Shown here in pieces: positions 1 to 64,000 of a stretch of DNA of 64,000 nucleotides. Made by a program: the position numbers and the translations under genes. How positions within the stretch are numbered: the stretch's first letter is position 1; every line of letters starts with the position of its first letter. Source of the stretch: Gallionellaceae bacterium (lineage in GTDB: Bacteria; Pseudomonadota; Gammaproteobacteria; Burkholderiales; Thiobacillaceae); assembly GCA_028714875.1 (NCBI GenBank), contig JAQTLN010000006.1:1-64000 (forward strand). The letters run 5' to 3'. The notes under the pieces were generated by a model. It was not told the DNA's origin and did not search any database. It saw nothing but the letters and a program-made list of their open reading frames with translations.

Positions 1-108
1 GCCGGCAAACCTCCAAAGGTGGTCATCGTTGCCTGCATGCGCAAATTGCTCACCATCATGAATGCCATGTTGAAAAACAATGACCCCTGGAACCCCAAAA
101 CCGCTTGA
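1..108 (+). CDS. IS110-family transposase, C-terminal end (cut by window edge)
   Basis: The frame is open from base 1 to a TGA at 106-108 and gives 35 residues. The run VVIVACMRKLLTIMNAML followed by a short tail ending DPWNP is typical of the extreme C-terminus of IS110/IS902 transposases (DEDD recombinases). The N-terminal part lies outside the window, so I cannot say whether the element is complete. IS110 elements usually lack clear terminal inverted repeats, and none is visible here. Confidence 0.8.
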   Translation, partial: AGKPPKVVIVACMRKLLTIMNAMLKNNDPWNPKTA

Positions 109-128
109 CGATGAACACGGTTGCTCAC

Positions 129-152
129 TCCCCCTTTGGGAAAGGGGGAAGG
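129..152. repeat. Palindromic C5TTT/AAAG5 repeat
   Basis: A run of Cs and TTT followed by AAA and a run of Gs forms a short hairpin. The same motif recurs near 1917-2022, 7466-7488, 37024-37060, 37149-37193 and 37309-37352. This copy lies between the IS110 end and the TRIC gene, where it could also act as a terminator for the minus-strand operon. Confidence 0.7.
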
Positions 153-215
153 CACTTGCTCAGGCGTTTCCACTCCCATCCTCAACATTCGCGAGAAGAG
201 CCTTTTTTTTGTGCC

Positions 216-842
216 TTAGTGCTCGTCCTTGTCGCCCGGCAGGCTGAACACCGGCAGGGTCCAGTTCCAGAAGATGGCGCCCAGGCGCAGGGCGGCGATG
301 CCGGCCATGCCGAGCAGGGCGGCATAGGTGCGGTCGATGAACGGTTGCAGGAGCAGGTAGAAGGCGATGCCGACGATGGCCGCCGTGGCGTAGATGCGGC
401 CGCGGCGCAGGATCAGCGGCACTTCGGCGCACATCATGTCGCGCAACACGCCGCCGGCGGCGCCGGTCAGGGTGCCCATGATCACCGCGACGATGCCGCC
501 GTGGCCGGCATGTTCGGCGATCTGGGCGCCGCCGATGCTGAATAGCGCCAGACCCAGGGCATCGGCGATCAGAATCTGGCGTCCGGGCGGATGCCGGTAG
601 CGGGCATAAACCACGGTGAGCAGGGCGGCGAGCAGGCTGACGTAGACATAGGTGGTATCGGCGATCCAGAACACCGGATGACGATCGAGCAGGACATCGC
701 GCAGGGTGCCGCCGCCGGTGGCGGTCACCAGGGCGATCACCACCACGCCGAGTAGATCGAAATGGCGCCGCCCGGCGGCCAGCGCGCCGCTGATGGCGAA
801 CACCGCCACGCCCAGCAGTTCGATGCCATGTAGCAGGGTCAT
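216..842 (-). CDS. TRIC-family (UPF0126) cation channel / membrane protein
   Basis: The 208-residue hydrophobic protein has about seven membrane segments in two internally repeated halves, each with a glycine-rich turn before RD: ATGGGTLRDVLLDRHP near residue 42 and GAAGGVLRDMMCAEVP near residue 128. This repeat is the mark of the TRIC/UPF0126 (YicG/YadS) family, which in bacteria is linked to monovalent cation or glycine permeation. Its ATG overlaps the stop of the upstream oxoprolinase gene (ATGA), so the two are translationally coupled. The substrate cannot be told from sequence. Confidence 0.85.
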   Translation of the reverse strand: MTLLHGIELLGVAVFAISGALAAGRRHFDLLGVVVIALVTATGGGTLRDVLLDRHPVFWIADTTYVYVSLLAALLTVVYARYRHPPGRQILIADALGLALFSIGGAQIAEHAGHGGIVAVIMGTLTGAAGGVLRDMMCAEVPLILRRGRIYATAAIVGIAFYLLLQPFIDRTYAALLGMAGIAALRLGAIFWNWTLPVFSLPGDKDEH

Positions 843-3800
843 GGCCGAGGTTTGCCGAAGCCACCGCCGCCTGGCGTTTCCAGGACGAAGACATCGCCGG
901 GCTGTAACTCGAATTTGCTGATGCCGGCGATCTCTTCCCGCTCACCATCGGTGTGTTCGATCCACTGCCGCCCGGTCGCGCCCGCCGCGCCGCCCGCCAG
1001 GCCGAAGCCGCCGACCTGGCGGCGCAGGGCCAGCAGGTTGGCGCGCATGGGGGCGAGGAAACGAATCCGCCGTTCGACCCCCGCGCCGCCGGGGTATTGC
1101 CCGGCGCCACCGGAACCCCGGCGGATGGCGAAGCGTTCCACCCTCACCGGGTAATTCAGCTCCATGACTTCCGGGTCGGTCAGACGCGAGTTGGTCATGT
1201 GGCTGTGCACCGCGCTGGCCCCGGCAAAACCCGGCCCGGCGCCACAGCCGCCGCACACGGTTTCGTAATACTGGTGGCTGGCGTCGCCGAAGGAAAAGTT
1301 GTTCATGGTGCCCTGCGAAGCGGCCAGGGCGCCCAGCGCGCCGTACAGCGCGTCGACGATGTTCTGCGAGGTTTCCACATTGCCCGCCACCACGGCGGCG
1401 GGGGTGACCGGGTTGAGCAGGCAGGCGGGCGGCAGGCGTATCTCCAGCGGCCGCAGGACACCGGCGTTGAGGGGAATGTCGGTGTCGATCAGGGTGCGGA
1501 ATACGTACAACACGGCGGAATGCGCGATGCTGGCCGGCGCGTTGAGATTGCCCGGCTGCTGGGGGCTGGTGCCGGTGAAATCGATGACGGCGTGTTCGGC
1601 TGCGTGGTCGATGCGGATGGAAACATGGAGCTTCGCTCCCCTCTCCCCTTGGGAGAGAGGCCGGGGGAGAGAGATCGGCGCTTGATTTACCGCCGGGGGC
1701 GGGTCCAGCGCCAGACTGAACGCGCCATCCCGCAATTGCCCCAGCAGCCGCTTCACCGCCGCTTCCGCGTTGTCCTGCACGAAACCCATGTAGGCCAGCA
1801 CCGCCTTGGCGCCGACTTCGCCTTCCAGTTGTCGCAGCAGGCGCGTGCCGAGATGACAGGCGGCGACCTGGGCTTGCAGGTCGGCGAGGTTCTGCTCGGG
1901 GTTGCGGGCTGCCAAACGCCCCTCTTTCCCAAAGGGGGGCGGGGGGGGGATTTCAGCAGGGGGTGGCGGTTCGCGCCTCGCCAAATCCCCCTCACTCCCC
2001 CTTTGGTAAAGGGGGAAGGTGCGCTCGCTGACACCTGTGCCCAATAAGGCCCCACCCAGCCATTCCCGTACCGCCCCTTCCAGCATCCGGCCTTCACGCA
2101 CGATCAACATGCCGTCGGAAAGACAACCTTCCTGGTCGATGTGCGTGCTGTCGGCGGGCATGGAGCCGGGGGCGATACCGCCGACATCGGCGTGATGGGC
2201 GCGGGCGGCGGTGAAGTAGCGCAGGGTCGTGCCCGACTCGTCGAACACCGGCATGACCACGGTGATGTCCGGCAGGTGGGTGCCGCCGGCATAGGGGGAA
2301 TTGATGAGATAAGCGTCGCCCTCCTGTAGCGCAGGCGTCTCGCCTGCAAGCCGGCCGCATGCAGGCGGGACGCCTGCGCTACAGGCTTCGGCATCCTTGC
2401 GCTGTGGGCGTCTTTCCGACATGCCAGCGCCGAACCGCCGCAAAACCGCCCGCACCGAATCTCCCATGCTGCCCAGGTGCACGGGTATGTGCGGGGCGTT
2501 GGCGATGAGGTCGCCCCGGGCGTCGAACAGGGCGCAGGAGAAATCCAGGCGTTCGCGGATATTCACCGAGCGGGCGGTCATTTGCAGCGCGCGGCCCATG
2601 TCCTCGGCGATGCTCATGAAGCGGCGGTTGAACAGGGTCAGCCAAGTGGGGTCGGGGCGGCTGCAATCGGGGCGTCGGTTTTGCATGTCGAGCGCTGTCA
2701 GCAGGAGGTCGCCGCGTGGCGTCATTTCCGCCCGCCAACCCGGCTCCACCACGGTGGTGCCGCCGGCTTCGACGATCAGGGCGGGGCCGCTGACGATTTG
2801 CCCGGCGCACAGGCTTGCGCGCTGGTGGATCGGGCTGGGGCGCCACTCGCCTTGCAGGAAAACCGGACGTTGCCCCAGCGCCTGCCCCGCTTGCCGCGCG
2901 AGGGGCGGGAAGGCCTGTGGCTCATCGCCGCCGGAGACGGTTTCCGTTTCCAGCGCGGCGCAGATCAGGGCGCGGTTCGGATCGGCGAAACCGAAGCGGG
3001 CCTGGTGTTCGGCGTGGAAGGCGGCGGTCATTTCCTCCAGGCCGGCGAGGGGAATGGCGAGCGTGGTATCGGAACCGGTGTAGCGGAGGAGGAGGCGGTG
3101 CTTTTCTCCCTCTCCCTCCGGGAGAGGGCCGGGGTGAGGGAGCAACGCTTGATCCAGCCACTGTGGGTAATCGAAGGCGTTTCCCTCTCCCCCGGCCCCT
3201 CCCCCGATGGGGGAGGGGAGTGGGGCTTCCACCGCCACCTGTTTCACTTCCCGCCGTTCCGCCAGGCCGATGCCGTAGGCCGACAGCACCGAGGCGAAAG
3301 GCGAGATCAGCACCCGGCCGATGCCCAGCCGCCGCGCGACCGCGCAGGCGTGCTGGCCGCCGGCGCCGCCGAAACTCATGAGGGTGTAATCCGCCGGGTT
3401 GACGCCGCGCGCCAGGGTGATGTGGCGAATGGCGTCGGCCATGTTCTCCACGGCGATGTCGAGAAAACCTTCGGCCAGGCGTTCCGGGCTGTATTCCAGG
3501 CCCAGGCCGGCATTGACCCGCGCGGCCATTTCGGCAAAGGCAGCCGCCACGCGTTCGCCATCCAGTGCCTGTTCACCATCCGCGCCGAACACGGCGGGGA
3601 AGAAATCGGCCTGGATGCGGCCCAACAGCAGGTTGGCGTCGGTCACCGCGAGGGGGCCGCCGCGCCGGTAGCTGGCCGGGCCGGGTTGACTACCGGCGGA
3701 GGCGGGGCCGGCGAGCAGGCGGCCGCCGTCGAATTCGAGAATGGAGCCGCCGCCCGCCGCCACGGTATGCACACCGAGCATGGGCACGCGGATGCGGTGG

Positions 3801-4723
3801 CCGCCGATGCGTGTATCGAGGCTTCTTTCAAACTCGCCGCTATAGAGCGACACGTCGGTGGAGGTGCCTCCCATGTCGAAGCCGATGAGTTTGTCGAACC
3901 CGGCCGCGCGGCCCGCTTTGGCCATGCCGATGAGGCCGCCGGCGGGGCCGGAAAGCACGCTGTCCTTGCCCTGGAAATGCGCGGCATCGGTGAGGCCACC
4001 ATTCGATTGCATGAATTCCAGACGGATGTCGGTCGGCAGGGCGCCCGCCACCTGGGCTACATAGCGCCGCACCGGCGGTGACAGGGTGGCGTCGAGCACG
4101 GCGGTTTCCGCGCGCGGCACAAATTTGATCAGGGGGCTGGCCTGGTGCGAGAGGCTGACTTGCGTAAAGCCGGCGGCACGCGCCATCTCGCCGGCCGCGA
4201 GTTCATGCGCCGGGTTTTTCCAACTGTGCAGGAAGGCGATGGCGCAGGCGCTCAGGCCGTCGGCATGGGCCTGGCGCAGCGCTTCGAGCAGTGTTTCCTC
4301 ATCCAGGGCAGTGAGCACCTCGCCCGTGGCCGAAAGCCGTTCGTCGGCTTCGATCACCCGGGCGTGGAGCGCGGCCGGTTTGCGGATATTCAGGGCGAAG
4401 ATGTCGGGCCGCGCCTGGTCGCCGATTTCCAGCGTGTCGGCAAAGCCTTTCGTGGTGACCAGCAGGGTGGCTTCGCCGTTGCCGGTGAGCAGGGCGTTGG
4501 TGCCGACGGTGGTGCCCATCTTGACGGCCTCGATCAGGCCGGGCGGGATCGCTTCGCTCGCGGGCAGACCAAGCTGGCGGCGGATGCCGGCAATGGCGGC
4601 GTCCTGATAGTGCTCCGGGTCTTCCGACAGCAGTTTGTGCTGGATCAGCCGCCCGTCCGGCGCGCGCGCGACGATGTCCGTAAACGTGCCGCCACGATCG
4701 ATCCAGAACTGCCAGGCGGTCAT
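839..4723 (-). CDS. Fused 5-oxoprolinase / hydantoinase A+B with repeat-encoded insertions
   Basis: The 1294-residue protein joins a hydantoinase-A/acetone-carboxylase-beta-like half (residues about 1-680) to a hydantoinase-B half (about 690-1290), as in ATP-dependent 5-oxoprolinases, which open 5-oxoproline to glutamate. In the A half I see DRGGTFTDIVA at residue 8, MGTTVGTNALLTG, and the nucleotide-binding GFDMGGTSTDVSLY near 277. In the B half I see RFMSIAEDMG and HHADVGGIAPGS. Five stretches unlike any oxoprolinase sequence coincide with palindromic DNA repeats (see repeat entries near 1631, 1917, 2323, 3104 and 3181). All keep the frame open, so the gene is not obviously dead. It is coupled to the diguanylate cyclase upstream (ATGA at 4720) and the TRIC gene downstream. 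Confidence 0.88.
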   Translation of the reverse strand: MTAWQFWIDRGGTFTDIVARAPDGRLIQHKLLSEDPEHYQDAAIAGIRRQLGLPASEAIPPGLIEAVKMGTTVGTNALLTGNGEATLLVTTKGFADTLEIGDQARPDIFALNIRKPAALHARVIEADERLSATGEVLTALDEETLLEALRQAHADGLSACAIAFLHSWKNPAHELAAGEMARAAGFTQVSLSHQASPLIKFVPRAETAVLDATLSPPVRRYVAQVAGALPTDIRLEFMQSNGGLTDAAHFQGKDSVLSGPAGGLIGMAKAGRAAGFDKLIGFDMGGTSTDVSLYSGEFERSLDTRIGGHRIRVPMLGVHTVAAGGGSILEFDGGRLLAGPASAGSQPGPASYRRGGPLAVTDANLLLGRIQADFFPAVFGADGEQALDGERVAAAFAEMAARVNAGLGLEYSPERLAEGFLDIAVENMADAIRHITLARGVNPADYTLMSFGGAGGQHACAVARRLGIGRVLISPFASVLSAYGIGLAERREVKQVAVEAPLPSPIGGGAGGEGNAFDYPQWLDQALLPHPGPLPEGEGEKHRLLLRYTGSDTTLAIPLAGLEEMTAAFHAEHQARFGFADPNRALICAALETETVSGGDEPQAFPPLARQAGQALGQRPVFLQGEWRPSPIHQRASLCAGQIVSGPALIVEAGGTTVVEPGWRAEMTPRGDLLLTALDMQNRRPDCSRPDPTWLTLFNRRFMSIAEDMGRALQMTARSVNIRERLDFSCALFDARGDLIANAPHIPVHLGSMGDSVRAVLRRFGAGMSERRPQRKDAEACSAGVPPACGRLAGETPALQEGDAYLINSPYAGGTHLPDITVVMPVFDESGTTLRYFTAARAHHADVGGIAPGSMPADSTHIDQEGCLSDGMLIVREGRMLEGAVREWLGGALLGTGVSERTFPLYQRGSEGDLARREPPPPAEIPPPPPFGKEGRLAARNPEQNLADLQAQVAACHLGTRLLRQLEGEVGAKAVLAYMGFVQDNAEAAVKRLLGQLRDGAFSLALDPPPAVNQAPISLPRPLSQGERGAKLHVSIRIDHAAEHAVIDFTGTSPQQPGNLNAPASIAHSAVLYVFRTLIDTDIPLNAGVLRPLEIRLPPACLLNPVTPAAVVAGNVETSQNIVDALYGALGALAASQGTMNNFSFGDASHQYYETVCGGCGAGPGFAGASAVHSHMTNSRLTDPEVMELNYPVRVERFAIRRGSGGAGQYPGGAGVERRIRFLAPMRANLLALRRQVGGFGLAGGAAGATGRQWIEHTDGEREEIAGISKFELQPGDVFVLETPGGGGFGKPRP
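1631..1675. repeat. Palindromic CTCTCCC/GGGAGAG repeat inside oxoprolinase
   Basis: The arms CCCTCTCCCCTTGGGAGAG form a hairpin inside the hydantoinase-B half. In frame it adds a peptide reading LPRPLSQGERG near residue 1020, a sequence typical of translated intergenic repeats rather than enzyme core. Confidence 0.8.
1917..2022. repeat. Two tandem C5TTT/AAAG5 repeats inside oxoprolinase
   Basis: Two copies of the C-run/TTT-AAA/G-run palindrome (1918-1953 and 1983-2020) lie about 30 bp apart. They add roughly 35 proline- and glycine-rich residues near 901-936, including PPPPPFGKEGR and PLYQRGSEGD, with no frameshift. Confidence 0.85.
2323..2385. repeat. CTGTAGCGC...GCGCTACAG palindrome inside oxoprolinase
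   Basis: A long hairpin has outer arms CCTGTAGCGCAGGCGTC and GACGCCTGCGCTACAGG. In frame it encodes SAGVPPACGRLAGETPALQE near residues 780-800. A copy of the same family lies between genes at 42026-42090. Confidence 0.9.
3104..3225. repeat. Two GAGGGAGAGG-type palindromes inside oxoprolinase
   Basis: Palindromes at 3104-3144 and 3181-3225 flank about 36 bp. In frame they yield LPHPGPLPEGEGE and LPSPIGGGAGGEG, at residues about 500-540 in the hydantoinase-A half. Both are familiar translations of CTCTCCC...GGGAGAG intergenic repeats. Confidence 0.85.
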
Positions 4724-7155
4724 GCGGAAGGCCAGGGGCGGTAGACCACCACGCGATCACGGCCGGCGTTCTTGGCCTGGTACAAGGCGGTATCGGCGGC
4801 GGCGATGAGCGCGTCGCCGGTATTCGCATGTTCCGGCAGTTCCGCCACGCCCAGCGAAATGGTGATGCGGCCCAAGGGTTGCATCTGATAGGTGAGTTCC
4901 AGTTCGCGCACCTTGAGACGCAGCGCCTCGGCACGTTCGGCGGCGATTTCCAGGGGGGATTCCGGCAACAACAGCAGGAACTCCTCGCCACCATAGCGGC
5001 AGGCCATGTCGGTCTCACGCACTTTGCTGGACAGCAGCTTGCCGACCTCTCGCAGTACCGCATCGCCGGCTTCGTGGCCGAATTGGTCGTTGAAACGCTT
5101 GAAGTGGTCGATGTCCAGCATGATGGCGGTGAGGCTGCGATCTTTACGCCGCGCCAGTTGCACTTCATGCAGCAGTACTTCATCCATGTGCCGGCGGTTG
5201 TAGAGCCCGGTCAGCGGATCGTGCAGCGATAAGTAGCGCAGCTCCTCGGTGCGGATGAGGAGGGCGTCCTGGGCCGCGCGCTGTGCGCTGATGTCGAGCA
5301 GGACCCAGATCGAGCCACCTTTGGGATCGGCCGGGTCGAGCAACTTGCCCGAGAGGTAGCACCAGAAGGTAGTTCCGTCCTTGCGACGTAGCAAACGCTC
5401 GGTCTGGTAATGCTCGCCGAGCACCAAACTCGCGTAGCCCACGCTGCCCACATTGTCCGCATCCTCTTCGTTGTTGTAGAGAAGGCGGGCGGATTGACCG
5501 ATTACTTCGTCGGGTTCAAAGCCGAACATCTGTTCGAATTTGCTGTTGGTCCAGACAAAATGGCGATCGCGCAGGTGGACGATGCCGACCACGGCGTTGT
5601 CCAGCAGGGCGTGCTGTTCCGCCAGTGCCCGGTTGCGCTCGGTGACGTCATGGATGACGGAATAGAGCAGGGTGCGGTCGCCTTCGCGTACCGGGCCAGT
5701 GAATACTTCCACGTCGCGGATTTCACCGCTGGCCAGGCGGTGTTTGAAATTGAAATAGAGGCGCCGCGCCGCTTTCGCATCCGCCATTTCAGCCGCCAAA
5801 GCTTGTCCTGGCAGGACGTTGATGTCACCCATCTTCATGCTGGCGAGCTGTGCGAGGGTGTAGCCGTAGTATGCGGCCGCCGCCGGATTGGCCTGGACGA
5901 TTCGTCCGTCGGCGGGGTCGACGATCAGTTTCACCGCCTGGTTGGTCTCGAACATCTGGCGATAGCGGTTTTCACTTTCCGCCAGGGCGGTGGTCTTTTC
6001 GTGGGCCAGTGCCTCGGCGCGCTCGCGCGTGGTGGTGAGGTTGCGCGTGAGCACGAACAGCAACAGGCTGAAAAGCAGGCCAGCTACCAGCACCACATAG
6101 GGCTGTTGCACGTGAATGTCGGTTTCGAAGCCGGGTAAGGAATGCATGATCAGGGTCCAGCCGCGGCCGGCAAAGTCGAGGCTGGTTTGCCTGCTGGACA
6201 GCGACACATGCGTATTGGGGCGGAACAGGCGGGCGGATTCGTCGGAATCGTAAAGCGCGGCGGCCTGGGTGATGTCTTCCCCATCGAATATCTCCAGATC
6301 GACGTTCCTGTGGTCGTCGGCACCCAGGATGCCGCGCAGAAAATCGTCCATGCGGAACGGGGCATAGACCCAGCCGGTAAGCGCGGCCTGGCGTTGTTCC
6401 CGGTTATTCAGGGGAGCGCCGGGGCGGTAAGTGGGAATGTAGAGCAGGACGCCGAACTGTTCCGCTTTGCCGGCTTCCTGAATCAACCGGACCTTGCCGG
6501 TCAGACTGGGCAGGCCGCTTTCACGCGCGCGTTGCATGGCGGCGCGGCGTATCGGTTCACTGAGCATGTCGTAGCCGAAGACCTGCTGATTGCGAGCATT
6601 GAAAGGTTCCAGATAGACGGTGGCGCCATATTCGGCGCGCTCGCCGGAGGGCCACACGTCGTAGCGTGGAAAGCCTTCACCACGCAGCGCCTGGACATGG
6701 ACGGCGCGCTGCGCTGTGGGAACAAGCCGGGCATAGCCCATGCCGAGGATGCCCGGATACTGAACGGCCAGATGCAGGCTGTCGACATAGGCACGCCATT
6801 CGTCCCGCGTAACCTGCCGGGAAGCGGCAAACAAGCCGGCACCGCCTTGCAGTACCTGCTGGTAGGTCAACAAACGATTGGCCACGGCGGCTTCCAGCTG
6901 TTCCACGCGATGATTGAAGTATTCCCGCGCTTCATGCTCGATATTTTTTCGAGTGTGCTCCCACACCAGGAAGGTCAGGCTCAATGCCGCAGCCAGAACC
7001 AGCCAGGGTAAGGCTGTTCCTTGCCGCCGAAAGGTGGTGGCCAGGATGTGGGTGAAGGGATGAGACGGGGGCATGTGGCGGGAATTGGGCCTGTGTGGAA
7101 TTGTGGTGCTTGGCGGTGCTTGAATCTCGTCGAATGTGTTGACCTGGCGTGGCAT
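4720..7155 (-). CDS. Membrane diguanylate cyclase: CHASE - PAS - PAS - GGDEF
   Basis: The 811-residue sensor makes cyclic di-GMP. A first membrane segment near residues 48-66 is followed by a periplasmic CHASE domain (about 75-330), a second membrane helix near 350-368, two PAS domains (starting near 390 and 513, the second with the MFGFEPDEVIG signature) and a GGDEF domain from SLHDPLTGLYNRR near 642. The active loop is RYGGEEF near 720, so catalysis is expected. No EAL domain is present. The start is uncertain: ATG at 7155, or at 7074 (residue 28), just before the hydrophobic segment; neither has a strong ribosome binding site. The stop overlaps the oxoprolinase start (ATGA). Confidence 0.92.
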   Translation of the reverse strand: MPRQVNTFDEIQAPPSTTIPHRPNSRHMPPSHPFTHILATTFRRQGTALPWLVLAAALSLTFLVWEHTRKNIEHEAREYFNHRVEQLEAAVANRLLTYQQVLQGGAGLFAASRQVTRDEWRAYVDSLHLAVQYPGILGMGYARLVPTAQRAVHVQALRGEGFPRYDVWPSGERAEYGATVYLEPFNARNQQVFGYDMLSEPIRRAAMQRARESGLPSLTGKVRLIQEAGKAEQFGVLLYIPTYRPGAPLNNREQRQAALTGWVYAPFRMDDFLRGILGADDHRNVDLEIFDGEDITQAAALYDSDESARLFRPNTHVSLSSRQTSLDFAGRGWTLIMHSLPGFETDIHVQQPYVVLVAGLLFSLLLFVLTRNLTTTRERAEALAHEKTTALAESENRYRQMFETNQAVKLIVDPADGRIVQANPAAAAYYGYTLAQLASMKMGDINVLPGQALAAEMADAKAARRLYFNFKHRLASGEIRDVEVFTGPVREGDRTLLYSVIHDVTERNRALAEQHALLDNAVVGIVHLRDRHFVWTNSKFEQMFGFEPDEVIGQSARLLYNNEEDADNVGSVGYASLVLGEHYQTERLLRRKDGTTFWCYLSGKLLDPADPKGGSIWVLLDISAQRAAQDALLIRTEELRYLSLHDPLTGLYNRRHMDEVLLHEVQLARRKDRSLTAIMLDIDHFKRFNDQFGHEAGDAVLREVGKLLSSKVRETDMACRYGGEEFLLLLPESPLEIAAERAEALRLKVRELELTYQMQPLGRITISLGVAELPEHANTGDALIAAADTALYQAKNAGRDRVVVYRPWPSA

Positions 7156-7176
7156 AACTCGCCGCGCCAGCGTTGC

Positions 7177-7476
7177 TTAGAGTGTGTATTCAAGCAGTAT
7201 CGAGGCAGTCTCCTGTGCCGGTTCGTGCATATATTCATCCCCTAGCATGAGCCATGCCAGGGTTGCATCGAGAAAACGATTCCATTCATTGTCGTCCTGA
7301 TTGCGCGTGGTAAGGCTCTCGACCCGCGCCACCGGATGGGAAAGCGCAACCAGGCTTTTGACCTCCGAGTCGGCCTGGCTGAAGAAAAGCTCCGGGGCGT
7401 GATGGCGCGCGATGGCTACACGCGGACGCTCCGGCAACAGCCGGTTGCGCGCGGGGGCGAAACAAGCCCCCCTCAT
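7177..7476 (-). CDS. Doubtful small ORF upstream of the diguanylate cyclase
   Basis: A 99-codon frame fills most of the gap between dapD and the diguanylate cyclase gene. I recognise no family. The C-terminal half (from NQDDNEWNRFLDATLAWL) looks more protein-like than the arginine- and proline-rich start. Its ATG lies inside a palindromic repeat (7466-7488), so either the true start is internal or this is not a gene. Confidence 0.3.
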   Translation of the reverse strand: MRGACFAPARNRLLPERPRVAIARHHAPELFFSQADSEVKSLVALSHPVARVESLTTRNQDDNEWNRFLDATLAWLMLGDEYMHEPAQETASILLEYTL

Positions 7477-7488
7477 GGAAAGGGGGGC
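7466..7488. repeat. C-run/G-run palindrome (degenerate C5TTT family)
   Basis: GCCCCCCTCATGGAAAGGGG forms a hairpin resembling the other C-run/G-run repeats, with a CTCATGG variant in the loop. It lies beyond the 3' end of dapD. Confidence 0.55.
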
Positions 7489-7528
7489 GTCAGCTTGTCT
7501 CAGGCCGATGTGGCCAGGACGGCCGGGT

Positions 7529-8353
7529 TCAAATCCCGCGCAGCAGTTCGTTGATGCCGACCTTGGAGCGGGTCTTGGCGTCCACCTGCTTTACGATCAC
7601 CGCGCAATACAAGCTGTATTTGCCGTCGGCGGAGGGCAGGTTGCCGGACACCACCACCGAACCGGCGGGCACGCGGCCATACAGCACTTCGCCGGTTTCG
7701 CGGTTGTAGATGCGGGTGGACTGGCCGATGTAGACACCCATGGAAATCACGCAGTTGTCCTCGACGATGACGCCTTCCACCACTTCGGAACGAGCGCCGA
7801 CGAAACAGTTGTCGCCGATAATGGTGGGGCCGGCCTGCACCGGCTCCAGCACGCCGCCGATACCGACGCCGCCGCTCAAATGCACGTTCTTGCCGATCTG
7901 CGCGCAGGAACCGACGGTGGCCCAGGTGTCGACCATGGTGCCTTCATCGACGTAGGCGCCGATGTTCACGTAGGAAGGCATCAGCACGACGTTCTTGGCG
8001 ATGTAGGAGCCCTTGCGCACGGAAGCCGGCGGCACCACGCGGAAGCCGCCTTCGCGGAAGTCGCGGCTGTTGAAGTCGGCGAACTTGGAGGGCACCTTGT
8101 CGTAGTAATTGGTGAAGCCACCCTTGATGAAAGCGTTGTCTTCCAGACGGAACGACAGCAGTACCGCTTTTTTGATCCACTGGTGGGTGACCCAGTTTTG
8201 GCCCTCGGTACGTTCGGCCACGCGCAACTGGCCCATGTCGAGCAGGTCGATGACGGCCATGACCGCATCCTTGACCTTGGGTTCGACATTGCGCGGGGTG
8301 ATGTCGGCGCGACGCTCGAAAGCTTCTTCGATGATTTGTTGCAGTTCTTGCAT
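7529..8353 (-). CDS. dapD: 2,3,4,5-tetrahydropyridine-2,6-dicarboxylate N-succinyltransferase
   Basis: The 274-residue enzyme succinylates tetrahydrodipicolinate in the lysine/diaminopimelate pathway. An alpha-helical N-terminal domain ([14 protein letters not shown]) is followed by a left-handed beta-helix with hexapeptide repeats from about residue 105 ([37 protein letters not shown]). Length and motifs match the DapD family along the whole protein. It lies just downstream of dapC on the same strand, the usual betaproteobacterial pairing. Confidence 0.96.
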
Positions 8354-8390
8354 GATGGTGTCCTTGTGAAGGTTAAGAAATGGGTTGATG

Positions 8391-8427
8391 GGTAGGTCGG
8401 GTTATGGCTGCGCCTAACCCGACCTAC
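8391..8427. repeat. GTAGGTCGGGTTA palindrome supplying the dapC stop codon
   Basis: GTAGGTCGGGTTA and TAACCCGACCTAC form a perfect 13-bp-arm hairpin between dapC and dapD. The dapC stop (8414-8416) and its last residues CRSG are encoded by the right arm. The hairpin could affect mRNA stability between the two genes. Confidence 0.85.
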
Positions 8428-9601
8428 AGAAATCCACGATCCGCCGCGCCGCCTCGATGCACGGCTCCAATCCATCGACCAGGGCAATGCGGATGAAACC
8501 CCGGCCCGGGTTGACGCCCTTCGCCTCGCGCGCCAGATAAGAGCCGGGCAGTACCGTGACATGCTTGTCGCGGTACAGGTCGCGGGCAAAGGTGGTGTCG
8601 TCTCCGGGCACTTTCGCCCAGAGGTAAAAAGCGGCATCCGGCGCCTCGAATTCCAGGGTGCCGTGCAGCATGGGCATCACGGCGGCGAATTTCTCGCGGT
8701 ACTGGCGGCGGTTTTCATGGACATGGCCCTCGTCGCGCCAGGCGGCGGCGGAGGCGGCCTGCGCGGCGGGGTTCATGGCGCTGCCGTGGTAGGTGCGGTA
8801 GAGCAGGAATTGCTTGATCAGTTCGGCATCGCCGGCGACGAAGCCGGAACGTAGGCCGGGTACGTTCGAGCGTTTCGACAGGCTGTTGAACACCACCAGA
8901 TTGCGGAAGTCGCGCCCCAGTTCTTTCGCCGCCGTCAACGCGCCCAGCGGCGGCTGCCCTTCGTGGAAATAGATTTCCGAATAGCACTCGTCGGAAGCGA
9001 TAACGAAGCCGTGGCGGTCGGACAGCTCGAAGACCTCGCTCCAGTCGGACAGACTCATGACACGGCCGGTGGGGTTGCCGGGCGAACAGACGTAAGCCAG
9101 TTGCACCGTCTCCCACATATCTTCGGGAATGGCCGCGAAATCACAGCGGTAGCCGTTTTCCGGCAGGGTGTTGAGGAAGTAGGGCTTGGCTCCGGCAAGC
9201 AGGGCGGCGCCTTCGTATATCTGGTAGAAGGGGTTGGGCGCGAGCACCCGCTTCACGTGTTTGCTCGGGTCGATCACCGCCTGGGCGAAGGCGAACAGCG
9301 CCTCGCGGCTGCCGTTCACCGGCAGAATCTGCCCGTTGGGTTCGAGGTCGACCCCATAGCGCATGCGGCACCAGATCGAGATCGTCTCGCGTAAATCCTC
9401 GCTGCCCTGGGTGACCGGGTAGCTGGACAGACCTTGCAGGTTGGCGGTGAGCGCTTCCTTGATGAATTCCGGCGTTGCGTGCTTGGGTTCGCCGATGGAA
9501 AGATTCACGGCCCGCAGCGCGGGATTGGGCGTCACTCCGGCGAACAATTCGCGCAGACGCTGGAACGGGTAAGGCTGAAGTTGGTTCAGGCGCGGGTTCA
9601 T
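8414..9601 (-). CDS. dapC: Succinyldiaminopimelate transaminase (class I/II aminotransferase)
   Basis: The product (395 residues from the ATG at 9601, or 402 from ATG 9622) is a PLP fold-type I aminotransferase that makes N-succinyl-LL-diaminopimelate. The PLP lysine lies in SLSKRSNVPGLRSGF near residue 244; the substrate-arginine region is near the C-terminus (GRGFIRIALV). I chose 9601 because the family usually begins MNPRL.QLQPYPF. The last four residues come from a palindromic repeat. Neither start has an obvious ribosome binding site. Confidence 0.93.
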   Translation of the reverse strand: MNPRLNQLQPYPFQRLRELFAGVTPNPALRAVNLSIGEPKHATPEFIKEALTANLQGLSSYPVTQGSEDLRETISIWCRMRYGVDLEPNGQILPVNGSREALFAFAQAVIDPSKHVKRVLAPNPFYQIYEGAALLAGAKPYFLNTLPENGYRCDFAAIPEDMWETVQLAYVCSPGNPTGRVMSLSDWSEVFELSDRHGFVIASDECYSEIYFHEGQPPLGALTAAKELGRDFRNLVVFNSLSKRSNVPGLRSGFVAGDAELIKQFLLYRTYHGSAMNPAAQAASAAAWRDEGHVHENRRQYREKFAAVMPMLHGTLEFEAPDAAFYLWAKVPGDDTTFARDLYRDKHVTVLPGSYLAREAKGVNPGRGFIRIALVDGLEPCIEAARRIVDFCRSG

Positions 9602-9645
9602 AAGGTTGCGGACCCGATTCATATTGGAAAAAGGGCGCGAATTAT

Positions 9646-10518
9646 ATGCCTTCGAGTCGATGGCTGGCCCCGCTGGCTTTGCTGGTCGCGGCGACCACCT
9701 GGGGATTGATCTGGTATCCCTATCGCATCCTGGAGCAGGCGGGCCTGAGCGGCGGCGTGGCGTCCGTGCTGACCTATCTGGTCGCGCTGCCGCCGTTGTT
9801 GATTCTCGCCATGCGCAAGCGCCTGGCCGATCCCGGGGAGCGCCGGATGCTGCTCGCGCTGGCCCTGGTTTCCGGATGGACCAATCTCGCCTATGTGCTG
9901 GCGGTGATCCACGGCGAGGTGATGCGGGTCATGCTGCTGTTCTATCTCGCCCCGCTATGGACCGTGCCGTTCGCGCGCCTGCTGCTGAACGAGCACGCCA
10001 GCCGCGTCGCCTGGCTGGTGATCGCCCTGGCGCTGACCGGAGCCTGGATCATGCTGGCGGGGGAGGGTGGTTTTCCCGTGCCGCATAACGCGGCCGAGTG
10101 GCTGGGATTGTCGGCGGGCATCGGTTTCGCGCTCGCCAATGTGCTCACGCGCCGGCTCAAGTCGGCGCCCATCGCCTTGCGTTCGCTTTGGGTATTCGCC
10201 GGGGTGGCGGCGGTTTCCACCATTTATGCCACGGTTGAAGGCGCCACACCGGGGGCGGTACTCGTGCTCGATGGCAACGGCTGGTGGTTGGTGGCGGCCA
10301 TCGCCCTGGCGCTGTTGTTCGCCACCTTCACCATGCAATACGGGCTGTCCCACACCCCCGCCAATCGGGCCGTCGTCATTCTGCTGGCGGAACTGGTGGT
10401 GGCCGCGCTGTCCAGCCGCTGGCTGGCCGGCGAGGTAATGGCGATGCGCGAATGGATCGGCGGCGGCATGATCGTCGCCGCCACCCTGTTTTCCGGAAGG
10501 ATGGAAAAAGATGTCTGA
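9646..10518 (+). CDS. DMT-superfamily (EamA) transporter
   Basis: The 290-residue membrane protein has about ten hydrophobic helices arranged as two EamA repeats (TTWGLIWYPYRILEQ in the first, LGLSAGIGFALANVLTRR in the second). This is typical of drug/metabolite exporters of the RhaT/YdcZ type. It is divergent from dapC and overlaps the next gene by 8 bp, suggesting co-transcription with the VOC gene. The substrate is unknown. Confidence 0.88.
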   Translation: MPSSRWLAPLALLVAATTWGLIWYPYRILEQAGLSGGVASVLTYLVALPPLLILAMRKRLADPGERRMLLALALVSGWTNLAYVLAVIHGEVMRVMLLFYLAPLWTVPFARLLLNEHASRVAWLVIALALTGAWIMLAGEGGFPVPHNAAEWLGLSAGIGFALANVLTRRLKSAPIALRSLWVFAGVAAVSTIYATVEGATPGAVLVLDGNGWWLVAAIALALLFATFTMQYGLSHTPANRAVVILLAELVVAALSSRWLAGEVMAMREWIGGGMIVAATLFSGRMEKDV

Positions 10519-10885
10519 ACTGGTCTCCTTGCTGCATGCCTCCCTGTTGGTCGCCGATCTGGCGCGATCGCGTGAGTTCTACGAGGGCGTGCTCGGGCTG
10601 CGACCCAACCCGGCGCGGCCGGCCATGAGCTTCGCCGGGGTCTGGTACGACGTCGGCGCCGGCCAGATCCATCTCATCAACCTGCCCAACCCGGACCCGA
10701 CCGACGCGCGCCCGGAACATGGCGGCCGTGACCGCCACACCGCGTTGGGCGTGACCGACTTCGCCGCCATGCAAGCCCGCCTCGACGCCGCCGGCCTGCC
10801 CTACACCCTCAGCCGCTCCGGCCGCGCCGCCCTGTTTGTGCGCGACCCGGATGGCAACGCGCTGGAATTGGTGGAAGTCGGTTAG
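10511..10885 (+). CDS. VOC-family (glyoxalase/bleomycin-resistance-like) protein
   Basis: The 124-residue single-domain protein has the vicinal-oxygen-chelate pattern: SLLHASLLVADLARSREFYEGVLGL at the N-terminus and a metal-ligand-like end FVRDPDGNALELVEVG with glutamates. Metal positions appear to be H9, H54 or H76, and E119 by pattern, but the reaction cannot be assigned. It overlaps the upstream transporter gene. Confidence 0.85.
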   Translation: MSELVSLLHASLLVADLARSREFYEGVLGLRPNPARPAMSFAGVWYDVGAGQIHLINLPNPDPTDARPEHGGRDRHTALGVTDFAAMQARLDAAGLPYTLSRSGRAALFVRDPDGNALELVEVG

Positions 10886-10917
10886 TAGTCAGCCATTCTG
10901 AATCGAATGGATGGTTT

Positions 10918-11002
10918 GTAGGATGTGGTGAGTGCAGCGAACCGCATCAAGTGCGGTCGTATTGCATGGTGCGGTTCGCTGCACTCACCACACCCTACGT
11001 CG
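10918..11002. repeat. GTAGGATGTGGTGAG...CTCACCACA(T)CCTACG palindrome
   Basis: A long imperfect hairpin has outer arms GTAGGATGTGGTGAGTGCAG and CTGCACTCACCACACCCTAC and inner arms GCGAACCGCA and TGCGGTTCGC. A second copy of this family lies at 27616-27702. It fills the space between two convergent transcription units. Confidence 0.9.
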
Positions 11003-11036
11003 AGTTTTAAGGACGAGCCTGCGCTCCGGCCAATCC

Positions 11037-11552
11037 CTACACCCCGCCGCCTCGGTGCACTGTGGCGTAATAGATTTTTTCCAGCTCCAGCTTGTGCTTG
11101 GTTTCTTCGCTGGCGAGGTATTGGAACAGGTCGCGGATCGGGCCGGGCGGTGTGGTTTGCGCCAATTCTTCATAGTGCCGCATGGCGGCGTGCTCCCGCC
11201 CCATGGCGTATTGCAACACCGCCTGGTCGTCCGGTTGCTCGCCGAGATTCGGCAGGTGGAGGCAGTCGGAAAACTGGCTGTCGTTGGCCGGGCGTTCGAT
11301 TTCGGCCTGGATTTGTTCGCTGATGTCACCGCGTTGGGCGAGGGCGCCGAACAGGTCGTAGTGCACCTGCTCTTCCGCCGCCAGTTCCTCGACCAGGTAG
11401 CGGATGCGCTTGCTGACCTTGGGGATCAGCCCGGCGTAGAAGTCGCGCGCGCTGGCTTCGAATGAGGTCGCCACTTCGAGGATTTCACGCAAGGTGGTCT
11501 TGCCGCGCAGGCGTTCGATGCCGTGGGCGGTTCCTTCTACGCTTTGCGTCAT
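11037..11552 (-). CDS. Ferritin-like (rubrerythrin-type) di-iron protein
   Basis: The 171-residue helical protein has ferritin-like spacing of acidic and histidine residues: EVATSFEASARDFY, EELAAEEQVHYDLF, GREHAAMRHYEELA and LASEETKHKLELEK. That is two ExxH-type pairs on four helices, as in rubrerythrins and YciF/YciE-like proteins. It is the last gene of the Mbx-like operon; its ATG overlaps the stop of the flavoprotein gene and follows GGAGAAAA. A rubredoxin domain is missing. Its role could be peroxide or oxygen protection of the iron-sulphur enzyme; this is inferred from position only. Confidence 0.8.
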   Translation of the reverse strand: MTQSVEGTAHGIERLRGKTTLREILEVATSFEASARDFYAGLIPKVSKRIRYLVEELAAEEQVHYDLFGALAQRGDISEQIQAEIERPANDSQFSDCLHLPNLGEQPDDQAVLQYAMGREHAAMRHYEELAQTTPPGPIRDLFQYLASEETKHKLELEKIYYATVHRGGGV

Positions 11553-13381
11553 TTTGTTTTCTCCATGACGGACATGGCTTCGTGAATGCTGGCGGCGACG
11601 CGATGGCCGTCGGCGACGGCGGTCACCACATCCGGGCCGCTGACCATGTCGCCCGCAGCCCACAGCCAGGACTCGCTGGTGCGTCCCGCCGCGTCGATTT
11701 TCAGACGACCGCGATTCCATTCCAGGGACTCGGTCAGCGCATCGCCGAGCAGGGAGGTATCGGCAAACTGGCCGATGGCCTCGATCACCGTGTCGCAGGC
11801 ATGGATGGTTTCACCCGCCTGGTCATACCTCGGCGCGAAGCGGTTGTGCTCGTCGAAGATGGAGAGCACTTTCCAGGTCTTGAGGCCGATCAGCTTGCCG
11901 CTGGCGCTGATCTCGCAGCCCTGCGGGCCGCAGTTGTCGCGGATGACGATGCCTTCCTCCAGCGCTTCCTTGATCTCGTCGGGGTCGGCCATGAAGTGCT
12001 GTTGATCTTCCAGCGCGGTCACCACCACATCGACCTGGCCGTACTGTTGTTTCTGCATGCGCGCGAGTGAGCGGGCGATATCCATGGCGACATTGCCGCC
12101 ACCGATGACCACAGCGCAGTGGGGTAGCTCGAATGGCTCTCCGGCGGTGATCTTGTTGAGCAGATCCACGGCGCGGAAAACCTTCTCATGTTCCGAATGC
12201 GGAATGCGGGTCTGCCGCCCCTGTTGCAGGCCAAGGGCGATCAGCACGGCGTCGTGCGTGTTGCGCAGTTCTTCCAGGGTGATGTCCTGGCCGATCTTCA
12301 CGTTGCAGCGGATGTCGACGCCGACGGAGCGAATCACGTCGATGTCGCGGTCGATGCGGTCGTAAGGCAGGCGATATTCGGGGATGCCCCAGCGGGTCAT
12401 GCCGCCGGGCTGGGCCAGCGCCTCGAACACGGTGACGGCATGGCCTTTCTTGGCCAGGTCGAAGGCGGCGGTGAGACCGGCCGGGCCGGCGCCGACGATG
12501 GCGACACGGCGGCCACTCGCTGTCGTCGCCTTGCCGGCGGCGGCGATCTGCTTGATGCGTTCGTGCGGCACCGCGTCCATGGCGTAACGCTTGAGCCAGC
12601 GGATGGCGATCGGTTCGCCGCGTTTGCCGATGGAACAGGCGTCCTCGCAGCGGCGGGTGCAGACGCGCCCGCAGACATGGGCGAAGGGGTTGGTTTCGTA
12701 GATCAGGCGCACCGCTTCTTCGATCTGGCCCTGCCAGATGGCGCGGATGTATTCCGGCGCGTGCATGTGGGTGGGGCAGGCGTCGTGGCACATGCCGCAC
12801 TGGACGCAGCGCGAGGCTTCCAGCAAGGCCTGCTGGTCATCGTAGCCGGCGACGATCTCGGCGAAGTTGCCGATGCGTTGCTCGGGTTCCAGTTCGCGCA
12901 TTTCCTGGCGGCCAAGATCGACCAGATCGGCATCGGCCGTTTTGGACCAGCCGAGGCCGAAGGGCTTGCCGTGCATGCCGCTGGAATCGGGCAGCACGAA
13001 GTAGCTGGATATCTGCTCTTCGGTGCAGGTATGCACATATTCGCGCGACAGGGCGAGCGAGCCGGTGGGGCAGATGTCGACGCACAGGCCGCACCAACAG
13101 CAGCGGCCGTAGTCGATGGCCGGGCGTTCGTCGCGCACGCCCTTGACCGGGTCTACCGGCAGGCCGGGGATGCGCACCATGGTGATGGCGGCGTTGTCGC
13201 AGACCTTCTGGCAGGTGCTGCAACCGACGCACTTTTCCCAGTCGTTGACATGAAAGCCGCGATAGTTGGCCGAGGCCGCGCGCGGCTCGAGGGGTTCGGT
13301 GACCGGCGGCCGGCCGAAGAAGGCCCAGCTTTTCAGCGGATTGAGCAGGCTGCCGCGATCTTTGTAGTCGATGTCGCTCAT
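11549..13381 (-). CDS. Fusion of NuoI-like 2x[4Fe-4S] ferredoxin with GltD/NfnB-like flavoprotein
   Basis: The 610-residue fusion has an N-terminal ferredoxin with two cubane motifs (C51, C54, C57, C61 and C94, C97, C100, C104), like NuoI or MbhN/MbxN. From about residue 205 it has a glutamate-synthase-small-subunit-like region with CVQCGMCHDAC and CGRVCTRRCEDAC, then an FAD dinucleotide fold (VAIVGAGPAGLTAAFDLA near 310) and an NAD(P)H fold (VVIGGGNVAMDIARSLA near 440). No glutamate synthase large subunit is nearby. It sits where the N subunit of an Mbx operon is expected, so I infer that it passes electrons between NAD(P)H (or ferredoxin) and the membrane complex. The junctions with the neighbouring genes overlap. 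Confidence 0.88.
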   Translation of the reverse strand: MSDIDYKDRGSLLNPLKSWAFFGRPPVTEPLEPRAASANYRGFHVNDWEKCVGCSTCQKVCDNAAITMVRIPGLPVDPVKGVRDERPAIDYGRCCWCGLCVDICPTGSLALSREYVHTCTEEQISSYFVLPDSSGMHGKPFGLGWSKTADADLVDLGRQEMRELEPEQRIGNFAEIVAGYDDQQALLEASRCVQCGMCHDACPTHMHAPEYIRAIWQGQIEEAVRLIYETNPFAHVCGRVCTRRCEDACSIGKRGEPIAIRWLKRYAMDAVPHERIKQIAAAGKATTASGRRVAIVGAGPAGLTAAFDLAKKGHAVTVFEALAQPGGMTRWGIPEYRLPYDRIDRDIDVIRSVGVDIRCNVKIGQDITLEELRNTHDAVLIALGLQQGRQTRIPHSEHEKVFRAVDLLNKITAGEPFELPHCAVVIGGGNVAMDIARSLARMQKQQYGQVDVVVTALEDQQHFMADPDEIKEALEEGIVIRDNCGPQGCEISASGKLIGLKTWKVLSIFDEHNRFAPRYDQAGETIHACDTVIEAIGQFADTSLLGDALTESLEWNRGRLKIDAAGRTSESWLWAAGDMVSGPDVVTAVADGHRVAASIHEAMSVMEKTK

Positions 13382-14523
13382 CAGCGGTCAACCTCCGGTG
13401 GACATGCGTCGAGTGAGAACATGATTTGCGCCACATCCTCGATGCGCGCGCCGGTCGCCAGGTGTTCGAGCACCTGGACGGCATGCATGGCCGAGGGGCC
13501 GCGCACATGGACGCGATAGGGTTTGTCGCCGCCATTCGAGACGACGTAGTAGGCCAGTTCGCCCTTGGACGATTCGACGCGGGTATAGACATCGCCGGCC
13601 GGCAGGTTCCACGCCAGCGGGTTGGGAATGGGCGCGCGGATGGCGCCGCCGATATGCGGCAGCTTGGCCACCACCTGACGCAGGATGCGCAGGCTTTCCT
13701 TCAACTCGCTCCGCCGCACCAGCGAGCGCGCCCAGGCGTCGCCGGCCGCTTCGACGGGAATGTCGAAATCGAGCTGGTCATAGACCAGGTAGGGATCGTC
13801 GCGCCGTACGTCGAAGGCCAGGCCGGTGGCGCGCAGGTTGGGGCCGGTGACGCCCCATTCCAGCGCCTGTTCCTGGGTCATGGCGCCGATGCCGGTGGCG
13901 CGGTGGACAAACACCTTGTTGGTGAACAGCAGGTTGTCGTAATCGGGCAGGCGCGATTCGAGGTAGTCGAGGGTCTTGCTCACACGTTCGAGATAGCCAG
14001 GCGGCAGGTCGCGACGCACGCCGCCGGGGATGTTGTAGATGTGATAAACGCGGCCGCCGGACAGCTCTTCGAACAGATCGAGGATCAGGTCGCGGTCGGT
14101 AATGCCCCAGAACATCGGCGTGTACATGCCGGTGGTGGCCGCGTGGCCGCCGAAAAAGAACAAATGGGCGGCGATGCGCGACAGTTCCAGTTGCATGACG
14201 CGTATCCACTGCGCGCGCAACGGCACTTCGATGCCGCCCAGTTCCTCGACGGCGAGCGAGTAGCACACTTCCATCGGCACCGGGTCGGGCACGCAGATGC
14301 GCGGCACCAGGGCGATGTTCTGGATCCACAAACGCCCTTCCATGAGCTTCTCGAAGCCGCGATGCAGGTAGCCGCCATCGGCGCGCGCGGAGGTGACTTC
14401 GTCGCCATGCACGCGCACCTTGAGCGCGTAGTTGCCCTCGATGCCCGGATGATTGGGGCCGTAGAACAGCTCGAACTCGTTACTCGGCGGCTGGCTGACG
14501 GATTGGTAGTTTTCCGGTCTCAT
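13381..14523 (-). CDS. NuoD / [NiFe]-hydrogenase large-subunit-like protein (Mbx L type)
   Basis: The 380-residue protein is homologous to complex I 49-kDa and energy-converting hydrogenase large subunits (FYGPNHPGIEGNYAL, GGYLHRGFEKL, MTGMYTPMFWGITDRD-like core). True hydrogenases bind nickel with two CxxC motifs. Here the N-terminal site reads R75-I-C77-V-P-D80 and the C-terminal site D372-A-C374-P-P-E377. One cysteine of each pair remains and the other is acidic. A working [NiFe] site is therefore unlikely, but it is not a canonical NuoD either. The start is ATG 14523, overlapping the C-subunit stop. Confidence 0.88.
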   Translation of the reverse strand: MRPENYQSVSQPPSNEFELFYGPNHPGIEGNYALKVRVHGDEVTSARADGGYLHRGFEKLMEGRLWIQNIALVPRICVPDPVPMEVCYSLAVEELGGIEVPLRAQWIRVMQLELSRIAAHLFFFGGHAATTGMYTPMFWGITDRDLILDLFEELSGGRVYHIYNIPGGVRRDLPPGYLERVSKTLDYLESRLPDYDNLLFTNKVFVHRATGIGAMTQEQALEWGVTGPNLRATGLAFDVRRDDPYLVYDQLDFDIPVEAAGDAWARSLVRRSELKESLRILRQVVAKLPHIGGAIRAPIPNPLAWNLPAGDVYTRVESSKGELAYYVVSNGGDKPYRVHVRGPSAMHAVQVLEHLATGARIEDVAQIMFSLDACPPEVDR

Positions 14524-15104
14524 GGCTTGCCGTCCTTGCGGATGTCTTGCGGGCGCGTGGTGATGCCGCCGCCCTTGGCCTCGATCTCGGCCAGCCAGTC
14601 GGGGCGGTAGTCCTGCCACTCGAACTGGTTCATCACCCAGGCTTCGCTATCGAATTCCTTGCGCATCGGCGGCGGGCCGTCCCATTCGGTGAGGATGAAC
14701 TTGCCCATGTCCGGGCTGCCTTCGAAATAGAGGCCGAACATCTCGTGGATGTCGCGCTCGAAAAACGCGGCCGGGTGATACAGGTCATACACCGAGAGGT
14801 AGACGCCGGGATCGCGCGGGATGCGGATATGCGCCATGACCAGCACGTTCAGCTCATACGACCAGAGGTGGTAAACCAGCTCGAATTCGTTCTGCGTCGG
14901 CCAGTCGACGCAACTGATCGCCGACAGATGCACATAGCCCGCGCGTCCCTTGAGCAGTTCCAGCAGCGCGGGCAGGGTTTCCGCCGGCAGATCGACGCGC
15001 AGCCGGCGCGGGCCGGCCCATTTCGTGCGCAGGCCGGGGATTTCCTGCAACAGGAATTCGAGGCTGGCGGAGACGTTGTTGGGGGGGGAGGCGGCCAGTT
15101 TCAT
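14520..15104 (-). CDS. NuoC-like 30-kDa subunit (Mbx K type)
   Basis: The 194-residue protein carries the complex I 30-kDa signature ERDIHEMFGLYFEGSPDMGKFIL and PPMRKEFDSE, plus the preceding beta-rich domain (VHLSAISCVDWPTQNEFELVYHL). It bridges the B and D subunits in the peripheral arm. It overlaps both neighbours by 4 bp (ATGA), so the three peripheral-arm genes are translationally coupled. Confidence 0.9.
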   Translation of the reverse strand: MKLAASPPNNVSASLEFLLQEIPGLRTKWAGPRRLRVDLPAETLPALLELLKGRAGYVHLSAISCVDWPTQNEFELVYHLWSYELNVLVMAHIRIPRDPGVYLSVYDLYHPAAFFERDIHEMFGLYFEGSPDMGKFILTEWDGPPPMRKEFDSEAWVMNQFEWQDYRPDWLAEIEAKGGGITTRPQDIRKDGKP

Positions 15105-15856
15105 CGTTTGTCGCCTTTGTTTTCCACGCCCGTTTTCTCACCACCGAGCCCCAGACGCATCTCGAACGGCAGCAGGGGTGTCTGGTGGCGTTCCAGCAGC
15201 GCCGTGTGTTCGCCCAGGGTCTCCGGGCCGAACTGGCCGTAGTGGCGGGCTTCGCCGATCACATCGGTCGGCGTCTGCCAGTTTTCGCCGAACAGGCGCT
15301 GCTGGTTGCCCAGGTAATGGTCGTAGCGCCGGTAGTAGTCCCGCCAGTTGTCGGAACGGCCGGCGCGGATATTGGCCATCAGCTCGCGCAGGCCGCTGAT
15401 CACCGCCTCGGGACGCGGCATGCAGCCGGCGATATACATGTCCACCGGCATGTAGTCGGCGAGCACCTTGGCGGTGGCGTAGCTCTGCCAGTACATGCCG
15501 CCGTTGACGGTGCAGGAGCAGATGCCGATCACATACTTGGGCGAGTTCATCTGCTCGTAAGTGAGGATGATGCGCTTCAGGGTCTTGGTCGAGACATAGC
15601 CGGTGACCAGCAGGATGTCGGCCTGGCGCGGCGTCACCATCGGCTGGATGCCGAGGCGCTCCATGTCGAAGCGCGAGGTCATCGCCGGCGGCAACTCGAT
15701 GGCGCCGCAGCCGGTGCAGTAGTGCAGCATGAACAGCGAACGCGAGCGGCAGAAGGCCGTCAGTTCGTCGAATACGTTGGCCAGCAGGTTGCCGGTGCCG
15801 CCCGAGGGCTTTTCAGCCTTGGTGGCCACGACGGGGATGGATTGCAGTGTGCTCAT
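15101..15856 (-). CDS. NuoB / hydrogenase small-subunit-like protein (Mbx J type)
   Basis: The 251-residue protein carries the cluster next to the quinone or active site (N2 type). Cysteine candidates are C47 and C50 (YCTGCGAIEL), C113/C115 (GICSCTVNGG) and C145 (GCMPRPEAVI). The CxxC form at 47-50 is as in energy-converting hydrogenases and Mbx; complex I has adjacent cysteines. The C-terminal 80 residues beyond the fold are longer than usual and of unknown role. Confidence 0.9.
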   Translation of the reverse strand: MSTLQSIPVVATKAEKPSGGTGNLLANVFDELTAFCRSRSLFMLHYCTGCGAIELPPAMTSRFDMERLGIQPMVTPRQADILLVTGYVSTKTLKRIILTYEQMNSPKYVIGICSCTVNGGMYWQSYATAKVLADYMPVDMYIAGCMPRPEAVISGLRELMANIRAGRSDNWRDYYRRYDHYLGNQQRLFGENWQTPTDVIGEARHYGQFGPETLGEHTALLERHQTPLLPFEMRLGLGGEKTGVENKGDKR

Positions 15857-15868
15857 AGCGTTCTCCTG

Positions 15869-16768
15869 TCAGTGCATCACCAGCCAGACACCGGCCAGGC
15901 CCAGCACCATCGGCCAGCGCCAGACGACTGCCAGCACGTCTTCGGTGCGGTAGCGGGGAAAGACGAAAGCCATGCTCATGGGAATGGCGACGACGGCAAA
16001 CAGCTTGAGGATGAAGAACAGCCAGTTTTCGCCGCCACCGAGGAACATCGAGACGTAGACCGCGCTGGCGGTGAAAAGTTGGAAGCACTGCATGACGAAC
16101 AGGCCGCCGAGGTGCTTGCCGCCCATTTCCACCATCGGCCCGGTGGCGATTTCGGCCGGCGCGACATAGATCTCGAACGGCTGTTTTCCAAGCATGGCGT
16201 ACAGCGTGAACAGCCCGGCGATGGCCAGCAACGGCATTTTCGTGACGCCCCAGGACGCGATGCCGCCGGCCTGCTGCGCGGCGATGACTTCGATCAGGTT
16301 GTTGCTGCCGTAGAACCAGGAGGCGCCGAAGATGATGACGACGAAGGGAATGTCGTAGGCCAGCATGGCGGTCAACGCGCGGGCGATGCCGATCGAGCCG
16401 TTCGGGTTGGCGCACTGGCCGACGCCCAGCGCCAGACCCAGCGAGGGGATCATGGTCACATAGGCGAGGGTAAGCAGGCCCGCCTTGTCGGCGATGCCGT
16501 TCATGCCCGGTACCGGCAGCATGGTCTCTGCTGCGATGTAGCCGCCCACCGCCATGACGATGCCGATGTCGTGCAGGAGACCGTGCGAGCTTTGCGTCTT
16601 CTTGGCGTAGAGCTTGACGATGTCGTACAGCGGTTGCAGCAGCGGCGGACCGACGCGGCGCTGAATCTTCGCCGCGATCTTGCGCATCATCAGCACCATG
16701 AACATGCCGATGGTGAAGGCCACCAGCGGCATCACGGCGAGTTCGATCAATATGTGCATCATGTTCAT
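15869..16768 (-). CDS. NuoH-like membrane subunit (Mbx M type)
   Basis: The 299-residue integral membrane protein has about eight helices. It is recognised by KIQRRVGPPLLQPLYDIVKL, by AMLAYDIPFVVIIFG, and by the loop KQPFEIYVAPAEIATGPMVEMGGKH, which corresponds to the NuoH/HycD acidic loop lining the ion and quinone path. The start at 16768 was chosen because its ATG overlaps the upstream antiporter stop and it begins at a natural membrane segment. Confidence 0.92.
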   Translation of the reverse strand: MNMMHILIELAVMPLVAFTIGMFMVLMMRKIAAKIQRRVGPPLLQPLYDIVKLYAKKTQSSHGLLHDIGIVMAVGGYIAAETMLPVPGMNGIADKAGLLTLAYVTMIPSLGLALGVGQCANPNGSIGIARALTAMLAYDIPFVVIIFGASWFYGSNNLIEVIAAQQAGGIASWGVTKMPLLAIAGLFTLYAMLGKQPFEIYVAPAEIATGPMVEMGGKHLGGLFVMQCFQLFTASAVYVSMFLGGGENWLFFILKLFAVVAIPMSMAFVFPRYRTEDVLAVVWRWPMVLGLAGVWLVMH

Positions 16769-18624
16769 CTCCAGACCATCCAGCCCAGGCCAAGCACGGC
16801 GGCGACCAGCAGCGTCAGCGCGGGTACCGCCTGGCGATACCAGGCCTGCATGAGCGATGCGGCCAGGTCGGTCGCGGACGCCACGGCGGATTCCAGCCAG
16901 GTAAAGCTGCCGCGGTAGAGCGGGCCGATGCGGTGCATCAGACCGGCGTAGAAGTGGTCGCTGTAGTGGTAGCGCACGTCGGCGGAAAGGAAGTGGCCGC
17001 CGGCATAGTTGTCGAGCTGGTGGACCCGCTTGGAACGGCCGCCGGCACCATAGAACAGCAGCGCGCCGATACCGAAGCCGGCGAACAGCACGCCGACGAT
17101 CCACAACATGTCGAGGCTGCCGCGTGGCGATTCGATGCCGCCCAGCGTGTAAGCCAGCACCGGCAGGCCCAACGCGGCCTGCGCCTCAGCCACCCAGGAC
17201 AGCGCCAGGCCGGGCGCCACGCCGGTGACAAAGGCCAGGATCACCAGCGCCAGCATGGGCACGGTCATGCTCCAGGGCGCCTCGCGGATGTGCTCGTGTT
17301 CGGCGCGCAACTGCCCCAGGAAGGTGTTGTGGATCAGCTTGTAGACACTGAGGATGGTGCCCAGCGTGCCGATCACGGTCATCAGGAACAACAGCGGCCG
17401 GCCTTCCACCATCAGCGAGCGATACACCAGCCATTTCGAGACGAAGCCGTTCATCGGCGGCAGGCCGGCCAGGCCGATGATGCCCAGCAGCATCACCAGG
17501 AAAGTCAGCGGCATGCGCGTCACCAGACCGCCCAGAGAGTTGAGGTCGGCCGTGCCGGTGCGGTGCATGACCGCGAACACGGCGAGCACCAGCGCCGCCT
17601 GATAAGTGGCGTAATTGAAGACATGCAGCAGGCCGCCGGCGCTGCCGGTGGCGTCGCCCATGACGATGCCGAGCAGCATGTAGCCGCCCTGGCCGATGCC
17701 GTGCCAGGCCAGCAGATAGCGGGCATCGTTCTGCTTCAACGCGGTGAAGGTGGGCAACACGATGGTCAGCGCGGCGACCCAGGCGAGCAGATCGCGGGCG
17801 GTGAACAGACCGTCGATGAAAGCCAGGTCGGCCACGCGCGACAGGGTCATCAACTTGACCAGCAGTATTCCCAGCGCGAACAGGCCCATGCGCGCCGAGA
17901 TGGCGCCGAGGAAGGCCGTTCCCGGACCCGCCGCCTCGGCATAGGCCGGCGCCTGCCAGAGGTGGAAGGGCAGGAGACCCATCTTGATCGAGAAGCCGAT
18001 GGCGAACAGCGCCAGCAACAGGGCCAACTGGCCGTTGCCCAGGGTAGACATGACGCGAGACAGCTCCAATAGGTCAAGGGTGCCGGTCCAGGACAGGGTC
18101 AGCACCAGGCCGCCCAGTACCGCCATCGCGCCGCCCATGGCATAGGGCACATAGCGCAAAGCGGCGCGCAAGGCCCGTTCGCCGCCTTGCGCCATGAGCA
18201 AAAAGCCGGCCCAACTGGTGAGTTCCCAACCGATAAAGAAGGCGATCAGATCCTTGCTGCTCAGCAACAGCAGCATGGCAAGCACGTTGCCGGCCAGGGC
18301 GGCGTGCAACCAGCGCAAGCTGTGGCCATCGGCCTGGTAGCGTTCGCCCCATTCACCGCCCATATAGACGTTCGAGGCGAGCGCCGCGCCGATGGTGATG
18401 AGCGCGAAATAGCGGCCGAAGCCGTCGAGTTGCCAGCCTACTTGCTGGCCGAAAATTTCCAGGCCCACGCCAGCGGCCATGGGCAAATCGCTACCCGCCA
18501 GGAGGACGAGCTGGCCGGTGAACAAGATGCCAGCCAGCCAGGGGTAGACCCGCGTCTGGCCGAACAGGAAGGCGGCCAGCAACATCAGAGCGGAGAGGGA
18601 TAACAGCAGATCGAGCGCGTTCAT
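16765..18624 (-). CDS. NuoL/MrpD-like antiporter subunit with C-terminal extension (Mbx H' type)
   Basis: The 619-residue proton/sodium-channel subunit has around 15 membrane helices. It has the family core (SSKDLIAFFIGWELTSWAGF, FAIGFSIKMGLLPFHLWQAPAYAEA, GLAGLPPMNGFVSKW) with the key lysine and glutamate positions retained. It is followed by about 130 extra residues including a soluble loop (RSKRVHQLDNYAGGHF) and a last helix. It is the second of two adjacent antiporter subunits; two such subunits distinguish Mbx/Mbs from hydrogenase-type Mbh. Confidence 0.88.
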   Translation of the reverse strand: MNALDLLLSLSALMLLAAFLFGQTRVYPWLAGILFTGQLVLLAGSDLPMAAGVGLEIFGQQVGWQLDGFGRYFALITIGAALASNVYMGGEWGERYQADGHSLRWLHAALAGNVLAMLLLLSSKDLIAFFIGWELTSWAGFLLMAQGGERALRAALRYVPYAMGGAMAVLGGLVLTLSWTGTLDLLELSRVMSTLGNGQLALLLALFAIGFSIKMGLLPFHLWQAPAYAEAAGPGTAFLGAISARMGLFALGILLVKLMTLSRVADLAFIDGLFTARDLLAWVAALTIVLPTFTALKQNDARYLLAWHGIGQGGYMLLGIVMGDATGSAGGLLHVFNYATYQAALVLAVFAVMHRTGTADLNSLGGLVTRMPLTFLVMLLGIIGLAGLPPMNGFVSKWLVYRSLMVEGRPLLFLMTVIGTLGTILSVYKLIHNTFLGQLRAEHEHIREAPWSMTVPMLALVILAFVTGVAPGLALSWVAEAQAALGLPVLAYTLGGIESPRGSLDMLWIVGVLFAGFGIGALLFYGAGGRSKRVHQLDNYAGGHFLSADVRYHYSDHFYAGLMHRIGPLYRGSFTWLESAVASATDLAASLMQAWYRQAVPALTLLVAAVLGLGWMVWR

Positions 18625-20120
18625 TGCGCGGCTCCCGACAGGGTGGCGGTGGAGGGGAGGACGCGGGCCACATAGGCGGCGCCGTCACTCATCTGCGTCG
18701 CCATCCGACCCAGCGGGGCGGCGAGCAGGGGCGCGGCCAGGGCGGCGGCCAGCAACAGCGCGGCGAAAACGCCACTACCCGCCAGGGCGGATGCCGGCTG
18801 GGTGTTGGCCGACCCGGTGTTGGTCAATCCGGCGTCCTCGCCCTTGGCCTCACGGCCATACATCACACCGACGACACGGAACAGGTAGACCGCCTCGACC
18901 ACCGTGGTCACCAGCACGACCAGGCCGGCCAGCAGGTACAGGTTGTCCGGCTGTGCCGCCAGGCCGGACAGCAGCAGATACTTGGCCCAGAAGCCCGGCA
19001 GCGGCGGCACGCCGATCAGCGACAACGCGAACAACGCGAACAGGGCCGCGCCCAAAGGCGAGCGCCGCGCCGCGCCGGCGAGTCGCGCGAGACTGCCGCC
19101 CCAGCGTTCGGCCAGCAGGAACAGCGCCGGCTTGACCACCAGATGATGCAGGGCGATGGCCAGGCCAGCCGCCACACCGGCAGGGCCGGGAATGGCGAAG
19201 GCGATGAAGGCGGCGCCGAGTTGGCCGATCGAGGACCAGGCCAACATGCGCTTGATGTCGCGCGCCCGGTAAGCGGCGAACTCGCCCGAGATCATGCCGA
19301 GCATGCCGAGGACCAGCAGCGCCTCGCGTGCCTCGGGCAGCGGGAAGACCAGCACCAGCAGACGCGCCACGACGAGCAGCGCCAGTTTGGAGACCAGACC
19401 GGCGAGCAGGGCTGAAACGCGCGCCTCCGCCGTGGCATAGACCTCGGGCGCCCAGGTGTTGACCAGGAACAGCTCTGCCTTGACACCCAGTCCCAGCAGA
19501 ATCAGGAAGAAGGCCGCCAGCCCGAGCGGGTCATGCAGCGTTTGCGGCGCCAGATCGGCCAGATGCGCCAGGTTGAGGGTGCCGCTGCGGAAGTAGATGA
19601 GGGTGATGCCGATCAGCGCCAGCAGGGAGCCGAGACTGCCGAGAATCACGTAGCGGAAGGTGGCAACCTGCGCCGCCGCCGTGCGGCTGCCCGCGGCGAG
19701 GCCATAGCTGGTCACGGCCGCCAGTTCATAGAAGACATAGACGTTGAACAAGTCACCCGACACGGTCAGGCCGGCACAGGCGGCGGCAAGCACCAGGGTC
19801 AGCGATTGCTTGCGGTCGAGGTTTTCGCTCGCGTCGCCGCCCCATGGCCACAACAACAGCGTGACCAGCGCCACGGCCAGGACGAACAGGGCGGCGACGC
19901 TATCGACATAAAACACGATACCCAGGGGCGGACGGAAGCCGCCCACCGCCAGCACCAGGGGCTCGCTGAGCGACGCCTGCCACAGGGCCATGCCCAGCGC
20001 GGCCACGACCAGCAACACCAGCGGCCCGACCAGACGCCGCAGCACTTTGGGAACCAGCGGCAGCAGGAAAGCCGCGAGTAAGGGGAGGGCGACCACCAGC
20101 GCAATGAAAGAGGGGTTCAT
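18621..20120 (-). CDS. NuoN/MrpD-like antiporter subunit (Mbx H type)
   Basis: The 499-residue polytopic protein has the NuoL/M/N-MrpD signature: LFNVYVFYELAAVTSYGLAA around helix 5 with the conserved glutamate, LGVKAELFLVNTWAPEVYATAEA with the conserved lysine, and ALSLIGVPPLPGFWAKYLLL. It has no long lateral-helix extension. It overlaps the genes on either side by 4 bp. Confidence 0.9.
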   Translation of the reverse strand: MNPSFIALVVALPLLAAFLLPLVPKVLRRLVGPLVLLVVAALGMALWQASLSEPLVLAVGGFRPPLGIVFYVDSVAALFVLAVALVTLLLWPWGGDASENLDRKQSLTLVLAAACAGLTVSGDLFNVYVFYELAAVTSYGLAAGSRTAAAQVATFRYVILGSLGSLLALIGITLIYFRSGTLNLAHLADLAPQTLHDPLGLAAFFLILLGLGVKAELFLVNTWAPEVYATAEARVSALLAGLVSKLALLVVARLLVLVFPLPEAREALLVLGMLGMISGEFAAYRARDIKRMLAWSSIGQLGAAFIAFAIPGPAGVAAGLAIALHHLVVKPALFLLAERWGGSLARLAGAARRSPLGAALFALFALSLIGVPPLPGFWAKYLLLSGLAAQPDNLYLLAGLVVLVTTVVEAVYLFRVVGVMYGREAKGEDAGLTNTGSANTQPASALAGSGVFAALLLAAALAAPLLAAPLGRMATQMSDGAAYVARVLPSTATLSGAAQ

Positions 20121-20596
20121 CCTTGCGCTCCCTTGTTATGGGCGAGGCGCGGGGCCGAAATCGGCGGCAGAGGACGTCCACCGGCCGGGGCATGCTGGCT
20201 GGTGGCGGGCTGGGCTCCGGCCGCGTCGCTGATGTCGGTTTCCATACGCGAGCGCATGACGTTCATGTCCAGCGTGCCGTAGGCGACATAGGCGCGGATG
20301 GCCAGGCTGAGCGCGAGTGCCTGCACGCCGACGCCGATGACAATGGCGGTGAGCACCATCGCCTGGGGAATCGGGTCGACCATGGTCGCCGTCAGCGCAT
20401 GGCCCTGCTCGATGATGGGTGCGATCGCATCGCGCCGGAAACCCACCAGGACCAGCAACAAATTGGCGCCGGCTTCAGCCAGCGACAGCGCCAGCACGAT
20501 ACGGAACAAATTGCGTGACAGCACCAGGCCGCCGATGCCGATGGCGATCAGGCTGAGCGCGCCGATCAGCAGAGTGAGGAGGGCGAATTCGCTCAT
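20117..20596 (-). CDS. mrpC: MrpC/NuoK-like subunit
   Basis: The 159-residue protein has three membrane helices in its first 110 residues (LFRIVLALSLAEAGANLLLV, then PIPQAMVLTAIVIGVGVQALAL). The PQALVLTAIVIG-like motif is diagnostic for MrpC/MnhC. A hydrophilic C-terminal tail of about 45 residues is longer than usual. It is part of the Mrp half of the complex. Confidence 0.9.
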   Translation of the reverse strand: MSEFALLTLLIGALSLIAIGIGGLVLSRNLFRIVLALSLAEAGANLLLVLVGFRRDAIAPIIEQGHALTATMVDPIPQAMVLTAIVIGVGVQALALSLAIRAYVAYGTLDMNVMRSRMETDISDAAGAQPATSQHAPAGGRPLPPISAPRLAHNKGAQG

Positions 20597-21291
20597 GTGC
20601 CTGACTCCTCTTCCGTCATGCGCAGCAGCAGGCTGGCCAGCTCCGCGCCGACCTTGAGGCCGACTGCGAGATAAAGGAGGGGCAGGGTGCCGCCGGAAAG
20701 CAGCGCGCCCAACTGCCCGGTGCCCAGCAAGGGTGCGAGAAAGGCGTGATCGACCGCCAGCGCCGCCAGGCCGGTAGCGATGAAGGCGGTGCCCGCCAGA
20801 CCCTCGACCCAGGCCATCGCCGCGTGCGAGACGGTTTCCGACGGGCGCGCCAGCACCGGCAGCACGAAGGCGGCCGCAAGTACCACGCCGCCCTGGAAAC
20901 CACCGCCGGGCGTCAGGTGGCCATGCACGATGATGTAGAAACCGACCACCAGGAGCAGCGGAAACAGGAGGTCAGACCCCGCCCGCAGGATGAATCCGCC
21001 GGGTTCGGTTGCTTCGCCGGAAGCCTGCTTGCCATGGGAACGTCCGAGCACCAGGCCGACGGCCGTGGCGGCGGCGAACAGGATGGAAAGCTCGCCCAGC
21101 GTGTCGATGCCGCGATAGGCCAGCACGACGGCGGTGACGATATTCGCCGCGCCCACCGTGCCCGCCGCTTCATTGAGCACCGCCTGGCCGGCCAGCATGG
21201 TCGGCGCGCCCAGCGGTTGGCTGGTAAACAGAACGAACAGCAGAAAGGCGAAGCCGGCGGCAAACAGTAGTGCGCCGTAACGGGTCAGCAT
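20593..21291 (-). CDS. Fused MbhE-like + MrpB subunit
   Basis: The 232-residue protein has an N-terminal MbhE/MrpA-C-terminal-like segment with NIVTAVVLAYRGIDTLGELS near residue 47. It then has the MnhB domain with HGHLTPGGGFQGGVVLAAAFVLP near 130. The fusion corresponds to the single gene that replaces separate E and F genes in archaeal mbx operons. The start was taken at ATG 21291, which overlaps the DUF4040 gene end by 7 bp; an upstream in-frame ATG would add an arginine-rich stretch without support. Confidence 0.88.
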   Translation of the reverse strand: MLTRYGALLFAAGFAFLLFVLFTSQPLGAPTMLAGQAVLNEAAGTVGAANIVTAVVLAYRGIDTLGELSILFAAATAVGLVLGRSHGKQASGEATEPGGFILRAGSDLLFPLLLVVGFYIIVHGHLTPGGGFQGGVVLAAAFVLPVLARPSETVSHAAMAWVEGLAGTAFIATGLAALAVDHAFLAPLLGTGQLGALLSGGTLPLLYLAVGLKVGAELASLLLRMTEEESGT

Positions 21292-21575
21292 GAGGAGTCT
21301 CCCGCGTCTTCTGAATCTTGTTGTACTTCGATACGCCACAAGCCGAGCCGCTTGGCGGCCAGGGCCAGCAACAAGCCGCTCAGGCCGGCGCCGACGGCCG
21401 CTTCGGTCAGCGCCACGTCGGGCGCGCGCAGAATCACGAAGAACACCGATACGCCCAAGGACACCAGCGCGGTGGCCACGGCGGCGCCCAGCAGGTTTTC
21501 CAGGAACAGCGCGGCGCCGGCTCCCGCCAGCACCAGCACCACCATGATGAGAATGATCAGATCAGCCCATGCCAT
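21285..21575 (-). CDS. DUF4040 / MbhD-like subunit
   Basis: The 96-residue membrane protein matches the DUF4040 domain (MbhD; the equivalent of part of MrpA): NLLGAAVATALVSLGVSVFFVILRAPDVALTEAAVGAGLSG, with the conserved E in DVALTEAAVG. The start at ATG 21575 follows AAGGCGAG; an ATG at 21596 would overlap the upstream gene and is less likely. Confidence 0.88.
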   Translation of the reverse strand: MAWADLIILIMVVLVLAGAGAALFLENLLGAAVATALVSLGVSVFFVILRAPDVALTEAAVGAGLSGLLLALAAKRLGLWRIEVQQDSEDAGDSSC

Positions 21576-21576
21576 A

Positions 21577-21879
21577 TCAGTGCTCGCCTTTGTCATGTGT
21601 TTGCCACGGCCGCACACCGGCCCGGAACAGGGCGCGGGCGATCACCGAGGAGCCGACCGGGTTGGTCAGAAGCAGAAGCACGCCGATGGCCGCCAGTTTC
21701 GGCCACCAGTCCGGCCGCAACAGCGCGACCCCCAGCAGCGTGGCCAGCACGCCCAGCGTCACCGCCTTGGTGCCCGTCTGTATACGGTTGTAGACATCCG
21801 GCATGCGCCAGAGACCCAACGCGCCGAGCAAACAGAACAGGGCGCCGAGCAGAATCAGGAGACTGCCAATTACGCTCAT
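21577..21879 (-). CDS. mrpG: MrpG-like antiporter subunit
   Basis: The 100-residue protein has three membrane helices and the MnhG/PhaG signature GALGLWRMPDVYNRIQTGTKAVTLG. Its start overlaps the MrpF gene end (ATGA) and its stop lies 2 bp before the DUF4040 start. Confidence 0.92.
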   Translation of the reverse strand: MSVIGSLLILLGALFCLLGALGLWRMPDVYNRIQTGTKAVTLGVLATLLGVALLRPDWWPKLAAIGVLLLLTNPVGSSVIARALFRAGVRPWQTHDKGEH

Positions 21880-22148
21880 GTCTTTTTCCCCGTTTCGATG
21901 ATGCGCGCCAGCGCGACGATGCCGACAAAGGCCAGCACGCTGTAAATCAGCGCCACATCGAGATAAAGCGCGCTTTCCAGAAGGGGCGCCAGGACCACCA
22001 GTATGGCCGTGGCGATCACCGTCAGTATATCGGCCGCCACCAGCCGGTCGGGCGTGGCGGGCCCGCGCAGGAAGCGCAGCAAACCCAGCAAAATCGCGGC
22101 GGCGAATACGATCAGCGCGGCAAACTGGATGAACAAGTCGGGCGTCAT
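21876..22148 (-). CDS. mrpF: MrpF-like antiporter subunit
   Basis: The 90-residue protein has three membrane helices with the MrpF pattern RGPATPDRLVAADILTVIATAILVVLA and SALYLDVALIYSVLAFVG. It is coupled to the genes on both sides by ATGA overlaps. Confidence 0.92.
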   Translation of the reverse strand: MTPDLFIQFAALIVFAAAILLGLLRFLRGPATPDRLVAADILTVIATAILVVLAPLLESALYLDVALIYSVLAFVGIVALARIIETGKKT

Positions 22149-22783
22149 CGCACGAACCTCCGCAAGTGGCCCTCAAACTCGCCGGCGATGGCGGCGGTAG
22201 CCGCTTCCATATCGATGTCCGGCGGGCAATCGATCCAATGGATAGTCAGCAGATCATCCTCGACATCCACCGTCAGGGTTCCCGGCGTCAGCGTGATGCT
22301 GTTGGCGAGCAGAAGGCGGCCCAGCGGGGAAGTCAGGCCGGTGCGCACCTTGACCACGCCCGGCCGTATCGGCAAATCGGGCGATAACACACGTCGCGCC
22401 ACGTCGATATTCGAGCGGACCAGGGCGACGCTGAACACCCAGAGATAGACCAGCAGCGCGCCGGGCAGGACGAACGACCAGCGCACGCCGCCGAAAATAC
22501 CGCTCCTGGCGTAAGCCAGCGCGCCCACTACAACGGTCACCAAAGCACCGACAACGAGTTCCTGCGTATCCAGGGTGCCGGTCAGCAACAGCCAGAGGGC
22601 GGCCGCTATCAATAACAAGGTCAGGCCGGTCGCGGTGGCGGGCAGTTGATCTCTGCTCGATTGGAGGGAATCCGGCGCCGGGTGCTCGCTGTCGCCTTCC
22701 AGTTCGGATTCGCCTTCGCCGGACTGGGGTAAGCGACCATGTTTTTTCTTACTCAAGTGCTTGCCTTGGGATCTAGGTTTCAT
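22145..22783 (-). CDS. mrpE: MrpE-like antiporter subunit with N-terminal extension
   Basis: The 212-residue first gene of the Mbx-like operon. From about residue 55 it matches MnhE (LVVGALVTVVVGALAYA, two helices, then the soluble domain ANSITLTPGTLTVDVEDD and HWIDC). The first 50 residues are charged and low in complexity (KKKHGRLPQSGEGESELEGD) and are not part of the family; an internal start is possible. No promoter is firmly identifiable upstream. Confidence 0.87.
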   Translation of the reverse strand: MKPRSQGKHLSKKKHGRLPQSGEGESELEGDSEHPAPDSLQSSRDQLPATATGLTLLLIAAALWLLLTGTLDTQELVVGALVTVVVGALAYARSGIFGGVRWSFVLPGALLVYLWVFSVALVRSNIDVARRVLSPDLPIRPGVVKVRTGLTSPLGRLLLANSITLTPGTLTVDVEDDLLTIHWIDCPPDIDMEAATAAIAGEFEGHLRRFVR

Positions 22784-23205
22784 TGTGTGCTGGATGTCCT
22801 ACACTGCTGGCAACGTATGTAAGCATTAACCATGCCAATATATATCAGCATGATTTCATTTGTATTAACGCGGTCCGAGAAGAACGACGCACCAAAAACA
22901 GTGCAAGTCACGCATCATCTTCGCCCCTCGACGGACTTCCCATAAGGAGCACTCAACCTGACACGCAGATTGAAATTGGCGCGGACGTGGGAATGGGTGA
23001 ATCAGGTTGAATCCCGCAAATCAGAGGGGAATGTGTTGATCTACGCGGGTGTTTTGACGTGACCATACAGCCGCGCATGATAACAGGCGGGGCATGGAAC
23101 CCATGTAGGCATTTCGCTGGGGGCCATCGATAGGGCTGACGCAACGACGCGATTCTCGCCACACACATCCCGAACAAGTGCCCGCTTATCAGGCTCGCAA
23201 CACGA
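22784..23205. other. Gene-poor spacer upstream of the Mbx-like operon
   Basis: About 420 bases, less GC-rich than the surroundings near 22810-22870, hold no gene I can support. The minus strand from 23112 to 23041 could encode a 23-residue fragment with CPACYHARLYGH, reminiscent of a transposase zinc ribbon, so this may be decayed mobile DNA. The operon promoter must lie within it, but I could not pick a convincing one. Confidence 0.5.
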
Positions 23206-23883
23206 TCACTCCGGCACTTCCAGCACATAGCCCATGCCGCGCACGGTGCGTATCAGTTTAGGCTCGAAGCCCTCGTCCACCTTGGCGCGCAGACGGCGAA
23301 CGGCGACTTCGACGACGTTGGTATCGCTGTCGAAATTCATGTCCCACACCTGGGCGGCGATCAGAGTGCGCGGCAGCACTTCACCAGGACGCCGCGCGAA
23401 TAGTTCAAGCAAGGCGAATTCCTTGGCGGTGAGGTCGATGCGCTGACCGGCGCGGCTGACGCGGCGACGCAGGAAATCGATTTCCAGGTCGGCGTGTTTC
23501 AGGTGTGTGGCTTCCGGCGCGGCACGACCACGGCGCAACAAGGTGCGCACGCGCGCCAACAACTCAGCGAAGGCGAAGGGCTTCACCAGGTAATCGTCAG
23601 CGCCCAGTTCCAGCCCTTTGACCCGATCATCCACATGGTCGCGCGCGGTGAGGAACAGTACCGGCAGAATGTGGCCGGCGCGGCGCAAGGCTTCCAGAAT
23701 CCGCCAACCATCCAGTCCCGGCAGCATCACATCGAGGATGATCAGGTCGTAGCCACCATCGAGCGCCAGGTGCAGGCCGTCGTTACCGTCGCGCGCCAGA
23801 TCGGTGTTCAACCCGGCCTCACTCAGGCCTTGTTGGAGATAGTCGCCGGTCTTGGGTTCGTCTTCGACGATCAGGATTTTCAC
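23206..23883 (-). CDS. OmpR-family response regulator, heavy-metal (CopR/CusR/IrlR) type
   Basis: The 225-residue protein has a receiver domain with acidic pocket E8-D9, phospho-acceptor D51 in [10 protein letters not shown] and lysine K101 in DDYLVKPF. The C-terminal winged helix has [19 protein letters not shown] and [25 protein letters not shown]. The sequence is closest to the copper/heavy-metal two-component branch. Such genes are normally followed by a histidine kinase gene; none follows here, so it is an orphan or has lost its partner. Confidence 0.92.
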
Positions 23884-24111
23884 CTGGTGCTCCTGGTTTC
23901 TGGCGGGCAGTCATTTTGCCGTGTTCATATTGTCCGAAGAAATCATTATGAATTTGTCAGCCACAAACCAAATTCTGGCCCGCTTGTGTTCATCTGAGCT
24001 GGCTTCGTCCGAGGCAACGAAGCTCCCCGTGTTAGAATTTTTCGCCTTGTTTTATGTTGATCCGGTTGCATATTCGCTCATTACGAACGTAACCGATTGA
24101 TTTTTAATATC

Positions 24112-24195
24112 GCGAAAGTGGCGGAATTGGTAGACGCACTGGATTTAGGTTCCAGCGCCTTTGGCGTGGGGGTTCGAGTCCCCCCTTTCGCACCA
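24112..24195 (+). tRNA. tRNA-Leu (anticodon UAG)
   Basis: The acceptor arms GCGAAAG (24112-24118) and CTTTCGC (24185-24191) pair perfectly, with discriminator A and an encoded CCA. The anticodon loop TTTAGGT gives UAG. A long variable arm, GGCGTGGGGGTTCGAGTCCCC region and the D-loop GGTAGACGC fit tRNA-Leu. It stands directly upstream of tig. Confidence 0.97.
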
Positions 24196-24356
24196 GCGAC
24201 ACCTCGTTGTATTCGGGACCATCCCCGTTCGTTTGGCGACTGTCAGACAAGCGGAATGGGCTGGTCTGTATGGCAAACCCCTTGATTTGCCAACGGAACG
24301 GCTTCGAAAACGGCCTGGTATGAATCTTGATAACGTATTGATTACTTGTGGACAAC

Positions 24357-25643
24357 ATGACTGCAACCCTGGAAACCCTGGACGGCCTCTCCCGTCGTAT
24401 GACACTGAATCTCAATCCCGCCGAAATCGAGGCGGAAGTCTCCAAGCGCCTTGGCAAGATCGCCAGGAACACGCGCATTGATGGCTTCCGGCCCGGCAAA
24501 GCACCGCTCAAGCTGGTGGCGGCACGCTATTCCGGTGAGGTTCGCGGTGAAGTTCTGGGCGATGTGCTGCAGCAGCAATTCACCCAGGCTGTGCACGAGA
24601 ACAACCTGAACGTCGCTGGTTATCCCCAGTTCGCTCCGGCGGCCGATGGCGCCTTCACGGCGACCTTCGACGTCTTCCCGGAAATCACGGTGGGCGATCT
24701 GTCCGGCATCAAGGTGACCCGTCCGGTCGTCGAGGTAAGCGATGCCGATGTCGATCGCACCCTGGATGTCCTGCGCAAGCAGCGCGTGCAGTACCACGCC
24801 GTCGAGCGCGAAGCCGCTGTGGGTGACCGCGTGCATATCGATTACGCCGGCACCATCTCCGGTGAAGCATTCCAGGGCGGCGAGGCCAAGGATTTCCCGG
24901 TCATCCTGGGCGAAGGCCGCACCCTGAAGGATTTCGAGGGCAGCCTGGTGGGCATGAAGGCTGGAGAAACCAAAACCTTCGATGTGACCTTCCCTGAGGA
25001 TTACTTCGCCAAGGAACTGGCCGGCAAGACCGCCACCTTCACGGCCACCCTGAATGCGGTGCATGAAGCGCATCTGCCCGAAGTGGATGATGCCCTGGCG
25101 CAAAGCCTGGGTATCCACGAAGGCGGAGTGGCCAAACTGCGCGAGGAAGTCAGCGGCAATCTGGCGCGCGAAGCCAAGCGCCGTATCCAGGCACGGGTGA
25201 AGGAACAAGTACTCAACGGTTTGCTGGAAACCACGCCTTTCGATGTGCCCGCCGGCCTGGTGGCGATGGAACGTCGCGCCCTGCTGGAGAAGGCCGTGAC
25301 CGATCTGAAGGCGCGAGGCATGCGCGAGCAGGACATCCAGATGCGCGACGAAATCTTCGAACCGCAGGCCAAGCGCCGCGTCGCCCTGGGCCTGCTGATG
25401 GACGAACTGGTACGCGTCAACGGCATCACCGCCGCCAACGAGCAAGTGCAAGCCCTGGTCGACGAGTTTGCGCAGAGCTACGAAGATCCTTCCGAAGTCG
25501 TCGCCTGGTATCACCAGGACAGCACCCGCCTCAACGAAGCGCGCGCGCTGGTTCTGGAAGAAAACATCGTCAACTGGGTGCTGGAACGCGCCCAGGTCAG
25601 CGACGAGCCCGCCACCCTGGAAACCCTGATGGGGAACAAATAA
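24357..25643 (+). CDS. tig: Trigger factor, ribosome-associated chaperone / prolyl isomerase
   Basis: The 428-residue protein has the ribosome-binding domain with signature GFRPGKAP near residue 43, the FKBP-type PPIase domain ([20 protein letters not shown] near 158) and the helical C-terminal chaperone arms. The start is ATG 24357; an in-frame GTG 9 bp upstream is the alternative. It forms a cluster with clpP and clpX; the stop overlaps the clpP start (TAATG). Confidence 0.97.
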
Positions 25644-26263
25644 TGCCCTGGACGCATGAACCCTCCGACCTGGGGTTGATCCCCATGGTCGTCGAGCAGA
25701 GTGGGCGCGGCGAACGCGCTTACGACATCTACTCGCGCCTATTGAAGGAACGCGTCATTTTCCTGGTCGGCCCGGTGAATGACATGACCGCCAACCTGGT
25801 GGTGGCGCAGTTGCTGTACCTGGAATCGGAAAACCCGGACAAGGACATCTACCTCTACATCAACTCCCCCGGTGGTTCGATCACGGCCGGCATGGGCATC
25901 TACGACACCATGCGCTTCGTCAAGCCGGACGTGTCCACCCTGTGCGTGGGACAGGCCGCCAGCATGGGCGCTTTCCTGCTGGCCGCCGGCACCAAGGGCA
26001 AGCGCTATGTGCTGCCCAACTCGCGGGTGATGATTCACCAACCACTGGGCGGCTTCCAGGGCCAGGCCACGGATATCGAGATCCACGCCAAGGAAATCCT
26101 CTACCTGAAGGCGCGTCTCAACGGCCTGCTGGCCGAGCACACTGGCCAACCTCTGGAAACCATCGAACGCGACACCGACCGCGACAACTTCATGAGCGCC
26201 GAAACAGCGGTGGCTTACGGCCTTGCCGACAAGGTCATGGTCAGCCGCAACGATCAGGCGTAA
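25643..26263 (+). CDS. clpP: ATP-dependent Clp protease proteolytic subunit
   Basis: The 206-residue serine protease has catalytic serine in [14 protein letters not shown] (near residue 107), histidine in [13 protein letters not shown] and aspartate in [11 protein letters not shown]. The N-terminus ([19 protein letters not shown]) is of the usual length, with the propeptide followed by the mature start. It is translationally coupled to tig and followed after 53 bp by clpX, its ATPase partner. Confidence 0.97.
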
Positions 26264-26316
26264 ACTTGACTTGTTTAATCGGGTATTGATCACATCAACG
26301 AGCACGGAACTGAACC

Positions 26317-27579
26317 ATGGCTGACAAACAAGGCGACGACAAACTTCTCTACTGTTCGTTCTGCGGCAAAAGCCAGCAGGAAGTACGCAAGCTCATCGCC
26401 GGTCCTTCGGTATTCATCTGCGACGAATGCGTTGACCTGTGCAATGACATCATTCGCGAGGATGTGCAGAAAGAGGGCGACAAGGAAGTCAGCGACAAGC
26501 TGCCGACGCCGCTGGCGATTCGCGATTCCCTGAATCAGTACGTGATCGGGCAAGACCCGGCCAAGCGGGCGCTGGCGGTGGCTGTGTACAACCACTACAA
26601 GCGCCTGCGCCAACCCGGCGGCGGCAAGGATGACGAAGTCGAACTGGCCAAGAGCAATATCTTGCTGATCGGCCCGACCGGCTCCGGCAAGACCCTGCTG
26701 GCGCAGACCCTGGCGCGCCTGCTCAACGTGCCCTTCGTGATTTCCGATGCCACCACTCTGACCGAAGCCGGTTATGTCGGCGAGGACGTCGAGAACATCA
26801 TCCAGAAGCTGTTGCAGAAGTGCGATTACGACGTCGAAAAGGCGCGTACCGGCATCGTCTACATCGACGAGATCGACAAGATTTCCCGGCGTTCGGAAAA
26901 CCCCTCCATCACCCGCGATGTCTCCGGTGAGGGCGTGCAGCAGGCATTGTTGAAGCTGATCGAAGGCACTGTCGCCTCGGTGCCGCCGCAGGGTGGGCGC
27001 AAGCATCCCAACCAGGAATACATCCAGATCGACACCACCAACATTCTGTTCATCGTCGGTGGCGCCTTCAGTGGCCTGGATAAAGTCATCCGCAACCGCA
27101 CCGAGAAATCCGGTATCGGTTTCGGCGCGGAAGTGAAGAGCAAGGACAACCGCAAGGATGTCGGTGAAGTGTTCCGCATGGTGGAACCGGAAGACCTGAT
27201 CAAATTTGGCCTGATTCCCGAGTTCGTCGGTCGTCTGCCGGTCATCGCCACGCTGGAGGAACTCGACGTCAAGGCCCTGAAGCAGATCCTGACCGAGCCC
27301 AAGAACGCGCTCACGCGCCAGTTTGAAAAGCTGTTCAAGATGGAAGGCGTGGAGCTGGAATTCCGTGAAGAGGCACTTACCTCTATCGCCAACCGCGCGA
27401 TCAAGCGCAAGACCGGCGCGCGTGGCCTGCGCTCGATCATCGAACATAGCCTGATGGACATCATGTTCGAGTTGCCCAGCATGGAAAATGTGACCAAAGT
27501 CGTGGTGGACGAGAAGTCCATCAGTGGTGAAGGCAAGCCGTTGTTGATCTATTCCGAACCCGCCAAGGCGGTCGGTTGA
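26317..27579 (+). CDS. clpX: ATP-dependent Clp protease ATP-binding subunit ClpX
   Basis: The 420-residue AAA+ unfoldase has an N-terminal C4 zinc finger ([11 protein letters not shown] ... CDEC, residues 13-40), Walker [13 protein letters not shown] near 122, Walker B VYIDEIDK near 183, the pore loop GYVGED and the IGF loop [13 protein letters not shown]. The C-terminal sensor-2 region reads [14 protein letters not shown]. It delivers unfolded substrates to ClpP. Confidence 0.98.
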
Positions 27580-27615
27580 AGCCCCACCGCCATTCCCGCC
27601 CCTTATGAATCTACG

Positions 27616-27702
27616 GCGTAGGATGTGGTGAGCGTAGCGAACCGCATCATGCCGTGCGTGCCGAAGTTGATGCGGTTCGCTACGCTCACCACATCCTACG
27701 TG
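27616..27702. repeat. GTAGGATGTGGTGAG palindrome between clpX and lon
   Basis: The near-perfect hairpin has outer arms CGTAGGATGTGGTGAGCGTA and TACGCTCACCACATCCTACG and inner arms GCGAACCGCATCA and TGATGCGGTTCGC. It is the same family as 10918-11002. It could end clpX transcription, but there is no T-run. Confidence 0.93.
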
Positions 27703-27757
27703 GGGTTAGGTATGGCGGTTGTTTCACATTGATGGTCGATTCAGGTAATTAATCCCC

Positions 27758-27784
27758 GCGCCGGGTTGAATTCCCGCCCGGCGC
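27758..27784. promoter_or_regulatory. GC hairpin in the lon 5' region
   Basis: GCGCCGGG (27758-27765) and CCCGGCGC (27777-27784) form a perfect 8-bp stem about 45 bp before the lon ATG. It may act in the leader mRNA or as an operator; nothing in the sequence decides between these. Confidence 0.4.
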
Positions 27785-27830
27785 ACTCAAGTAGCTCGGA
27801 CCGTAAAGGCGTTCCACGCCGGAGAACCTC

Positions 27831-30242
<2,412 letters not shown>

Positions 30243-30277
30243 CACGGCATGGCGGCCTTTTTCGGGGCGTTTTTCCC

Positions 30278-30306
30278 TTGACACAGGAAAGCCCGAACCG
30301 GAATAT
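30278..30306 (+). promoter_or_regulatory. Sigma-70-type promoter for hupB
   Basis: TTGACA (30278-30283) is separated by 17 bases from GAATAT (30301-30306). This is a consensus -35 and a fair -10, 52 bp before the hupB start codon and directly after lon. HU genes downstream of lon usually have their own promoter. Confidence 0.65.
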
Positions 30307-30310
30307 GCGC

Positions 30311-30330
30311 GGCGCGGGTTCACCCGCGCC
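30311..30330 (+). promoter_or_regulatory. Strong hairpin in the hupB leader
   Basis: GGCGCGGGT and ACCCGCGCC form a perfect 9-bp stem with a 2-base loop, placed just after the likely transcription start and about 28 bp before the GTG start. It should sit at the very 5' end of the mRNA and may protect it from decay. Confidence 0.5.
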
Positions 30331-30357
30331 GTTGCTAATCACAGGAAGGGGGACGCC

Positions 30358-30630
30358 GTGAACAAGTCGGAATTGATTGAAGCCATCGCCGAATCCGCGG
30401 ATCTTTCCAAAGCGGCGGCCGGGCGTGCTCTGGAAGGCGCGATGGATGCGGTGAAGCAGGCGCTCAAGAAGGGTGAGATGGTCACGCTGGTGGGTTTCGG
30501 TTCCTTCTACACCGGCAAACGCGCCGCCCGCACTGGCCGCAATCCCCGTACCGGCGCCGCCATCAAGATCAAGGCAGCCAAAGTACCGAAATTCCGCCCC
30601 GGCAAGGCGCTGAAGGATTCCGTGAACTGA
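30358..30630 (+). CDS. hupB: HU-beta-type DNA-binding protein
   Basis: The 90-residue nucleoid protein has the HU/IHF fold: N-terminal [20 protein letters not shown], the GFGSF motif in [20 protein letters not shown], and the DNA-arm sequence [12 protein letters not shown]. It starts at GTG 30358 with the ribosome site AGGAAGGGGG. It follows lon, as in many proteobacteria. Confidence 0.96.
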
Positions 30631-30635
30631 TTTCC

Positions 30636-30711
30636 GGGTGCTTAGCTCAGTTGGTAGAGCGTCTGCCTTACACGCAGAATGTCAGCGGTTCGAGCCCGTT
30701 AGCACCCACCA
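30636..30711 (+). tRNA. tRNA-Val (anticodon UAC)
   Basis: The acceptor arms GGGTGCT and AGCACCC pair fully, the loop CTTACAC gives anticodon UAC, the T-arm is present (GCGGTTCGAGCCCG region) and CCA is encoded. The gene is 76 bases long and directly follows hupB. The restriction island begins on its 3' side. Confidence 0.97.
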
Positions 30712-30744
30712 GATAACCATCCGGCACTGTCCGGAGTGGTTTAA

Positions 30745-30771
30745 AAAACCCGCCTAAGTGCGGGTTTTTTA
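30745..30771 (+). terminator. Rho-independent terminator after tRNA-Val
   Basis: AAACCCGC and GCGGGTTT form a stable stem around CTAAGT, followed by a run of six T residues. Confidence 0.9.
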
Positions 30772-31118
30772 TTGGTTTTTTGTCCGGGGATGGCTGGAGC
30801 TGTTCAACAGCATCCGACATGTTGTTGGGGTAACTCCACGGGGTAACCCAAATACCCCTGACTGATAGCTTCACCTGCCATAGGGATTCACTTGCCGCAA
30901 CAGGCCTGATGCAAAGAGAGGCATCCAACACAATCAGTTCGGTGCGCTCGATCTACGCGATTTCGCTTAATATCCGCCAAAGGCAGGGGAGAAGCGCCCA
31001 AACGCGCACCTTTCACCCCCTCCAGTGCAACTGACAGCTTGAATATGCACGCCACTGCGTGCCGGTGTTGTGCAGTTGATGCACAAACCATCACAACAGG
31101 GAATGTGGCAATCACGCG
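30772..31118. other. Gene-free spacer between tRNA-Val and hsdR
   Basis: About 350 bases contain no frame with recognisable protein character. This is the boundary between core genes and the restriction island. I looked for a copy of the tRNA 3' end near the far side of the island and did not see one. Confidence 0.6.
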
Positions 31119-34100
31119 ATGTCAGGGACCGCATCAAGGCAAACCAACTTCGCCCATCTCGGAGCTCACGATGAGCAACTTGTCCGGCTTGGCATGCTGG
31201 CGGAGCGCTACTTTGCCGAGGACCCCAACACCGCCCTCCTGAAACTGCGCCAGTTGGCGGAAGCCCTGGCGCAACTGATTGCTTCGCGGGTGGGTCTGTT
31301 CACCGGCCCCGAAGAAAAGCAGATCGATTTGCTCCGCCGCCTGCAAGACCACGGCATTCTGCCGCGCGAGGTGGCGGTTCTCTTTTCCGAGGTGCGCCGT
31401 GCCGGCAACGCCGCCAATCACCGTCTGGATGGCGACCATCGCGGCGCGCTGACCTGTTTGCGCCTCACCTGGCAACTCAGCCTCTGGTTCCATCGCACCT
31501 TCAAGGATGCCGGCTATCAATCCGGCCCCTTCGTTCCGCCCGCCGCGCCGGCGGATGAAAATGCCGAACTGCAAAGCGAACTCGCGCACTTGCGCGGCGA
31601 GCTTGAGCAATACCGCGTCGCTCACCACGACACCGCGCAACGGCTGGATGCCACGCGTGCCCAGGCGCAACAAACGGAACAGGAACGCGCATTCTGGGAG
31701 GCGCTGGCCGCCGAGGCCGAAGCCGCCAAATTCGTGCTGACCCAGCGCCTGGAAACCCTGCAAGCCGAGGCGGCGGCCCAACCCGGCCCGGTCATCGCTC
31801 AATACGTGACGGCCGCGAACAGCGCCGCGACCCGAATCCAGATCAACGAGGCCGACACTCGCAAGCTGATCGACGCGCAGCTGGCGGCGGCGGGCTGGAC
31901 GGCCGACAGCATCAAGCTCTCCTATGCGAAAGGCGCGCGCCCACAGAAGAACAAGAATCTCGCCATCGCCGAATGGCCCAGCGAAACCGGACCGGCCGAC
32001 TACGTCCTGTTCGTAGGCCTCACCCCGGTGGCGGTGGTGGAAGCCAAACGCAAGAACATCGACGTCTCCGCCGCGCTACAACAGGCCAAGCGCTACAGCC
32101 GTACCTTCCTGCCCAGCCCGGAAACGGATTTGCCGGAAATCAATTGGGGTGAGGAGGGCGCCTACCGCGTGCCCTTCGCCTTCTCCGCCAATGGCCGCCC
32201 TTACCTGCGCCAGCTTGCCACCAAGAGCGGCATCTGGTTCTGCGACCTGCGTCGGGCTGAAAACCTCAGCCATGCCCTGGATGGCTGGCACACACCGGAA
32301 GGTCTGAAGGCTCTGATCAAGCGTGACGAAACCCGGGCGCACGAGCAGCTCGACAGCACCCCGTTCAACTACGGCTTCCCGCTGCGCCACTACCAGCAGG
32401 ACGCCATCCGCGCCGCCGAGCGGGCCATCGCGGCCGGAACGCGTGAAATGTTGTTGGCCATGGCCACCGGCACCGGCAAGACCAAGACCTGCATCGCGCT
32501 GATCTACCGGCTACTCAAGGCGCAACGCTTCCGCCGCATCCTGTTTCTGGTGGACCGTTCCGCCCTGGGCGAACAGGCCGCCAACGCCTTCAAAGACACG
32601 CGGATGGAGAATCTCCAGACCTTCGCCGATAGCTTCGGCATCAAGGAACTGGAGGAACAAGCACCGGATAGCGACACCTCGGTGCACATCGCCACCGTGC
32701 AGGGCATGGTGCAGCGCGTGCTGTACACGAGCGAGGAGGCCAACCCGCCCGCCGTCGATCAGTACGACTGCATCGTCGTGGACGAATGCCACCGCGGCTA
32801 CCTGCTCGACCGCGAACTGTCCGACACCGAACTCGGTTTTCGCACCTATGACGACTACATCTCCAAATACCGCCGCGTGCTGGAATGGTTCGACGCGGTA
32901 AAGATCGGCCTCACCGCCACCCCGGCCCTGCACACCAGCCAGATTTTCGGCGTGCCGATCTATACCTACGGCTACCGCGAGGCGGTCATCGACGGCTACC
33001 TGGTGGACTACGAACCACCCATCCAGATCACCACCGAACTTTCCGCCCACGGCATCCAGTGGAAGGCGGGCGAAGCGGTCAAGGTCTACGACGCCAGACG
33101 CGACCAGATCGAACTGTACAAGACCCCGGACGCGATCAAGCTGGACGTGGAGGACTTCAACCGCAAGGTCATCACCGCGCCCTTCAACCGTGTGGTGTGC
33201 GAATACCTGGCCCGGGAACTGGACCTCAACAGCCGGCGCAAGACCCTGATCTTCTGCGCCACCGACGCTCACGCCGACCTGGTGGTGGACCTGCTGAAAC
33301 AAGCCTTTTCCAAGCAGTACGGCAGTGTCGAAGACGACGCCGTCATCAAGATCACCGGCGCCGCCGACAAGCCCCTGCAACTCATCCGTCGCTACAAGAA
33401 CGAGCAACTGCCCAACGTGGCCGTCACCGTCGACCTGCTCACCACCGGCATCGATGTACCGGAAATCTGCAACCTGGTGTTCCTGCGCCGGGTGAACAGC
33501 CGCATCCTGTTCGACCAGATGCTGGGCCGCGCCACGCGCCTGTGCCCGGACATCGACGAAGACGGCGACAAGGAAGCCTTCCGCGTCTTCGATGCCGTGC
33601 AGATATTCACCGCGCTGCAAGACATGACCGCCATGCAGCCCGTGGTGGTGGACCCCAAGATCAGCTTCGCCCAACTGGCCAGCGAACTTGCCCACGTCAG
33701 CGACGACGAAGCCCGCGCCCTGGCGCGCGACCAGTTCCTCGCCAAGTTGCAGCGCAAGAAACGCCACCTGGGCGAACAGGCAAGCCGCGACTTCGAAACC
33801 ATCGCCGGCATGAACCCCGAGCAATTCATCCAGCAACTACGCGCCATGTCTTTGGCCGAGGTCGCCAACTGGTTCACTCAGAACCCGGACCTCGGCGAAA
33901 TTCTCGACCGCAAGGGCGACGGCCCGCGTGAGCCCATCCTCATCTCCGAGCATGAGGACCAATTCAAGTCCGCCGAACGTGGCTACGGCAAGGCCAAGCG
34001 GCCGCAGGACTACCTGGCCGAATTTACCGCCTTCATCAACAGCCACAGCAACACCATCCCGGCGCTGACCACCGTGCTCACCCGGCCGCGCGACCTCACC

Positions 34101-34517
34101 CGAAAGCAACTGCATGAACTGCTGCTGGAACTGGATAAGGCCGGCTTCACCGAAACCGGCCTGGGCATCGCCTGGCGGGAAGTGACCAACCAGGACATCG
34201 CCGCGCGCATCATCGGCTACATCCGCCAGGCCGCCATCGGCGACCCCCTGCTGCCGTATGCGGAGCGTGTCGACCACGCCCTGCGGAAACTGCTCGCCTC
34301 GCGCGCCTGGACCACCCCGCAACGCGACTGGCTGAAAAGAATCGCCGCCCAGACCAAGGCCAACACCCTGGTGGATCGCGAAGCCCTGGACGACCCCGAT
34401 CTCCTGTTCAAGACCCAGGGCGGCGGCTTCAAGCGCCTGGACAAACTGTTCGACGGCCAACTGCTGCCCACCCTGGAAGCCTTCAACGAAGCCCTTTGGC
34501 AGCCAACGGCGGCTTGA
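31119..34517 (+). CDS. hsdR: Type I restriction enzyme, R subunit (EcoEI-like)
   Basis: The 1132-residue translocating nuclease begins with a DUF4145-like domain (residues about 15-130) and a coiled coil (about 145-225). The PD-(D/E)XK nuclease has LFVGLTPVAVVEAKRK. The SF2 helicase has Walker A MATGTGKTKT near 448, VDECHRGY (DEAH box) near 550, GLTATP, and motif VI QMLGRATRL near 810. The C-terminal domain matches the EcoEI R family. HsdM and HsdS lie downstream, separated by a toxin-antitoxin pair. The leading ATG has only a weak ribosome site. Confidence 0.95.
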   Translation: MSGTASRQTNFAHLGAHDEQLVRLGMLAERYFAEDPNTALLKLRQLAEALAQLIASRVGLFTGPEEKQIDLLRRLQDHGILPREVAVLFSEVRRAGNAANHRLDGDHRGALTCLRLTWQLSLWFHRTFKDAGYQSGPFVPPAAPADENAELQSELAHLRGELEQYRVAHHDTAQRLDATRAQAQQTEQERAFWEALAAEAEAAKFVLTQRLETLQAEAAAQPGPVIAQYVTAANSAATRIQINEADTRKLIDAQLAAAGWTADSIKLSYAKGARPQKNKNLAIAEWPSETGPADYVLFVGLTPVAVVEAKRKNIDVSAALQQAKRYSRTFLPSPETDLPEINWGEEGAYRVPFAFSANGRPYLRQLATKSGIWFCDLRRAENLSHALDGWHTPEGLKALIKRDETRAHEQLDSTPFNYGFPLRHYQQDAIRAAERAIAAGTREMLLAMATGTGKTKTCIALIYRLLKAQRFRRILFLVDRSALGEQAANAFKDTRMENLQTFADSFGIKELEEQAPDSDTSVHIATVQGMVQRVLYTSEEANPPAVDQYDCIVVDECHRGYLLDRELSDTELGFRTYDDYISKYRRVLEWFDAVKIGLTATPALHTSQIFGVPIYTYGYREAVIDGYLVDYEPPIQITTELSAHGIQWKAGEAVKVYDARRDQIELYKTPDAIKLDVEDFNRKVITAPFNRVVCEYLARELDLNSRRKTLIFCATDAHADLVVDLLKQAFSKQYGSVEDDAVIKITGAADKPLQLIRRYKNEQLPNVAVTVDLLTTGIDVPEICNLVFLRRVNSRILFDQMLGRATRLCPDIDEDGDKEAFRVFDAVQIFTALQDMTAMQPVVVDPKISFAQLASELAHVSDDEARALARDQFLAKLQRKKRHLGEQASRDFETIAGMNPEQFIQQLRAMSLAEVANWFTQNPDLGEILDRKGDGPREPILISEHEDQFKSAERGYGKAKRPQDYLAEFTAFINSHSNTIPALTTVLTRPRDLTRKQLHELLLELDKAGFTETGLGIAWREVTNQDIAARIIGYIRQAAIGDPLLPYAERVDHALRKLLASRAWTTPQRDWLKRIAAQTKANTLVDREALDDPDLLFKTQGGGFKRLDKLFDGQLLPTLEAFNEALWQPTAA

Positions 34518-34537
34518 GCTTCGCCCGCAACAACACT

Positions 34538-34558
34538 AAAGTAAGGATTCCTTACTTT
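34538..34558. promoter_or_regulatory. Perfect palindrome upstream of the antitoxin gene (operator)
   Basis: AAAGTAAGGA (34538-34547), one T, then TCCTTACTTT (34549-34558) form a perfect 10-bp-arm dyad ending 17 bp before the antitoxin ATG. AbrB/MazE-type antitoxins commonly repress their own operon at such dyads. A following T-run means it could also terminate hsdR transcription. Confidence 0.65.
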
Positions 34559-34575
34559 TTGCATCGAGAAGCGCC

Positions 34576-34809
34576 ATGCTTGCCAAGATGACCGCCAAAA
34601 ACCAGCTCACCCTGCCCAAGAGCGTGACCAATGCGCTCGGCCCCACCGAGTACTTCGATGTGCAGACCCGGGATGGCCAGATCATCCTCACCCCCGTGCG
34701 CATCCAGCGCGCCGACGCCGTGCGCGCCAAGCTGGCCGAACTCGACCTGCACGAGCAGGACATCGCCGACGCCGTCGCCTGGGCACGCCAACCCGCCGGT
34801 AAATCATGA
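34576..34809 (+). CDS. AbrB/MazE-type antitoxin
   Basis: The 77-residue protein has an N-terminal swapped-hairpin AbrB domain (MTAKNQLTLPKSVTNALGPTEYFDV, residues 5-30, then DGQIILTPV). A helical tail (DAVRAKLAELDLHEQDIADAVAWA) probably wraps the toxin. It overlaps the PIN toxin gene by 4 bp and follows a palindromic operator, the standard layout for type II systems. Confidence 0.88.
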   Translation: MLAKMTAKNQLTLPKSVTNALGPTEYFDVQTRDGQIILTPVRIQRADAVRAKLAELDLHEQDIADAVAWARQPAGKS

Positions 34810-35231
34810 GCCAGCCAGCGCGCGTGGTGCTGGATACCAACCTGGTGCTATCCGCTCTGGTCTTCGCCCAAGGCCGCCTCGCCGTCCTGCGCCATGCCTG
34901 GCAGGAAGCGCGTTTTGTGCCGCTCGTATCCAAGACCACCACCGCAGAACTGATCCGCGTGCTGGCCTACCCCAAATTCAAGCTCGACGCCGAAGCGCGG
35001 CAGGAGTTGCTGGCCGACTACCTGCCCTGGTGCGCCACCGTGCGCATCCCCAACCCGCCACCCGTCACCCCGGCCTGCCGTGACGTTTACGACCAGCCCT
35101 TCCTGCAACTCGCCGTCGCCGGCCAGGCCGACTACCTGGTCAGCGGCGACCTGGATCTGCTCAGCCTCGCCGGCCAGATTCCTTGCCCCATCGTCACCGC
35201 CGATACCTTTCTGAAGACCCTGAACTCATGA
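34806..35231 (+). CDS. PIN-domain toxin
   Basis: The 141-residue putative endoribonuclease has PIN-domain acidic residues in VVLDTNLVLSALVF (D10), in TTAELIRVLAYPKF (E46), and in QADYLVSGDLDLLSL (D110 and D117-D119 region). It belongs to the group annotated as toxin component, PIN family. Its ATG overlaps the antitoxin stop and its stop overlaps the hsdM start, placing it inside the hsd operon. Confidence 0.9.
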   Translation: MSQPARVVLDTNLVLSALVFAQGRLAVLRHAWQEARFVPLVSKTTTAELIRVLAYPKFKLDAEARQELLADYLPWCATVRIPNPPPVTPACRDVYDQPFLQLAVAGQADYLVSGDLDLLSLAGQIPCPIVTADTFLKTLNS

Positions 35232-36694
35232 CCACCCACGACATCGTCGGCAAGCTCTGGAACCTCTGCAACGTCCTCAAGGACGACGGCGTCACCTACC
35301 ACCAGTACGTCACCGAACTCACCTACCTCCTGTTCCTCAAGATGGCCGAAGAAACCGGCCAGCAGGACCAGCTTCCCTACGGCTACCGCTGGGACAACCT
35401 GGAAGCGCAGTCCGCCCCCGACCGCCTGGAGTTCTACAAGGTGCTGCTCATCCACCTGGGCGGCCACGGCTCGCAACTGGTGAAGGAAATCTTCGCCAAC
35501 GCCAGCAGCTTCATCAAAAAGCCCGCCACCCTCTCCACCCTGGTCAGCGAAATCGACAAGATCGACTGGTACAACGCCCGCCGGGAAGGCCTCGGCGACC
35601 TCTACGAAGGCCTGCTGGAAAAGAACGCCAACGAAAAGAAATCCGGCGCCGGCCAATACTTCACGCCGCGCGTGCTGATCGACTGCATGGTCGCGGTGAT
35701 GCGGCCCAGCCTCGACGACGTCATCCAGGACCCCGCCGCCGGCACCGGCGGCTTTCTCATCGCCGCCCACCACTACCTGAAAGCCCACAACGACTTCGAC
35801 GCCCTCACCGAAGCGCGGCAGCGCAAGCTGCGGCGCAACACCTTCTACGGCATGGAACACGTCCAGGACACCCACCGCCTGGCCCTGATGAATTTGATGC
35901 TGCACGGCATCGACAGCGACCCCGAGGCCGGCGGCATCCACTACGGCGACACCCTCAGCCCGGAAGGCCAGGCCCTGCCGCGCGCCACGCTGATCCTCAC
36001 CAACCCGCCCTTCGGCACCAAAAAAGGCGGCGGCCTGCCCAGCCGGGACGACTTCACCTACCCCACCAGCAACAAACAGTTCGCCTTCCTGCAACACATC
36101 TACCGGGGTCTGAAACCCGGCGGCCGCGCGGCGGTGGTACTGCCCGACAACGTCCTGTTCGAAAGCAACGTCGGCGCCGACATCCGCCGCGACCTCATGG
36201 ACAAGTGCAACCTGCACACCATCCTGCGGCTGCCCACCGGCATCTTCTACGCCCAGGGCGTCAAGACCAACGTCCTGTTCTTCACCCGAGGCCACAGCGA
36301 AAAGGGCAACACCAAGGAAGTCTGGGTCTACGACCTGCGCGCCAACATGCCCCAGTTCGGCAAGCGCACCAGCCTCACGCGGGAGCACTTCGCCGAGTTC
36401 ATCGACTTCTACGGCCCCGACCCGTGGGGCGACAACGGTAGCCATCGTCATTCCCGCGCAGGCGGGAATCCAGAGCTCGCAAGACTCCGCCCCTACACCC
36501 GCGAACAGATCGCCGCGCGCGGCGATAGTCTCGACATCTCCTGGCTCAAGGACGACAGCGCCGAAGCCAGCGCAGACCTGCCCGAACCCGCTGTCCTGGC
36601 CCAGGCGGCCATGGACGAACTGGAAGGCGCGCTGGAGGAATTGCGGGGGATATTGGCGGAGTTGGGTGAGGAAGTGGAAGATGCTCAGCTTTGA
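35228..36694 (+). CDS. hsdM: Type I restriction-modification, M subunit (N6-adenine methyltransferase)
   Basis: The 488-residue methyltransferase has an HsdM N-terminal helical domain (HDIVGKLWNLCNVLKDDGVTYHQY) and motif I QDPAAGTGGFLIAAHHY near residue 175. The catalytic motif IV is NPPFGTKKGGG near 258. It also has YFTPRVLIDCMV before motif I. Residues near 407-415 (HSRAGGNPEL) derive from an inserted palindromic repeat. The start is ATG 35228, coupled to the PIN gene. Confidence 0.95.
   Translation: MTTHDIVGKLWNLCNVLKDDGVTYHQYVTELTYLLFLKMAEETGQQDQLPYGYRWDNLEAQSAPDRLEFYKVLLIHLGGHGSQLVKEIFANASSFIKKPATLSTLVSEIDKIDWYNARREGLGDLYEGLLEKNANEKKSGAGQYFTPRVLIDCMVAVMRPSLDDVIQDPAAGTGGFLIAAHHYLKAHNDFDALTEARQRKLRRNTFYGMEHVQDTHRLALMNLMLHGIDSDPEAGGIHYGDTLSPEGQALPRATLILTNPPFGTKKGGGLPSRDDFTYPTSNKQFAFLQHIYRGLKPGGRAAVVLPDNVLFESNVGADIRRDLMDKCNLHTILRLPTGIFYAQGVKTNVLFFTRGHSEKGNTKEVWVYDLRANMPQFGKRTSLTREHFAEFIDFYGPDPWGDNGSHRHSRAGGNPELARLRPYTREQIAARGDSLDISWLKDDSAEASADLPEPAVLAQAAMDELEGALEELRGILAELGEEVEDAQL
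36446..36475. repeat. CGTCATTCCCGC...GCGGGAATCCAG repeat inside hsdM
   Basis: The arms ATTCCCGC and GCGGGAAT surround CAG. This very widespread intergenic repeat, known from many proteobacteria, is read in frame as SHRHSRAGGNPEL between the catalytic domain and the C-terminal helices of HsdM. Confidence 0.88.
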
Positions 36695-37214
36695 CCCCAG
36701 GCTGAAAACCTATGGACGCGCCCTGCGCGGCAACCTCACCGAAGCCGAACAGAAACTGTGGTATCGCCTGCGGCGCAAACAGATCAACGGCTGGCAGTTC
36801 TACCGCCAGAAGCCGCTGGGTCCATACATCGTCGACTTCTACTGCCCCGCCGCCGCCCTGGTCGTGGAACTGGATGGCGGCCAGCATTTCGAGCCGGAAA
36901 ATCTTGAAGCAGACCGAAAGCGGGACGCCTATCTGGCTGGCCTCGGCCTGCGCGTCCTGCGCTTCGACAACCGCCAAGCGTTGCGGGAAACGGATGCCGT
37001 AATGGACGTCATTACCCGGGTCCAAATCCCCCCCAGCCCCCCTTTTTCAAAGGGGGGAGCAACCCCGCGCCTAGTCGAGCCAGTCGAGGATGGCTCGCCG
37101 CCCCCCGCTCCCGTCAAGCAAAGCGCGCCACCCGCAGCACCCCCGCCAATTCCCCCCTTTGAAAAAGGGGGGCCAGGGGGGATTTACACGGCATCCACAG
37201 AGGACAAGGCATGA
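36681..37214 (+). CDS. DUF559-domain putative endonuclease with repeat-encoded tail
   Basis: Residues 1-115 of 177 match DUF559 (Vsr/PD-(D/E)XK-like): AEQKLWYRLRRKQINGWQFYRQKPLGPYIVDFYC, then ALVVELDGGQH with the D and E-x-D/Q active-site pattern. The last 60 residues are proline- and glycine-rich and come from two C-run/G-run repeats (PPFSKGG and PPFEKGGPGGI). The natural C-terminus was probably near residue 117. It overlaps hsdM by 14 bp and sits between hsdM and hsdS. Confidence 0.85.
   Translation: MLSFDPRLKTYGRALRGNLTEAEQKLWYRLRRKQINGWQFYRQKPLGPYIVDFYCPAAALVVELDGGQHFEPENLEADRKRDAYLAGLGLRVLRFDNRQALRETDAVMDVITRVQIPPSPPFSKGGATPRLVEPVEDGSPPPAPVKQSAPPAAPPPIPPFEKGGPGGIYTASTEDKA
37024..37060. 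repeat. C-run/G-run palindrome in the DUF559 tail
   Basis: A CCCCCCTTTTTCAAAGGGGGG core is preceded by AAATCCCCCCCAG. It is in frame with the DUF559 gene. Confidence 0.85.
37149..37210. repeat. C-run/G-run palindrome plus shared downstream flank (copy 1)
   Basis: The palindrome is followed by GATTTACACGGC, TCCACAGAGGACAAGGC and an ATG. The same arrangement recurs at 37309-37368, so a segment of about 60 bp carrying the ribosome-site region of hsdS is duplicated. Confidence 0.88.
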
Positions 37215-37372
37215 TCAAGCGGCCACCCTCATGGCCACGCCGTGCGCTGGGTGACGTCATCGACCACACCACGACAAACCTCCCACGCAACGCCGCCCAT
37301 CCCTCAACTCCCCCCTTTGCAAAAGGGGGGCCGGGGGGGATTTACACGGCTTCCACAGAGGACAAGGCATGA
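37211..37372 (+). pseudogene. Fossil hsdS start (about 17 codons) run into a repeat
   Basis: This 53-codon frame begins MIKRPPSWPRRALGDVID, which looks like the first residues of a type I specificity subunit (a tryptophan followed by LGDV, as in many HsdS starts). After about 30 unrelated residues it reads PPFAKGGPGGIYTASTEDKA, the same tail as the DUF559 protein. Its ATG overlaps the DUF559 stop and its stop overlaps the real hsdS start. I read it as the remains of an earlier or alternative hsdS gene. Confidence 0.6.
37309..37368. repeat. C-run/G-run palindrome plus shared flank (copy 2, before hsdS)
   Basis: This is the second copy of the unit at 37149-37210, nearly identical through ACAGAGGACAAGGC. 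It ends immediately before the hsdS ATG. Confidence 0.88.
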
Positions 37373-38832
37373 GCAAGCTGCCAACTGGTTGGGACGTAAC
37401 ATCTCTTGAATCTGTGGTCGAAATTCTCGACTCAAAAAGAATTCCACTGAACTCCAAGGAGCGAGAGCAGCGAATTGCTGGCAAGGCGAGTCATCAGTTA
37501 TTCCCGTATTACGGGGCGACGGGGCAAGTCGGCGTCATAGATGGCTATCTGTTCGATGGTGATCACATTTTGCTTGGTGAAGATGGTGTGCCGTTTTTCG
37601 ACCCGCTACGGCACAAGGCATATCGGGTGCGAGGTAGATTCTGGGTCAATAACCACGCCCATGTATTGAAGGCTATTGATGGCATCTCTTACTACCGTTT
37701 CATCGAGGGCTATCTGAATGCGTTCGACTACGAAGGATACATATCTGGTTCGACTCGCTTGAAACTTACACAAGCTGCCATGCGATCAATACCCATACGT
37801 CTTGCTCCATACGATGAACAAACCCGCATCGCCGACAAACTCGACGCCGTCCTGGCGCGGGTGGATGCCTGCCGCGACCGCCTCGACCGCGTGCCCGCCA
37901 CCCTCAAGCGCTTCCGCCAAGCCGTCCTCGCCGCCGCCACCTCCGGCAAGCTCACGGAGGACTGGCGCGCTGACCAGGTAGCCCGGATGCAGCCGCAGGC
38001 GGAATCCGGGAACGTCGCCCGCGATGCCGCCGAACTCCGCTATCACGTCACCCCCACCCCGGATTCAGCCGCTCTACATCCGGGTGACAGGGCTTTAGAT
38101 ATTGGCTTGCCGAAGACGTGGCGCGTATGTCAGATCAAGAATGCAGGGCGGATTCAGCTTGGTCGGCAGCGCTCTCCCAAGTTCCATACCGGCGCGAGCA
38201 TGCGACCATATCTGCGAGTTCAGAACGTATTTGAAGACCGACTTGACCTCTCAGATGTCATGAAAATGGATTTCCCCGGTCAAGACATTGAACGCTACGA
38301 ATTGCATCCCGGCGACATTCTCCTGAACGAAGGACAAAGCCCGGAGTATCTTGGACGCCCCGCGATGTACCGTGGCGAACTACCCGGTGCATGTTTCACT
38401 AACACGCTGATCCGCTTTCAAGCGTATTCCCACGTGCAACCGGATTTCGCCCTTCTGGTGTTCCGCCATCACATGCACTCAGGTCGTTACCGCTCGGAAG
38501 GGACAATCACAACGAACATCGCGCACTTGGGAGCTGGCCGTTTTGGCAACGTTGAATTTCCGCTCCCTCCTCTTGATGAACAATCCGAAATCGTCCGCCG
38601 AGTCGAATCCCTCTTCTCCTACGCCGACCGCCTGGAAGCCCGCTACAAAACCGCCCGCGCCCAGGTGGAAAAACTCACCCCCGCCCTGCTCGCCAAGGCC
38701 TTTCGCGGCGAACTGGTGCCGCAAGACCCCAACGACGAACCCGCCGCCGCCTTGCTGGCGCGCATCCACGCCGGGCGTGGCGATCAAACTGCAAACAAGC
38801 CCAAACGCGGGCGGAAAGGGATTACGGTATGA
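37369..38832 (+). CDS. hsdS: Type I restriction-modification, specificity (S) subunit
   Basis: The 487-residue protein has two target-recognition domains (about 5-150 and 245-400), each ending in the DEQTRIADKLDAVLARVDACRDRL-type conserved coiled segment (near 157-200 and 400-445). The recognition domains are visibly less GC-rich than the conserved helices, as expected for exchanged cassettes. The region between the halves (about 204-240) contains two palindromic repeats read in frame. Target sequence cannot be predicted. Confidence 0.93.
   Translation: MSKLPTGWDVTSLESVVEILDSKRIPLNSKEREQRIAGKASHQLFPYYGATGQVGVIDGYLFDGDHILLGEDGVPFFDPLRHKAYRVRGRFWVNNHAHVLKAIDGISYYRFIEGYLNAFDYEGYISGSTRLKLTQAAMRSIPIRLAPYDEQTRIADKLDAVLARVDACRDRLDRVPATLKRFRQAVLAAATSGKLTEDWRADQVARMQPQAESGNVARDAAELRYHVTPTPDSAALHPGDRALDIGLPKTWRVCQIKNAGRIQLGRQRSPKFHTGASMRPYLRVQNVFEDRLDLSDVMKMDFPGQDIERYELHPGDILLNEGQSPEYLGRPAMYRGELPGACFTNTLIRFQAYSHVQPDFALLVFRHHMHSGRYRSEGTITTNIAHLGAGRFGNVEFPLPPLDEQSEIVRRVESLFSYADRLEARYKTARAQVEKLTPALLAKAFRGELVPQDPNDEPAAALLARIHAGRGDQTANKPKRGRKGITV
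37978..38090. repeat. Pair of GCCCGGATGCAGC-type palindromes in the hsdS hinge
   Basis: TAGCCCGGATGCAGCCGCAG with GGAATCCGGG (37978-38011), and CCCCGGATTCAGCC with ACATCCGGGTGAC (38052-38090), face each other about 40 bp apart. They encode residues about 204-240 between the two specificity halves. Confidence 0.75.
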
Positions 38833-38862
38833 GACTGGCCGCGTTCAAGACAGGACCCAAGC

Positions 38863-40050
38863 ATGAAAATTGAATCCATACGCCTGAAAAACTACAAGGT
38901 GTTCCGCAAGATCCATTTGCAGGACATTCCGTCCTTCCTGGTCGTGGTGGGCGCCAACGGCTCGGGCAAATCGACGCTGTTCGATGTATTTGGCTTTCTG
39001 CACGATTGCCTGAAAGGGACAGTGCGCCAGGCGCTGGACAAGCGTGGTCGGTTTCGCGAGGTGTTGAGCCGCGATGCGGACACCGACACGATCCTGATCG
39101 AAATCCAGTACCGCATGTTGATCACCGGGGTGGAACGCCTGGTTACCTATTCGCTGGAAATCGGTGAGCAAGACGGTTCGCCCATCGTGCGACGTGAGTT
39201 GCTGCGTTACAAACGCGGACGCTACGGCAGCCCCTATCACTTTCTCGATTTTTCCGCTGGTGAGGGCTACGCAATCACCAATGAAGAAGATTTCAACAAG
39301 GTGGATGAAGACCTGGAGCGAGAACCCCAGAAAGTCAGCCCCGACACATTGGCAATCAAGGGACTAGGCCAGTTCGAGCGATTCAAGGCGGCCAATGCCT
39401 TTCGGCAACTGATCGAGTCCTGGCATGTGTCCGACTTCCATATCAGCGCCGCCCGGGGCCGCAAGGAAGCTGCGGGGGATTCCGAACATCTGTCGGAAAT
39501 CGGCGACAACCTGCCGCGCGTGGCGCAGTACCTGTTCGAACAACATCCTGAAACCTTCCAGCGCATTCTGGACACCATGTCTCGGCGGGTACCCGGCGTG
39601 GCGTCGGTTGAACCGCGCTTGATGGATGACGGCTACCTCACCTTGCGGTTTCAGGACGGTTCTTTCAAAACGCCTTTCCTGGACCGCTATGTGTCGGATG
39701 GCACCATCAAGATGTTCGCCTACCTAGTCCTGTTGTATGACCCCAAACCCCATCCCTTGCTCTGTGTGGAAGAGCCGGAGAACCAGCTGTATCCCCGGCT
39801 GATGGCGGAACTGGCGGAAGAATTTCGACTGTATGCAAATCGCGGTGGACAGGTGCTGGTATCAACGCATTCACCGGATTTCCTGAATGCGGTGCGCCTG
39901 GATGAGGTGTGTTGGTTGGTCAAGCGCAAGGGATGTACTGAAATTCGCCGCGCTCGCGATGATGCCCAGATTGCGGCCTATATGGCCGAAGGCGATCAGA
40001 TGGGATACCTGTGGAAGCAAGGCTTCTTCGAGGGGGCTGATCCGGAATGA
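38863..40050 (+). CDS. AAA-family (AAA15/21, SMC-like) ATPase, probable defence protein
   Basis: The 395-residue ATPase begins KIESIRLKNYKVFRKIHL with Walker A VVGANGSGKSTLFD near residue 30. It has an ABC-like signature region (YVSDGTIKMFAYLVLL near 268), Walker B LLCVEEPENQLYP near 291 and the H-loop LVSTHSPDFL near 330. This is the OLD/RecF-like architecture common in AAA+TOPRIM anti-phage systems. It overlaps the next gene (ATGA), forming a two-gene unit at the 3' end of the restriction operon. Confidence 0.88.
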   Translation: MKIESIRLKNYKVFRKIHLQDIPSFLVVVGANGSGKSTLFDVFGFLHDCLKGTVRQALDKRGRFREVLSRDADTDTILIEIQYRMLITGVERLVTYSLEIGEQDGSPIVRRELLRYKRGRYGSPYHFLDFSAGEGYAITNEEDFNKVDEDLEREPQKVSPDTLAIKGLGQFERFKAANAFRQLIESWHVSDFHISAARGRKEAAGDSEHLSEIGDNLPRVAQYLFEQHPETFQRILDTMSRRVPGVASVEPRLMDDGYLTLRFQDGSFKTPFLDRYVSDGTIKMFAYLVLLYDPKPHPLLCVEEPENQLYPRLMAELAEEFRLYANRGGQVLVSTHSPDFLNAVRLDEVCWLVKRKGCTEIRRARDDAQIAAYMAEGDQMGYLWKQGFFEGADPE

Positions 40051-40631
40051 AGGAGCTGGTATTTCTGCTGGAGGAAGCATCCGCCAAGGCGATGTTGGAG
40101 AGCTTGCTGCCGAGACTCCTGCACCGGGATATTCGGCCGAGATTTATTCCCTTTGATGGCAAGCAGGATCTGGAGCGGCAAATGCTCAAGCGCCTGCGTG
40201 GTTACGTTAACCCACTGGCCCGCTTCATTGTTTTGCGCGATCAAGACAGCGCGCCGGACTGCATGGCATTGAAAGCAAGGCTGACTGACCGTTGCCAGGA
40301 GGCGGGGAAAGCGGAAAAAACGCTGGTGCGGATTGCCTGTAAGGAACTGGAAACCTATTACCTCGCTGACCTTCCCGCTGTGGAGCAAGCACTGAATCTC
40401 AACAATCTGGCCCGATATCAGGGGTCGGCTAAGTTCCGCAGCCCAGATAGATTGGGCAATCCTAGCAAGGAGTTGGAAGCGCTGACGCTGGGGGCCTACC
40501 AAAAAGTAGGTGGGTCGCGCGAAATCGGAAAGTATCTCGATGTAACCAATGAGCGCTCGCCCAGCTTCAAGAATCTGGTCAAGGGTATTCGGCGCATGGA
40601 AGGCGAATTGCTTGCCTTACCGGGAGCGTAG
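40047..40631 (+). CDS. DUF4276-family (TOPRIM-like) protein, partner of the AAA ATPase
   Basis: The 194-residue protein has the DUF4276 pattern: an early glutamate in KELVFLLEEASAKAMLE, the acidic DQD in RFIVLRDQDSAPDC near residue 70, and KELETYYLAD near 110. These resemble TOPRIM-type metal sites. AAA ATPase + DUF4276 pairs resemble the RloAB/AbiL/PARIS class of abortive-infection systems; I cannot assign the exact subtype without a search. Confidence 0.82.
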   Translation: MKELVFLLEEASAKAMLESLLPRLLHRDIRPRFIPFDGKQDLERQMLKRLRGYVNPLARFIVLRDQDSAPDCMALKARLTDRCQEAGKAEKTLVRIACKELETYYLADLPAVEQALNLNNLARYQGSAKFRSPDRLGNPSKELEALTLGAYQKVGGSREIGKYLDVTNERSPSFKNLVKGIRRMEGELLALPGA

Positions 40632-40636
40632 CAAGC

Positions 40637-40792
40637 ATGAGCGATGTCTTCCGCTTCCCCCACATTCTCAAGGCCCAGGGTTGCACCCCCTACCGCAGCC
40701 CGGAAGGGGCCGATGCGCATAGGGGTCGTCAAGAGCCAGCCGGCGATCAAGGAAGCCGTCATTTCCGAACGGCCGCTACCTGGAGCGGGTAA
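40637..40792 (+). CDS. Small ORF of unknown nature after the AAA/DUF4276 pair
   Basis: A 51-codon frame begins MSDVFRFPHILKAQGCTPYR 6 bp after DUF4276. The C-terminal half is arginine- and glycine-rich. Another frame in the same stretch reads MRIGVVKSQPAIKEAVISER to a stop at 40821. Neither resembles a complete protein, so this may be the scar of a deleted gene at the island end. Confidence 0.3.
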   Translation: MSDVFRFPHILKAQGCTPYRSPEGADAHRGRQEPAGDQGSRHFRTAATWSG

Positions 40793-40816
40793 ATGGCCGG
40801 AAGGGTCGATCAACAG

Positions 40817-42016
40817 CTAACCAACCTTGTGCCGCCGAAAGGCGGCGAGCAGCGCCAGGTCATAGGTGATTTTCAAAACGCCACAGCACACCAAGGGCGC
40901 GGCCAGCCAGCCGGCGGCGAACAAGGCGCCGCCTAGCGAGGGGCTGAACGCGGCGGCGAGGCTGCGTGGCGCCGAGGTGAAGCTTGCGGCGGCGGCGCGT
41001 TCCGCCGGGGTGACCACGGCCATGACGAAGGCGCTACGGGTGGGAACGTCCATCTGCGAGAGCAGGGCGCGCGCCAACAGCAAGCCCAGCGCCAGCGGCA
41101 AGCTGGGCGCGAAGGCGGCGAAAATGAGAAAAATGCTGGATGGGATATGGGTGAACACCATGGTGTTCAGCAGGCCGAAGCGTTTGGCCACCCAGGGGGC
41201 GGCCAGTTGCGAGGCGGCGGTGAGCAGGCCGGCCCAGAAGAAGAAGGCGCCGGCGGCGGCGAGCGAGAGGCCGAAGCGCTGGAACAGCCAGAGCGACATG
41301 AGGGCGTTCACCACCAGGCCACCGGCAAAGGCATCCAGGGAAAACAGCGCGGCCAGTTGCAGCACGATGCCGCGCGAAGGCCCGAGGGGGGAGGGCGGCG
41401 CGGGGCGCTCATGGGGTGGTGGTTCCGGCAGGCGGCGGTAGAGCAGCCAGACCACAAAGCCAATGCCGGCGTAGAGCACGAACATGGCGCGCAGGGCGGT
41501 GAGGTGGTCCACTCCCAGGCTCGTCAGCCAGTCCGGCACGCCGGCGGCCAATGCCCCGAAGGCGGCGAACAGGGCGCCGGTGAGACTGTAGCGAGCGAAC
41601 AGCGAGGTGCGCGTGTTGCCATCGGCCGCTTCCGCGAGGCGCGCGTGCTCCAAGGGTAGGAATACGCTGACATCGCCGGAACTGGGATTGAGCGTGCCGA
41701 TGAAAGCGATCAGCAACAACGGCCAGAAGCCATCAAGGCCGGCGAAGAACAGGCCGGTGGCGGCCATCAGCAGCGCCGCGCCGAGCAGCAGGTGGCGATG
41801 ATGGAAGTGGTGGCCCCAGGCGCCGACCGCCAGAGTGGCGAAGGCGGAACCGAGCAGGGTTGCGCTGCTGAGCACGCCGACCTGCCAGGTGCCCATACCC
41901 AGGGCCAGCAGATAGGCCGGCAACAACACCGCAACATAACCATCGGCCAGTGCGCGCAGGGCGCGGGCGATGATCAGGAAACGCGCCTCGGGGGCGGCGC
42001 CGGAGGGGAGGATCAA
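40817..42016 (-). CDS. Major facilitator superfamily transporter
   Basis: The 399-residue protein has about 12 membrane helices. It contains MFS-type loops (GVLSSATLLGSAFATLAVGAWGHHFHHR after helix 2) and a long central loop near residue 200 (RRLPEPPPHERPAPPSPLG). Phrases such as GALLFAAGWLAAPL and LSQMDVPTRSAFVMAVV fit drug- or metabolite-exporting MFS members. It is convergent to the defence island. Confidence 0.88.
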   Translation of the reverse strand: MILPSGAAPEARFLIIARALRALADGYVAVLLPAYLLALGMGTWQVGVLSSATLLGSAFATLAVGAWGHHFHHRHLLLGAALLMAATGLFFAGLDGFWPLLLIAFIGTLNPSSGDVSVFLPLEHARLAEAADGNTRTSLFARYSLTGALFAAFGALAAGVPDWLTSLGVDHLTALRAMFVLYAGIGFVVWLLYRRLPEPPPHERPAPPSPLGPSRGIVLQLAALFSLDAFAGGLVVNALMSLWLFQRFGLSLAAAGAFFFWAGLLTAASQLAAPWVAKRFGLLNTMVFTHIPSSIFLIFAAFAPSLPLALGLLLARALLSQMDVPTRSAFVMAVVTPAERAAAASFTSAPRSLAAAFSPSLGGALFAAGWLAAPLVCCGVLKITYDLALLAAFRRHKVG

Positions 42017-42025
42017 GGGAGTCGC

Positions 42026-42090
42026 CCTGTAGCGCCGGCATCCTTGCCGGCGTCTTTTAACGGAGCCGGCTGGAAGCCGGCGCTACAGGG
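42026..42090. repeat. CTGTAGCGCCGGC...GCCGGCGCTACAG palindrome
   Basis: The arms CCTGTAGCGCCGGCATCCTTG and AAGCCGGCGCTACAGG lie between the MFS gene and the chromate operon. It is the same family as the copy embedded in the oxoprolinase gene at 2323-2385. Confidence 0.9.
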
Positions 42091-42164
42091 TGGATTCAAC
42101 GCGCGAGCCCGAGCAGCCGCCCGCCCTTCTTCAAGGCAGGCATGGCGCGCGACGTGGCCGATAT

Positions 42165-42479
42165 TCATTTGCCGACCACCGCGCCGCCCGCTGCTTTCCA
42201 GCCTTCGATGCCGCCTTCGATGAAGCGGGCGTTCAGCCCTCTGGACTGCAACGCGTCCACCACGCTGTTGGACACCGCGCCACCACGCACGCAGTAGAGG
42301 ACGATTTCCCGGTCTTGCGGCAGGTTGTCGGCCCAATCCGCGAGTTGTTCCGGGTTTTTCCAGTGAGCCCCGGCCAGTTGTTCGGCGGACGTATCGCGGT
42401 CGCCAACGCGGCGCACGTCGAGGAAGTATTTTCCGGCGAGTTCGTTCTTCAGGGTTTCAGGCTTGATGCCGCGATCCAT
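42165..42479 (-). CDS. Rhodanese-like domain protein
   Basis: The 104-residue single rhodanese domain has YFLDVRRVGD near residue 18 and the active loop LYCVRGGAVSNSV near 61, with cysteine 63 as persulphide carrier, and a closing FIEGGIEGWKAAGG. It lies 9 bp after chrA on the same strand, so it is part of the chromate operon; chrB genes often carry a neighbouring rhodanese. Confidence 0.88.
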   Translation of the reverse strand: MDRGIKPETLKNELAGKYFLDVRRVGDRDTSAEQLAGAHWKNPEQLADWADNLPQDREIVLYCVRGGAVSNSVVDALQSRGLNARFIEGGIEGWKAAGGAVVGK

Positions 42480-42488
42480 ATCAGTTCC

Positions 42489-43814
42489 TTAAATGAGCGA
42501 GGTGTAGATCAGGCCCACCGCCGCGCAGGCGCCGATGACCCGCATGATGTCCTGCTTGTATTTCCACAGCGCCAGGAAGGCGGCCACGGACATGAGGGCG
42601 TAGAACCACTCGAAGGTGCCCTCGAAGCCTTTCGGCCAGAGGACGTGGTAGCCGAAGAACAACGCCAGATTGAGCACCACGCCGACCACGGCGGCGGTGA
42701 TGCCGGTGAGTGGGGCGGTGAACTTGAGGTCGCCGTGGGTGGCTTCCACCAGCGGACCGCCGGCGAGGATGAACAGGTAGCCGGGCAGGAAGGTGAAGAA
42801 GGTGGCGACACTGGCGCCGGCAAAACCGGCCAGCAACAGGTTGTCCGGGCCGAACACTTCCTTGCTCCAGCCGCCGATGAAGCCGACGAAGGCCACCACC
42901 ATGATCAACGGGCCGGGCGTGGTTTCGCCCAGCGCCAGGCCGTCGATCATCTGCGGGCCGGTGAGCCACTGGTAGTGCTCGACACCGCCCTGATAGACGT
43001 AAGGCAGCACGGCATAGGCGCCGCCGAAGGTGACCAGGGCCGCCTTGGTGAAGAATTCGCCCATGTCCTTCAGCACCGGCACGCCCAGCGTGGCCCAGAT
43101 GCCGAGAGCCCAGACCGCGAGGAAGGCGATGGTCATGAGGATCAGACGCGAAGCCTTGAACTTCGCGTGCTCCGGAGTCGGCGTGTCGTCGTCGATCAGG
43201 GCCGGGCCGTATTCCTTGTTGGAGGCGCCGTGGCCGCCGCCGACCTTGAAGATATCGGGGACGAGCTTGCTGCCGATGAAACCGAGGACACCGGCGCTCA
43301 TGACGATGATGGGGAAGGGGATTTTCAGGGCGAATATGGCGACGAAGGATGCCGCCGCGAAACCCCACAGCACCTTGTTCTTGAGCGCGCGTGAGCCGAT
43401 GCGCCAGGCCGCGAAGACGACGATGGCGACCACGGCGGGCTTGATGCCGGCGAACACTCCGTGAACGAATTGCACGTCGCCATAAACCAGATAGATGTAG
43501 GTAAGCGCCGAGAGGATGAACAGCGAGGGCAGCACGAACAGGGTGCCGGCGATGATGCCGCCCCAGGTGCGGTGCAACAGCCAGCCGATGTAGATGGCGA
43601 GCTGTTGCGCCTCCGGTCCGGGCAGCACCATGGCGTAGTTGAGGGCGTGCAGGAAGCGGCGCTCGGAGATCCAGCGGCGTTTCTCCACCAGCTCCTGGTG
43701 CATCATGGAAATCTGCCCGGCGGGGCCGCCGAAGCTGATGAAGCCGAGTTTCAGCCAGTAAACGAAGGCTTCCCAGAAAGCGGGGTGGACGGGGCGTTGC
43801 GGGGCTTCGCTCAT
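42489..43814 (-). CDS. chrA: Chromate efflux transporter ChrA
   Basis: The 441-residue CHR-family protein has two homologous halves: FVYWLKLGFISFGGPAGQISMMHQELVEKRRW and LNYAMVLPGPEAQQLAIYIGWLL at the start, then KAALVTFGGAYAVLPYVYQGGVEHYQWL and MIDGLALGETTPGPLIMVVAFVGF in the second half. These are the CHR domain signatures. It exports chromate, probably with protons. Its ATG overlaps the chrB stop. Confidence 0.95.
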   Translation of the reverse strand: MSEAPQRPVHPAFWEAFVYWLKLGFISFGGPAGQISMMHQELVEKRRWISERRFLHALNYAMVLPGPEAQQLAIYIGWLLHRTWGGIIAGTLFVLPSLFILSALTYIYLVYGDVQFVHGVFAGIKPAVVAIVVFAAWRIGSRALKNKVLWGFAAASFVAIFALKIPFPIIVMSAGVLGFIGSKLVPDIFKVGGGHGASNKEYGPALIDDDTPTPEHAKFKASRLILMTIAFLAVWALGIWATLGVPVLKDMGEFFTKAALVTFGGAYAVLPYVYQGGVEHYQWLTGPQMIDGLALGETTPGPLIMVVAFVGFIGGWSKEVFGPDNLLLAGFAGASVATFFTFLPGYLFILAGGPLVEATHGDLKFTAPLTGITAAVVGVVLNLALFFGYHVLWPKGFEGTFEWFYALMSVAAFLALWKYKQDIMRVIGACAAVGLIYTSLI

Positions 43815-44749
43815 TGCGCGGGTTCTCTGTTTTGGTAATGGATATAAAGGAAATCGAACGCTTGGCTGGCGGTGGCCAACAGGGCGTCGTCATCGGCCAA
43901 GCTGGCGCGCATGCCGGCGAGCAGGGTTTCCAGACCGGCAGCTTCGGGTGCCGGCAGACCGCCGACATCGAGGAAATGCACGATCTCCGCGATGCGGGCC
44001 AATGCCGGATCGCCATTCAGCCCGAAGCTGGCAAGCAGGGTCTCGAAACTCACCCGGTTGCCGGTATGTGTGAAGGTTGCACCATCGAAGTCGAAGCCCA
44101 GCGCGTCGGCGGGGCAATCGGCGGGGGCGGTCAACCAGAGAAAACGCGCTTGGCGGTCGATGAAGCGGTGAATCAGCCAGGCCGAGGCCATGCGGTCCAC
44201 CCAGGGTCGCTTGCGTGTTGCCCACACACGGCCCTGGTAGGCGGCGGCGTCCAGGCGCGTGATTTCCGTCTCACGCGGCGTCGGTTCTCCGGGCGACAGC
44301 CGGGTTTGTAAGACTTGATCCAGTTCGTCCAGTTGCGCCCGCACCTGGCGTTGCGTCTCACCCGGGAAGAAGTCGATGGTGGCGAGCGCGGCGAAGTGCT
44401 TGCGCAGTTTGCGCGCCAACCGGGCCTGCTCCTGTATCGCATTGCCATCGAGCGCGGCGAGGCTGTCCTGAACATCCGCCGCGAGATGGCGATATTCCTC
44501 GGTGCGATCGAACAGTGCTTCGAATGGGTATGGCAATGGATCAGTCGTGAGGAGATAAGCCTGACCACCCGCTTCGTCGATACCCACCGCCACCTCGGCG
44601 AGCATTGCCTGACGTTCTTCTCCCTCCGGCAACAGATACACCCCATCACGCAACGACGCCGCGCCGGCGGTCTTCAGGGCGCGCCAGGCTCGCATCCGGG
44701 CTGAGGCATTTTCTGTTGGCAGGGAGATAATTAGTAGCAACCATTTCAT
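43811..44749 (-). CDS. chrB: Chromate resistance protein ChrB
   Basis: The 312-residue protein matches the ChrB family: the N-terminal part (KWLLLIISLPTENASARMRAWRALKTAGAASLRDGVYLLP) is a winged-helix-like regulator segment. The C-terminal domain has TRKRPWVDRMASAWLIHRFID and EIVHFLDVGG. ChrB acts as a chromate-responsive regulator and possibly reductase. It is the first gene of chrB-chrA-rhodanese. Confidence 0.93.
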   Translation of the reverse strand: MKWLLLIISLPTENASARMRAWRALKTAGAASLRDGVYLLPEGEERQAMLAEVAVGIDEAGGQAYLLTTDPLPYPFEALFDRTEEYRHLAADVQDSLAALDGNAIQEQARLARKLRKHFAALATIDFFPGETQRQVRAQLDELDQVLQTRLSPGEPTPRETEITRLDAAAYQGRVWATRKRPWVDRMASAWLIHRFIDRQARFLWLTAPADCPADALGFDFDGATFTHTGNRVSFETLLASFGLNGDPALARIAEIVHFLDVGGLPAPEAAGLETLLAGMRASLADDDALLATASQAFDFLYIHYQNREPAQ

Positions 44750-44757
44750 AATGGTAG

Positions 44758-44780
44758 ATGTTAATACATATTACAAACAT
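44758..44780. promoter_or_regulatory. AT-rich dyad upstream of chrB
   Basis: TAATA and TATTA (44762-44773) are centred in a wider dyad ATGTT...AACAT, 10-30 bp upstream of the chrB start. The minus-strand TAATAT/TATTAA could be its -10 box. A position overlapping the promoter fits an operator for ChrB itself. Confidence 0.45.
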
Positions 44781-44827
44781 GCGAGGAGCGATTCAGTGAA
44801 GTTGTTCCGATGCCCCAGGCTGGCCGC

Positions 44828-44833
44828 TACAAT
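44828..44833 (+). promoter_or_regulatory. Possible -10 box for lapA
   Basis: TACAAT lies 28 bp before the lapA ATG, with a weak -35 (TTCCGA) 17 bp upstream. It would drive the lapA-lapB-pyrF-ugd-cysM series. Confidence 0.4.
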
Positions 44834-44861
44834 CGCAATCTTTCCCGCACCGGCAGAGGCC

Positions 44862-45131
44862 ATGCGCTACTTGGCACTGTTATTCAAGATTGTCCTGTTC
44901 ATTTTTCTGCTTGGCTTCGCGGTGAAGAACAGCGACGTCGTTACGCTGCGCTATTTCTTCGGCTATGAATGGCAATCTCCGCTGGCGCTGGTGATTCTGG
45001 TGTCGTTTGCCGTCGGCCTGCTGATCGGGCTGCTGGCCTGCTCCTGGCGGCTGTTGCGCAACCATCGTGAATTACGCCAGTTGCGCCGTTTCAGTTCCGA
45101 CCTCAGTTCCAAGCATTCCACGCCGGAGTAA
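44862..45131 (+). CDS. lapA: LapA-family membrane protein (DUF1049)
   Basis: The 89-residue protein has two membrane helices (residues about 5-20 and 40-62) separated by VKNSDVVTLRYFFGYEWQSP, the LapA signature, and a basic cytoplasmic tail. LapA works with LapB in controlling lipopolysaccharide synthesis. The start follows GCAGAGGCC. In many proteobacteria ihfB precedes lapA; here the chromate operon does. Confidence 0.9.
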   Translation: MRYLALLFKIVLFIFLLGFAVKNSDVVTLRYFFGYEWQSPLALVILVSFAVGLLIGLLACSWRLLRNHRELRQLRRFSSDLSSKHSTPE

Positions 45132-45135
45132 GTCG

Positions 45136-46305
45136 TTGGAAATCGAAGCCTGGCATCTCCTGGTCATTCCCCTGTTTTTCGCCCTCGGCTGGCTGGCCGC
45201 GCGGGTGGATATTCGCCATGTCATGCAGGAATCGCGCGCCGTGCCGCGTTCCTATTTCAAGGGACTCAATTACCTGCTCAATGAGCAGCCGGATCAGGCC
45301 ATCGAGGCCTTCCTGGAAGTGACCCGCCTCGACCCAGATACCCTGGAATTGCACTTTGCCCTGGGCTCGCTATTCCGCCGTCGCGGCGAACTGGACCGCG
45401 CGATTCGCATCCACCAGAGCCTGGTTGACCGCGCGGACCTCGCGCAGGATCAGCGCATGAAGGCCTTGTATGAACTGGGCGAGGATTTTCTCAAGGCCGG
45501 TCTGTTGGATCGCGCGGAGGATGTGTTCCGGAGACTGGAAAGCGGTGTGCATGCGCTGGATGCGTTGCGCAAACTGCTGGAAATTCAGGTGCTGACCAAG
45601 GATTGGCCACAGACCATCATTACCTCGCAGCGTCTGGAAAAACTCGGTTGTCTCTCGCAGAACGCCAACACCGCGCACTACCACTGCGAGATGGCCGCCG
45701 CCGCCATGCTGCGTGGAGAGGTCGATGCCGCGCGTGGGCATCTGGAACAGGCGCTGAAGAAGAATCGCCGCTCCGCGCGCGCCATCCTCCTGCTGGGTGA
45801 TCTCGAAGCCCAGGCCGGCCAGGATGAGGCAGCCATCGCCGCCTGGCGCCGTATCGAGGACATCAACCCGGCTTTTCTGCCCATTGCCGCCGATCGACTG
45901 GTTCAGGCGCATGGTCGCCTGGGCCGATATGAACAAGCTGTCCGACTCTTGCAGGGTTATCTCGAACAGCGCCCCAGCCCGGATTTGCTGCACCTCCTGT
46001 TCCAGACCGTGGCCGCGCGCCAGGGCTGGGAAGCCGCCCGCGCGCTGGCCGCCACCGAATTGAAAAAACATCCCAGCCTGCGCGCCCTCGATGATTACCT
46101 GCAAGCCAGCAACGCCTTGCAGTCCGAGAACGAAGATGGGCGGGTGGAATACCGACTGGCCCAGGATCTGGTGCATCGCCAGGTGAGCCAGATCGCCCAC
46201 TACCAGTGTGGCGAGTGCGGCTTCAAGGCGCGCCAGTTCTTCTGGCAGTGCCCGGCCTGCGCGCGCTGGGAAAGCATTTCACCGGAAAGGTTGGAACATG
46301 AGTGA
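45136..46305 (+). CDS. lapB: LapB, lipopolysaccharide assembly TPR protein
   Basis: The 389-residue protein has an N-terminal membrane helix ([23 protein letters not shown]), about nine TPR repeats ([24 protein letters not shown] onwards) and a C-terminal rubredoxin-like zinc site [21 protein letters not shown]. LapB recruits FtsH to degrade LpxC. It begins with TTG at 45136, 5 bp after the lapA stop, with GGAG overlapping the lapA end; no nearer ATG keeps the membrane helix. Confidence 0.93.
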
Positions 46306-47167
46306 CCCCAACGGGCGCGGCCCGTTTCCCTCACCCCTAGCCCCTCTGATGGAACCCCTAAGCAATCGACTAGGCAGCCCAACTACGGCAGCCAAGTCGC
46401 TGCTTATCCCACAGGGAGAGGGGAACGTCGAGAGTCGCTCGCGCGACTTTGGCAACAAAATCATCGTCGCTCTGGACTACGAGCGGGCCGACCAGGCGCG
46501 CGCCTTCGTCGACCGGGTGCGGCCGGATTTGTGCCGCCTCAAGGTGGGTAAGGAGTTGTTTGTGGCGGCCGGCCCCGCATTTGTGGAAGAACTGGCGGCG
46601 CGCGGTTTCGCGATTTTTCTCGACCTGAAATTCCATGACATCCCCAACACCGTGGCGCAGGCCTGCAAGGCGGCGGCGCGGCTGGGGGTGTGGATGATGA
46701 ATGTACATGCCAGCGGTGGGCCACGCATGATGCGGGCGGCGCGCGAAGCGCTGGAAGGCCTGCCGGGTTTGACCTCGCGCCCCAGATTGATCGCCGTGAC
46801 CGTGCTGACCAGCATGGGCGAAGACGAGTTGCGCGCCATCGGCGTCGAGGCCAACGCCGAGCGGCAGGTCCACTTGCTGGCTACGCTGGCGCATGACAGC
46901 GGCATGGACGGCGTGGTGTGTTCGGCGCGGGAAGCCCCGCTGTTACGCCCAATCGGCACGGATTTTCTGCTGGTGACGCCCGGCATCCGCCCCGTCGGCA
47001 GCGATGTGGGCGACCAGACCCGCATCCTCACTCCCGCCCAAGCCATCCAGGCCGGTTCGGATTATCTGGTCATCGGCCGCCCCATTACCCAGGCCGCCGA
47101 CCCCCTGGCCGCCCTGGAAGCCATCGCGCGGGAAATCGCTCTAGCCAGCACGCAGGACATCGCTTAA
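46298..47167 (+). CDS. pyrF: Orotidine-5'-phosphate decarboxylase with repeat-derived N-terminal insertion
   Basis: The 289-residue protein makes UMP. The catalytic core from about residue 49 matches PyrF ([21 protein letters not shown]; active motif [12 protein letters not shown] near 108; VTPGIRP near 228; YLVIGRPIT near 257). Usual PyrF proteins are about 230-245 residues and begin almost at IVALD. Here about 45 residues separate MSDPNGRG from the core, and they coincide with a palindromic repeat (46325-46430). The start overlaps lapB by 8 bp. Confidence 0.93.
46325..46430. repeat. CCCTCACCCCTAGCCCC...CAGGGAGAGGGGAAC repeat inside pyrF
   Basis: The outer arms are those of the CTCTCCC/GGGAGAGG repeat family, here split by about 70 bp of other sequence containing CCCTAAGCAATCGACTAGG. 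It lies in frame between the pyrF start codon and the first core strand. Confidence 0.75.
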
Positions 47168-47187
47168 ATCATCCGAGAGATAAACCC

Positions 47188-48354
47188 ATGAAAATCGCCA
47201 TCGCCGGCACCGGCTACGTCGGCCTTTCCAACGCCGTCCTGCTGGCGCAGCACAACGAAGTGGTCGCGCTCGACATCGTTCCCGAGAAGATCGAGATGCT
47301 CAACCGCAAGGTTTCGCCCATCGTCGATAGTGAAATCGAGGATTACCTGGCCCACAAGCCGCTCAACTTCCGCGCCACCCTGGACAAGCAGGACGCCTAT
47401 CTCGGGGCCGATTTCGTCATCATCGCCACCCCCACCGACTACGACACCGAGACCAACTACTTCAACACCCGCACGGTCGAAGCGGTCATCCAGGACGTCA
47501 AGGCGATCAACCCGAAAGCGGTGATGATCCTCAAATCCACCGTTCCGGTCGGCTACACGGCGAAGCTGAAGGCGCAATTCAACTGCGAAAACCTCATCTT
47601 CTCGCCCGAATTCCTGCGTGAAGGCAAGGCGCTCTACGATAACCTCCACCCCTCGCGCATCATCATCGGCGAGCGTTCCGAGCGCGCCGAAACCTTCGCC
47701 AACCTGCTGCGGCAAGGCGCCATCAAGCAGGACATTCCGGTGCTGTTCACCAACTCCACCGAGGCCGAGGCGGTCAAACTCTTTTCCAACACTTATCTGG
47801 CCATGCGCGTGGCCTACTTCAACGAACTCGATACCTACGCCGCCACCCACGGGTTGGATACCAAGCACATCATCCAGGGCGTCAGCCTCGACCCGCGCAT
47901 CGGCGACCACTACAACAACCCCTCGTTCGGCTACGGCGGCTACTGTCTGCCCAAGGACACCAAGCAACTGCTGGCCAACTACCAGGATGTGCCGCAAAAC
48001 CTGATGCGCGCCATCGTCGACTCCAACACCACGCGCAAGGACTTCGTCGCCGACAGCATCATCAAGCGCAAGCCCAAGGTGGTCGGCGTGCATCGCCTGA
48101 TCATGAAGAGCGGTTCGGACAATTTCCGCGCGTCCAGCATCCAGGGCATCATGAAGCGGATCAAGGCCAAGGGCATCGAAGTCATCGTCTATGAGCCGGT
48201 GCTGACGGAAGCCGAGTTCTTCCACTCCCGCGTCGTCAACGATCTGGCCGAGTTCAAGCGGCAATCGGATGTCATCGTCGCCAACCGCATCACTGACGAT
48301 TTGCTTGATGTGGCGGATAAGGTCTACAGCCGGGACCTGTTCGGGAAGGACTGA
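47188..48354 (+). CDS. ugd: UDP-glucose 6-dehydrogenase
   Basis: The 388-residue enzyme oxidises UDP-glucose to UDP-glucuronate. It has an N-terminal NAD fold [21 protein letters not shown], the [24 protein letters not shown] central signature and the catalytic cysteine in [14 protein letters not shown] near residue 252. Length fits the short E. coli-like Ugd branch. The product feeds capsule or lipopolysaccharide sugars, which fits its place after lapAB. Confidence 0.95.
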
Positions 48355-48356
48355 CC

Positions 48357-49244
48357 ATGTATAAAACGATCGAGAATTTCGTCGGCAACACGCCCCTGGT
48401 TCGCCTGAAAAAGCTGCCGGGGAAAACCTCCAACACCGTGCTGGTCAAGCTGGAAGGCAACAATCCGGCCGGTTCCGTGAAAGACCGCCCGGCCTTGTCC
48501 ATGATCGCCCGCGCCGAGGCGCGCGGCGAGATCAAGCCCGGCGACACGCTGATTGAAGCCACCAGCGGCAATACCGGCATCGCCCTGGCGATGGTGGCCG
48601 CCATCAAGGGCTACCGCATGGTACTGATCATGCCCGAACACCTCTCCATCGAGCGCCGCCAGTCGATGCGCGCCTACGGCGCCGATCTGGTGTTGGTGAG
48701 CAAGGCGGCCGGCATGGAAGGCGCGCGTGATCTGGCGGAACAGATGCAGCGGGAAGGCAAAGGGAAAATCCTCGACCAGTTTTCCAACCCGGATAACCCC
48801 ATCGCCCACTATGAGGGCACCGGCCCGGAAATCTGGCGTGATACCGAGGGGCGCATTACCCATTTCGTCTCCAGTATGGGCACCACCGGCACCATCATGG
48901 GCTGCTCGCACTACCTCAAGGAACAGAACCCGGCCATCCAGATCGTCGGCGTGCAGCCGGAGGAGGGCGCGCAAATACCCGGTATCCGTAAATGGCCCGA
49001 GGAATATGTGCCTTCCATCTGCGATTACAAAAGGGTGGACCGCATGATGTATGTCGGCCAGACGGCCGCGGAAGAAACCACCCGTCGCCTGGCGAGCGAG
49101 GAGGGCATCTTTGCCGGCATCTCCTCCGGCGGCGCGCTATTCGCGGCGTTGCAGTTATCGAAAGAAGTGGAAAACGCGGTCATCGTTTCCATCGTCTGCG
49201 ACCGCGGCGACCGTTATCTCTCGACCGGGGTATTCCCGGCGTAG
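48357..49244 (+). CDS. cysM: Cysteine synthase B (O-acetylserine sulfhydrylase)
   Basis: The 295-residue PLP fold-type II enzyme has the PLP lysine in NPAGSVKDRPAL (K42), the substrate loop TSGNTGIAL near 70, and the phosphate loop SSMGTTGTIMG near 174. The regions IPGIRKWPEEYVPSI and the shorter length fit CysM rather than CysK. The stop codon lies inside a palindromic repeat. It begins 2 bp after ugd ends. Confidence 0.95.
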   Translation: MYKTIENFVGNTPLVRLKKLPGKTSNTVLVKLEGNNPAGSVKDRPALSMIARAEARGEIKPGDTLIEATSGNTGIALAMVAAIKGYRMVLIMPEHLSIERRQSMRAYGADLVLVSKAAGMEGARDLAEQMQREGKGKILDQFSNPDNPIAHYEGTGPEIWRDTEGRITHFVSSMGTTGTIMGCSHYLKEQNPAIQIVGVQPEEGAQIPGIRKWPEEYVPSICDYKRVDRMMYVGQTAAEETTRRLASEEGIFAGISSGGALFAALQLSKEVENAVIVSIVCDRGDRYLSTGVFPA

Positions 49245-49263
49245 GGTGCGCGGCGCACCCTAC
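49241..49263. terminator. GTAGGGTGCGC palindrome: stop codons and likely two-way terminator
   Basis: GTAGGGTGCGC (49241-49251), G, GCGCACCCTAC (49253-49263) is a perfect 11-bp-arm hairpin. It contributes the TAG stop of cysM on the plus strand and the TAG stop of the Smr gene on the minus strand. No T-run follows, so termination is inferred from the position between convergent genes. Confidence 0.7.
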
Positions 49264-49829
49264 GCGTTCGCCGACTTCAGCAGCACCATCACCGCCCCGC
49301 CACCGCCATCCACGGGCCGCGCCTGGACGAAAGCCAGAACTTCGTCGCGCTGCATCAACCAGTGGCGTACATGCAGTTTCAGCACAGGTTCGCGGTTTTT
49401 CGAGCCCAGCCCCTTGCCATGAATGACGCGCACACAGCGCGCGCCTCGGCGTTTGCATTCGAACAGGAAATCAGCCAGTTCCCGCTTGGCTTCCAGCCGG
49501 GTCAAGCCGTGCAGGTCAAGCTCCGCCTGGGCAACCCAGTCGCCACGTCGCAAGCGGCGTAGCGTCTGGCGGGCAATACCAGATCGAACATAGGAGGTTT
49601 CTTCCCCGGTTTCGGTGTCCGCGTCCCAGCGTATCGGGTCATGCAGCGACTCATGAATCACCTCTCGCTCATCTCGAAACAGACTGAGCGGGACGGGAGG
49701 AAGCCGGCTGGGGGAGGGGAGCACGCGACCGTGCGGCGTGAGTGGAACCACATCATCCAGCTCCGCCCGGAACAGCTCGCGTTCCTCGCAAGGCAAGGCG
49801 GGAGTGTGAAACTTCCCGCCTTTATTCAT
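49260..49829 (-). CDS. Smr-domain protein
   Basis: The 189-residue protein has a C-terminal Smr (MutS2-related) nuclease-like domain with AELDLHGLTRLEAKRELADFL near residue 105 and VRVIHGKGLGSKNREPVLK near 140. The first 95 residues are variable and charged. The family binds or cleaves nucleic acid; the exact role of stand-alone members is unsettled. It is convergent to cysM and on the same strand as trxB, 17 bp downstream of it. Confidence 0.9.
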   Translation of the reverse strand: MNKGGKFHTPALPCEERELFRAELDDVVPLTPHGRVLPSPSRLPPVPLSLFRDEREVIHESLHDPIRWDADTETGEETSYVRSGIARQTLRRLRRGDWVAQAELDLHGLTRLEAKRELADFLFECKRRGARCVRVIHGKGLGSKNREPVLKLHVRHWLMQRDEVLAFVQARPVDGGGGAVMVLLKSANA

Positions 49830-49846
49830 GGCATTACAACGGGTAG

Positions 49847-50875
<1,029 letters not shown>

Positions 50876-51031
50876 TTATCAGGGGCGTCGACCGGGCTGG
50901 CATGGAGATACGGCATGGCAAAGCGTAACTGATTAACGATTTAACATAATCTTCATTCAGGACTAAGTGTTTACATGCGGTGATGCACCCAAACGCCGGT
51001 TCCAGTGCCCTCAACCACTGGGAGAAGTACC

Positions 51032-51889
51032 GTGATCAGGTTCGCAGTAGTCAGTACCAAGGGCGGCGTCGGCAAGACGACGCTCACCGCCAACCTCGGC
51101 GCTATCCTCGCCGATCTGGGGCTTCGTGTCCTCATGATCGACGCGGATGTGCAGCCGGCACTGAGCAAGTTCTATCCGCTCAAGCACCAGGCGCCTCGCG
51201 GCCTGACGCACATCATCACGTCCGGGATGATCACGGCCGATGCCATCTCGGTCGTCGATCTGCCCGTGAATGGCGTCCTGGACATCGTGGTGTCCGATAC
51301 GCCCGAGGGCCAGATACAGACTTGGCTCATGAATCAGACCTTCCGGGAGACCCGGCTCTATGGGCCTCTGCACTCGGTGGAACTGGAGGAACAGTACGAC
51401 GTCGTCTTGATCGACACGCAAGGCGCCGTGGGGCCACTCCAGGACGCGGCTGCCCTGGCGGCCGACATCCTGATTTCGCCGATCGTGCCGGAGGCTTTGT
51501 CGGCCCGCGAGTTTCTCAGCGGGACGATGGATATGCTCAACCGCTTGTCCTACCGTGGCGCGCCGATGCCGCACACGCCGTCACTCGGCCCGGTCAAAGC
51601 GTTGATCTACCGTCAGACACGCACGGCCGATGCCAAAAGCATCGCCCAGCAGATCAAGCGCGAGGGGCATATCCCGCTCGCGGGACGGGTTACCGTGCTG
51701 GACACCGTGATTCCCAGCGCCGTGGCCTACACCCGCGCCGCGACAGACCGCTTGCCTGTGCATTGGCATGACCGGGTGACCACCGGGGCTACGCCCTGCG
51801 CCTATGAAGTCATGCATCAACTGGTATGGGAACTGATGCCCAACCTGGAAGGCATTCAGGCCGGCAACATTGGCGAGGGGGCTGCGTAA
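51032..51889 (+). CDS. parA: ParA/Soj-type partition ATPase of the integrative element
   Basis: The 285-residue protein has a deviant Walker A STKGGVGKTTLTANLG (residues 8-23), a Walker A' VLMIDADVQPALSKFY, and Walker B in YDVVLIDTQGAVGPLQ. Later sequence (VVDLPVNGVLDIVVSDTPEG) matches ParA proteins of PFGI-1-type elements, where this is the first gene at one end and is needed for element maintenance. The start is GTG 51032, preceded by GGAGAAG; an upstream GTG at 51005 lacks a ribosome site. It is coupled to parB (TAATG). Confidence 0.93.
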   Translation: MIRFAVVSTKGGVGKTTLTANLGAILADLGLRVLMIDADVQPALSKFYPLKHQAPRGLTHIITSGMITADAISVVDLPVNGVLDIVVSDTPEGQIQTWLMNQTFRETRLYGPLHSVELEEQYDVVLIDTQGAVGPLQDAAALAADILISPIVPEALSAREFLSGTMDMLNRLSYRGAPMPHTPSLGPVKALIYRQTRTADAKSIAQQIKREGHIPLAGRVTVLDTVIPSAVAYTRAATDRLPVHWHDRVTTGATPCAYEVMHQLVWELMPNLEGIQAGNIGEGAA

Positions 51890-53616
51890 TGACGGAACCC
51901 AAAGGCCGAAACAAACCAACCATCCCATTCGCGGCGGACGCCGACCTTACCAGACTCTCAAAAAACAGAATGACGCCGGAGGACGTGCGGGCGCGTATGC
52001 GCCGGACGGTAGACCTGGCTGACTCCCTGAACATCCCGAATCCACCCAATGCCGCCGCCGGCATTACGCCGAATTCGATGCTCGACGGCAGCAAGCACGA
52101 AATCCCGCTGGCGAAGATCCGGCCCTATGACCGCAACCCGCGCAAATCCAGCAACGCGGCTTACGAGGACATCAAGGCTTCGCTTGGTGCAACAGGCCGC
52201 GACAGCCTGGAACTTTGGGTCACACAACGGCCTGGCCAGGACTGGTACATGCCCTACCGTGGCGGCAATACCCGCCTGGCGGCAATCCAGGAACTGTTCC
52301 AGAAAGGTGACCCACGCTGGGAGCGCCTGATCGTCGTCTACAAGGTATGGGTTTCCGAGGCCGACACCCTGGCTCAGCACCTGATCGAGAACAACAACCG
52401 AGCGGATATGACCTTTTGGGATAAGGCGTGTGCTTACCTGGTCGACATGCGCGCGGAGATTGAGAAGGAGATCGGTGGGACTGTGTCCATCCAGAGGCTG
52501 GAGGATGAACTTTCGCGTAGGGGTATTGGTGTCAAAAAATCGCTGCTCTACATGTTCCAGTTCGCCGTGGTACGACTGCAAAAGGCCAGTCCCTTCCTGA
52601 GCGCCACGCAAGTTATCAAAATACAGCCCGCCATCAACCTGCTTGCCCGTCTCGCCGAGAAGTTCGGCCTCGATGACACCGGTTTCCAGGCTGCGCTCGA
52701 TGGCGTACTGGATGCGCAGCGCGCGCAACTGGAAGCATCGGAGGACAAGGATGAAGGCGTCCGTGCGGATGCCCTCCTCCCCGCCGTGGAAGCCGCCCTC
52801 GCCGCCCGCCTTGGCGGCACGCCCGCTGAAATGCGCCGCTGGCTCGATACCTTGGCACGCTTCCCGGATGCCAGCGAGGAGGATTTGCGCAACGCGCCGC
52901 CTGCACCACCTGCGCAGCCCAAGAAGCCCGCGAAGACGGCAGCCCCCTCCCCCGCTCCGGGCGACCCTTCCAACGAAGGCACCACCGGGAATACGCCTGG
53001 CCAGTCCAGTCTTGCGCAGGACGCAACCGCCCCGGCATCGGAGGCTGGTCAGGGTTCCGTGCGCATGGCCGCCGGCAGCACGGAAGAAGTCGCGAAGGCG
53101 ATTTCAGGCAACGTGAACACGACGATCATGCTCAGGGTCAATGAGACAACGGGCACGCCCCTGGCCGCTGCCCATGCCCTCGCCCAGGCGGCCCATGTCG
53201 AGGATTGCCTGCGTGAATACGCGCCGATGCCGGATGGCTTCTACATGGAGCTTCCGACCGATGCCATCGACGTCTGCGCGGAATGTCCGCGTACATCACA
53301 TCGCATCATCGCCTGGCAATTGCTCGCGGTGCTGTCCGGGCAGTGGGACGAAGCCACCTGCCGGAAGCTGCCGATGGACTCGCTATGGAGGCGTATGCGT
53401 TTGTGCGAGGGTGGACTTAGCTCTGAAGCCCTACCCATGTTGGTCCAGGACCAACTGCTGGTGGACATCGGTGGACACAGCACGCCTGGCGCGGCCGATC
53501 TTGGCTGGGGGCCGTCGGTCGGCATCGGCTGGGTGGTCGACCTGTTGACCGATCCTGCCTGCGCCGGCGCCGCCGCCGGCCTCCTTCTTCATTTCACGAA
53601 GCGGGAGGAGGTATGA
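51889..53616 (+). CDS. parB: ParB-family protein, PFGI-1-class integrating conjugative element
   Basis: The 575-residue protein has a ParB/Sulfiredoxin-like domain near residues 65-160 (EIPLAKIRPYDRNPRKS, then PYRGGNTRLAAIQEL) and a helical DNA-binding region. It continues in a proline/alanine-rich linker (about 350-410) and a C-terminal element-specific domain with CAECPRTSHRIIAWQLLAVL. The length and layout match the TIGR03764 group of element ParB proteins. It overlaps parA and the next gene. Confidence 0.9.
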   Translation: MTEPKGRNKPTIPFAADADLTRLSKNRMTPEDVRARMRRTVDLADSLNIPNPPNAAAGITPNSMLDGSKHEIPLAKIRPYDRNPRKSSNAAYEDIKASLGATGRDSLELWVTQRPGQDWYMPYRGGNTRLAAIQELFQKGDPRWERLIVVYKVWVSEADTLAQHLIENNNRADMTFWDKACAYLVDMRAEIEKEIGGTVSIQRLEDELSRRGIGVKKSLLYMFQFAVVRLQKASPFLSATQVIKIQPAINLLARLAEKFGLDDTGFQAALDGVLDAQRAQLEASEDKDEGVRADALLPAVEAALAARLGGTPAEMRRWLDTLARFPDASEEDLRNAPPAPPAQPKKPAKTAAPSPAPGDPSNEGTTGNTPGQSSLAQDATAPASEAGQGSVRMAAGSTEEVAKAISGNVNTTIMLRVNETTGTPLAAAHALAQAAHVEDCLREYAPMPDGFYMELPTDAIDVCAECPRTSHRIIAWQLLAVLSGQWDEATCRKLPMDSLWRRMRLCEGGLSSEALPMLVQDQLLVDIGGHSTPGAADLGWGPSVGIGWVVDLLTDPACAGAAAGLLLHFTKREEV

Positions 53617-54155
53617 GCCGCATCGACATCGACTCGCAAGACCTGAGTTTCAAGGTGTTGTGTTACCTCATCGAATTGGCCGAGTCGGGCGAAATCGACC
53701 AGCTCATCGCCGCCGGCTTCTCACCGGAAACCATATCGACGTTACGCCAGATGACGGTAAACGATTTGAGCAGCCTGGCCGGCACGGTGGGGATGGTGTC
53801 TCTGTTAGTCAATGTGAGGCGATTCGAGTCCGCCATATCAGCCAGGACACGCCGGATCAACGACTCGCAAGACCTGACCTATCTCGCCCGCGCGGGCGCC
53901 ACGGCGCTGCTGTTGTCGGAGATTTTTCGGATCTCGCTTACTGAGGCCGAGGCGCATCTGGCCACCCTGATGACCACGGACAAGCGTTCTGGCCGCCCCA
54001 GCATGCCGGATGTGGGCACACGCGATGCAATCCACCAGTGGTGGGCAGTGAACCAATCCATGCCGACACGCCAGCGCTGGATTGCGCTGCATAAGAAATG
54101 GCCGCAATTCTCCCTGGCGTCCCTGTACGCCGTGATCAACGAATTCAACATGTGA
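53613..54155 (+). CDS. DUF2857-domain protein
   Basis: The 180-residue protein is of a family found next to parB in PFGI-1/SPI-7 elements (SFKVLCYLIELAESGEIDQLIAAGF; ISLTEAEAHLATLM). The C-terminal half (QWWAVNQSMPTRQRWIALHKKWPQFSLASLYAVI) looks like a helix-turn-helix. Regulatory function is plausible but not shown. It is coupled to parB by an ATGA overlap. Confidence 0.85.
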   Translation: MSRIDIDSQDLSFKVLCYLIELAESGEIDQLIAAGFSPETISTLRQMTVNDLSSLAGTVGMVSLLVNVRRFESAISARTRRINDSQDLTYLARAGATALLLSEIFRISLTEAEAHLATLMTTDKRSGRPSMPDVGTRDAIHQWWAVNQSMPTRQRWIALHKKWPQFSLASLYAVINEFNM

Positions 54156-54164
54156 GGTGACGCC

Positions 54165-54644
54165 ATGAATAACCGCGCCTTGAAACCCGATCCAAAGCCC
54201 GTCCAGGGCATGCGCCCTTCCCACATGATGGTGGTCTTCGACGAGCCCATCGTCGCCCAGCGTTGGGCAGTCACGGCAACCGGCAGCATTACCGCCGCCG
54301 TGATGATTTCCTACGCGCTGCAACTGAGCCAGGCCCTCCAGAACAAAAACGAAGGCTGGTTCGCCAAGACCATCAAGGAATGGCAAGAGGAAGCCGGCCT
54401 GTCCAGATCGGAACAGGAAACGGCGAGAGCCAGATTGCTTGAACTGGGTCTGCTCAAAGAGCGGCGGAAGGGGATGCCGGCACGGCTGGAATACAAGGTC
54501 GATCAAGACCGCGTCTATGCCCTGGTCGATGCGCTGGCGGCCGATTCCTATGGCCACCTGGACGAGCGGGTATGCGCGGCGCCGCAGGCCAAGAGCGGGA
54601 AACGTGCATCGAAGGCGTTCCCGCCGGGGTATCGGCCGCTATGA
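54165..54644 (+). CDS. Winged-helix protein paralogous to the element replication protein
   Basis: The 159-residue protein has a central winged-helix-like segment (WFAKTIKEWQEEAGLSRSEQETARARLLELGLLKERRKG). It aligns with the first such domain of the following gene (WLRASDWYEGAGLSGREQATARIILKGMGILEEKRIG). It is therefore a probable duplicate of the DNA-binding half of the replication protein and could be a copy-number or start-site regulator. It lies 9 bp after DUF2857. Confidence 0.7.
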   Translation: MNNRALKPDPKPVQGMRPSHMMVVFDEPIVAQRWAVTATGSITAAVMISYALQLSQALQNKNEGWFAKTIKEWQEEAGLSRSEQETARARLLELGLLKERRKGMPARLEYKVDQDRVYALVDALAADSYGHLDERVCAAPQAKSGKRASKAFPPGYRPL

Positions 54645-54688
54645 CAATGTTGCTGACATTCCACCCATGTTGACGGCGCATCCCTGAC

Positions 54689-56134
54689 ATGGCCCAGCGA
54701 CGCCCACCCAACCGATCAACCCGGCAAGCTATTGCCGGGCAGGTGGGGACCGTCTCGTCTGCACTGGGCCAGAGCTATGTCTCCTACCATCCCCTCCTGG
54801 CCACCGTGACCGGTAATGTGAAGGCTGCCCTGTTCCTGTCTCACGCCATTTCCTGGTCGCGCTATGTGCATAAATCACAGCCTGATCGTGATGGATGGTT
54901 CTGGCTGCGTGCATCGGATTGGTATGAGGGTGCGGGTCTCAGCGGCCGTGAGCAGGCCACCGCTCGAATCATCCTCAAGGGGATGGGCATCCTGGAAGAG
55001 AAACGCATCGGCGTGCCGGCCAAGATTTGGTACAGGGTGAATCTGGACAAGCTGGGACACCTTGTGGCGGCATCTGCCGGCCGGCAGTTCGAGGAGTGGA
55101 GTTGGGACCGCGCGGCCATGCTTCATCTGCTGGGCCAGCCCGTTCCCTGTCACCGGATTCTGATCAAGGTGGCGGGTGGTGTTGTCGGCGGGCTGATCCT
55201 CTCCTACCTGTTCCGCGCCACCCGGCGCGACCTGTCGGACGGAGGCGATGGCGAATGGATGCACATCCCTGTGGGCCATACACGCGAGTTTCTGGGCATC
55301 ACGCCCAAGCAACAGCGCAGGGCCAGGGAGCGTCTGCGCCTGGCCGGTCTGGTGGAAGAAACGTTTGAGCGAGTCGTTCAGCCCAAGCTTCTGACCCGTC
55401 TGAATCTGGGTCAGCTTGGCCTTGAATGTGCCAAAAAAGCTAATGAAATCCACTGTTTGCAGGATTCTGCAAACATGTTTGCAGGATTCCGCAATCAAGA
55501 TTGCAGGATCCTGCAAACAAGAGTTGCCCAAAGCGCATATCTGGAGTTGCCCAAAGCGCAAAACAAGGAATGCCCGAACCGCATAACTGGAGTTGCCCAA
55601 AGCGCAGATCAAGCTGTGCGGAAAGGGCTAATCACTAAAGAAGAAAACTACAAAAGAGAACCACTACAAAAAGCCGCGCCGGAAGCCCAGGCGCCCTCCC
55701 CTGCCCCGGCCGTGGGTAGTAGTAGTGAGTTGGAAATCATCCTTCCCGAGAAACTGCTGGCCGGCGAAGCCACCGCCGCCCGCAACTGGCTGATGCCGCT
55801 GGAGGGCGAACTGCGCCAGCAGGTGGCGGATGAATGGGCTGGCTTGCTCTCGCTATCTGCTCGCGGCATCAAGCCCATGTACAGCCGCCTCGGCGTGCTC
55901 AACACGCTGGTGAAACGGGCCAAGGGCCTCGACAACGAACCTTTCACACCGTGCCTTTGCTTCGAGGTTGCCGCTGCTCGTCTGCGCCGGCAGGAGATCG
56001 AGGCGATGCGCCAGCAGCAGTCCGCCAGCCCCGCCAGCCCCGGTGTGGCACGGGATTGGCAGGCTACGGATGCAGGCAGGGCGTTGCTGAGGGAAAAAAT
56101 GGCGGAGTTGGGGATGGCGAGGAGGTCGACGTGA
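54689..56134 (+). CDS. STY4528-type pathogenicity-island/ICE replication protein
   Basis: The 481-residue protein has two winged-helix-like domains: residues about 45-130 (FLSHAISWSRYV ... RASDWYEGAGLSGREQATAR) and about 150-240 (ILSYLFRATRRDL ... TREFLGITPKQQRRARERLRLAGL). A low-complexity linker (about 255-340) follows, then a helical C-terminal domain. The family is annotated as pathogenicity-island replication protein. The linker is encoded by two arrays of DNA iterons with 22- and 23-bp period (see origin entry); neither period is a multiple of three, so the repetition is a DNA signal and not a protein one. Confidence 0.85.
   Translation: MAQRRPPNRSTRQAIAGQVGTVSSALGQSYVSYHPLLATVTGNVKAALFLSHAISWSRYVHKSQPDRDGWFWLRASDWYEGAGLSGREQATARIILKGMGILEEKRIGVPAKIWYRVNLDKLGHLVAASAGRQFEEWSWDRAAMLHLLGQPVPCHRILIKVAGGVVGGLILSYLFRATRRDLSDGGDGEWMHIPVGHTREFLGITPKQQRRARERLRLAGLVEETFERVVQPKLLTRLNLGQLGLECAKKANEIHCLQDSANMFAGFRNQDCRILQTRVAQSAYLELPKAQNKECPNRITGVAQSADQAVRKGLITKEENYKREPLQKAAPEAQAPSPAPAVGSSSELEIILPEKLLAGEATAARNWLMPLEGELRQQVADEWAGLLSLSARGIKPMYSRLGVLNTLVKRAKGLDNEPFTPCLCFEVAAARLRRQEIEAMRQQQSASPASPGVARDWQATDAGRALLREKMAELGMARRST
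55457..55516 (+). repeat. Iteron array A: three palindromic 16-mers at exact 22-bp spacing
   Basis: TTGCAGGATTCTGCAA (55457-55472), TTGCAGGATTCCGCAA (55479-55494) and TTGCAGGATCCTGCAA (55501-55516). Each has TTGCAG/CTGCAA-type arms. Start-to-start distance is 22 bp both times, so the units lie on the same face of the helix. Confidence 0.92.
55521..55606 (+). repeat. Iteron array B: four direct 17-mers at exact 23-bp spacing
   Basis: GAGTTGCCCAAAGCGCA occurs at 55521-55537, 55544-55560 and 55590-55606. A diverged copy GGAATGCCCGAACCGCA lies at 55567-55583. All starts are 23 bp apart. Confidence 0.92.
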
Positions 56135-56370
56135 TGCAACTGGCGCAGCAAGCCCCCAGCCGCCGAATGCCTGGCGCCGAAAACCTTCCAAGCCTTGGAA
56201 AAACCAGCCGCCGAATGCCTGGCGCCGAAAACCTTCCAAGCCTTGGAAAAACCAGCCGCCGAATGCCTGGCGCCGAAAACCTTCCAAGCCTTGGAAAAAC
56301 CAGCCGCCGAATGCCTGGCGCCGAAACTCAAATTACTGAAGGAGAAAACCATGCCCGTATCTGCTGTTGA
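56134..56370 (+). CDS. Possible small repeat protein coupled to the replication gene
   Basis: A 78-codon frame starts with an ATG overlapping the replication-gene stop (TGATG), after GGAGG at 56121-56125. It translates the 48-bp tandem repeat as three 16-residue units (SRRMPGAENLPSLGKT). All six frames across the repeat are open because the unit is a multiple of three, so openness is not evidence of coding. Only the coupled start supports it. Confidence 0.35.
   Translation: MQLAQQAPSRRMPGAENLPSLGKTSRRMPGAENLPSLGKTSRRMPGAENLPSLGKTSRRMPGAETQITEGENHARICC
56158..56325 (+). repeat. Tandem 48-bp repeat, 3.5 copies, each with a perfect palindrome
   Basis: Identical units start at 56158, 56206 and 56254, with a half unit at 56302-56325. 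Each full unit contains TTCCAAGCCTTGGAA (7-bp arms, one-base centre) at 56186, 56234 and 56282. The array sits directly downstream of the replication gene and could be a partition centromere, an incompatibility-type titration site or an operator. Confidence 0.93.
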
Positions 56371-56572
56371 CTACAAGAAACAGGTCGATTCCGGCCCAGT
56401 TATTTTGACTGATGAAGAAATCAAAGTGCTCTCTGGGAAGATCGAAGCGTTGGTGCGCGAGGAATACGGCCAGGAAGTTTATGAACGACTGGTTCGTGGC
56501 CCTGGGGAGGCTTTAATGCTTGCCGCCCATCATTTGCTTGGCTGGCGTGGCCTACGTGACTTGATTCGCTGA
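56351..56572 (+). CDS. Small protein of unknown function (73 residues)
   Basis: It begins MPVSAVDYKKQVDSGPVILTD after a strong ribosome site (AAGGAG, 56338-56343), so I place the start here and not in the repeat array upstream. The sequence is largely helical and acidic (EEIKVLSGKIEALVREEYGQEVYERL). No family is recognised. Its 3' end overlaps a minus-strand small gene by 21 bp. Confidence 0.7.
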   Translation: MPVSAVDYKKQVDSGPVILTDEEIKVLSGKIEALVREEYGQEVYERLVRGPGEALMLAAHHLLGWRGLRDLIR

Positions 56573-56749
56573 CATGAGTTCATCAAGCCGCTTTTCGGCC
56601 CATTTTCTGTACTCGATGAACCACGCGTCCGTGGATTCCTTCGCTATGTCTGGAGGCACTTCAACCGTAGCAGCGCGAAGAACGCACCTCGCAAGCGTCA
56701 GCGTCGCGGCGATTTTCATGAGTTCGATGTTTCGAGTTTCTTCATCCAT
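56552..56749 (-). CDS. Small minus-strand protein of unknown function (65 residues)
   Basis: The product is MDEETRNIELMKIAATLTLARCV onward, ending DELMSANQVT; it is helical with an amphipathic pattern. The start at 56749 is supported by AAGGAG 9 bp upstream on the minus strand. It is convergent to the preceding small gene and antisense to the run of element genes. I recognise no family. Confidence 0.6.
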   Translation of the reverse strand: MDEETRNIELMKIAATLTLARCVLRAATVEVPPDIAKESTDAWFIEYRKWAEKRLDELMSANQVT

Positions 56750-56854
56750 GGGAGGACTCCTTTCGGTTGGTTGGAATGCGGTTGCTACCCCGCTCTTCAA
56801 TCTTACCGCCGGGCTGTTCCTCCCTCCCCTTCCCCCAACCCAACCAAATTGATC

Positions 56855-57898
56855 ATGGCCACCACTCTAAAACCCACGTTCGCCACCAGCCCGGATTCGC
56901 CGTTTCCCGATCACTACGACATCGCCGAGGAAGAAGCCGCCCTCAAGGATCTGCTCGACGCCGAGAACCCGAACACGATGGATCCCAGGTGGTCTCGGGT
57001 AGTCGAACTCGAATCCCGCAAAGAGACATTGCAACGGTCCCAGTCTGAATACCGGCAACGTCAGGGCGCGGACAGGCTGGTCTCCAACAAGGAAGCCAGC
57101 GACATGCGCTACATCGGCGCCCTGGAAGACGAAGACCAGGACACGATGACGCTGCATACCCGTGAGGCGTATCGGTTGTTCATGGGGAGAGCGCGCGATG
57201 CGGAGGGTAATCACAGCCCTATCGTCGGCGGTCGGCGTGTCGCTTCGGCATTGCGTTCGGCCTGGGTGCTATCCGGCAATGACAACCCTTATGCGGACTG
57301 GGTGTTGATCGCCTTCATGGACCGCATGGATGCAGCCAAAGAGAAGCTGGAGACGGCGATTACCGGGTGCGAGAAGGTGTTGAAAGACCTGCGCCAGCGG
57401 GGGTTGACCTATTCGGTGTTGCGGTCGCGTGAGCCGAAGGATGTGGACCTGGGTTTCCGCAGCCCATACGGCTATGCGGTCGCCGAGTTGATCGTGCATT
57501 ACGACTATTTCGTGCGCTTGATCAAGACGCTGATCAAGAAGGATCGGATGTCTGACGACGAAGGCCGCGTGGTCATGCGCCAGCGGGTTCGCGAGATTCG
57601 GTCGATGTTCGAGGATCCATCAAAGTACGAGCGCTACTTGATGCGCGAGGAACTGCGCCAGCTCTCTCGTTCCGATTTCCTGCCTGGTGCGAATGAGGAG
57701 GCTCAGAAGCGTGTGGCAGCGGTGGTGGGGTTGTTCGGGGAAGTGCCGCGAGAGGTGTTCACCGGGCAGATTGCGCCACGTCATAGCCGTAGGCACGCGA
57801 ACTTGTCGGAGAAGGAATTACGCCTGTTGCAGGAAGCCGCGCTTTCGCCTGTGGCAGCCGATGCCTCGGATGAGGATGAAGGCGGGTTGTTGGAATGA
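56855..57898 (+). CDS. TIGR03761-family integrating conjugative element protein (PFL_4669 type)
   Basis: The 347-residue protein matches the TIGR03761 group in content and position. It has a central conserved part with TLHTREAYRLFMGRARDAEGNHSPIVGGRRVASALRS-like sequence (residues about 98-140) and SPYGYAVAELIVHYDYFVRLIKT near 214. Its biochemical role is unknown, but it is one of the constant genes of this element class. It is coupled to the next gene (ATGA). Confidence 0.88.
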   Translation: MATTLKPTFATSPDSPFPDHYDIAEEEAALKDLLDAENPNTMDPRWSRVVELESRKETLQRSQSEYRQRQGADRLVSNKEASDMRYIGALEDEDQDTMTLHTREAYRLFMGRARDAEGNHSPIVGGRRVASALRSAWVLSGNDNPYADWVLIAFMDRMDAAKEKLETAITGCEKVLKDLRQRGLTYSVLRSREPKDVDLGFRSPYGYAVAELIVHYDYFVRLIKTLIKKDRMSDDEGRVVMRQRVREIRSMFEDPSKYERYLMREELRQLSRSDFLPGANEEAQKRVAAVVGLFGEVPREVFTGQIAPRHSRRHANLSEKELRLLQEAALSPVAADASDEDEGGLLE

Positions 57899-58380
57899 TC
57901 ATGGCGCAGCGAATTCTCCCGTTGAGCGACTGCACGGATGGGGTTCCATCTGGCGCAGCGGGGTTGTCAACACTTGGCGGGGGGGCTGGCGCGGGTTGTC
58001 AACAGGGTGCTGACACAAAGGCCTTTAAGGGTAAGGGCGGGCGAGGGGTGCGGGTGCTGGTGGATGTTCAGGTGGAAATGCGGATGTTGGCCGAGGAGAC
58101 GAAGGCGGTTGCCGGGCGTGTTTTCTTCCTGGAAGTCCATCGCCGCAAGCAAACAGGCCAAACCAGCTTGCGCTGGCGGCTGGTGCCCGGCGGCTGGCGT
58201 CATGTGAAGTGGGAGGACAAAGCCCTGCAACTGGCGCTTTCTCAGTTGGCGCTGGTGTGGAAGGACTGGTACGCGGAGAAGAATGCCATGGCGCTCAAGC
58301 TCAACCGCGAGGAGCGGGAGCTGCGGGCGGCGGCGCGTGACGATTTTTCAACGCGTATGACGAAAGCTAGACATGGATAA
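57895..58380 (+). CDS. DUF3158-like element protein
   Basis: The 161-residue protein has a core from about residue 50 (GVRVLVDVQVEMRMLAEETKAVAGRVFFLEVHRRKQTGQTSLRWRLV in pieces) and a coiled C-terminus. Position between TIGR03761 and ssb is where DUF3158 proteins lie in PFGI-1-type elements. Homology is judged from position and general pattern, so confidence is moderate. Function is unknown. Confidence 0.7.
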   Translation: MIMAQRILPLSDCTDGVPSGAAGLSTLGGGAGAGCQQGADTKAFKGKGGRGVRVLVDVQVEMRMLAEETKAVAGRVFFLEVHRRKQTGQTSLRWRLVPGGWRHVKWEDKALQLALSQLALVWKDWYAEKNAMALKLNREERELRAAARDDFSTRMTKARHG

Positions 58381-58420
58381 CTTTCGTCATAGTCCAGGGA
58401 CTGGACAAGAACGCGGAGGG

Positions 58421-58873
58421 TTAGTGGTGGTGTTGCCCTGTATCCGGGCTTTCTTCCTGGCGAGCGGGGACGAAGATTTCAGTGCAGATGGTGTAGGGCC
58501 AGATGCTGCGCGCGATGAGTTGCAGGACCGTGGCGTCAGTGTGTTCGGTAGGGAGAAAGGCTTTCGCGTGTTTTTGCTCGTCGATCATGCCAACGGCTTT
58601 GACGGCGACCCAGCATACGGCGCCGTAGGCTTCGTCAGAGATGTCAGTCAGAGGGTCGAGCGGGTTTTCGTGCATCAAGCGCTTGAGGGCACGGTGGGTC
58701 TCGAAATAACCGTCCAGCGTCTCCGGCGGGCCGTAGTGGCCACATTCACGGCAACGCGGCCCCAGGTGATCGGCGAGGTAGCGCTTGTAGATCGGGTACA
58801 GGTCGGGGAGCGCGTAAAGATCGAAGGCGGCCATTGTTCCGTTCATGAAGTGGCTGAGGCGGTTGGATTTCAT
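58421..58873 (-). CDS. Minus-strand protein of unknown function with CxxC zinc-like site
   Basis: The 150-residue product contains CRECGHYGPPETLDGYFETH near residue 41, which could bind a metal, and is otherwise helical. It lies antisense between DUF3158 and ssb, breaking the rightward series. I recognise no family. Two starts are possible (58873 or the ATG nine codons in); neither has a clear ribosome site. Confidence 0.55.
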   Translation of the reverse strand: MKSNRLSHFMNGTMAAFDLYALPDLYPIYKRYLADHLGPRCRECGHYGPPETLDGYFETHRALKRLMHENPLDPLTDISDEAYGAVCWVAVKAVGMIDEQKHAKAFLPTEHTDATVLQLIARSIWPYTICTEIFVPARQEESPDTGQHHH

Positions 58874-59031
58874 GCCATGCCACTCGCTGTGTCAATTAGA
58901 AAAAATGAAAGCGGCGCTGTGGCAGCTAGGCGTGTGAGTTAAGCAATTTTCGTGCCCTTTTGCCATTTCGGTGGAAGGGATCTGTGGCACGCCAGTTGTG
59001 GCGGCCGATTGATTGATGGAAGGAGAGGTAC

Positions 59032-59460
59032 ATGAGTCTTGAACTGGCAGTACGACAAATTGGTTTCACTGCGGCGCTTCCGGAGTTGCGCTACATGCCT
59101 TCGGGTGATGCGGTGACGACGATTCGGGTCGGGACGACCGATCGCTGGAAGGACAAGGATGGAGAGATTCAGGAACGCACCACCTGGCTACGCTGGTCAT
59201 GCTTTGGCAAGTCGGCCGAGAACCTGGCCAAGATGGTCGGCAAGGGGGCTTATGTTGCCCTGGAAGGCACCATCCGTAACCAGAAGTGGGACGACAAGGA
59301 TGGCAACACTCAGTACCGCGACTCTTATGTGGTGGACGAGTGGCGGTTGCTGGATCGCAAGCCGAAGGATGTGGGTGCCGATGGAGCCGCAGATGAAGCG
59401 ACTGGTGCTGGTGTGCCGCCCCAATCGGGTTGGGGCGGCGATGATGATGTTCCGTTCTGA
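59032..59460 (+). CDS. ssb: Single-stranded DNA-binding protein of the integrative element
   Basis: The 142-residue OB-fold protein has IGFTAALPELRYMPSGDAVTTIRVGTT, WLRWSCFGKSAENLAKMVGKGAYVALEG and an acidic tail ending DDDVPF, the docking tip for partner proteins. The ribosome site is GGAAGGAGAGG. Elements of this class normally carry their own ssb before topB to protect DNA during transfer. Confidence 0.95.
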   Translation: MSLELAVRQIGFTAALPELRYMPSGDAVTTIRVGTTDRWKDKDGEIQERTTWLRWSCFGKSAENLAKMVGKGAYVALEGTIRNQKWDDKDGNTQYRDSYVVDEWRLLDRKPKDVGADGAADEATGAGVPPQSGWGGDDDVPF

Positions 59461-59470
59461 GGTGGCCGAC

Positions 59471-59746
59471 ATGAACAAACATGAATTGGTCGATACGGTG
59501 CTGATGCATTCGGACAAGGCGCTTCCTCGGAGCAATGTGGAGGTGGTTCTGAAGGGCCTGGCCAAGGCGGCTCTGGCGGAGTTGGTGAAGGCCGGGGAGT
59601 TCTCGCTTCCGGGCGTAGGCCGCTTTGTGGTGAAGGTGAAAAAACCCCACATGGCCAGGAATCCCAAAACAGGTGCTTCGGTGGCGGTTCCTGAGAAACG
59701 GGTAGCCGGCTTTCGCCCGTTCAAGGAGCTGAGGCAGGCGCTGTGA
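59471..59746 (+). CDS. HU/IHF-family DNA-binding protein
   Basis: The 91-residue protein has the HU fold: MNKHELVDTVLMHSDKALPRSN, LVKAGEFSLPGVGRFVVKVKK and the arm ARNPKTGASVAVPEKRVAGFRP. It is diverged from the chromosomal HU at 30358. It begins 10 bp after ssb, so the two are probably co-transcribed. Confidence 0.9.
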   Translation: MNKHELVDTVLMHSDKALPRSNVEVVLKGLAKAALAELVKAGEFSLPGVGRFVVKVKKPHMARNPKTGASVAVPEKRVAGFRPFKELRQAL

Positions 59747-59820
59747 ACGATAAGAACAGGCCGCTGCGGTGTTTATGGCCGGTGGAGGTGGCGCTGGCGG
59801 TGCGTGGAGGTGGGGTATGA
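59743..59820 (+). pseudogene. Duplicated C-terminal fragment of the downstream methyltransferase
   Basis: In the frame ending at TGA 59818-59820 this stretch reads WPVEVALAVRGGGV, against RPVAVALAVRGGGV at the C-terminus of the methyltransferase at 62322-62363. It is the coding part of a 76-bp direct repeat and probably a relic of duplication. A GTG overlapping the HU stop would allow a 25-residue peptide. Confidence 0.65.
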
Positions 59821-59852
59821 GTGCGGCACTACAGAGGGGCACCACCACAAAG
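59777..59852 (+). repeat. 76-bp direct repeat, copy 1
   Basis: It aligns without gaps to 62320-62395, with about ten mismatches. Both copies span a methyltransferase-like C-terminus, the ribosome site GGAGGTGGGGT, an ATG and the codons for MSAA.QR.TTTK. Confidence 0.9.
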
Positions 59853-60191
59853 CTGCCTTGGTGGGACATTGCGTCAAGGATGGGGAGCCGCTTGTGGTTG
59901 ATAGCGAAAGGGAAAGGCCGGTCTACACGCATCGCGGAGTATGTGAACTCAGGCTGGCATCGAGGAATTTACAAGCGCATCGACGAGAACCGTGAACTGC
60001 TTGAACTTCTGCAACACGAAGCCCCCGAGCTACTTGAACGGTGCCCCTGGATTGAAGGGTGGCTCGATACCCAAGATGAGTTCTTGTCTGAACTGGCGGT
60101 TCTTACCGATGCGCCGAATCCGCATGCCGTATTGGGCACGACATATCCGCGCTCATGGCCAGGCAAGGCGCGCGATGCTTTGGTTGAGTAG
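59817..60191 (+). CDS. Element protein of unknown function (124 residues)
   Basis: It begins MSAALQRGTTTKLPWWDIAS after GGAGGTGGGG. The body is helical and acidic (RIDENRELLELLQHEAPELLERCPWIEGWL). The first 12 residues lie inside the 76-bp repeat and match the start of a 15-codon leader at 62360. No family is recognised. Confidence 0.7.
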   Translation: MSAALQRGTTTKLPWWDIASRMGSRLWLIAKGKGRSTRIAEYVNSGWHRGIYKRIDENRELLELLQHEAPELLERCPWIEGWLDTQDEFLSELAVLTDAPNPHAVLGTTYPRSWPGKARDALVE

Positions 60192-60204
60192 CCAAGATTC
60201 GAGA

Positions 60205-60522
60205 ATGAGTATGGCATCGGAGTTCGTTATGGAAATTGAACTGCATTTCCCGACAGGTTTGCGGGATTCTGAAATCAAAACCATCAGAGAGGTTGTCTCT
60301 GACATGCCCCTACACCCACAACCTGTGCCAGAGGGGTATTCGTCCTGGGAACAGGCTTTACTGGATGAATTGAGTGGCGTGCATGAGGCAACACCCTTGT
60401 CTCAGCCCGTGGCGTACTTCATGACGTTGGTCCGCGCTTGCAAAGAAGGGCGTTTTACCCCACAGCAGGCCTACCGAATTTTGGCACGAAGGCTGAATAA
60501 GCGGCTGGCTGGGATGTGCTGA
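60205..60522 (+). CDS. Element protein of unknown function (about 105 residues)
   Basis: It begins MSMASEFVMEIELHFPTGLR; the ATGs at 60205, 60211 and 60229 are all possible starts. The sequence IKTIREVVSDMPLHPQPVPEG and the basic C-terminus (FTPQQAYRILARRLNKRLAGM) look like a real small protein. I recognise no family. Confidence 0.65.
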   Translation: MSMASEFVMEIELHFPTGLRDSEIKTIREVVSDMPLHPQPVPEGYSSWEQALLDELSGVHEATPLSQPVAYFMTLVRACKEGRFTPQQAYRILARRLNKRLAGMC

Positions 60523-60575
60523 ATCAGCAGACCCGGGTCGAGAAGCTGTAGCAATAAAAAGAAGGGAGGGATTCA

Positions 60576-62363
60576 ATGCATCAAGTCGAAATCAAGCATT
60601 TCCATCTGTTCGCCGGCTTAGGCGGTGGCGCCGCCGGTTTCAATCGCGGCGAAGCGCGTGTAGGCAACCTCCAGGCGAAGTTCCGCTGCCTGGGCGGGAT
60701 CGATGTCGATCCTGCCGCGATCAGAGACTTCGGCCGCCTGGCCGGTGTGCCGGGCACGGTACTGGATCTGTTCGATCGTGAGCAGTACGTCGATTTCCAT
60801 GGCCGCTCGCCGCCGGCAGGGTGGCGTGAAGCCACGCTCGACGACATTCGCCGCGCGGCCGGCGGCGAGCGGCCCAACATCGTGTTCACCAGCCCCCCTT
60901 GCAAGGGGCTCTCGGGGCTACTGTCGGAGTCCCGTTCCAAAACAGATCGCTATCAGGCGTTGAACCGCCTCACCCTGCGCGGGATCTGGCTGACGATGGA
61001 GGCCTGGGCGGATGATCCGCCCGAGTTCGTCATCCTGGAAAACGTGCCGCGCATCCAGAGCCGGGGCCGGCATCTGCTGGACCAGATTGGTGACGTGCTG
61101 CGGAACTACGGCTATGCCGTGGCGGAGACGACTCACGATTGTGGGGCGTTGGGTAATCTTGCGCAGTCTCGAAAGAGATTCCTGCTGGTGGCGCGGCATA
61201 CCGGGAAAATTAGCCCGTTCCTCTATGAGCCGCATCGGCGCCCACTGCGCGCAGTGGGCGATGTGCTGGGCCGGATGCTGCTGCCAGGCGACCCCGCCGG
61301 CGGGCCGATGCACCGTGTGCCCCGCCTGCAATGGAAAACCTGGGTCAGATTGGCGTTTGTACGGGCCGGTTCGGACTGGAGAAGTCTGAACGAGCTGGCC
61401 GTCGAGGATGGCATCCTGCGTGATTACCTTATCGTCCCGGAGCGGCGCCGGGATTTCCTGGGTGTCACAGGCTGGGATGAAACTGGAGCGACTGTATCTG
61501 CGCGCGGACTGCCGACCAACGGACGCTACTCCGTGGCGGACCCACGATCTGTCTCTGGCTTCGAGGGTGGAGGGAAATATATCGTCACTCCGTTCGACTC
61601 CCCGTCGAATACCGTCATCGCCGGCAGCACCACGGGCAATGGCGCGTTCGCCGTATCGGACCCTCGGTTTCACGGGCATGAATATGGACAGTACGGTGTG
61701 CTGCCATGGGGTAAACACACTGGCGCCGTCAGCGGCCAGAGCAAACCGGGTGGAGGCGTCTACACCGTCGCGGATCCGCGACCGGTAGGCCCCATCTTCG
61801 GGAAATACGCGGTGACGCCATGGGATGTGAATAGCGGGACCGTGATCTCTACCAGCACCGCTCAGGGTGCCTTTTCTGTGGCCGACCCACGTCCTGGCCT
61901 ACACCGCGAGCGCGGCGACCACTACCTCACTGCCGGCCACTACGGCATCGTTCCATGGGAAACCCCAAGCGGCGCAGTCACGGCATCGACGGGGCATGAC
62001 AACGGCTATGGTTCTGTGGCCGATCCCAGGGTGGATGCCCTGCCGGCCGCTACCGAGAACCTTGTTGCCGTCATCCGCGCCCTGGATGGGACGTGGCACA
62101 GGCCGTTCACCACTTTGGAGCTGGCGGCCCTCCAAGGCCTTCTGGATCCCGAAGAGCAACTCGAACTGGATGGGCTGAGCGACTCGGATTGGCGTATGCG
62201 CATCGGCAATGCCGTGCCGCCGCCAGCGGCGCAGGCCATCGCTAGTGTGATGGGCAAGACGTTGTTGCTGGCGTGGTCAGGCGAGACATTCTCGTTGGGC
62301 AACACGCCGATCTGGGTGCGGCCGGTGGCTGTGGCGCTGGCTGTGCGGGGAGGTGGGGTATGA
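60576..62363 (+). CDS. DNA (cytosine-5) methyltransferase with repeats in the target-recognition region
   Basis: The 595-residue enzyme has motif I HFHLFAGLGGGAAGF (residues 8-22), the catalytic cysteine C109 in FTSPPCKG, ENV at 155-157 (VILENVPRI), QSRKRFLLVAR near 197 and motif X MRIGNAVPPPAAQAIAS near 545. Between about residues 310 and 490 an unusual region repeats a unit of roughly 40 residues about five times (VADPR ... YGVLPW ... SGTV). No restriction enzyme gene is adjacent, so it is an orphan methyltransferase, perhaps shielding the element from restriction. Confidence 0.92.
   Translation: MHQVEIKHFHLFAGLGGGAAGFNRGEARVGNLQAKFRCLGGIDVDPAAIRDFGRLAGVPGTVLDLFDREQYVDFHGRSPPAGWREATLDDIRRAAGGERPNIVFTSPPCKGLSGLLSESRSKTDRYQALNRLTLRGIWLTMEAWADDPPEFVILENVPRIQSRGRHLLDQIGDVLRNYGYAVAETTHDCGALGNLAQSRKRFLLVARHTGKISPFLYEPHRRPLRAVGDVLGRMLLPGDPAGGPMHRVPRLQWKTWVRLAFVRAGSDWRSLNELAVEDGILRDYLIVPERRRDFLGVTGWDETGATVSARGLPTNGRYSVADPRSVSGFEGGGKYIVTPFDSPSNTVIAGSTTGNGAFAVSDPRFHGHEYGQYGVLPWGKHTGAVSGQSKPGGGVYTVADPRPVGPIFGKYAVTPWDVNSGTVISTSTAQGAFSVADPRPGLHRERGDHYLTAGHYGIVPWETPSGAVTASTGHDNGYGSVADPRVDALPAATENLVAVIRALDGTWHRPFTTLELAALQGLLDPEEQLELDGLSDSDWRMRIGNAVPPPAAQAIASVMGKTLLLAWSGETFSLGNTPIWVRPVAVALAVRGGGV
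61510..62040 (+). repeat. Protein-level repeat (VADPR...PW units) inside the methyltransferase
   Basis: The motif VADPR or VSDPR recurs five times. In the intervals a Y-x-V-x-PW-D/E/G segment and a SGTV/SGAV segment alternate. The DNA copies are diverged, so the repeat is maintained at the protein level. Confidence 0.8.
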
Positions 62364-62395
62364 GTGCGGCGCAACAGAGGGACACCACCACAAAG
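62320..62395 (+). repeat. 76-bp direct repeat, copy 2
   Basis: Partner of 59777-59852, 2543 bp away. It covers the methyltransferase 3' end and the start of the following leader frame. Confidence 0.9.
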
Positions 62396-62407
62396 AGATT
62401 GACATGA
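62360..62407 (+). CDS. Short coupled leader frame (15 residues)
   Basis: The frame MSAAQQRDTTTKRLT starts in an ATGA overlap with the methyltransferase stop and ends in an ATGA overlap with the next gene. It matches the N-terminus of the protein at 59817. It may be the truncated remains of a gene like that one, kept because it couples translation. Confidence 0.4.
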   Translation: MSAAQQRDTTTKRLT

Positions 62408-62688
62408 ACATAGATGAGGCACTGATTGCTGCCGACGAATTTCTGCCGCTACTGAAATGGCAGCAGAACGGCGGCGTAATACCAATCGCGCTGTATGTGT
62501 TGGCAACAGAAGTGCGTCGCCAGCGCGACGAAATAGGAAAACTGCGGTCAGCCCTAGCTGTGTGCCGTATAGGAGGGCCACTGCGAGGCGTATTGGCGCC
62601 GACTCACACCCTGATGGAGATCATCGACCACAACGGCGTGCCGCTTATGGCAGACCCATTCAAGTTCATGGGGGAGGGGACAACATGA
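62404..62688 (+). CDS. Element protein of unknown function (94 residues)
   Basis: It begins MNIDEALIAADEFLPLLKWQ and has a central helix EVRRQRDEIGKLRSALAVC. I recognise no family. It overlaps the leader frame before it and the next gene after it by 4 bp each (ATGA), so these cargo genes form one operon. Confidence 0.65.
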   Translation: MNIDEALIAADEFLPLLKWQQNGGVIPIALYVLATEVRRQRDEIGKLRSALAVCRIGGPLRGVLAPTHTLMEIIDHNGVPLMADPFKFMGEGTT

Positions 62689-63239
62689 GCCAGCACTATT
62701 TCAACTCCAAGTATCAGGACCGGCCCGTCAAAGTGATTCTTGGCTGGGATCGCCCTCTCGGGTATTTCTTTCTGGTCATTGAGTTCGTTGACGACGAGCA
62801 ATCAGAACCATCTGATGCGGCTGATGCTGTGGAAAATGAAGGTCTCCTGTACTCGAATTTGAATGACAGGGATGCCTGGCAAAAACCCCTGTCGTACTAC
62901 CGGGACAAGCTCTCCCAGTTTGGCATCGCGGTGCCGGAAGCTATGTTCACCGAGTCGCTACGAGACGAAGCGCTCAATGTGGGCAACCGCCATGTCTGGC
63001 ATAAGGCGGATGGTTCGTACCATGCTCATGCCGACGACGAGGACTATTTCCATGTAGGTAAATGCAATTTCTGCGGTGCTCCAGCGATAAAGCAAGGGCG
63101 CTACCACTCTGGTGAGCCAGTCGGACTCTGCGGTTCCAAGGAATGCTCCGAGGCGTTTGATGCCGATTCGGCGGATGAATGGGTGGAGATGGCCAAGGCT
63201 GGGCTTGTGTATTCCGTCAACGCCCACGGGATGCCGTAA
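62685..63239 (+). CDS. Element protein with C-terminal C4-type zinc site (184 residues)
   Basis: The N-terminal part (QYYFNSKYQDRPVKVILGWDRPLGYFFLV-like, residues 3-31) resembles small ICE proteins of unknown role. The C-terminal part has HVGKCNFCGAPAIK and VGLCGSKEC, giving four cysteines near residues 127-152 suited to bind zinc. It is coupled to the preceding gene. I recognise no characterised family. Confidence 0.7.
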   Translation: MSQHYFNSKYQDRPVKVILGWDRPLGYFFLVIEFVDDEQSEPSDAADAVENEGLLYSNLNDRDAWQKPLSYYRDKLSQFGIAVPEAMFTESLRDEALNVGNRHVWHKADGSYHAHADDEDYFHVGKCNFCGAPAIKQGRYHSGEPVGLCGSKECSEAFDADSADEWVEMAKAGLVYSVNAHGMP

Positions 63240-63242
63240 CCG

Positions 63243-63617
63243 ATGCTTCTCAATACCTGCTACCTCGGCGTGCGACCTATCCACCTGGCACTCGTGTTTT
63301 TTGCCCTCGCCAGCACTCCCACGCTCGCGAGGGAATGCTGGGATTGCGCGACTGATCGGGACTGCCAGCGTGGCTGGATCTGCGATGTCGAGTCCGCCCC
63401 TTGCGAAACGAATCCGCAGGCATCGGAATGCGTTCGTAAGGCGTGTGTGCCGGACACGCAAGGTCGGTCAAACGGATCAAGTCAACCTCAGTGCGAAGAT
63501 CAGCGGTCTATCCATGTAGCAGATAGGCTTGTTGATTTACCGTGGTGGTTTTCCCGTCGTGTCATCGCGCTTGCTGTATTAGCTATGGCAGTAGTGAGTT
63601 GCTCTGTCAGCACATGA
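63243..63617 (+). CDS. Secreted or membrane-anchored cysteine-rich small protein
   Basis: The 124-residue product starts with a signal peptide (LALVFFALASTPTLA, cleavage likely before RECWDC, near residue 29). Next is a domain with at least seven cysteines in about 45 residues (ECWDCATDRDCQRGWIC). It ends with a hydrophobic helix RRVIALAVLAMAVVSC after a basic pair. It is predicted to face the periplasm or outside. No family is recognised; the disulphide-rich head suggests a surface or entry-exclusion-type role, which is a guess. Confidence 0.7.
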   Translation: MLLNTCYLGVRPIHLALVFFALASTPTLARECWDCATDRDCQRGWICDVESAPCETNPQASECVRKACVPDTQGRSNGSSQPQCEDQRSIHVADRLVDLPWWFSRRVIALAVLAMAVVSCSVST

Positions 63618-63624
63618 GGAAGAA

Positions 63625-64000
63625 ATGAAACTTTACCTCTGCGAAAAGCCCTCCCAGGGCAGAGACATTGCCCGAGTCCTGAAAGCCGACCGCCAAGGCG
63701 ACGGCTGCTTACAGGGCCAGGATGTCACCGTGACCTGGTGCTTTGGCCATCTGATCGAACTGGCGCCCCCCGAGGCCTACAACGAATCTCTGTCCCTGTG
63801 GGCGCTGGAGAAGCTGCCGGTGCTACCTGACGACTGGAAGACCGCCGTCAAGGCGTCGGCGAGCAAACAATTCAACCTGATCGGCAAGCTCTTGAAGTCG
63901 GCTACCGAGGTTGTGGTGGCCACCGATGCCGATCGGGAGGGCGAGATGATCGGCCGAGAGGTTCTGGACAAGCACGGCTGGCGCGGGCCGGTGTCGAGGT
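63625..64000 (+). CDS. topB: DNA topoisomerase III, N-terminal part (runs off the window)
   Basis: The first 125 residues give the TOPRIM domain of a type IA topoisomerase: MKLYLCEKPSQGRDIARVL with the catalytic glutamate E7, then WCFGHLIELAPPEAYN and EVVVATDADREGEMIGREVL with the DxD metal site. The ribosome site is GAGGAAG. TopB after ssb is constant in PFGI-1/SPI-7-type elements. The rest, including the active tyrosine, lies outside. Confidence 0.94.
   Translation, partial: MKLYLCEKPSQGRDIARVLKADRQGDGCLQGQDVTVTWCFGHLIELAPPEAYNESLSLWALEKLPVLPDDWKTAVKASASKQFNLIGKLLKSATEVVVATDADREGEMIGREVLDKHGWRGPVSR

Follow-up and report, generated by a model that had tools for sequence, protein, structure and literature searches.

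Elements of the PFGI-1/pKLC102/ICEclc class can excise from the chromosome, yet the literature that we found names no vegetative initiator for them. Which protein and which site might start replication of such an element is the question raised by the stretch analysed here (hereafter the window), 64,000 nucleotides from the start of a Gallionellaceae bacterium contig. An earlier note on this DNA had described a lambda-O-like replication origin embedded in a replication gene of an integrative and conjugative element (ICE). The gene is an ORF of 481 codons (54689-56134, + strand), and the whole repeat array and the A+T stretch that follows lie inside it, the array starting about 765 bp into the gene. 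We consider it likely that the locus is the vegetative origin of a MOBH-type ICE, embedded in the gene of its own lambda-O-like initiator, and a lambda-O-type origin is the best reading of the locus. From its anatomy, selection on its DNA, its conservation and the homology of the DNA-binding half of the protein to phage O-like proteins, we infer that the initiator binds here, that the DNA unwinds, and that helicase loading and replication follow.

The surroundings of the gene identify the element. Upstream, all on the + strand, are a ParB-like protein (51826-53616; NCBIfam TIGR03764, ICE_PFGI_1_parB, E 2.2e-33, 116 bits, under the cut-off of 143.75), a DUF2857 protein (53613-54155; Pfam E 3.9e-21) and a 159-aa protein (54165-54644). 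Downstream, after a small ORF, comes the element-class marker PFL_4669/AcaB (56771-57898, + strand; TIGR03761 E 3.7e-43, over its cut-off; Pfam AcaB E 4.1e-43), and further on a single-strand DNA-binding protein (59032-59460, + strand; Pfam SSB E 3.1e-21). The same contig encodes, beyond the window, a topoisomerase III-like protein, a VirB4/TrbE-like ATPase and a MobH relaxase of the PFGI-1 class, the last over its cut-off. PFL_4669 and this relaxase place the element in the PFGI-1/pKLC102/ICEclc class. Across 32 related loci, many of them on contigs that end early, DUF2857 is found in all 32, always upstream of the initiator gene, parB in 30, a protein of the 159-aa type in at least 26, AcaB in 24 and ssb in 16.

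The dyad array (55454-55634) consists of seven sites and a degenerate inverted eighth, phased in a single register. Three abutting 22-bp palindromic units, A1-A3 (55454-55519, + strand; units 55454-55475, 55476-55497 and 55498-55519; core TTGCAGGATYCYGCAA), are followed by four iterons at 23-bp steps, B1-B4 (55520-55611, + strand; core TTGCCCAAAGCGCA), which continue the register of A; B3, ATGCCCGAACCGCA, is diverged, with three mismatches to the other B copies. The seven units have their TTGC starts at 55457, 55479, 55501, 55524, 55547, 55570 (here ATGC) and 55593, that is, at steps of 22, 22, 23, 23, 23 and 23 bp. TRF calls the two parts independently (A: 22 bp x 3.2, score 98; B: 23 bp x 3.7, score 114), and the three palindromic iterons at 22 bp and four at 23 bp of the earlier note are thus confirmed both in the sequence and by TRF. 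The eighth copy, one step beyond B4 at about 55612-55634 (- strand; reverse complement TAGCCCTTTCCGCA), is tentative. By eye, inverted last copies are also seen in relatives L018 and L020.

The same note had treated A and B as two separate arrays, a division that we abandon: the type A dyad is TTGC-N8-GCAA and the type B dyad TTGC-N7-GCA(A), the half-sites are shared and the register is one, and A and B look like variants of a single dyad. For the same reason an assignment of one array to each winged helix of the protein is less likely. With up to one mismatch allowed, pattern A recurs nowhere else in the window and just once elsewhere in the 4.08-Mb genome, which rules out a genome-wide repeat as the identity of the iterons. 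A search for DnaA boxes beside the array (TTWTNCACA, up to one mismatch) gave two matches in L001 against 3.6 expected.

Could the period simply reflect a repetitive peptide in the linker, or biased codon usage, the DNA itself having no function? The linker is predicted to be disordered, and one short peptide, VAQSA, does recur, between B1 and B4, whose distance of 69 bp is a multiple of three. The claim that the encoded peptide is not repetitive therefore needs this one exception; otherwise it stands, the seven unit starts having codon phases 0,1,2,0,2,1,0, and steps of 22-23 bp shift the reading frame at every copy. We scored the period of each of 62 genes as the best 66-nt window per lag from 13 to 60, compared with 200 synonymous-codon shuffles per gene, which keep the peptide and the codon usage. 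The window gene is best at period 46, with a score of 50 against a maximum of 42 among its shuffles; since not one of the 200 reaches it, the periodicity is not due to chance. Synonymous shuffles, codon phases and the contrast at fourfold-degenerate sites described below refute the peptide or codon explanation, which has practically no chance of being correct.

Among 117 genomes of the family, counting the one from which the window comes, 24 contain a match to the gene, and a scan of genome contigs yielded 35 loci (L033-L067) with titles that include Thiobacillus, Dechloromonas, Methylophilaceae, Rhodocyclaceae, Gallionellaceae and Alcaligenes. The earlier note had proposed to look for the DNA period in relatives. 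In the window clade of 33 genes (L001, L033-L064), a lag of 22, 23 or 46 beats all 200 shuffles in 29 genes, and in 16 of the 19 clusters formed at 80% identity; the signal is marginal in L057 (6 of 200 shuffles as high) and L064 (1 of 200) and missing from L054 (193 of 200) and L058 (146 of 200). By contrast, none of 15 canonical STY4528 genes (L068-L079, L084, L096 and L097, some of them near-duplicates) passes at 22, 23 or 46. Of 124 further ORFs, each at least 250 aa long and taken as controls from the window-clade loci, none exceeds its 60 shuffles. Four O-like genes outside the clade (L026, L065-L067) pass, as do L089 and L093, window-like genes found by the STY4528 model; L080-L083 and L095, which gave no ORF for the profile, are excluded from these counts (L080 and L081 are over the NF040582 cut-off). 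Judged by eye, the iteron sequence varies among relatives and the 23-bp register is kept.

Selection at the level of DNA shows in close pairs of genes. Over five pairs (L001/L033, for which the region includes the A+T stretch, L043/L045, L051/L055, L056/L057 and L062/L063), the fourfold-degenerate positions at which the residue is unchanged show 2 differences in 114 within the array versus 217 in 1216 elsewhere, and amino acids differ at 37 of 258 positions in the array versus 203 of 2253 elsewhere. This is the reverse of normal coding constraint. The total excludes two L061 pairs and the L036 cluster, which behave as follows: L061/L062 (4 of 20 in the array versus 52 of 225 elsewhere) and L061/L063 (4 of 19 versus 48 of 228) show no clear fourfold reduction, and the L036 cluster, from which L037 was dropped, shows a weak one over 28 pooled pairs (64 of 691 versus 677 of 5643). 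Because the register and, in most pairs, the synonymous sites are kept while the iteron sequences diverge, we conclude that the array is under selection.

This bears on a further possibility, namely that the array is a relic of a dead or secondary phage-derived origin and that other sequences, either oriT or the repeats downstream of the gene, do the work. The homology to phage O-like proteins would suit such a history. The downstream repeats, overlooked in the earlier note, are a 48-bp direct repeat (56156-56326) of 3.6 identical copies by TRF, each with a 15-nt dyad, TTCCAAGCCTTGGAA; the 100% identity of the copies indicates recent homogenisation and also fits this explanation. Against it stand the preserved register and synonymous sites just described, and the patchy distribution of the downstream repeats: with a period of at least 25 bp they occur in 11 of the 29 loci with enough sequence (5 of 34, with under 500 bp downstream, were left out), six of these 11 are near relations that form a single cluster, and L033, the closest relative, lacks the 48-bp block within 1.1 kb. 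A relic is, in our estimate, quite improbable.

What kind of protein does the gene encode? The translated window gene matches the PHROGs family phrog_9773, 'replication initiation O-like', with E 2.8e-29 in two stretches, and so does every one of the 25 sequences in alignment A2. In Pfam, the protein scores below the cut-off of every family, and no Rep family matches it at E 0.1. Iteron plasmid origins of the RepA/Pi type have a Rep_3/RepB-type initiator with iterons outside the gene; here there is no Pfam Rep match and the iterons are inside the gene, and this class was rejected.

The earlier note had called the gene STY4528-type, which holds for one end of the protein. Aligned by hhalign with 14 canonical STY4528 proteins, only 84 C-terminal columns match (probability 98.8, E 4.1e-17), corresponding to about residues 344-435 (55718-55993, + strand), and the N-terminal half of the window protein finds no alignment with them. 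This C-terminal domain and the gene order parB, DUF2857, this gene, PFL_4669 are what the gene has in common with the STY4528 family. The two differ in the DNA-binding half, which is phage O-like here, and the family model NF040582 (STY4528_fam), with a curated cut-off of 130 bits, gives no report on the window protein at a limit of E 1 and no match in the window's own genome at E 0.001; it is reported for 8 of 10 members of A1, at best with E 1e-7. With a phage-O-like DNA-binding half, an origin and an ICE-type C-terminal domain, the initiator gene looks like a phage/ICE chimera, a judgement based on sequence comparison; any direction of exchange between phage and ICE is presumptive.

We modelled the initiator with AlphaFold2 from 25 sequences (mean pLDDT 73.7, pTM 0.53). 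As the earlier note had anticipated from the letters, the model predicts two winged-helix-like units before the linker: residues 27-130 (54767-55078, + strand; block pLDDT 82-94) and residues 150-257 (55136-55459, + strand), with limits set by eye, for the first unit from secondary structure. Residues 256-347 have a pLDDT under 50 and are predicted to be disordered, and the C-terminal region 358-473 is predicted to be helical. The iterons and the A+T stretch correspond to about codons 255-328, overlapping the predicted disordered linker, and the origin would thus occupy DNA that codes for a tether. A sequence search against solved structures gave one match at E up to 1, with E 0.31; Foldseek found none at E 0.001 or better among solved structures, its matches being mostly general winged-helix and transcription-factor folds. 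Among the viral predicted structures of BFVD, Foldseek gave 17 matches at E 0.001 or better, several of them named phage replication proteins, with low whole-query TM-scores of 0.14-0.29.

The layout recurs in phages. In the period test, five of seven phage O-like genes score above every one of their 200 shuffles at lag 22 or 23 (X29, TRS1, 118970_sal3, PVP-XSN and CF63a), X29 and PVP-XSN narrowly (39 against a shuffle maximum of 37, and 46 against 45); the O-like gene of Ssp-JY37 passes at lag 45 (44 against 43). These genes, from Vibrio phages X29 and PVP-XSN, Pseudomonas phage CF63a, Salmonella phage 118970_sal3 and Acinetobacter phage TRS1, share with the window gene a related DNA-binding domain, in-gene arrays of 22/23 bp and ACTAC after the array. 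They differ in that tblastn aligns roughly a single domain, 19-23% of the query, and reported no match of the C-terminal half of the window protein to them.

Lambda itself fails our fixed-lag test (31 of 200 shuffles as high) because its iteron steps are unequal: the iterons annotated inside O lie at 39034, 39054, 39078 and 39101, at steps of 20, 24 and 23 bp. The O genes of lambda and Stx phages nevertheless resemble the window gene in layout, the dyad iterons that their initiator binds lying 20-24 bp apart, midway through its own gene and beside an A+T-rich region, and the lambda iterons encode the middle of the protein, as those of the window initiator do. The lambdoid origin is placed mid-O, the Stx phages carry six iterons, and the minimal O binding sequence is given as a 19-bp imperfect inverted repeat (PMC7466680). 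Lambda has four iterons of 18-19 bp, whereas the window has seven to eight; the window initiator differs further in its two predicted winged-helix-like units per chain and its ICE-type C-terminal domain. All the same, three features join the locus to a lambda-O-type origin: dyad iterons about two helical turns apart inside the initiator gene (seven sites, 22-23-bp steps), an A+T-rich region downstream of them, and phage O-like homology of the initiator, confined to its DNA-binding half. Recurring as it does in relatives and phage O-like genes, with a protein that matches the O-like family, the lambda-O-like layout claimed earlier is borne out.

The A+T-rich region is a putative unwinding element. 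The stretch of about 50 bp that the earlier note had described as two-thirds A+T, within the gene, is there (55625-55672, 67%), and the A+T content rises to 73% in 55629-55672 and falls to 32% in 55673-55750. It contains ACTAC at 55647 and 55663. In a search region that began 10 nt ahead of the estimated array end (set by hand for L001) and reached 150 nt beyond it, ACTAC was present in 22 of 30 genes, compared with a mean of 8.3 and a largest value of 14 in 300 shuffles; the 30 were taken from 35 genes by excluding the close relatives L035, L045, L055, L057 and L063. The copies fall in codon frames 0, 1 and 2 in 29, 2 and 6 cases, and part of the ACTAC signal is therefore peptide. Lambda has no ACTAC after its array. 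The complement of the motif may resemble the DnaA-trio.

Putative origins at this locus are not new to the class, contrary to the earlier note, which was aware of none. In PFGI-1, which is said to encode no Rep protein, a putative oriV just upstream of PFL_4669 has four direct repeats of a 23-bp palindrome followed by four 46-bp repeats within a G+C-rich stretch (Mavrodi 2009, PMC2647930). An iteron-like putative oriV of ICEHin1056 was described in 2007 for the Haemophilus ICEs and called consistent with pKLC102, SPI-7 and PAPI (PMC2258188). pKLC102 has a postulated oriV and reaches up to 30 circular copies per chromosome (PMC7685784), and the ability to replicate has reportedly been demonstrated for members of the pKLC102-ICEclc group. 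The accessible descriptions of PFGI-1 and ICEHin1056 do not place the oriV inside an O-like initiator gene (PMC2647930, PMC2258188), and we found no description of such an arrangement for this class in the open-access literature, covered mostly as titles and abstracts and with subscription literature largely outside its range. New here are a named initiator candidate, an origin embedded in its gene and the apparent phage/ICE chimera.

Inspection of the canonical genes shows how far the resemblance goes. Many contain palindromes within the gene, which in several, though not all, exceed the maximum of 12 shuffles. The STY4528 gene of pKLC102 holds two copies of the palindrome GAGTTCGG..CCGAACTC, close to that of PFGI-1, and 15.2 x 57 bp of repeats lie downstream. 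In pPant4 the gene contains two palindromes that resemble each other and is followed by repeats of 2.1 x 36 bp; in ICEHin1056 a 33-bp repeat lies inside the gene and 4.6 x 36 bp of repeats beyond it. None of the four plasmid-borne canonical genes shows a 22/23/46 period, while ICEHin1056 passes at lag 33 and pPant4 at lag 45. The putative oriVs of PFGI-1, pKLC102 and ICEHin1056 are like the window locus in their place upstream of PFL_4669 and in having palindromes or repeats followed by longer direct repeats of 36-57 bp, which in PFGI-1 and pKLC102 are G+C-rich with a dyad; they differ in the DNA-binding half and in the iterons. Judged by position, the 48-bp block of the window may correspond to the repeats found downstream in pKLC102 and PFGI-1. 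A tentative reading, to which we give slightly less than an even chance, is that DNA-binding domain and iterons form one swappable specificity cassette, and that in this ICE class a phage-O-like module, a duplicated winged helix together with the iterons encoded in its linker, took the place of the ancestral DNA-binding half, with the STY4528 C-terminal domain and the surrounding gene order left as they were.

How might such an origin work? After excision, the initiator would bind the seven to eight phased dyad iterons, with the two winged-helix units of each chain sitting on a dyad. Because the dyads are about two helical turns apart, the initiators would line up on one face of the DNA and could wrap it into an O-some. 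The A+T-rich stretch at 55629-55672 would then open, and the C-terminal domain may recruit the host DnaB helicase, directly or via a loader. In lambda, gene P, the helicase loader, is next after O; here no recognised P gene adjoins the initiator among the ORFs scanned, loaders being diverse. DnaB_C has no match on the window's contig, and matches are found only on contigs C1 and C5.

The strongest rival keeps the protein and the sites and gives them another task: the array would be a regulatory or incompatibility site at which the O-like protein or its paralog represses the operon or titrates the initiator, with replication starting solely from oriT via the relaxase. In ICEclc, replication and the increase in copy number depend on the relaxase TraI and oriT1 (PMC6561031), and the present element has a PFGI-1-class MobH relaxase of its own. 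A candidate for the regulator is also at hand. The 159-aa protein encoded upstream is a single winged-helix paralog of the initiator's DNA-binding unit (phrog_9773 E 2.1e-21; 41% identity to initiator residues 38-132), and a paralog of this fold lies close upstream in those 26 or more of 32 loci, the distance filter having missed some, e.g. in relative G024; we describe it as a putative regulator or co-initiator. However, this array lies well inside the gene and not at its start, and the A+T-rich stretch with the recurrent ACTAC after the array is the layout of a phage origin. We regard regulation combined with oriT-only replication as unlikely, though less so than a relic, and prefer the embedded lambda-O-type origin.

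If that origin is real, a candidate initiator and a putative origin of about 220 bp make autonomous replication, incompatibility and independence from oriT directly testable. Were the cassette reading correct, placing the origin inside the gene would be a general arrangement that holds protein and sites together during recombination and sets incompatibility groups apart. The locus also links ICE replication to that of phage lambda and raises the possibility that phages and ICEs exchange initiator specificity in the form of a cassette.

Some plasmids carry the module. The gene of Burkholderia glumae plasmid p48s4p passes the period test at 23; a partial gene from a Comamonas plasmid fails it (171 of 200 shuffles as high), with a TRF repeat of 24 bp x 2.8. 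As proof of autonomous replication these plasmids are weakened, both of the two read through having another likely initiator gene: p48s4p also encodes an RP-C-like protein, whose 22.3 bits fall just short of the Pfam cut-off, and pPant4 (Pantoea) an annotated replication initiation protein. IncpSTY plasmids, described as having their own repA with iterons, were set aside. Finally, the VirB4 ATPase found among the ORFs scanned beyond the window scores 22 bits with the class-specific TraC model (TIGR03744, cut-off 520.6) and is closer to VirB4/TrbE, which may point to another transfer module in this element.

Protein searches across the phased iteron array, which lies in the linker-coding DNA of the initiator gene, return weak out-of-frame matches of approximately 44-55% identity (window 55435-55572 and the corresponding stretches in relatives), and the majority of these contain internal stops. 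The matches arise because the repeat changes frame with every copy. The array is undetectable in the linker of two related loci, L054 and L058, although in both the gene is full-length and the gene order is unchanged: this reflects either decay or relocation of the array, or else the two loci are counter-examples. A third related gene, L005 (1291-2199), encodes 302 amino acids in all, with 91% identity across residues 1-256. Its reading frame departs from that of the family roughly where the array is expected to start, the cause being an insertion, a deletion or an assembly break at that point.

Immediately past the A+T-rich stretch that follows the array is GTAGTAGTAGTGA (window 55714-55726), which may be DnaA-trio-like; it can be compared with the TAGTAG...CTACTA palindromes found in several canonical STY4528 genes. 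A lone iteron-like site, TTGCGGGATTCTGAAA (window 60259-60274), differs from iteron A by two mismatches and is probably due to chance. Between the initiator gene and the element-class marker gene PFL_4669 (AcaB) there are 3.6 identical copies of a 48-bp repeat (window 56156-56326), each containing the dyad TTCCAAGCCTTGGAA. Judged by position, these are a possible counterpart of the 57-bp repeats of pKLC102, and they could serve as a partition, priming or AcaB site; they are missing from the window's closest relative. On the upstream side, the DNA-binding unit of the initiator has a single-domain paralog (window 54165-54644), a possible copy-control competitor for the iterons; of 32 loci, at least 26 carry this paralog a short distance upstream of the initiator gene.

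Beyond the window, the same contig (64001-128536) shows that the element's relaxase, of the PFGI-1 class, is accompanied by a VirB4/TrbE-like ATPase and by a secretin of the pilus type. This set differs from that of the canonical class; a similar one is annotated on the B. glumae plasmid p48s4p. Within the window, a gene for a cytosine-5 DNA methylase (60576-62363) follows downstream of ssb and probably belongs to the element.
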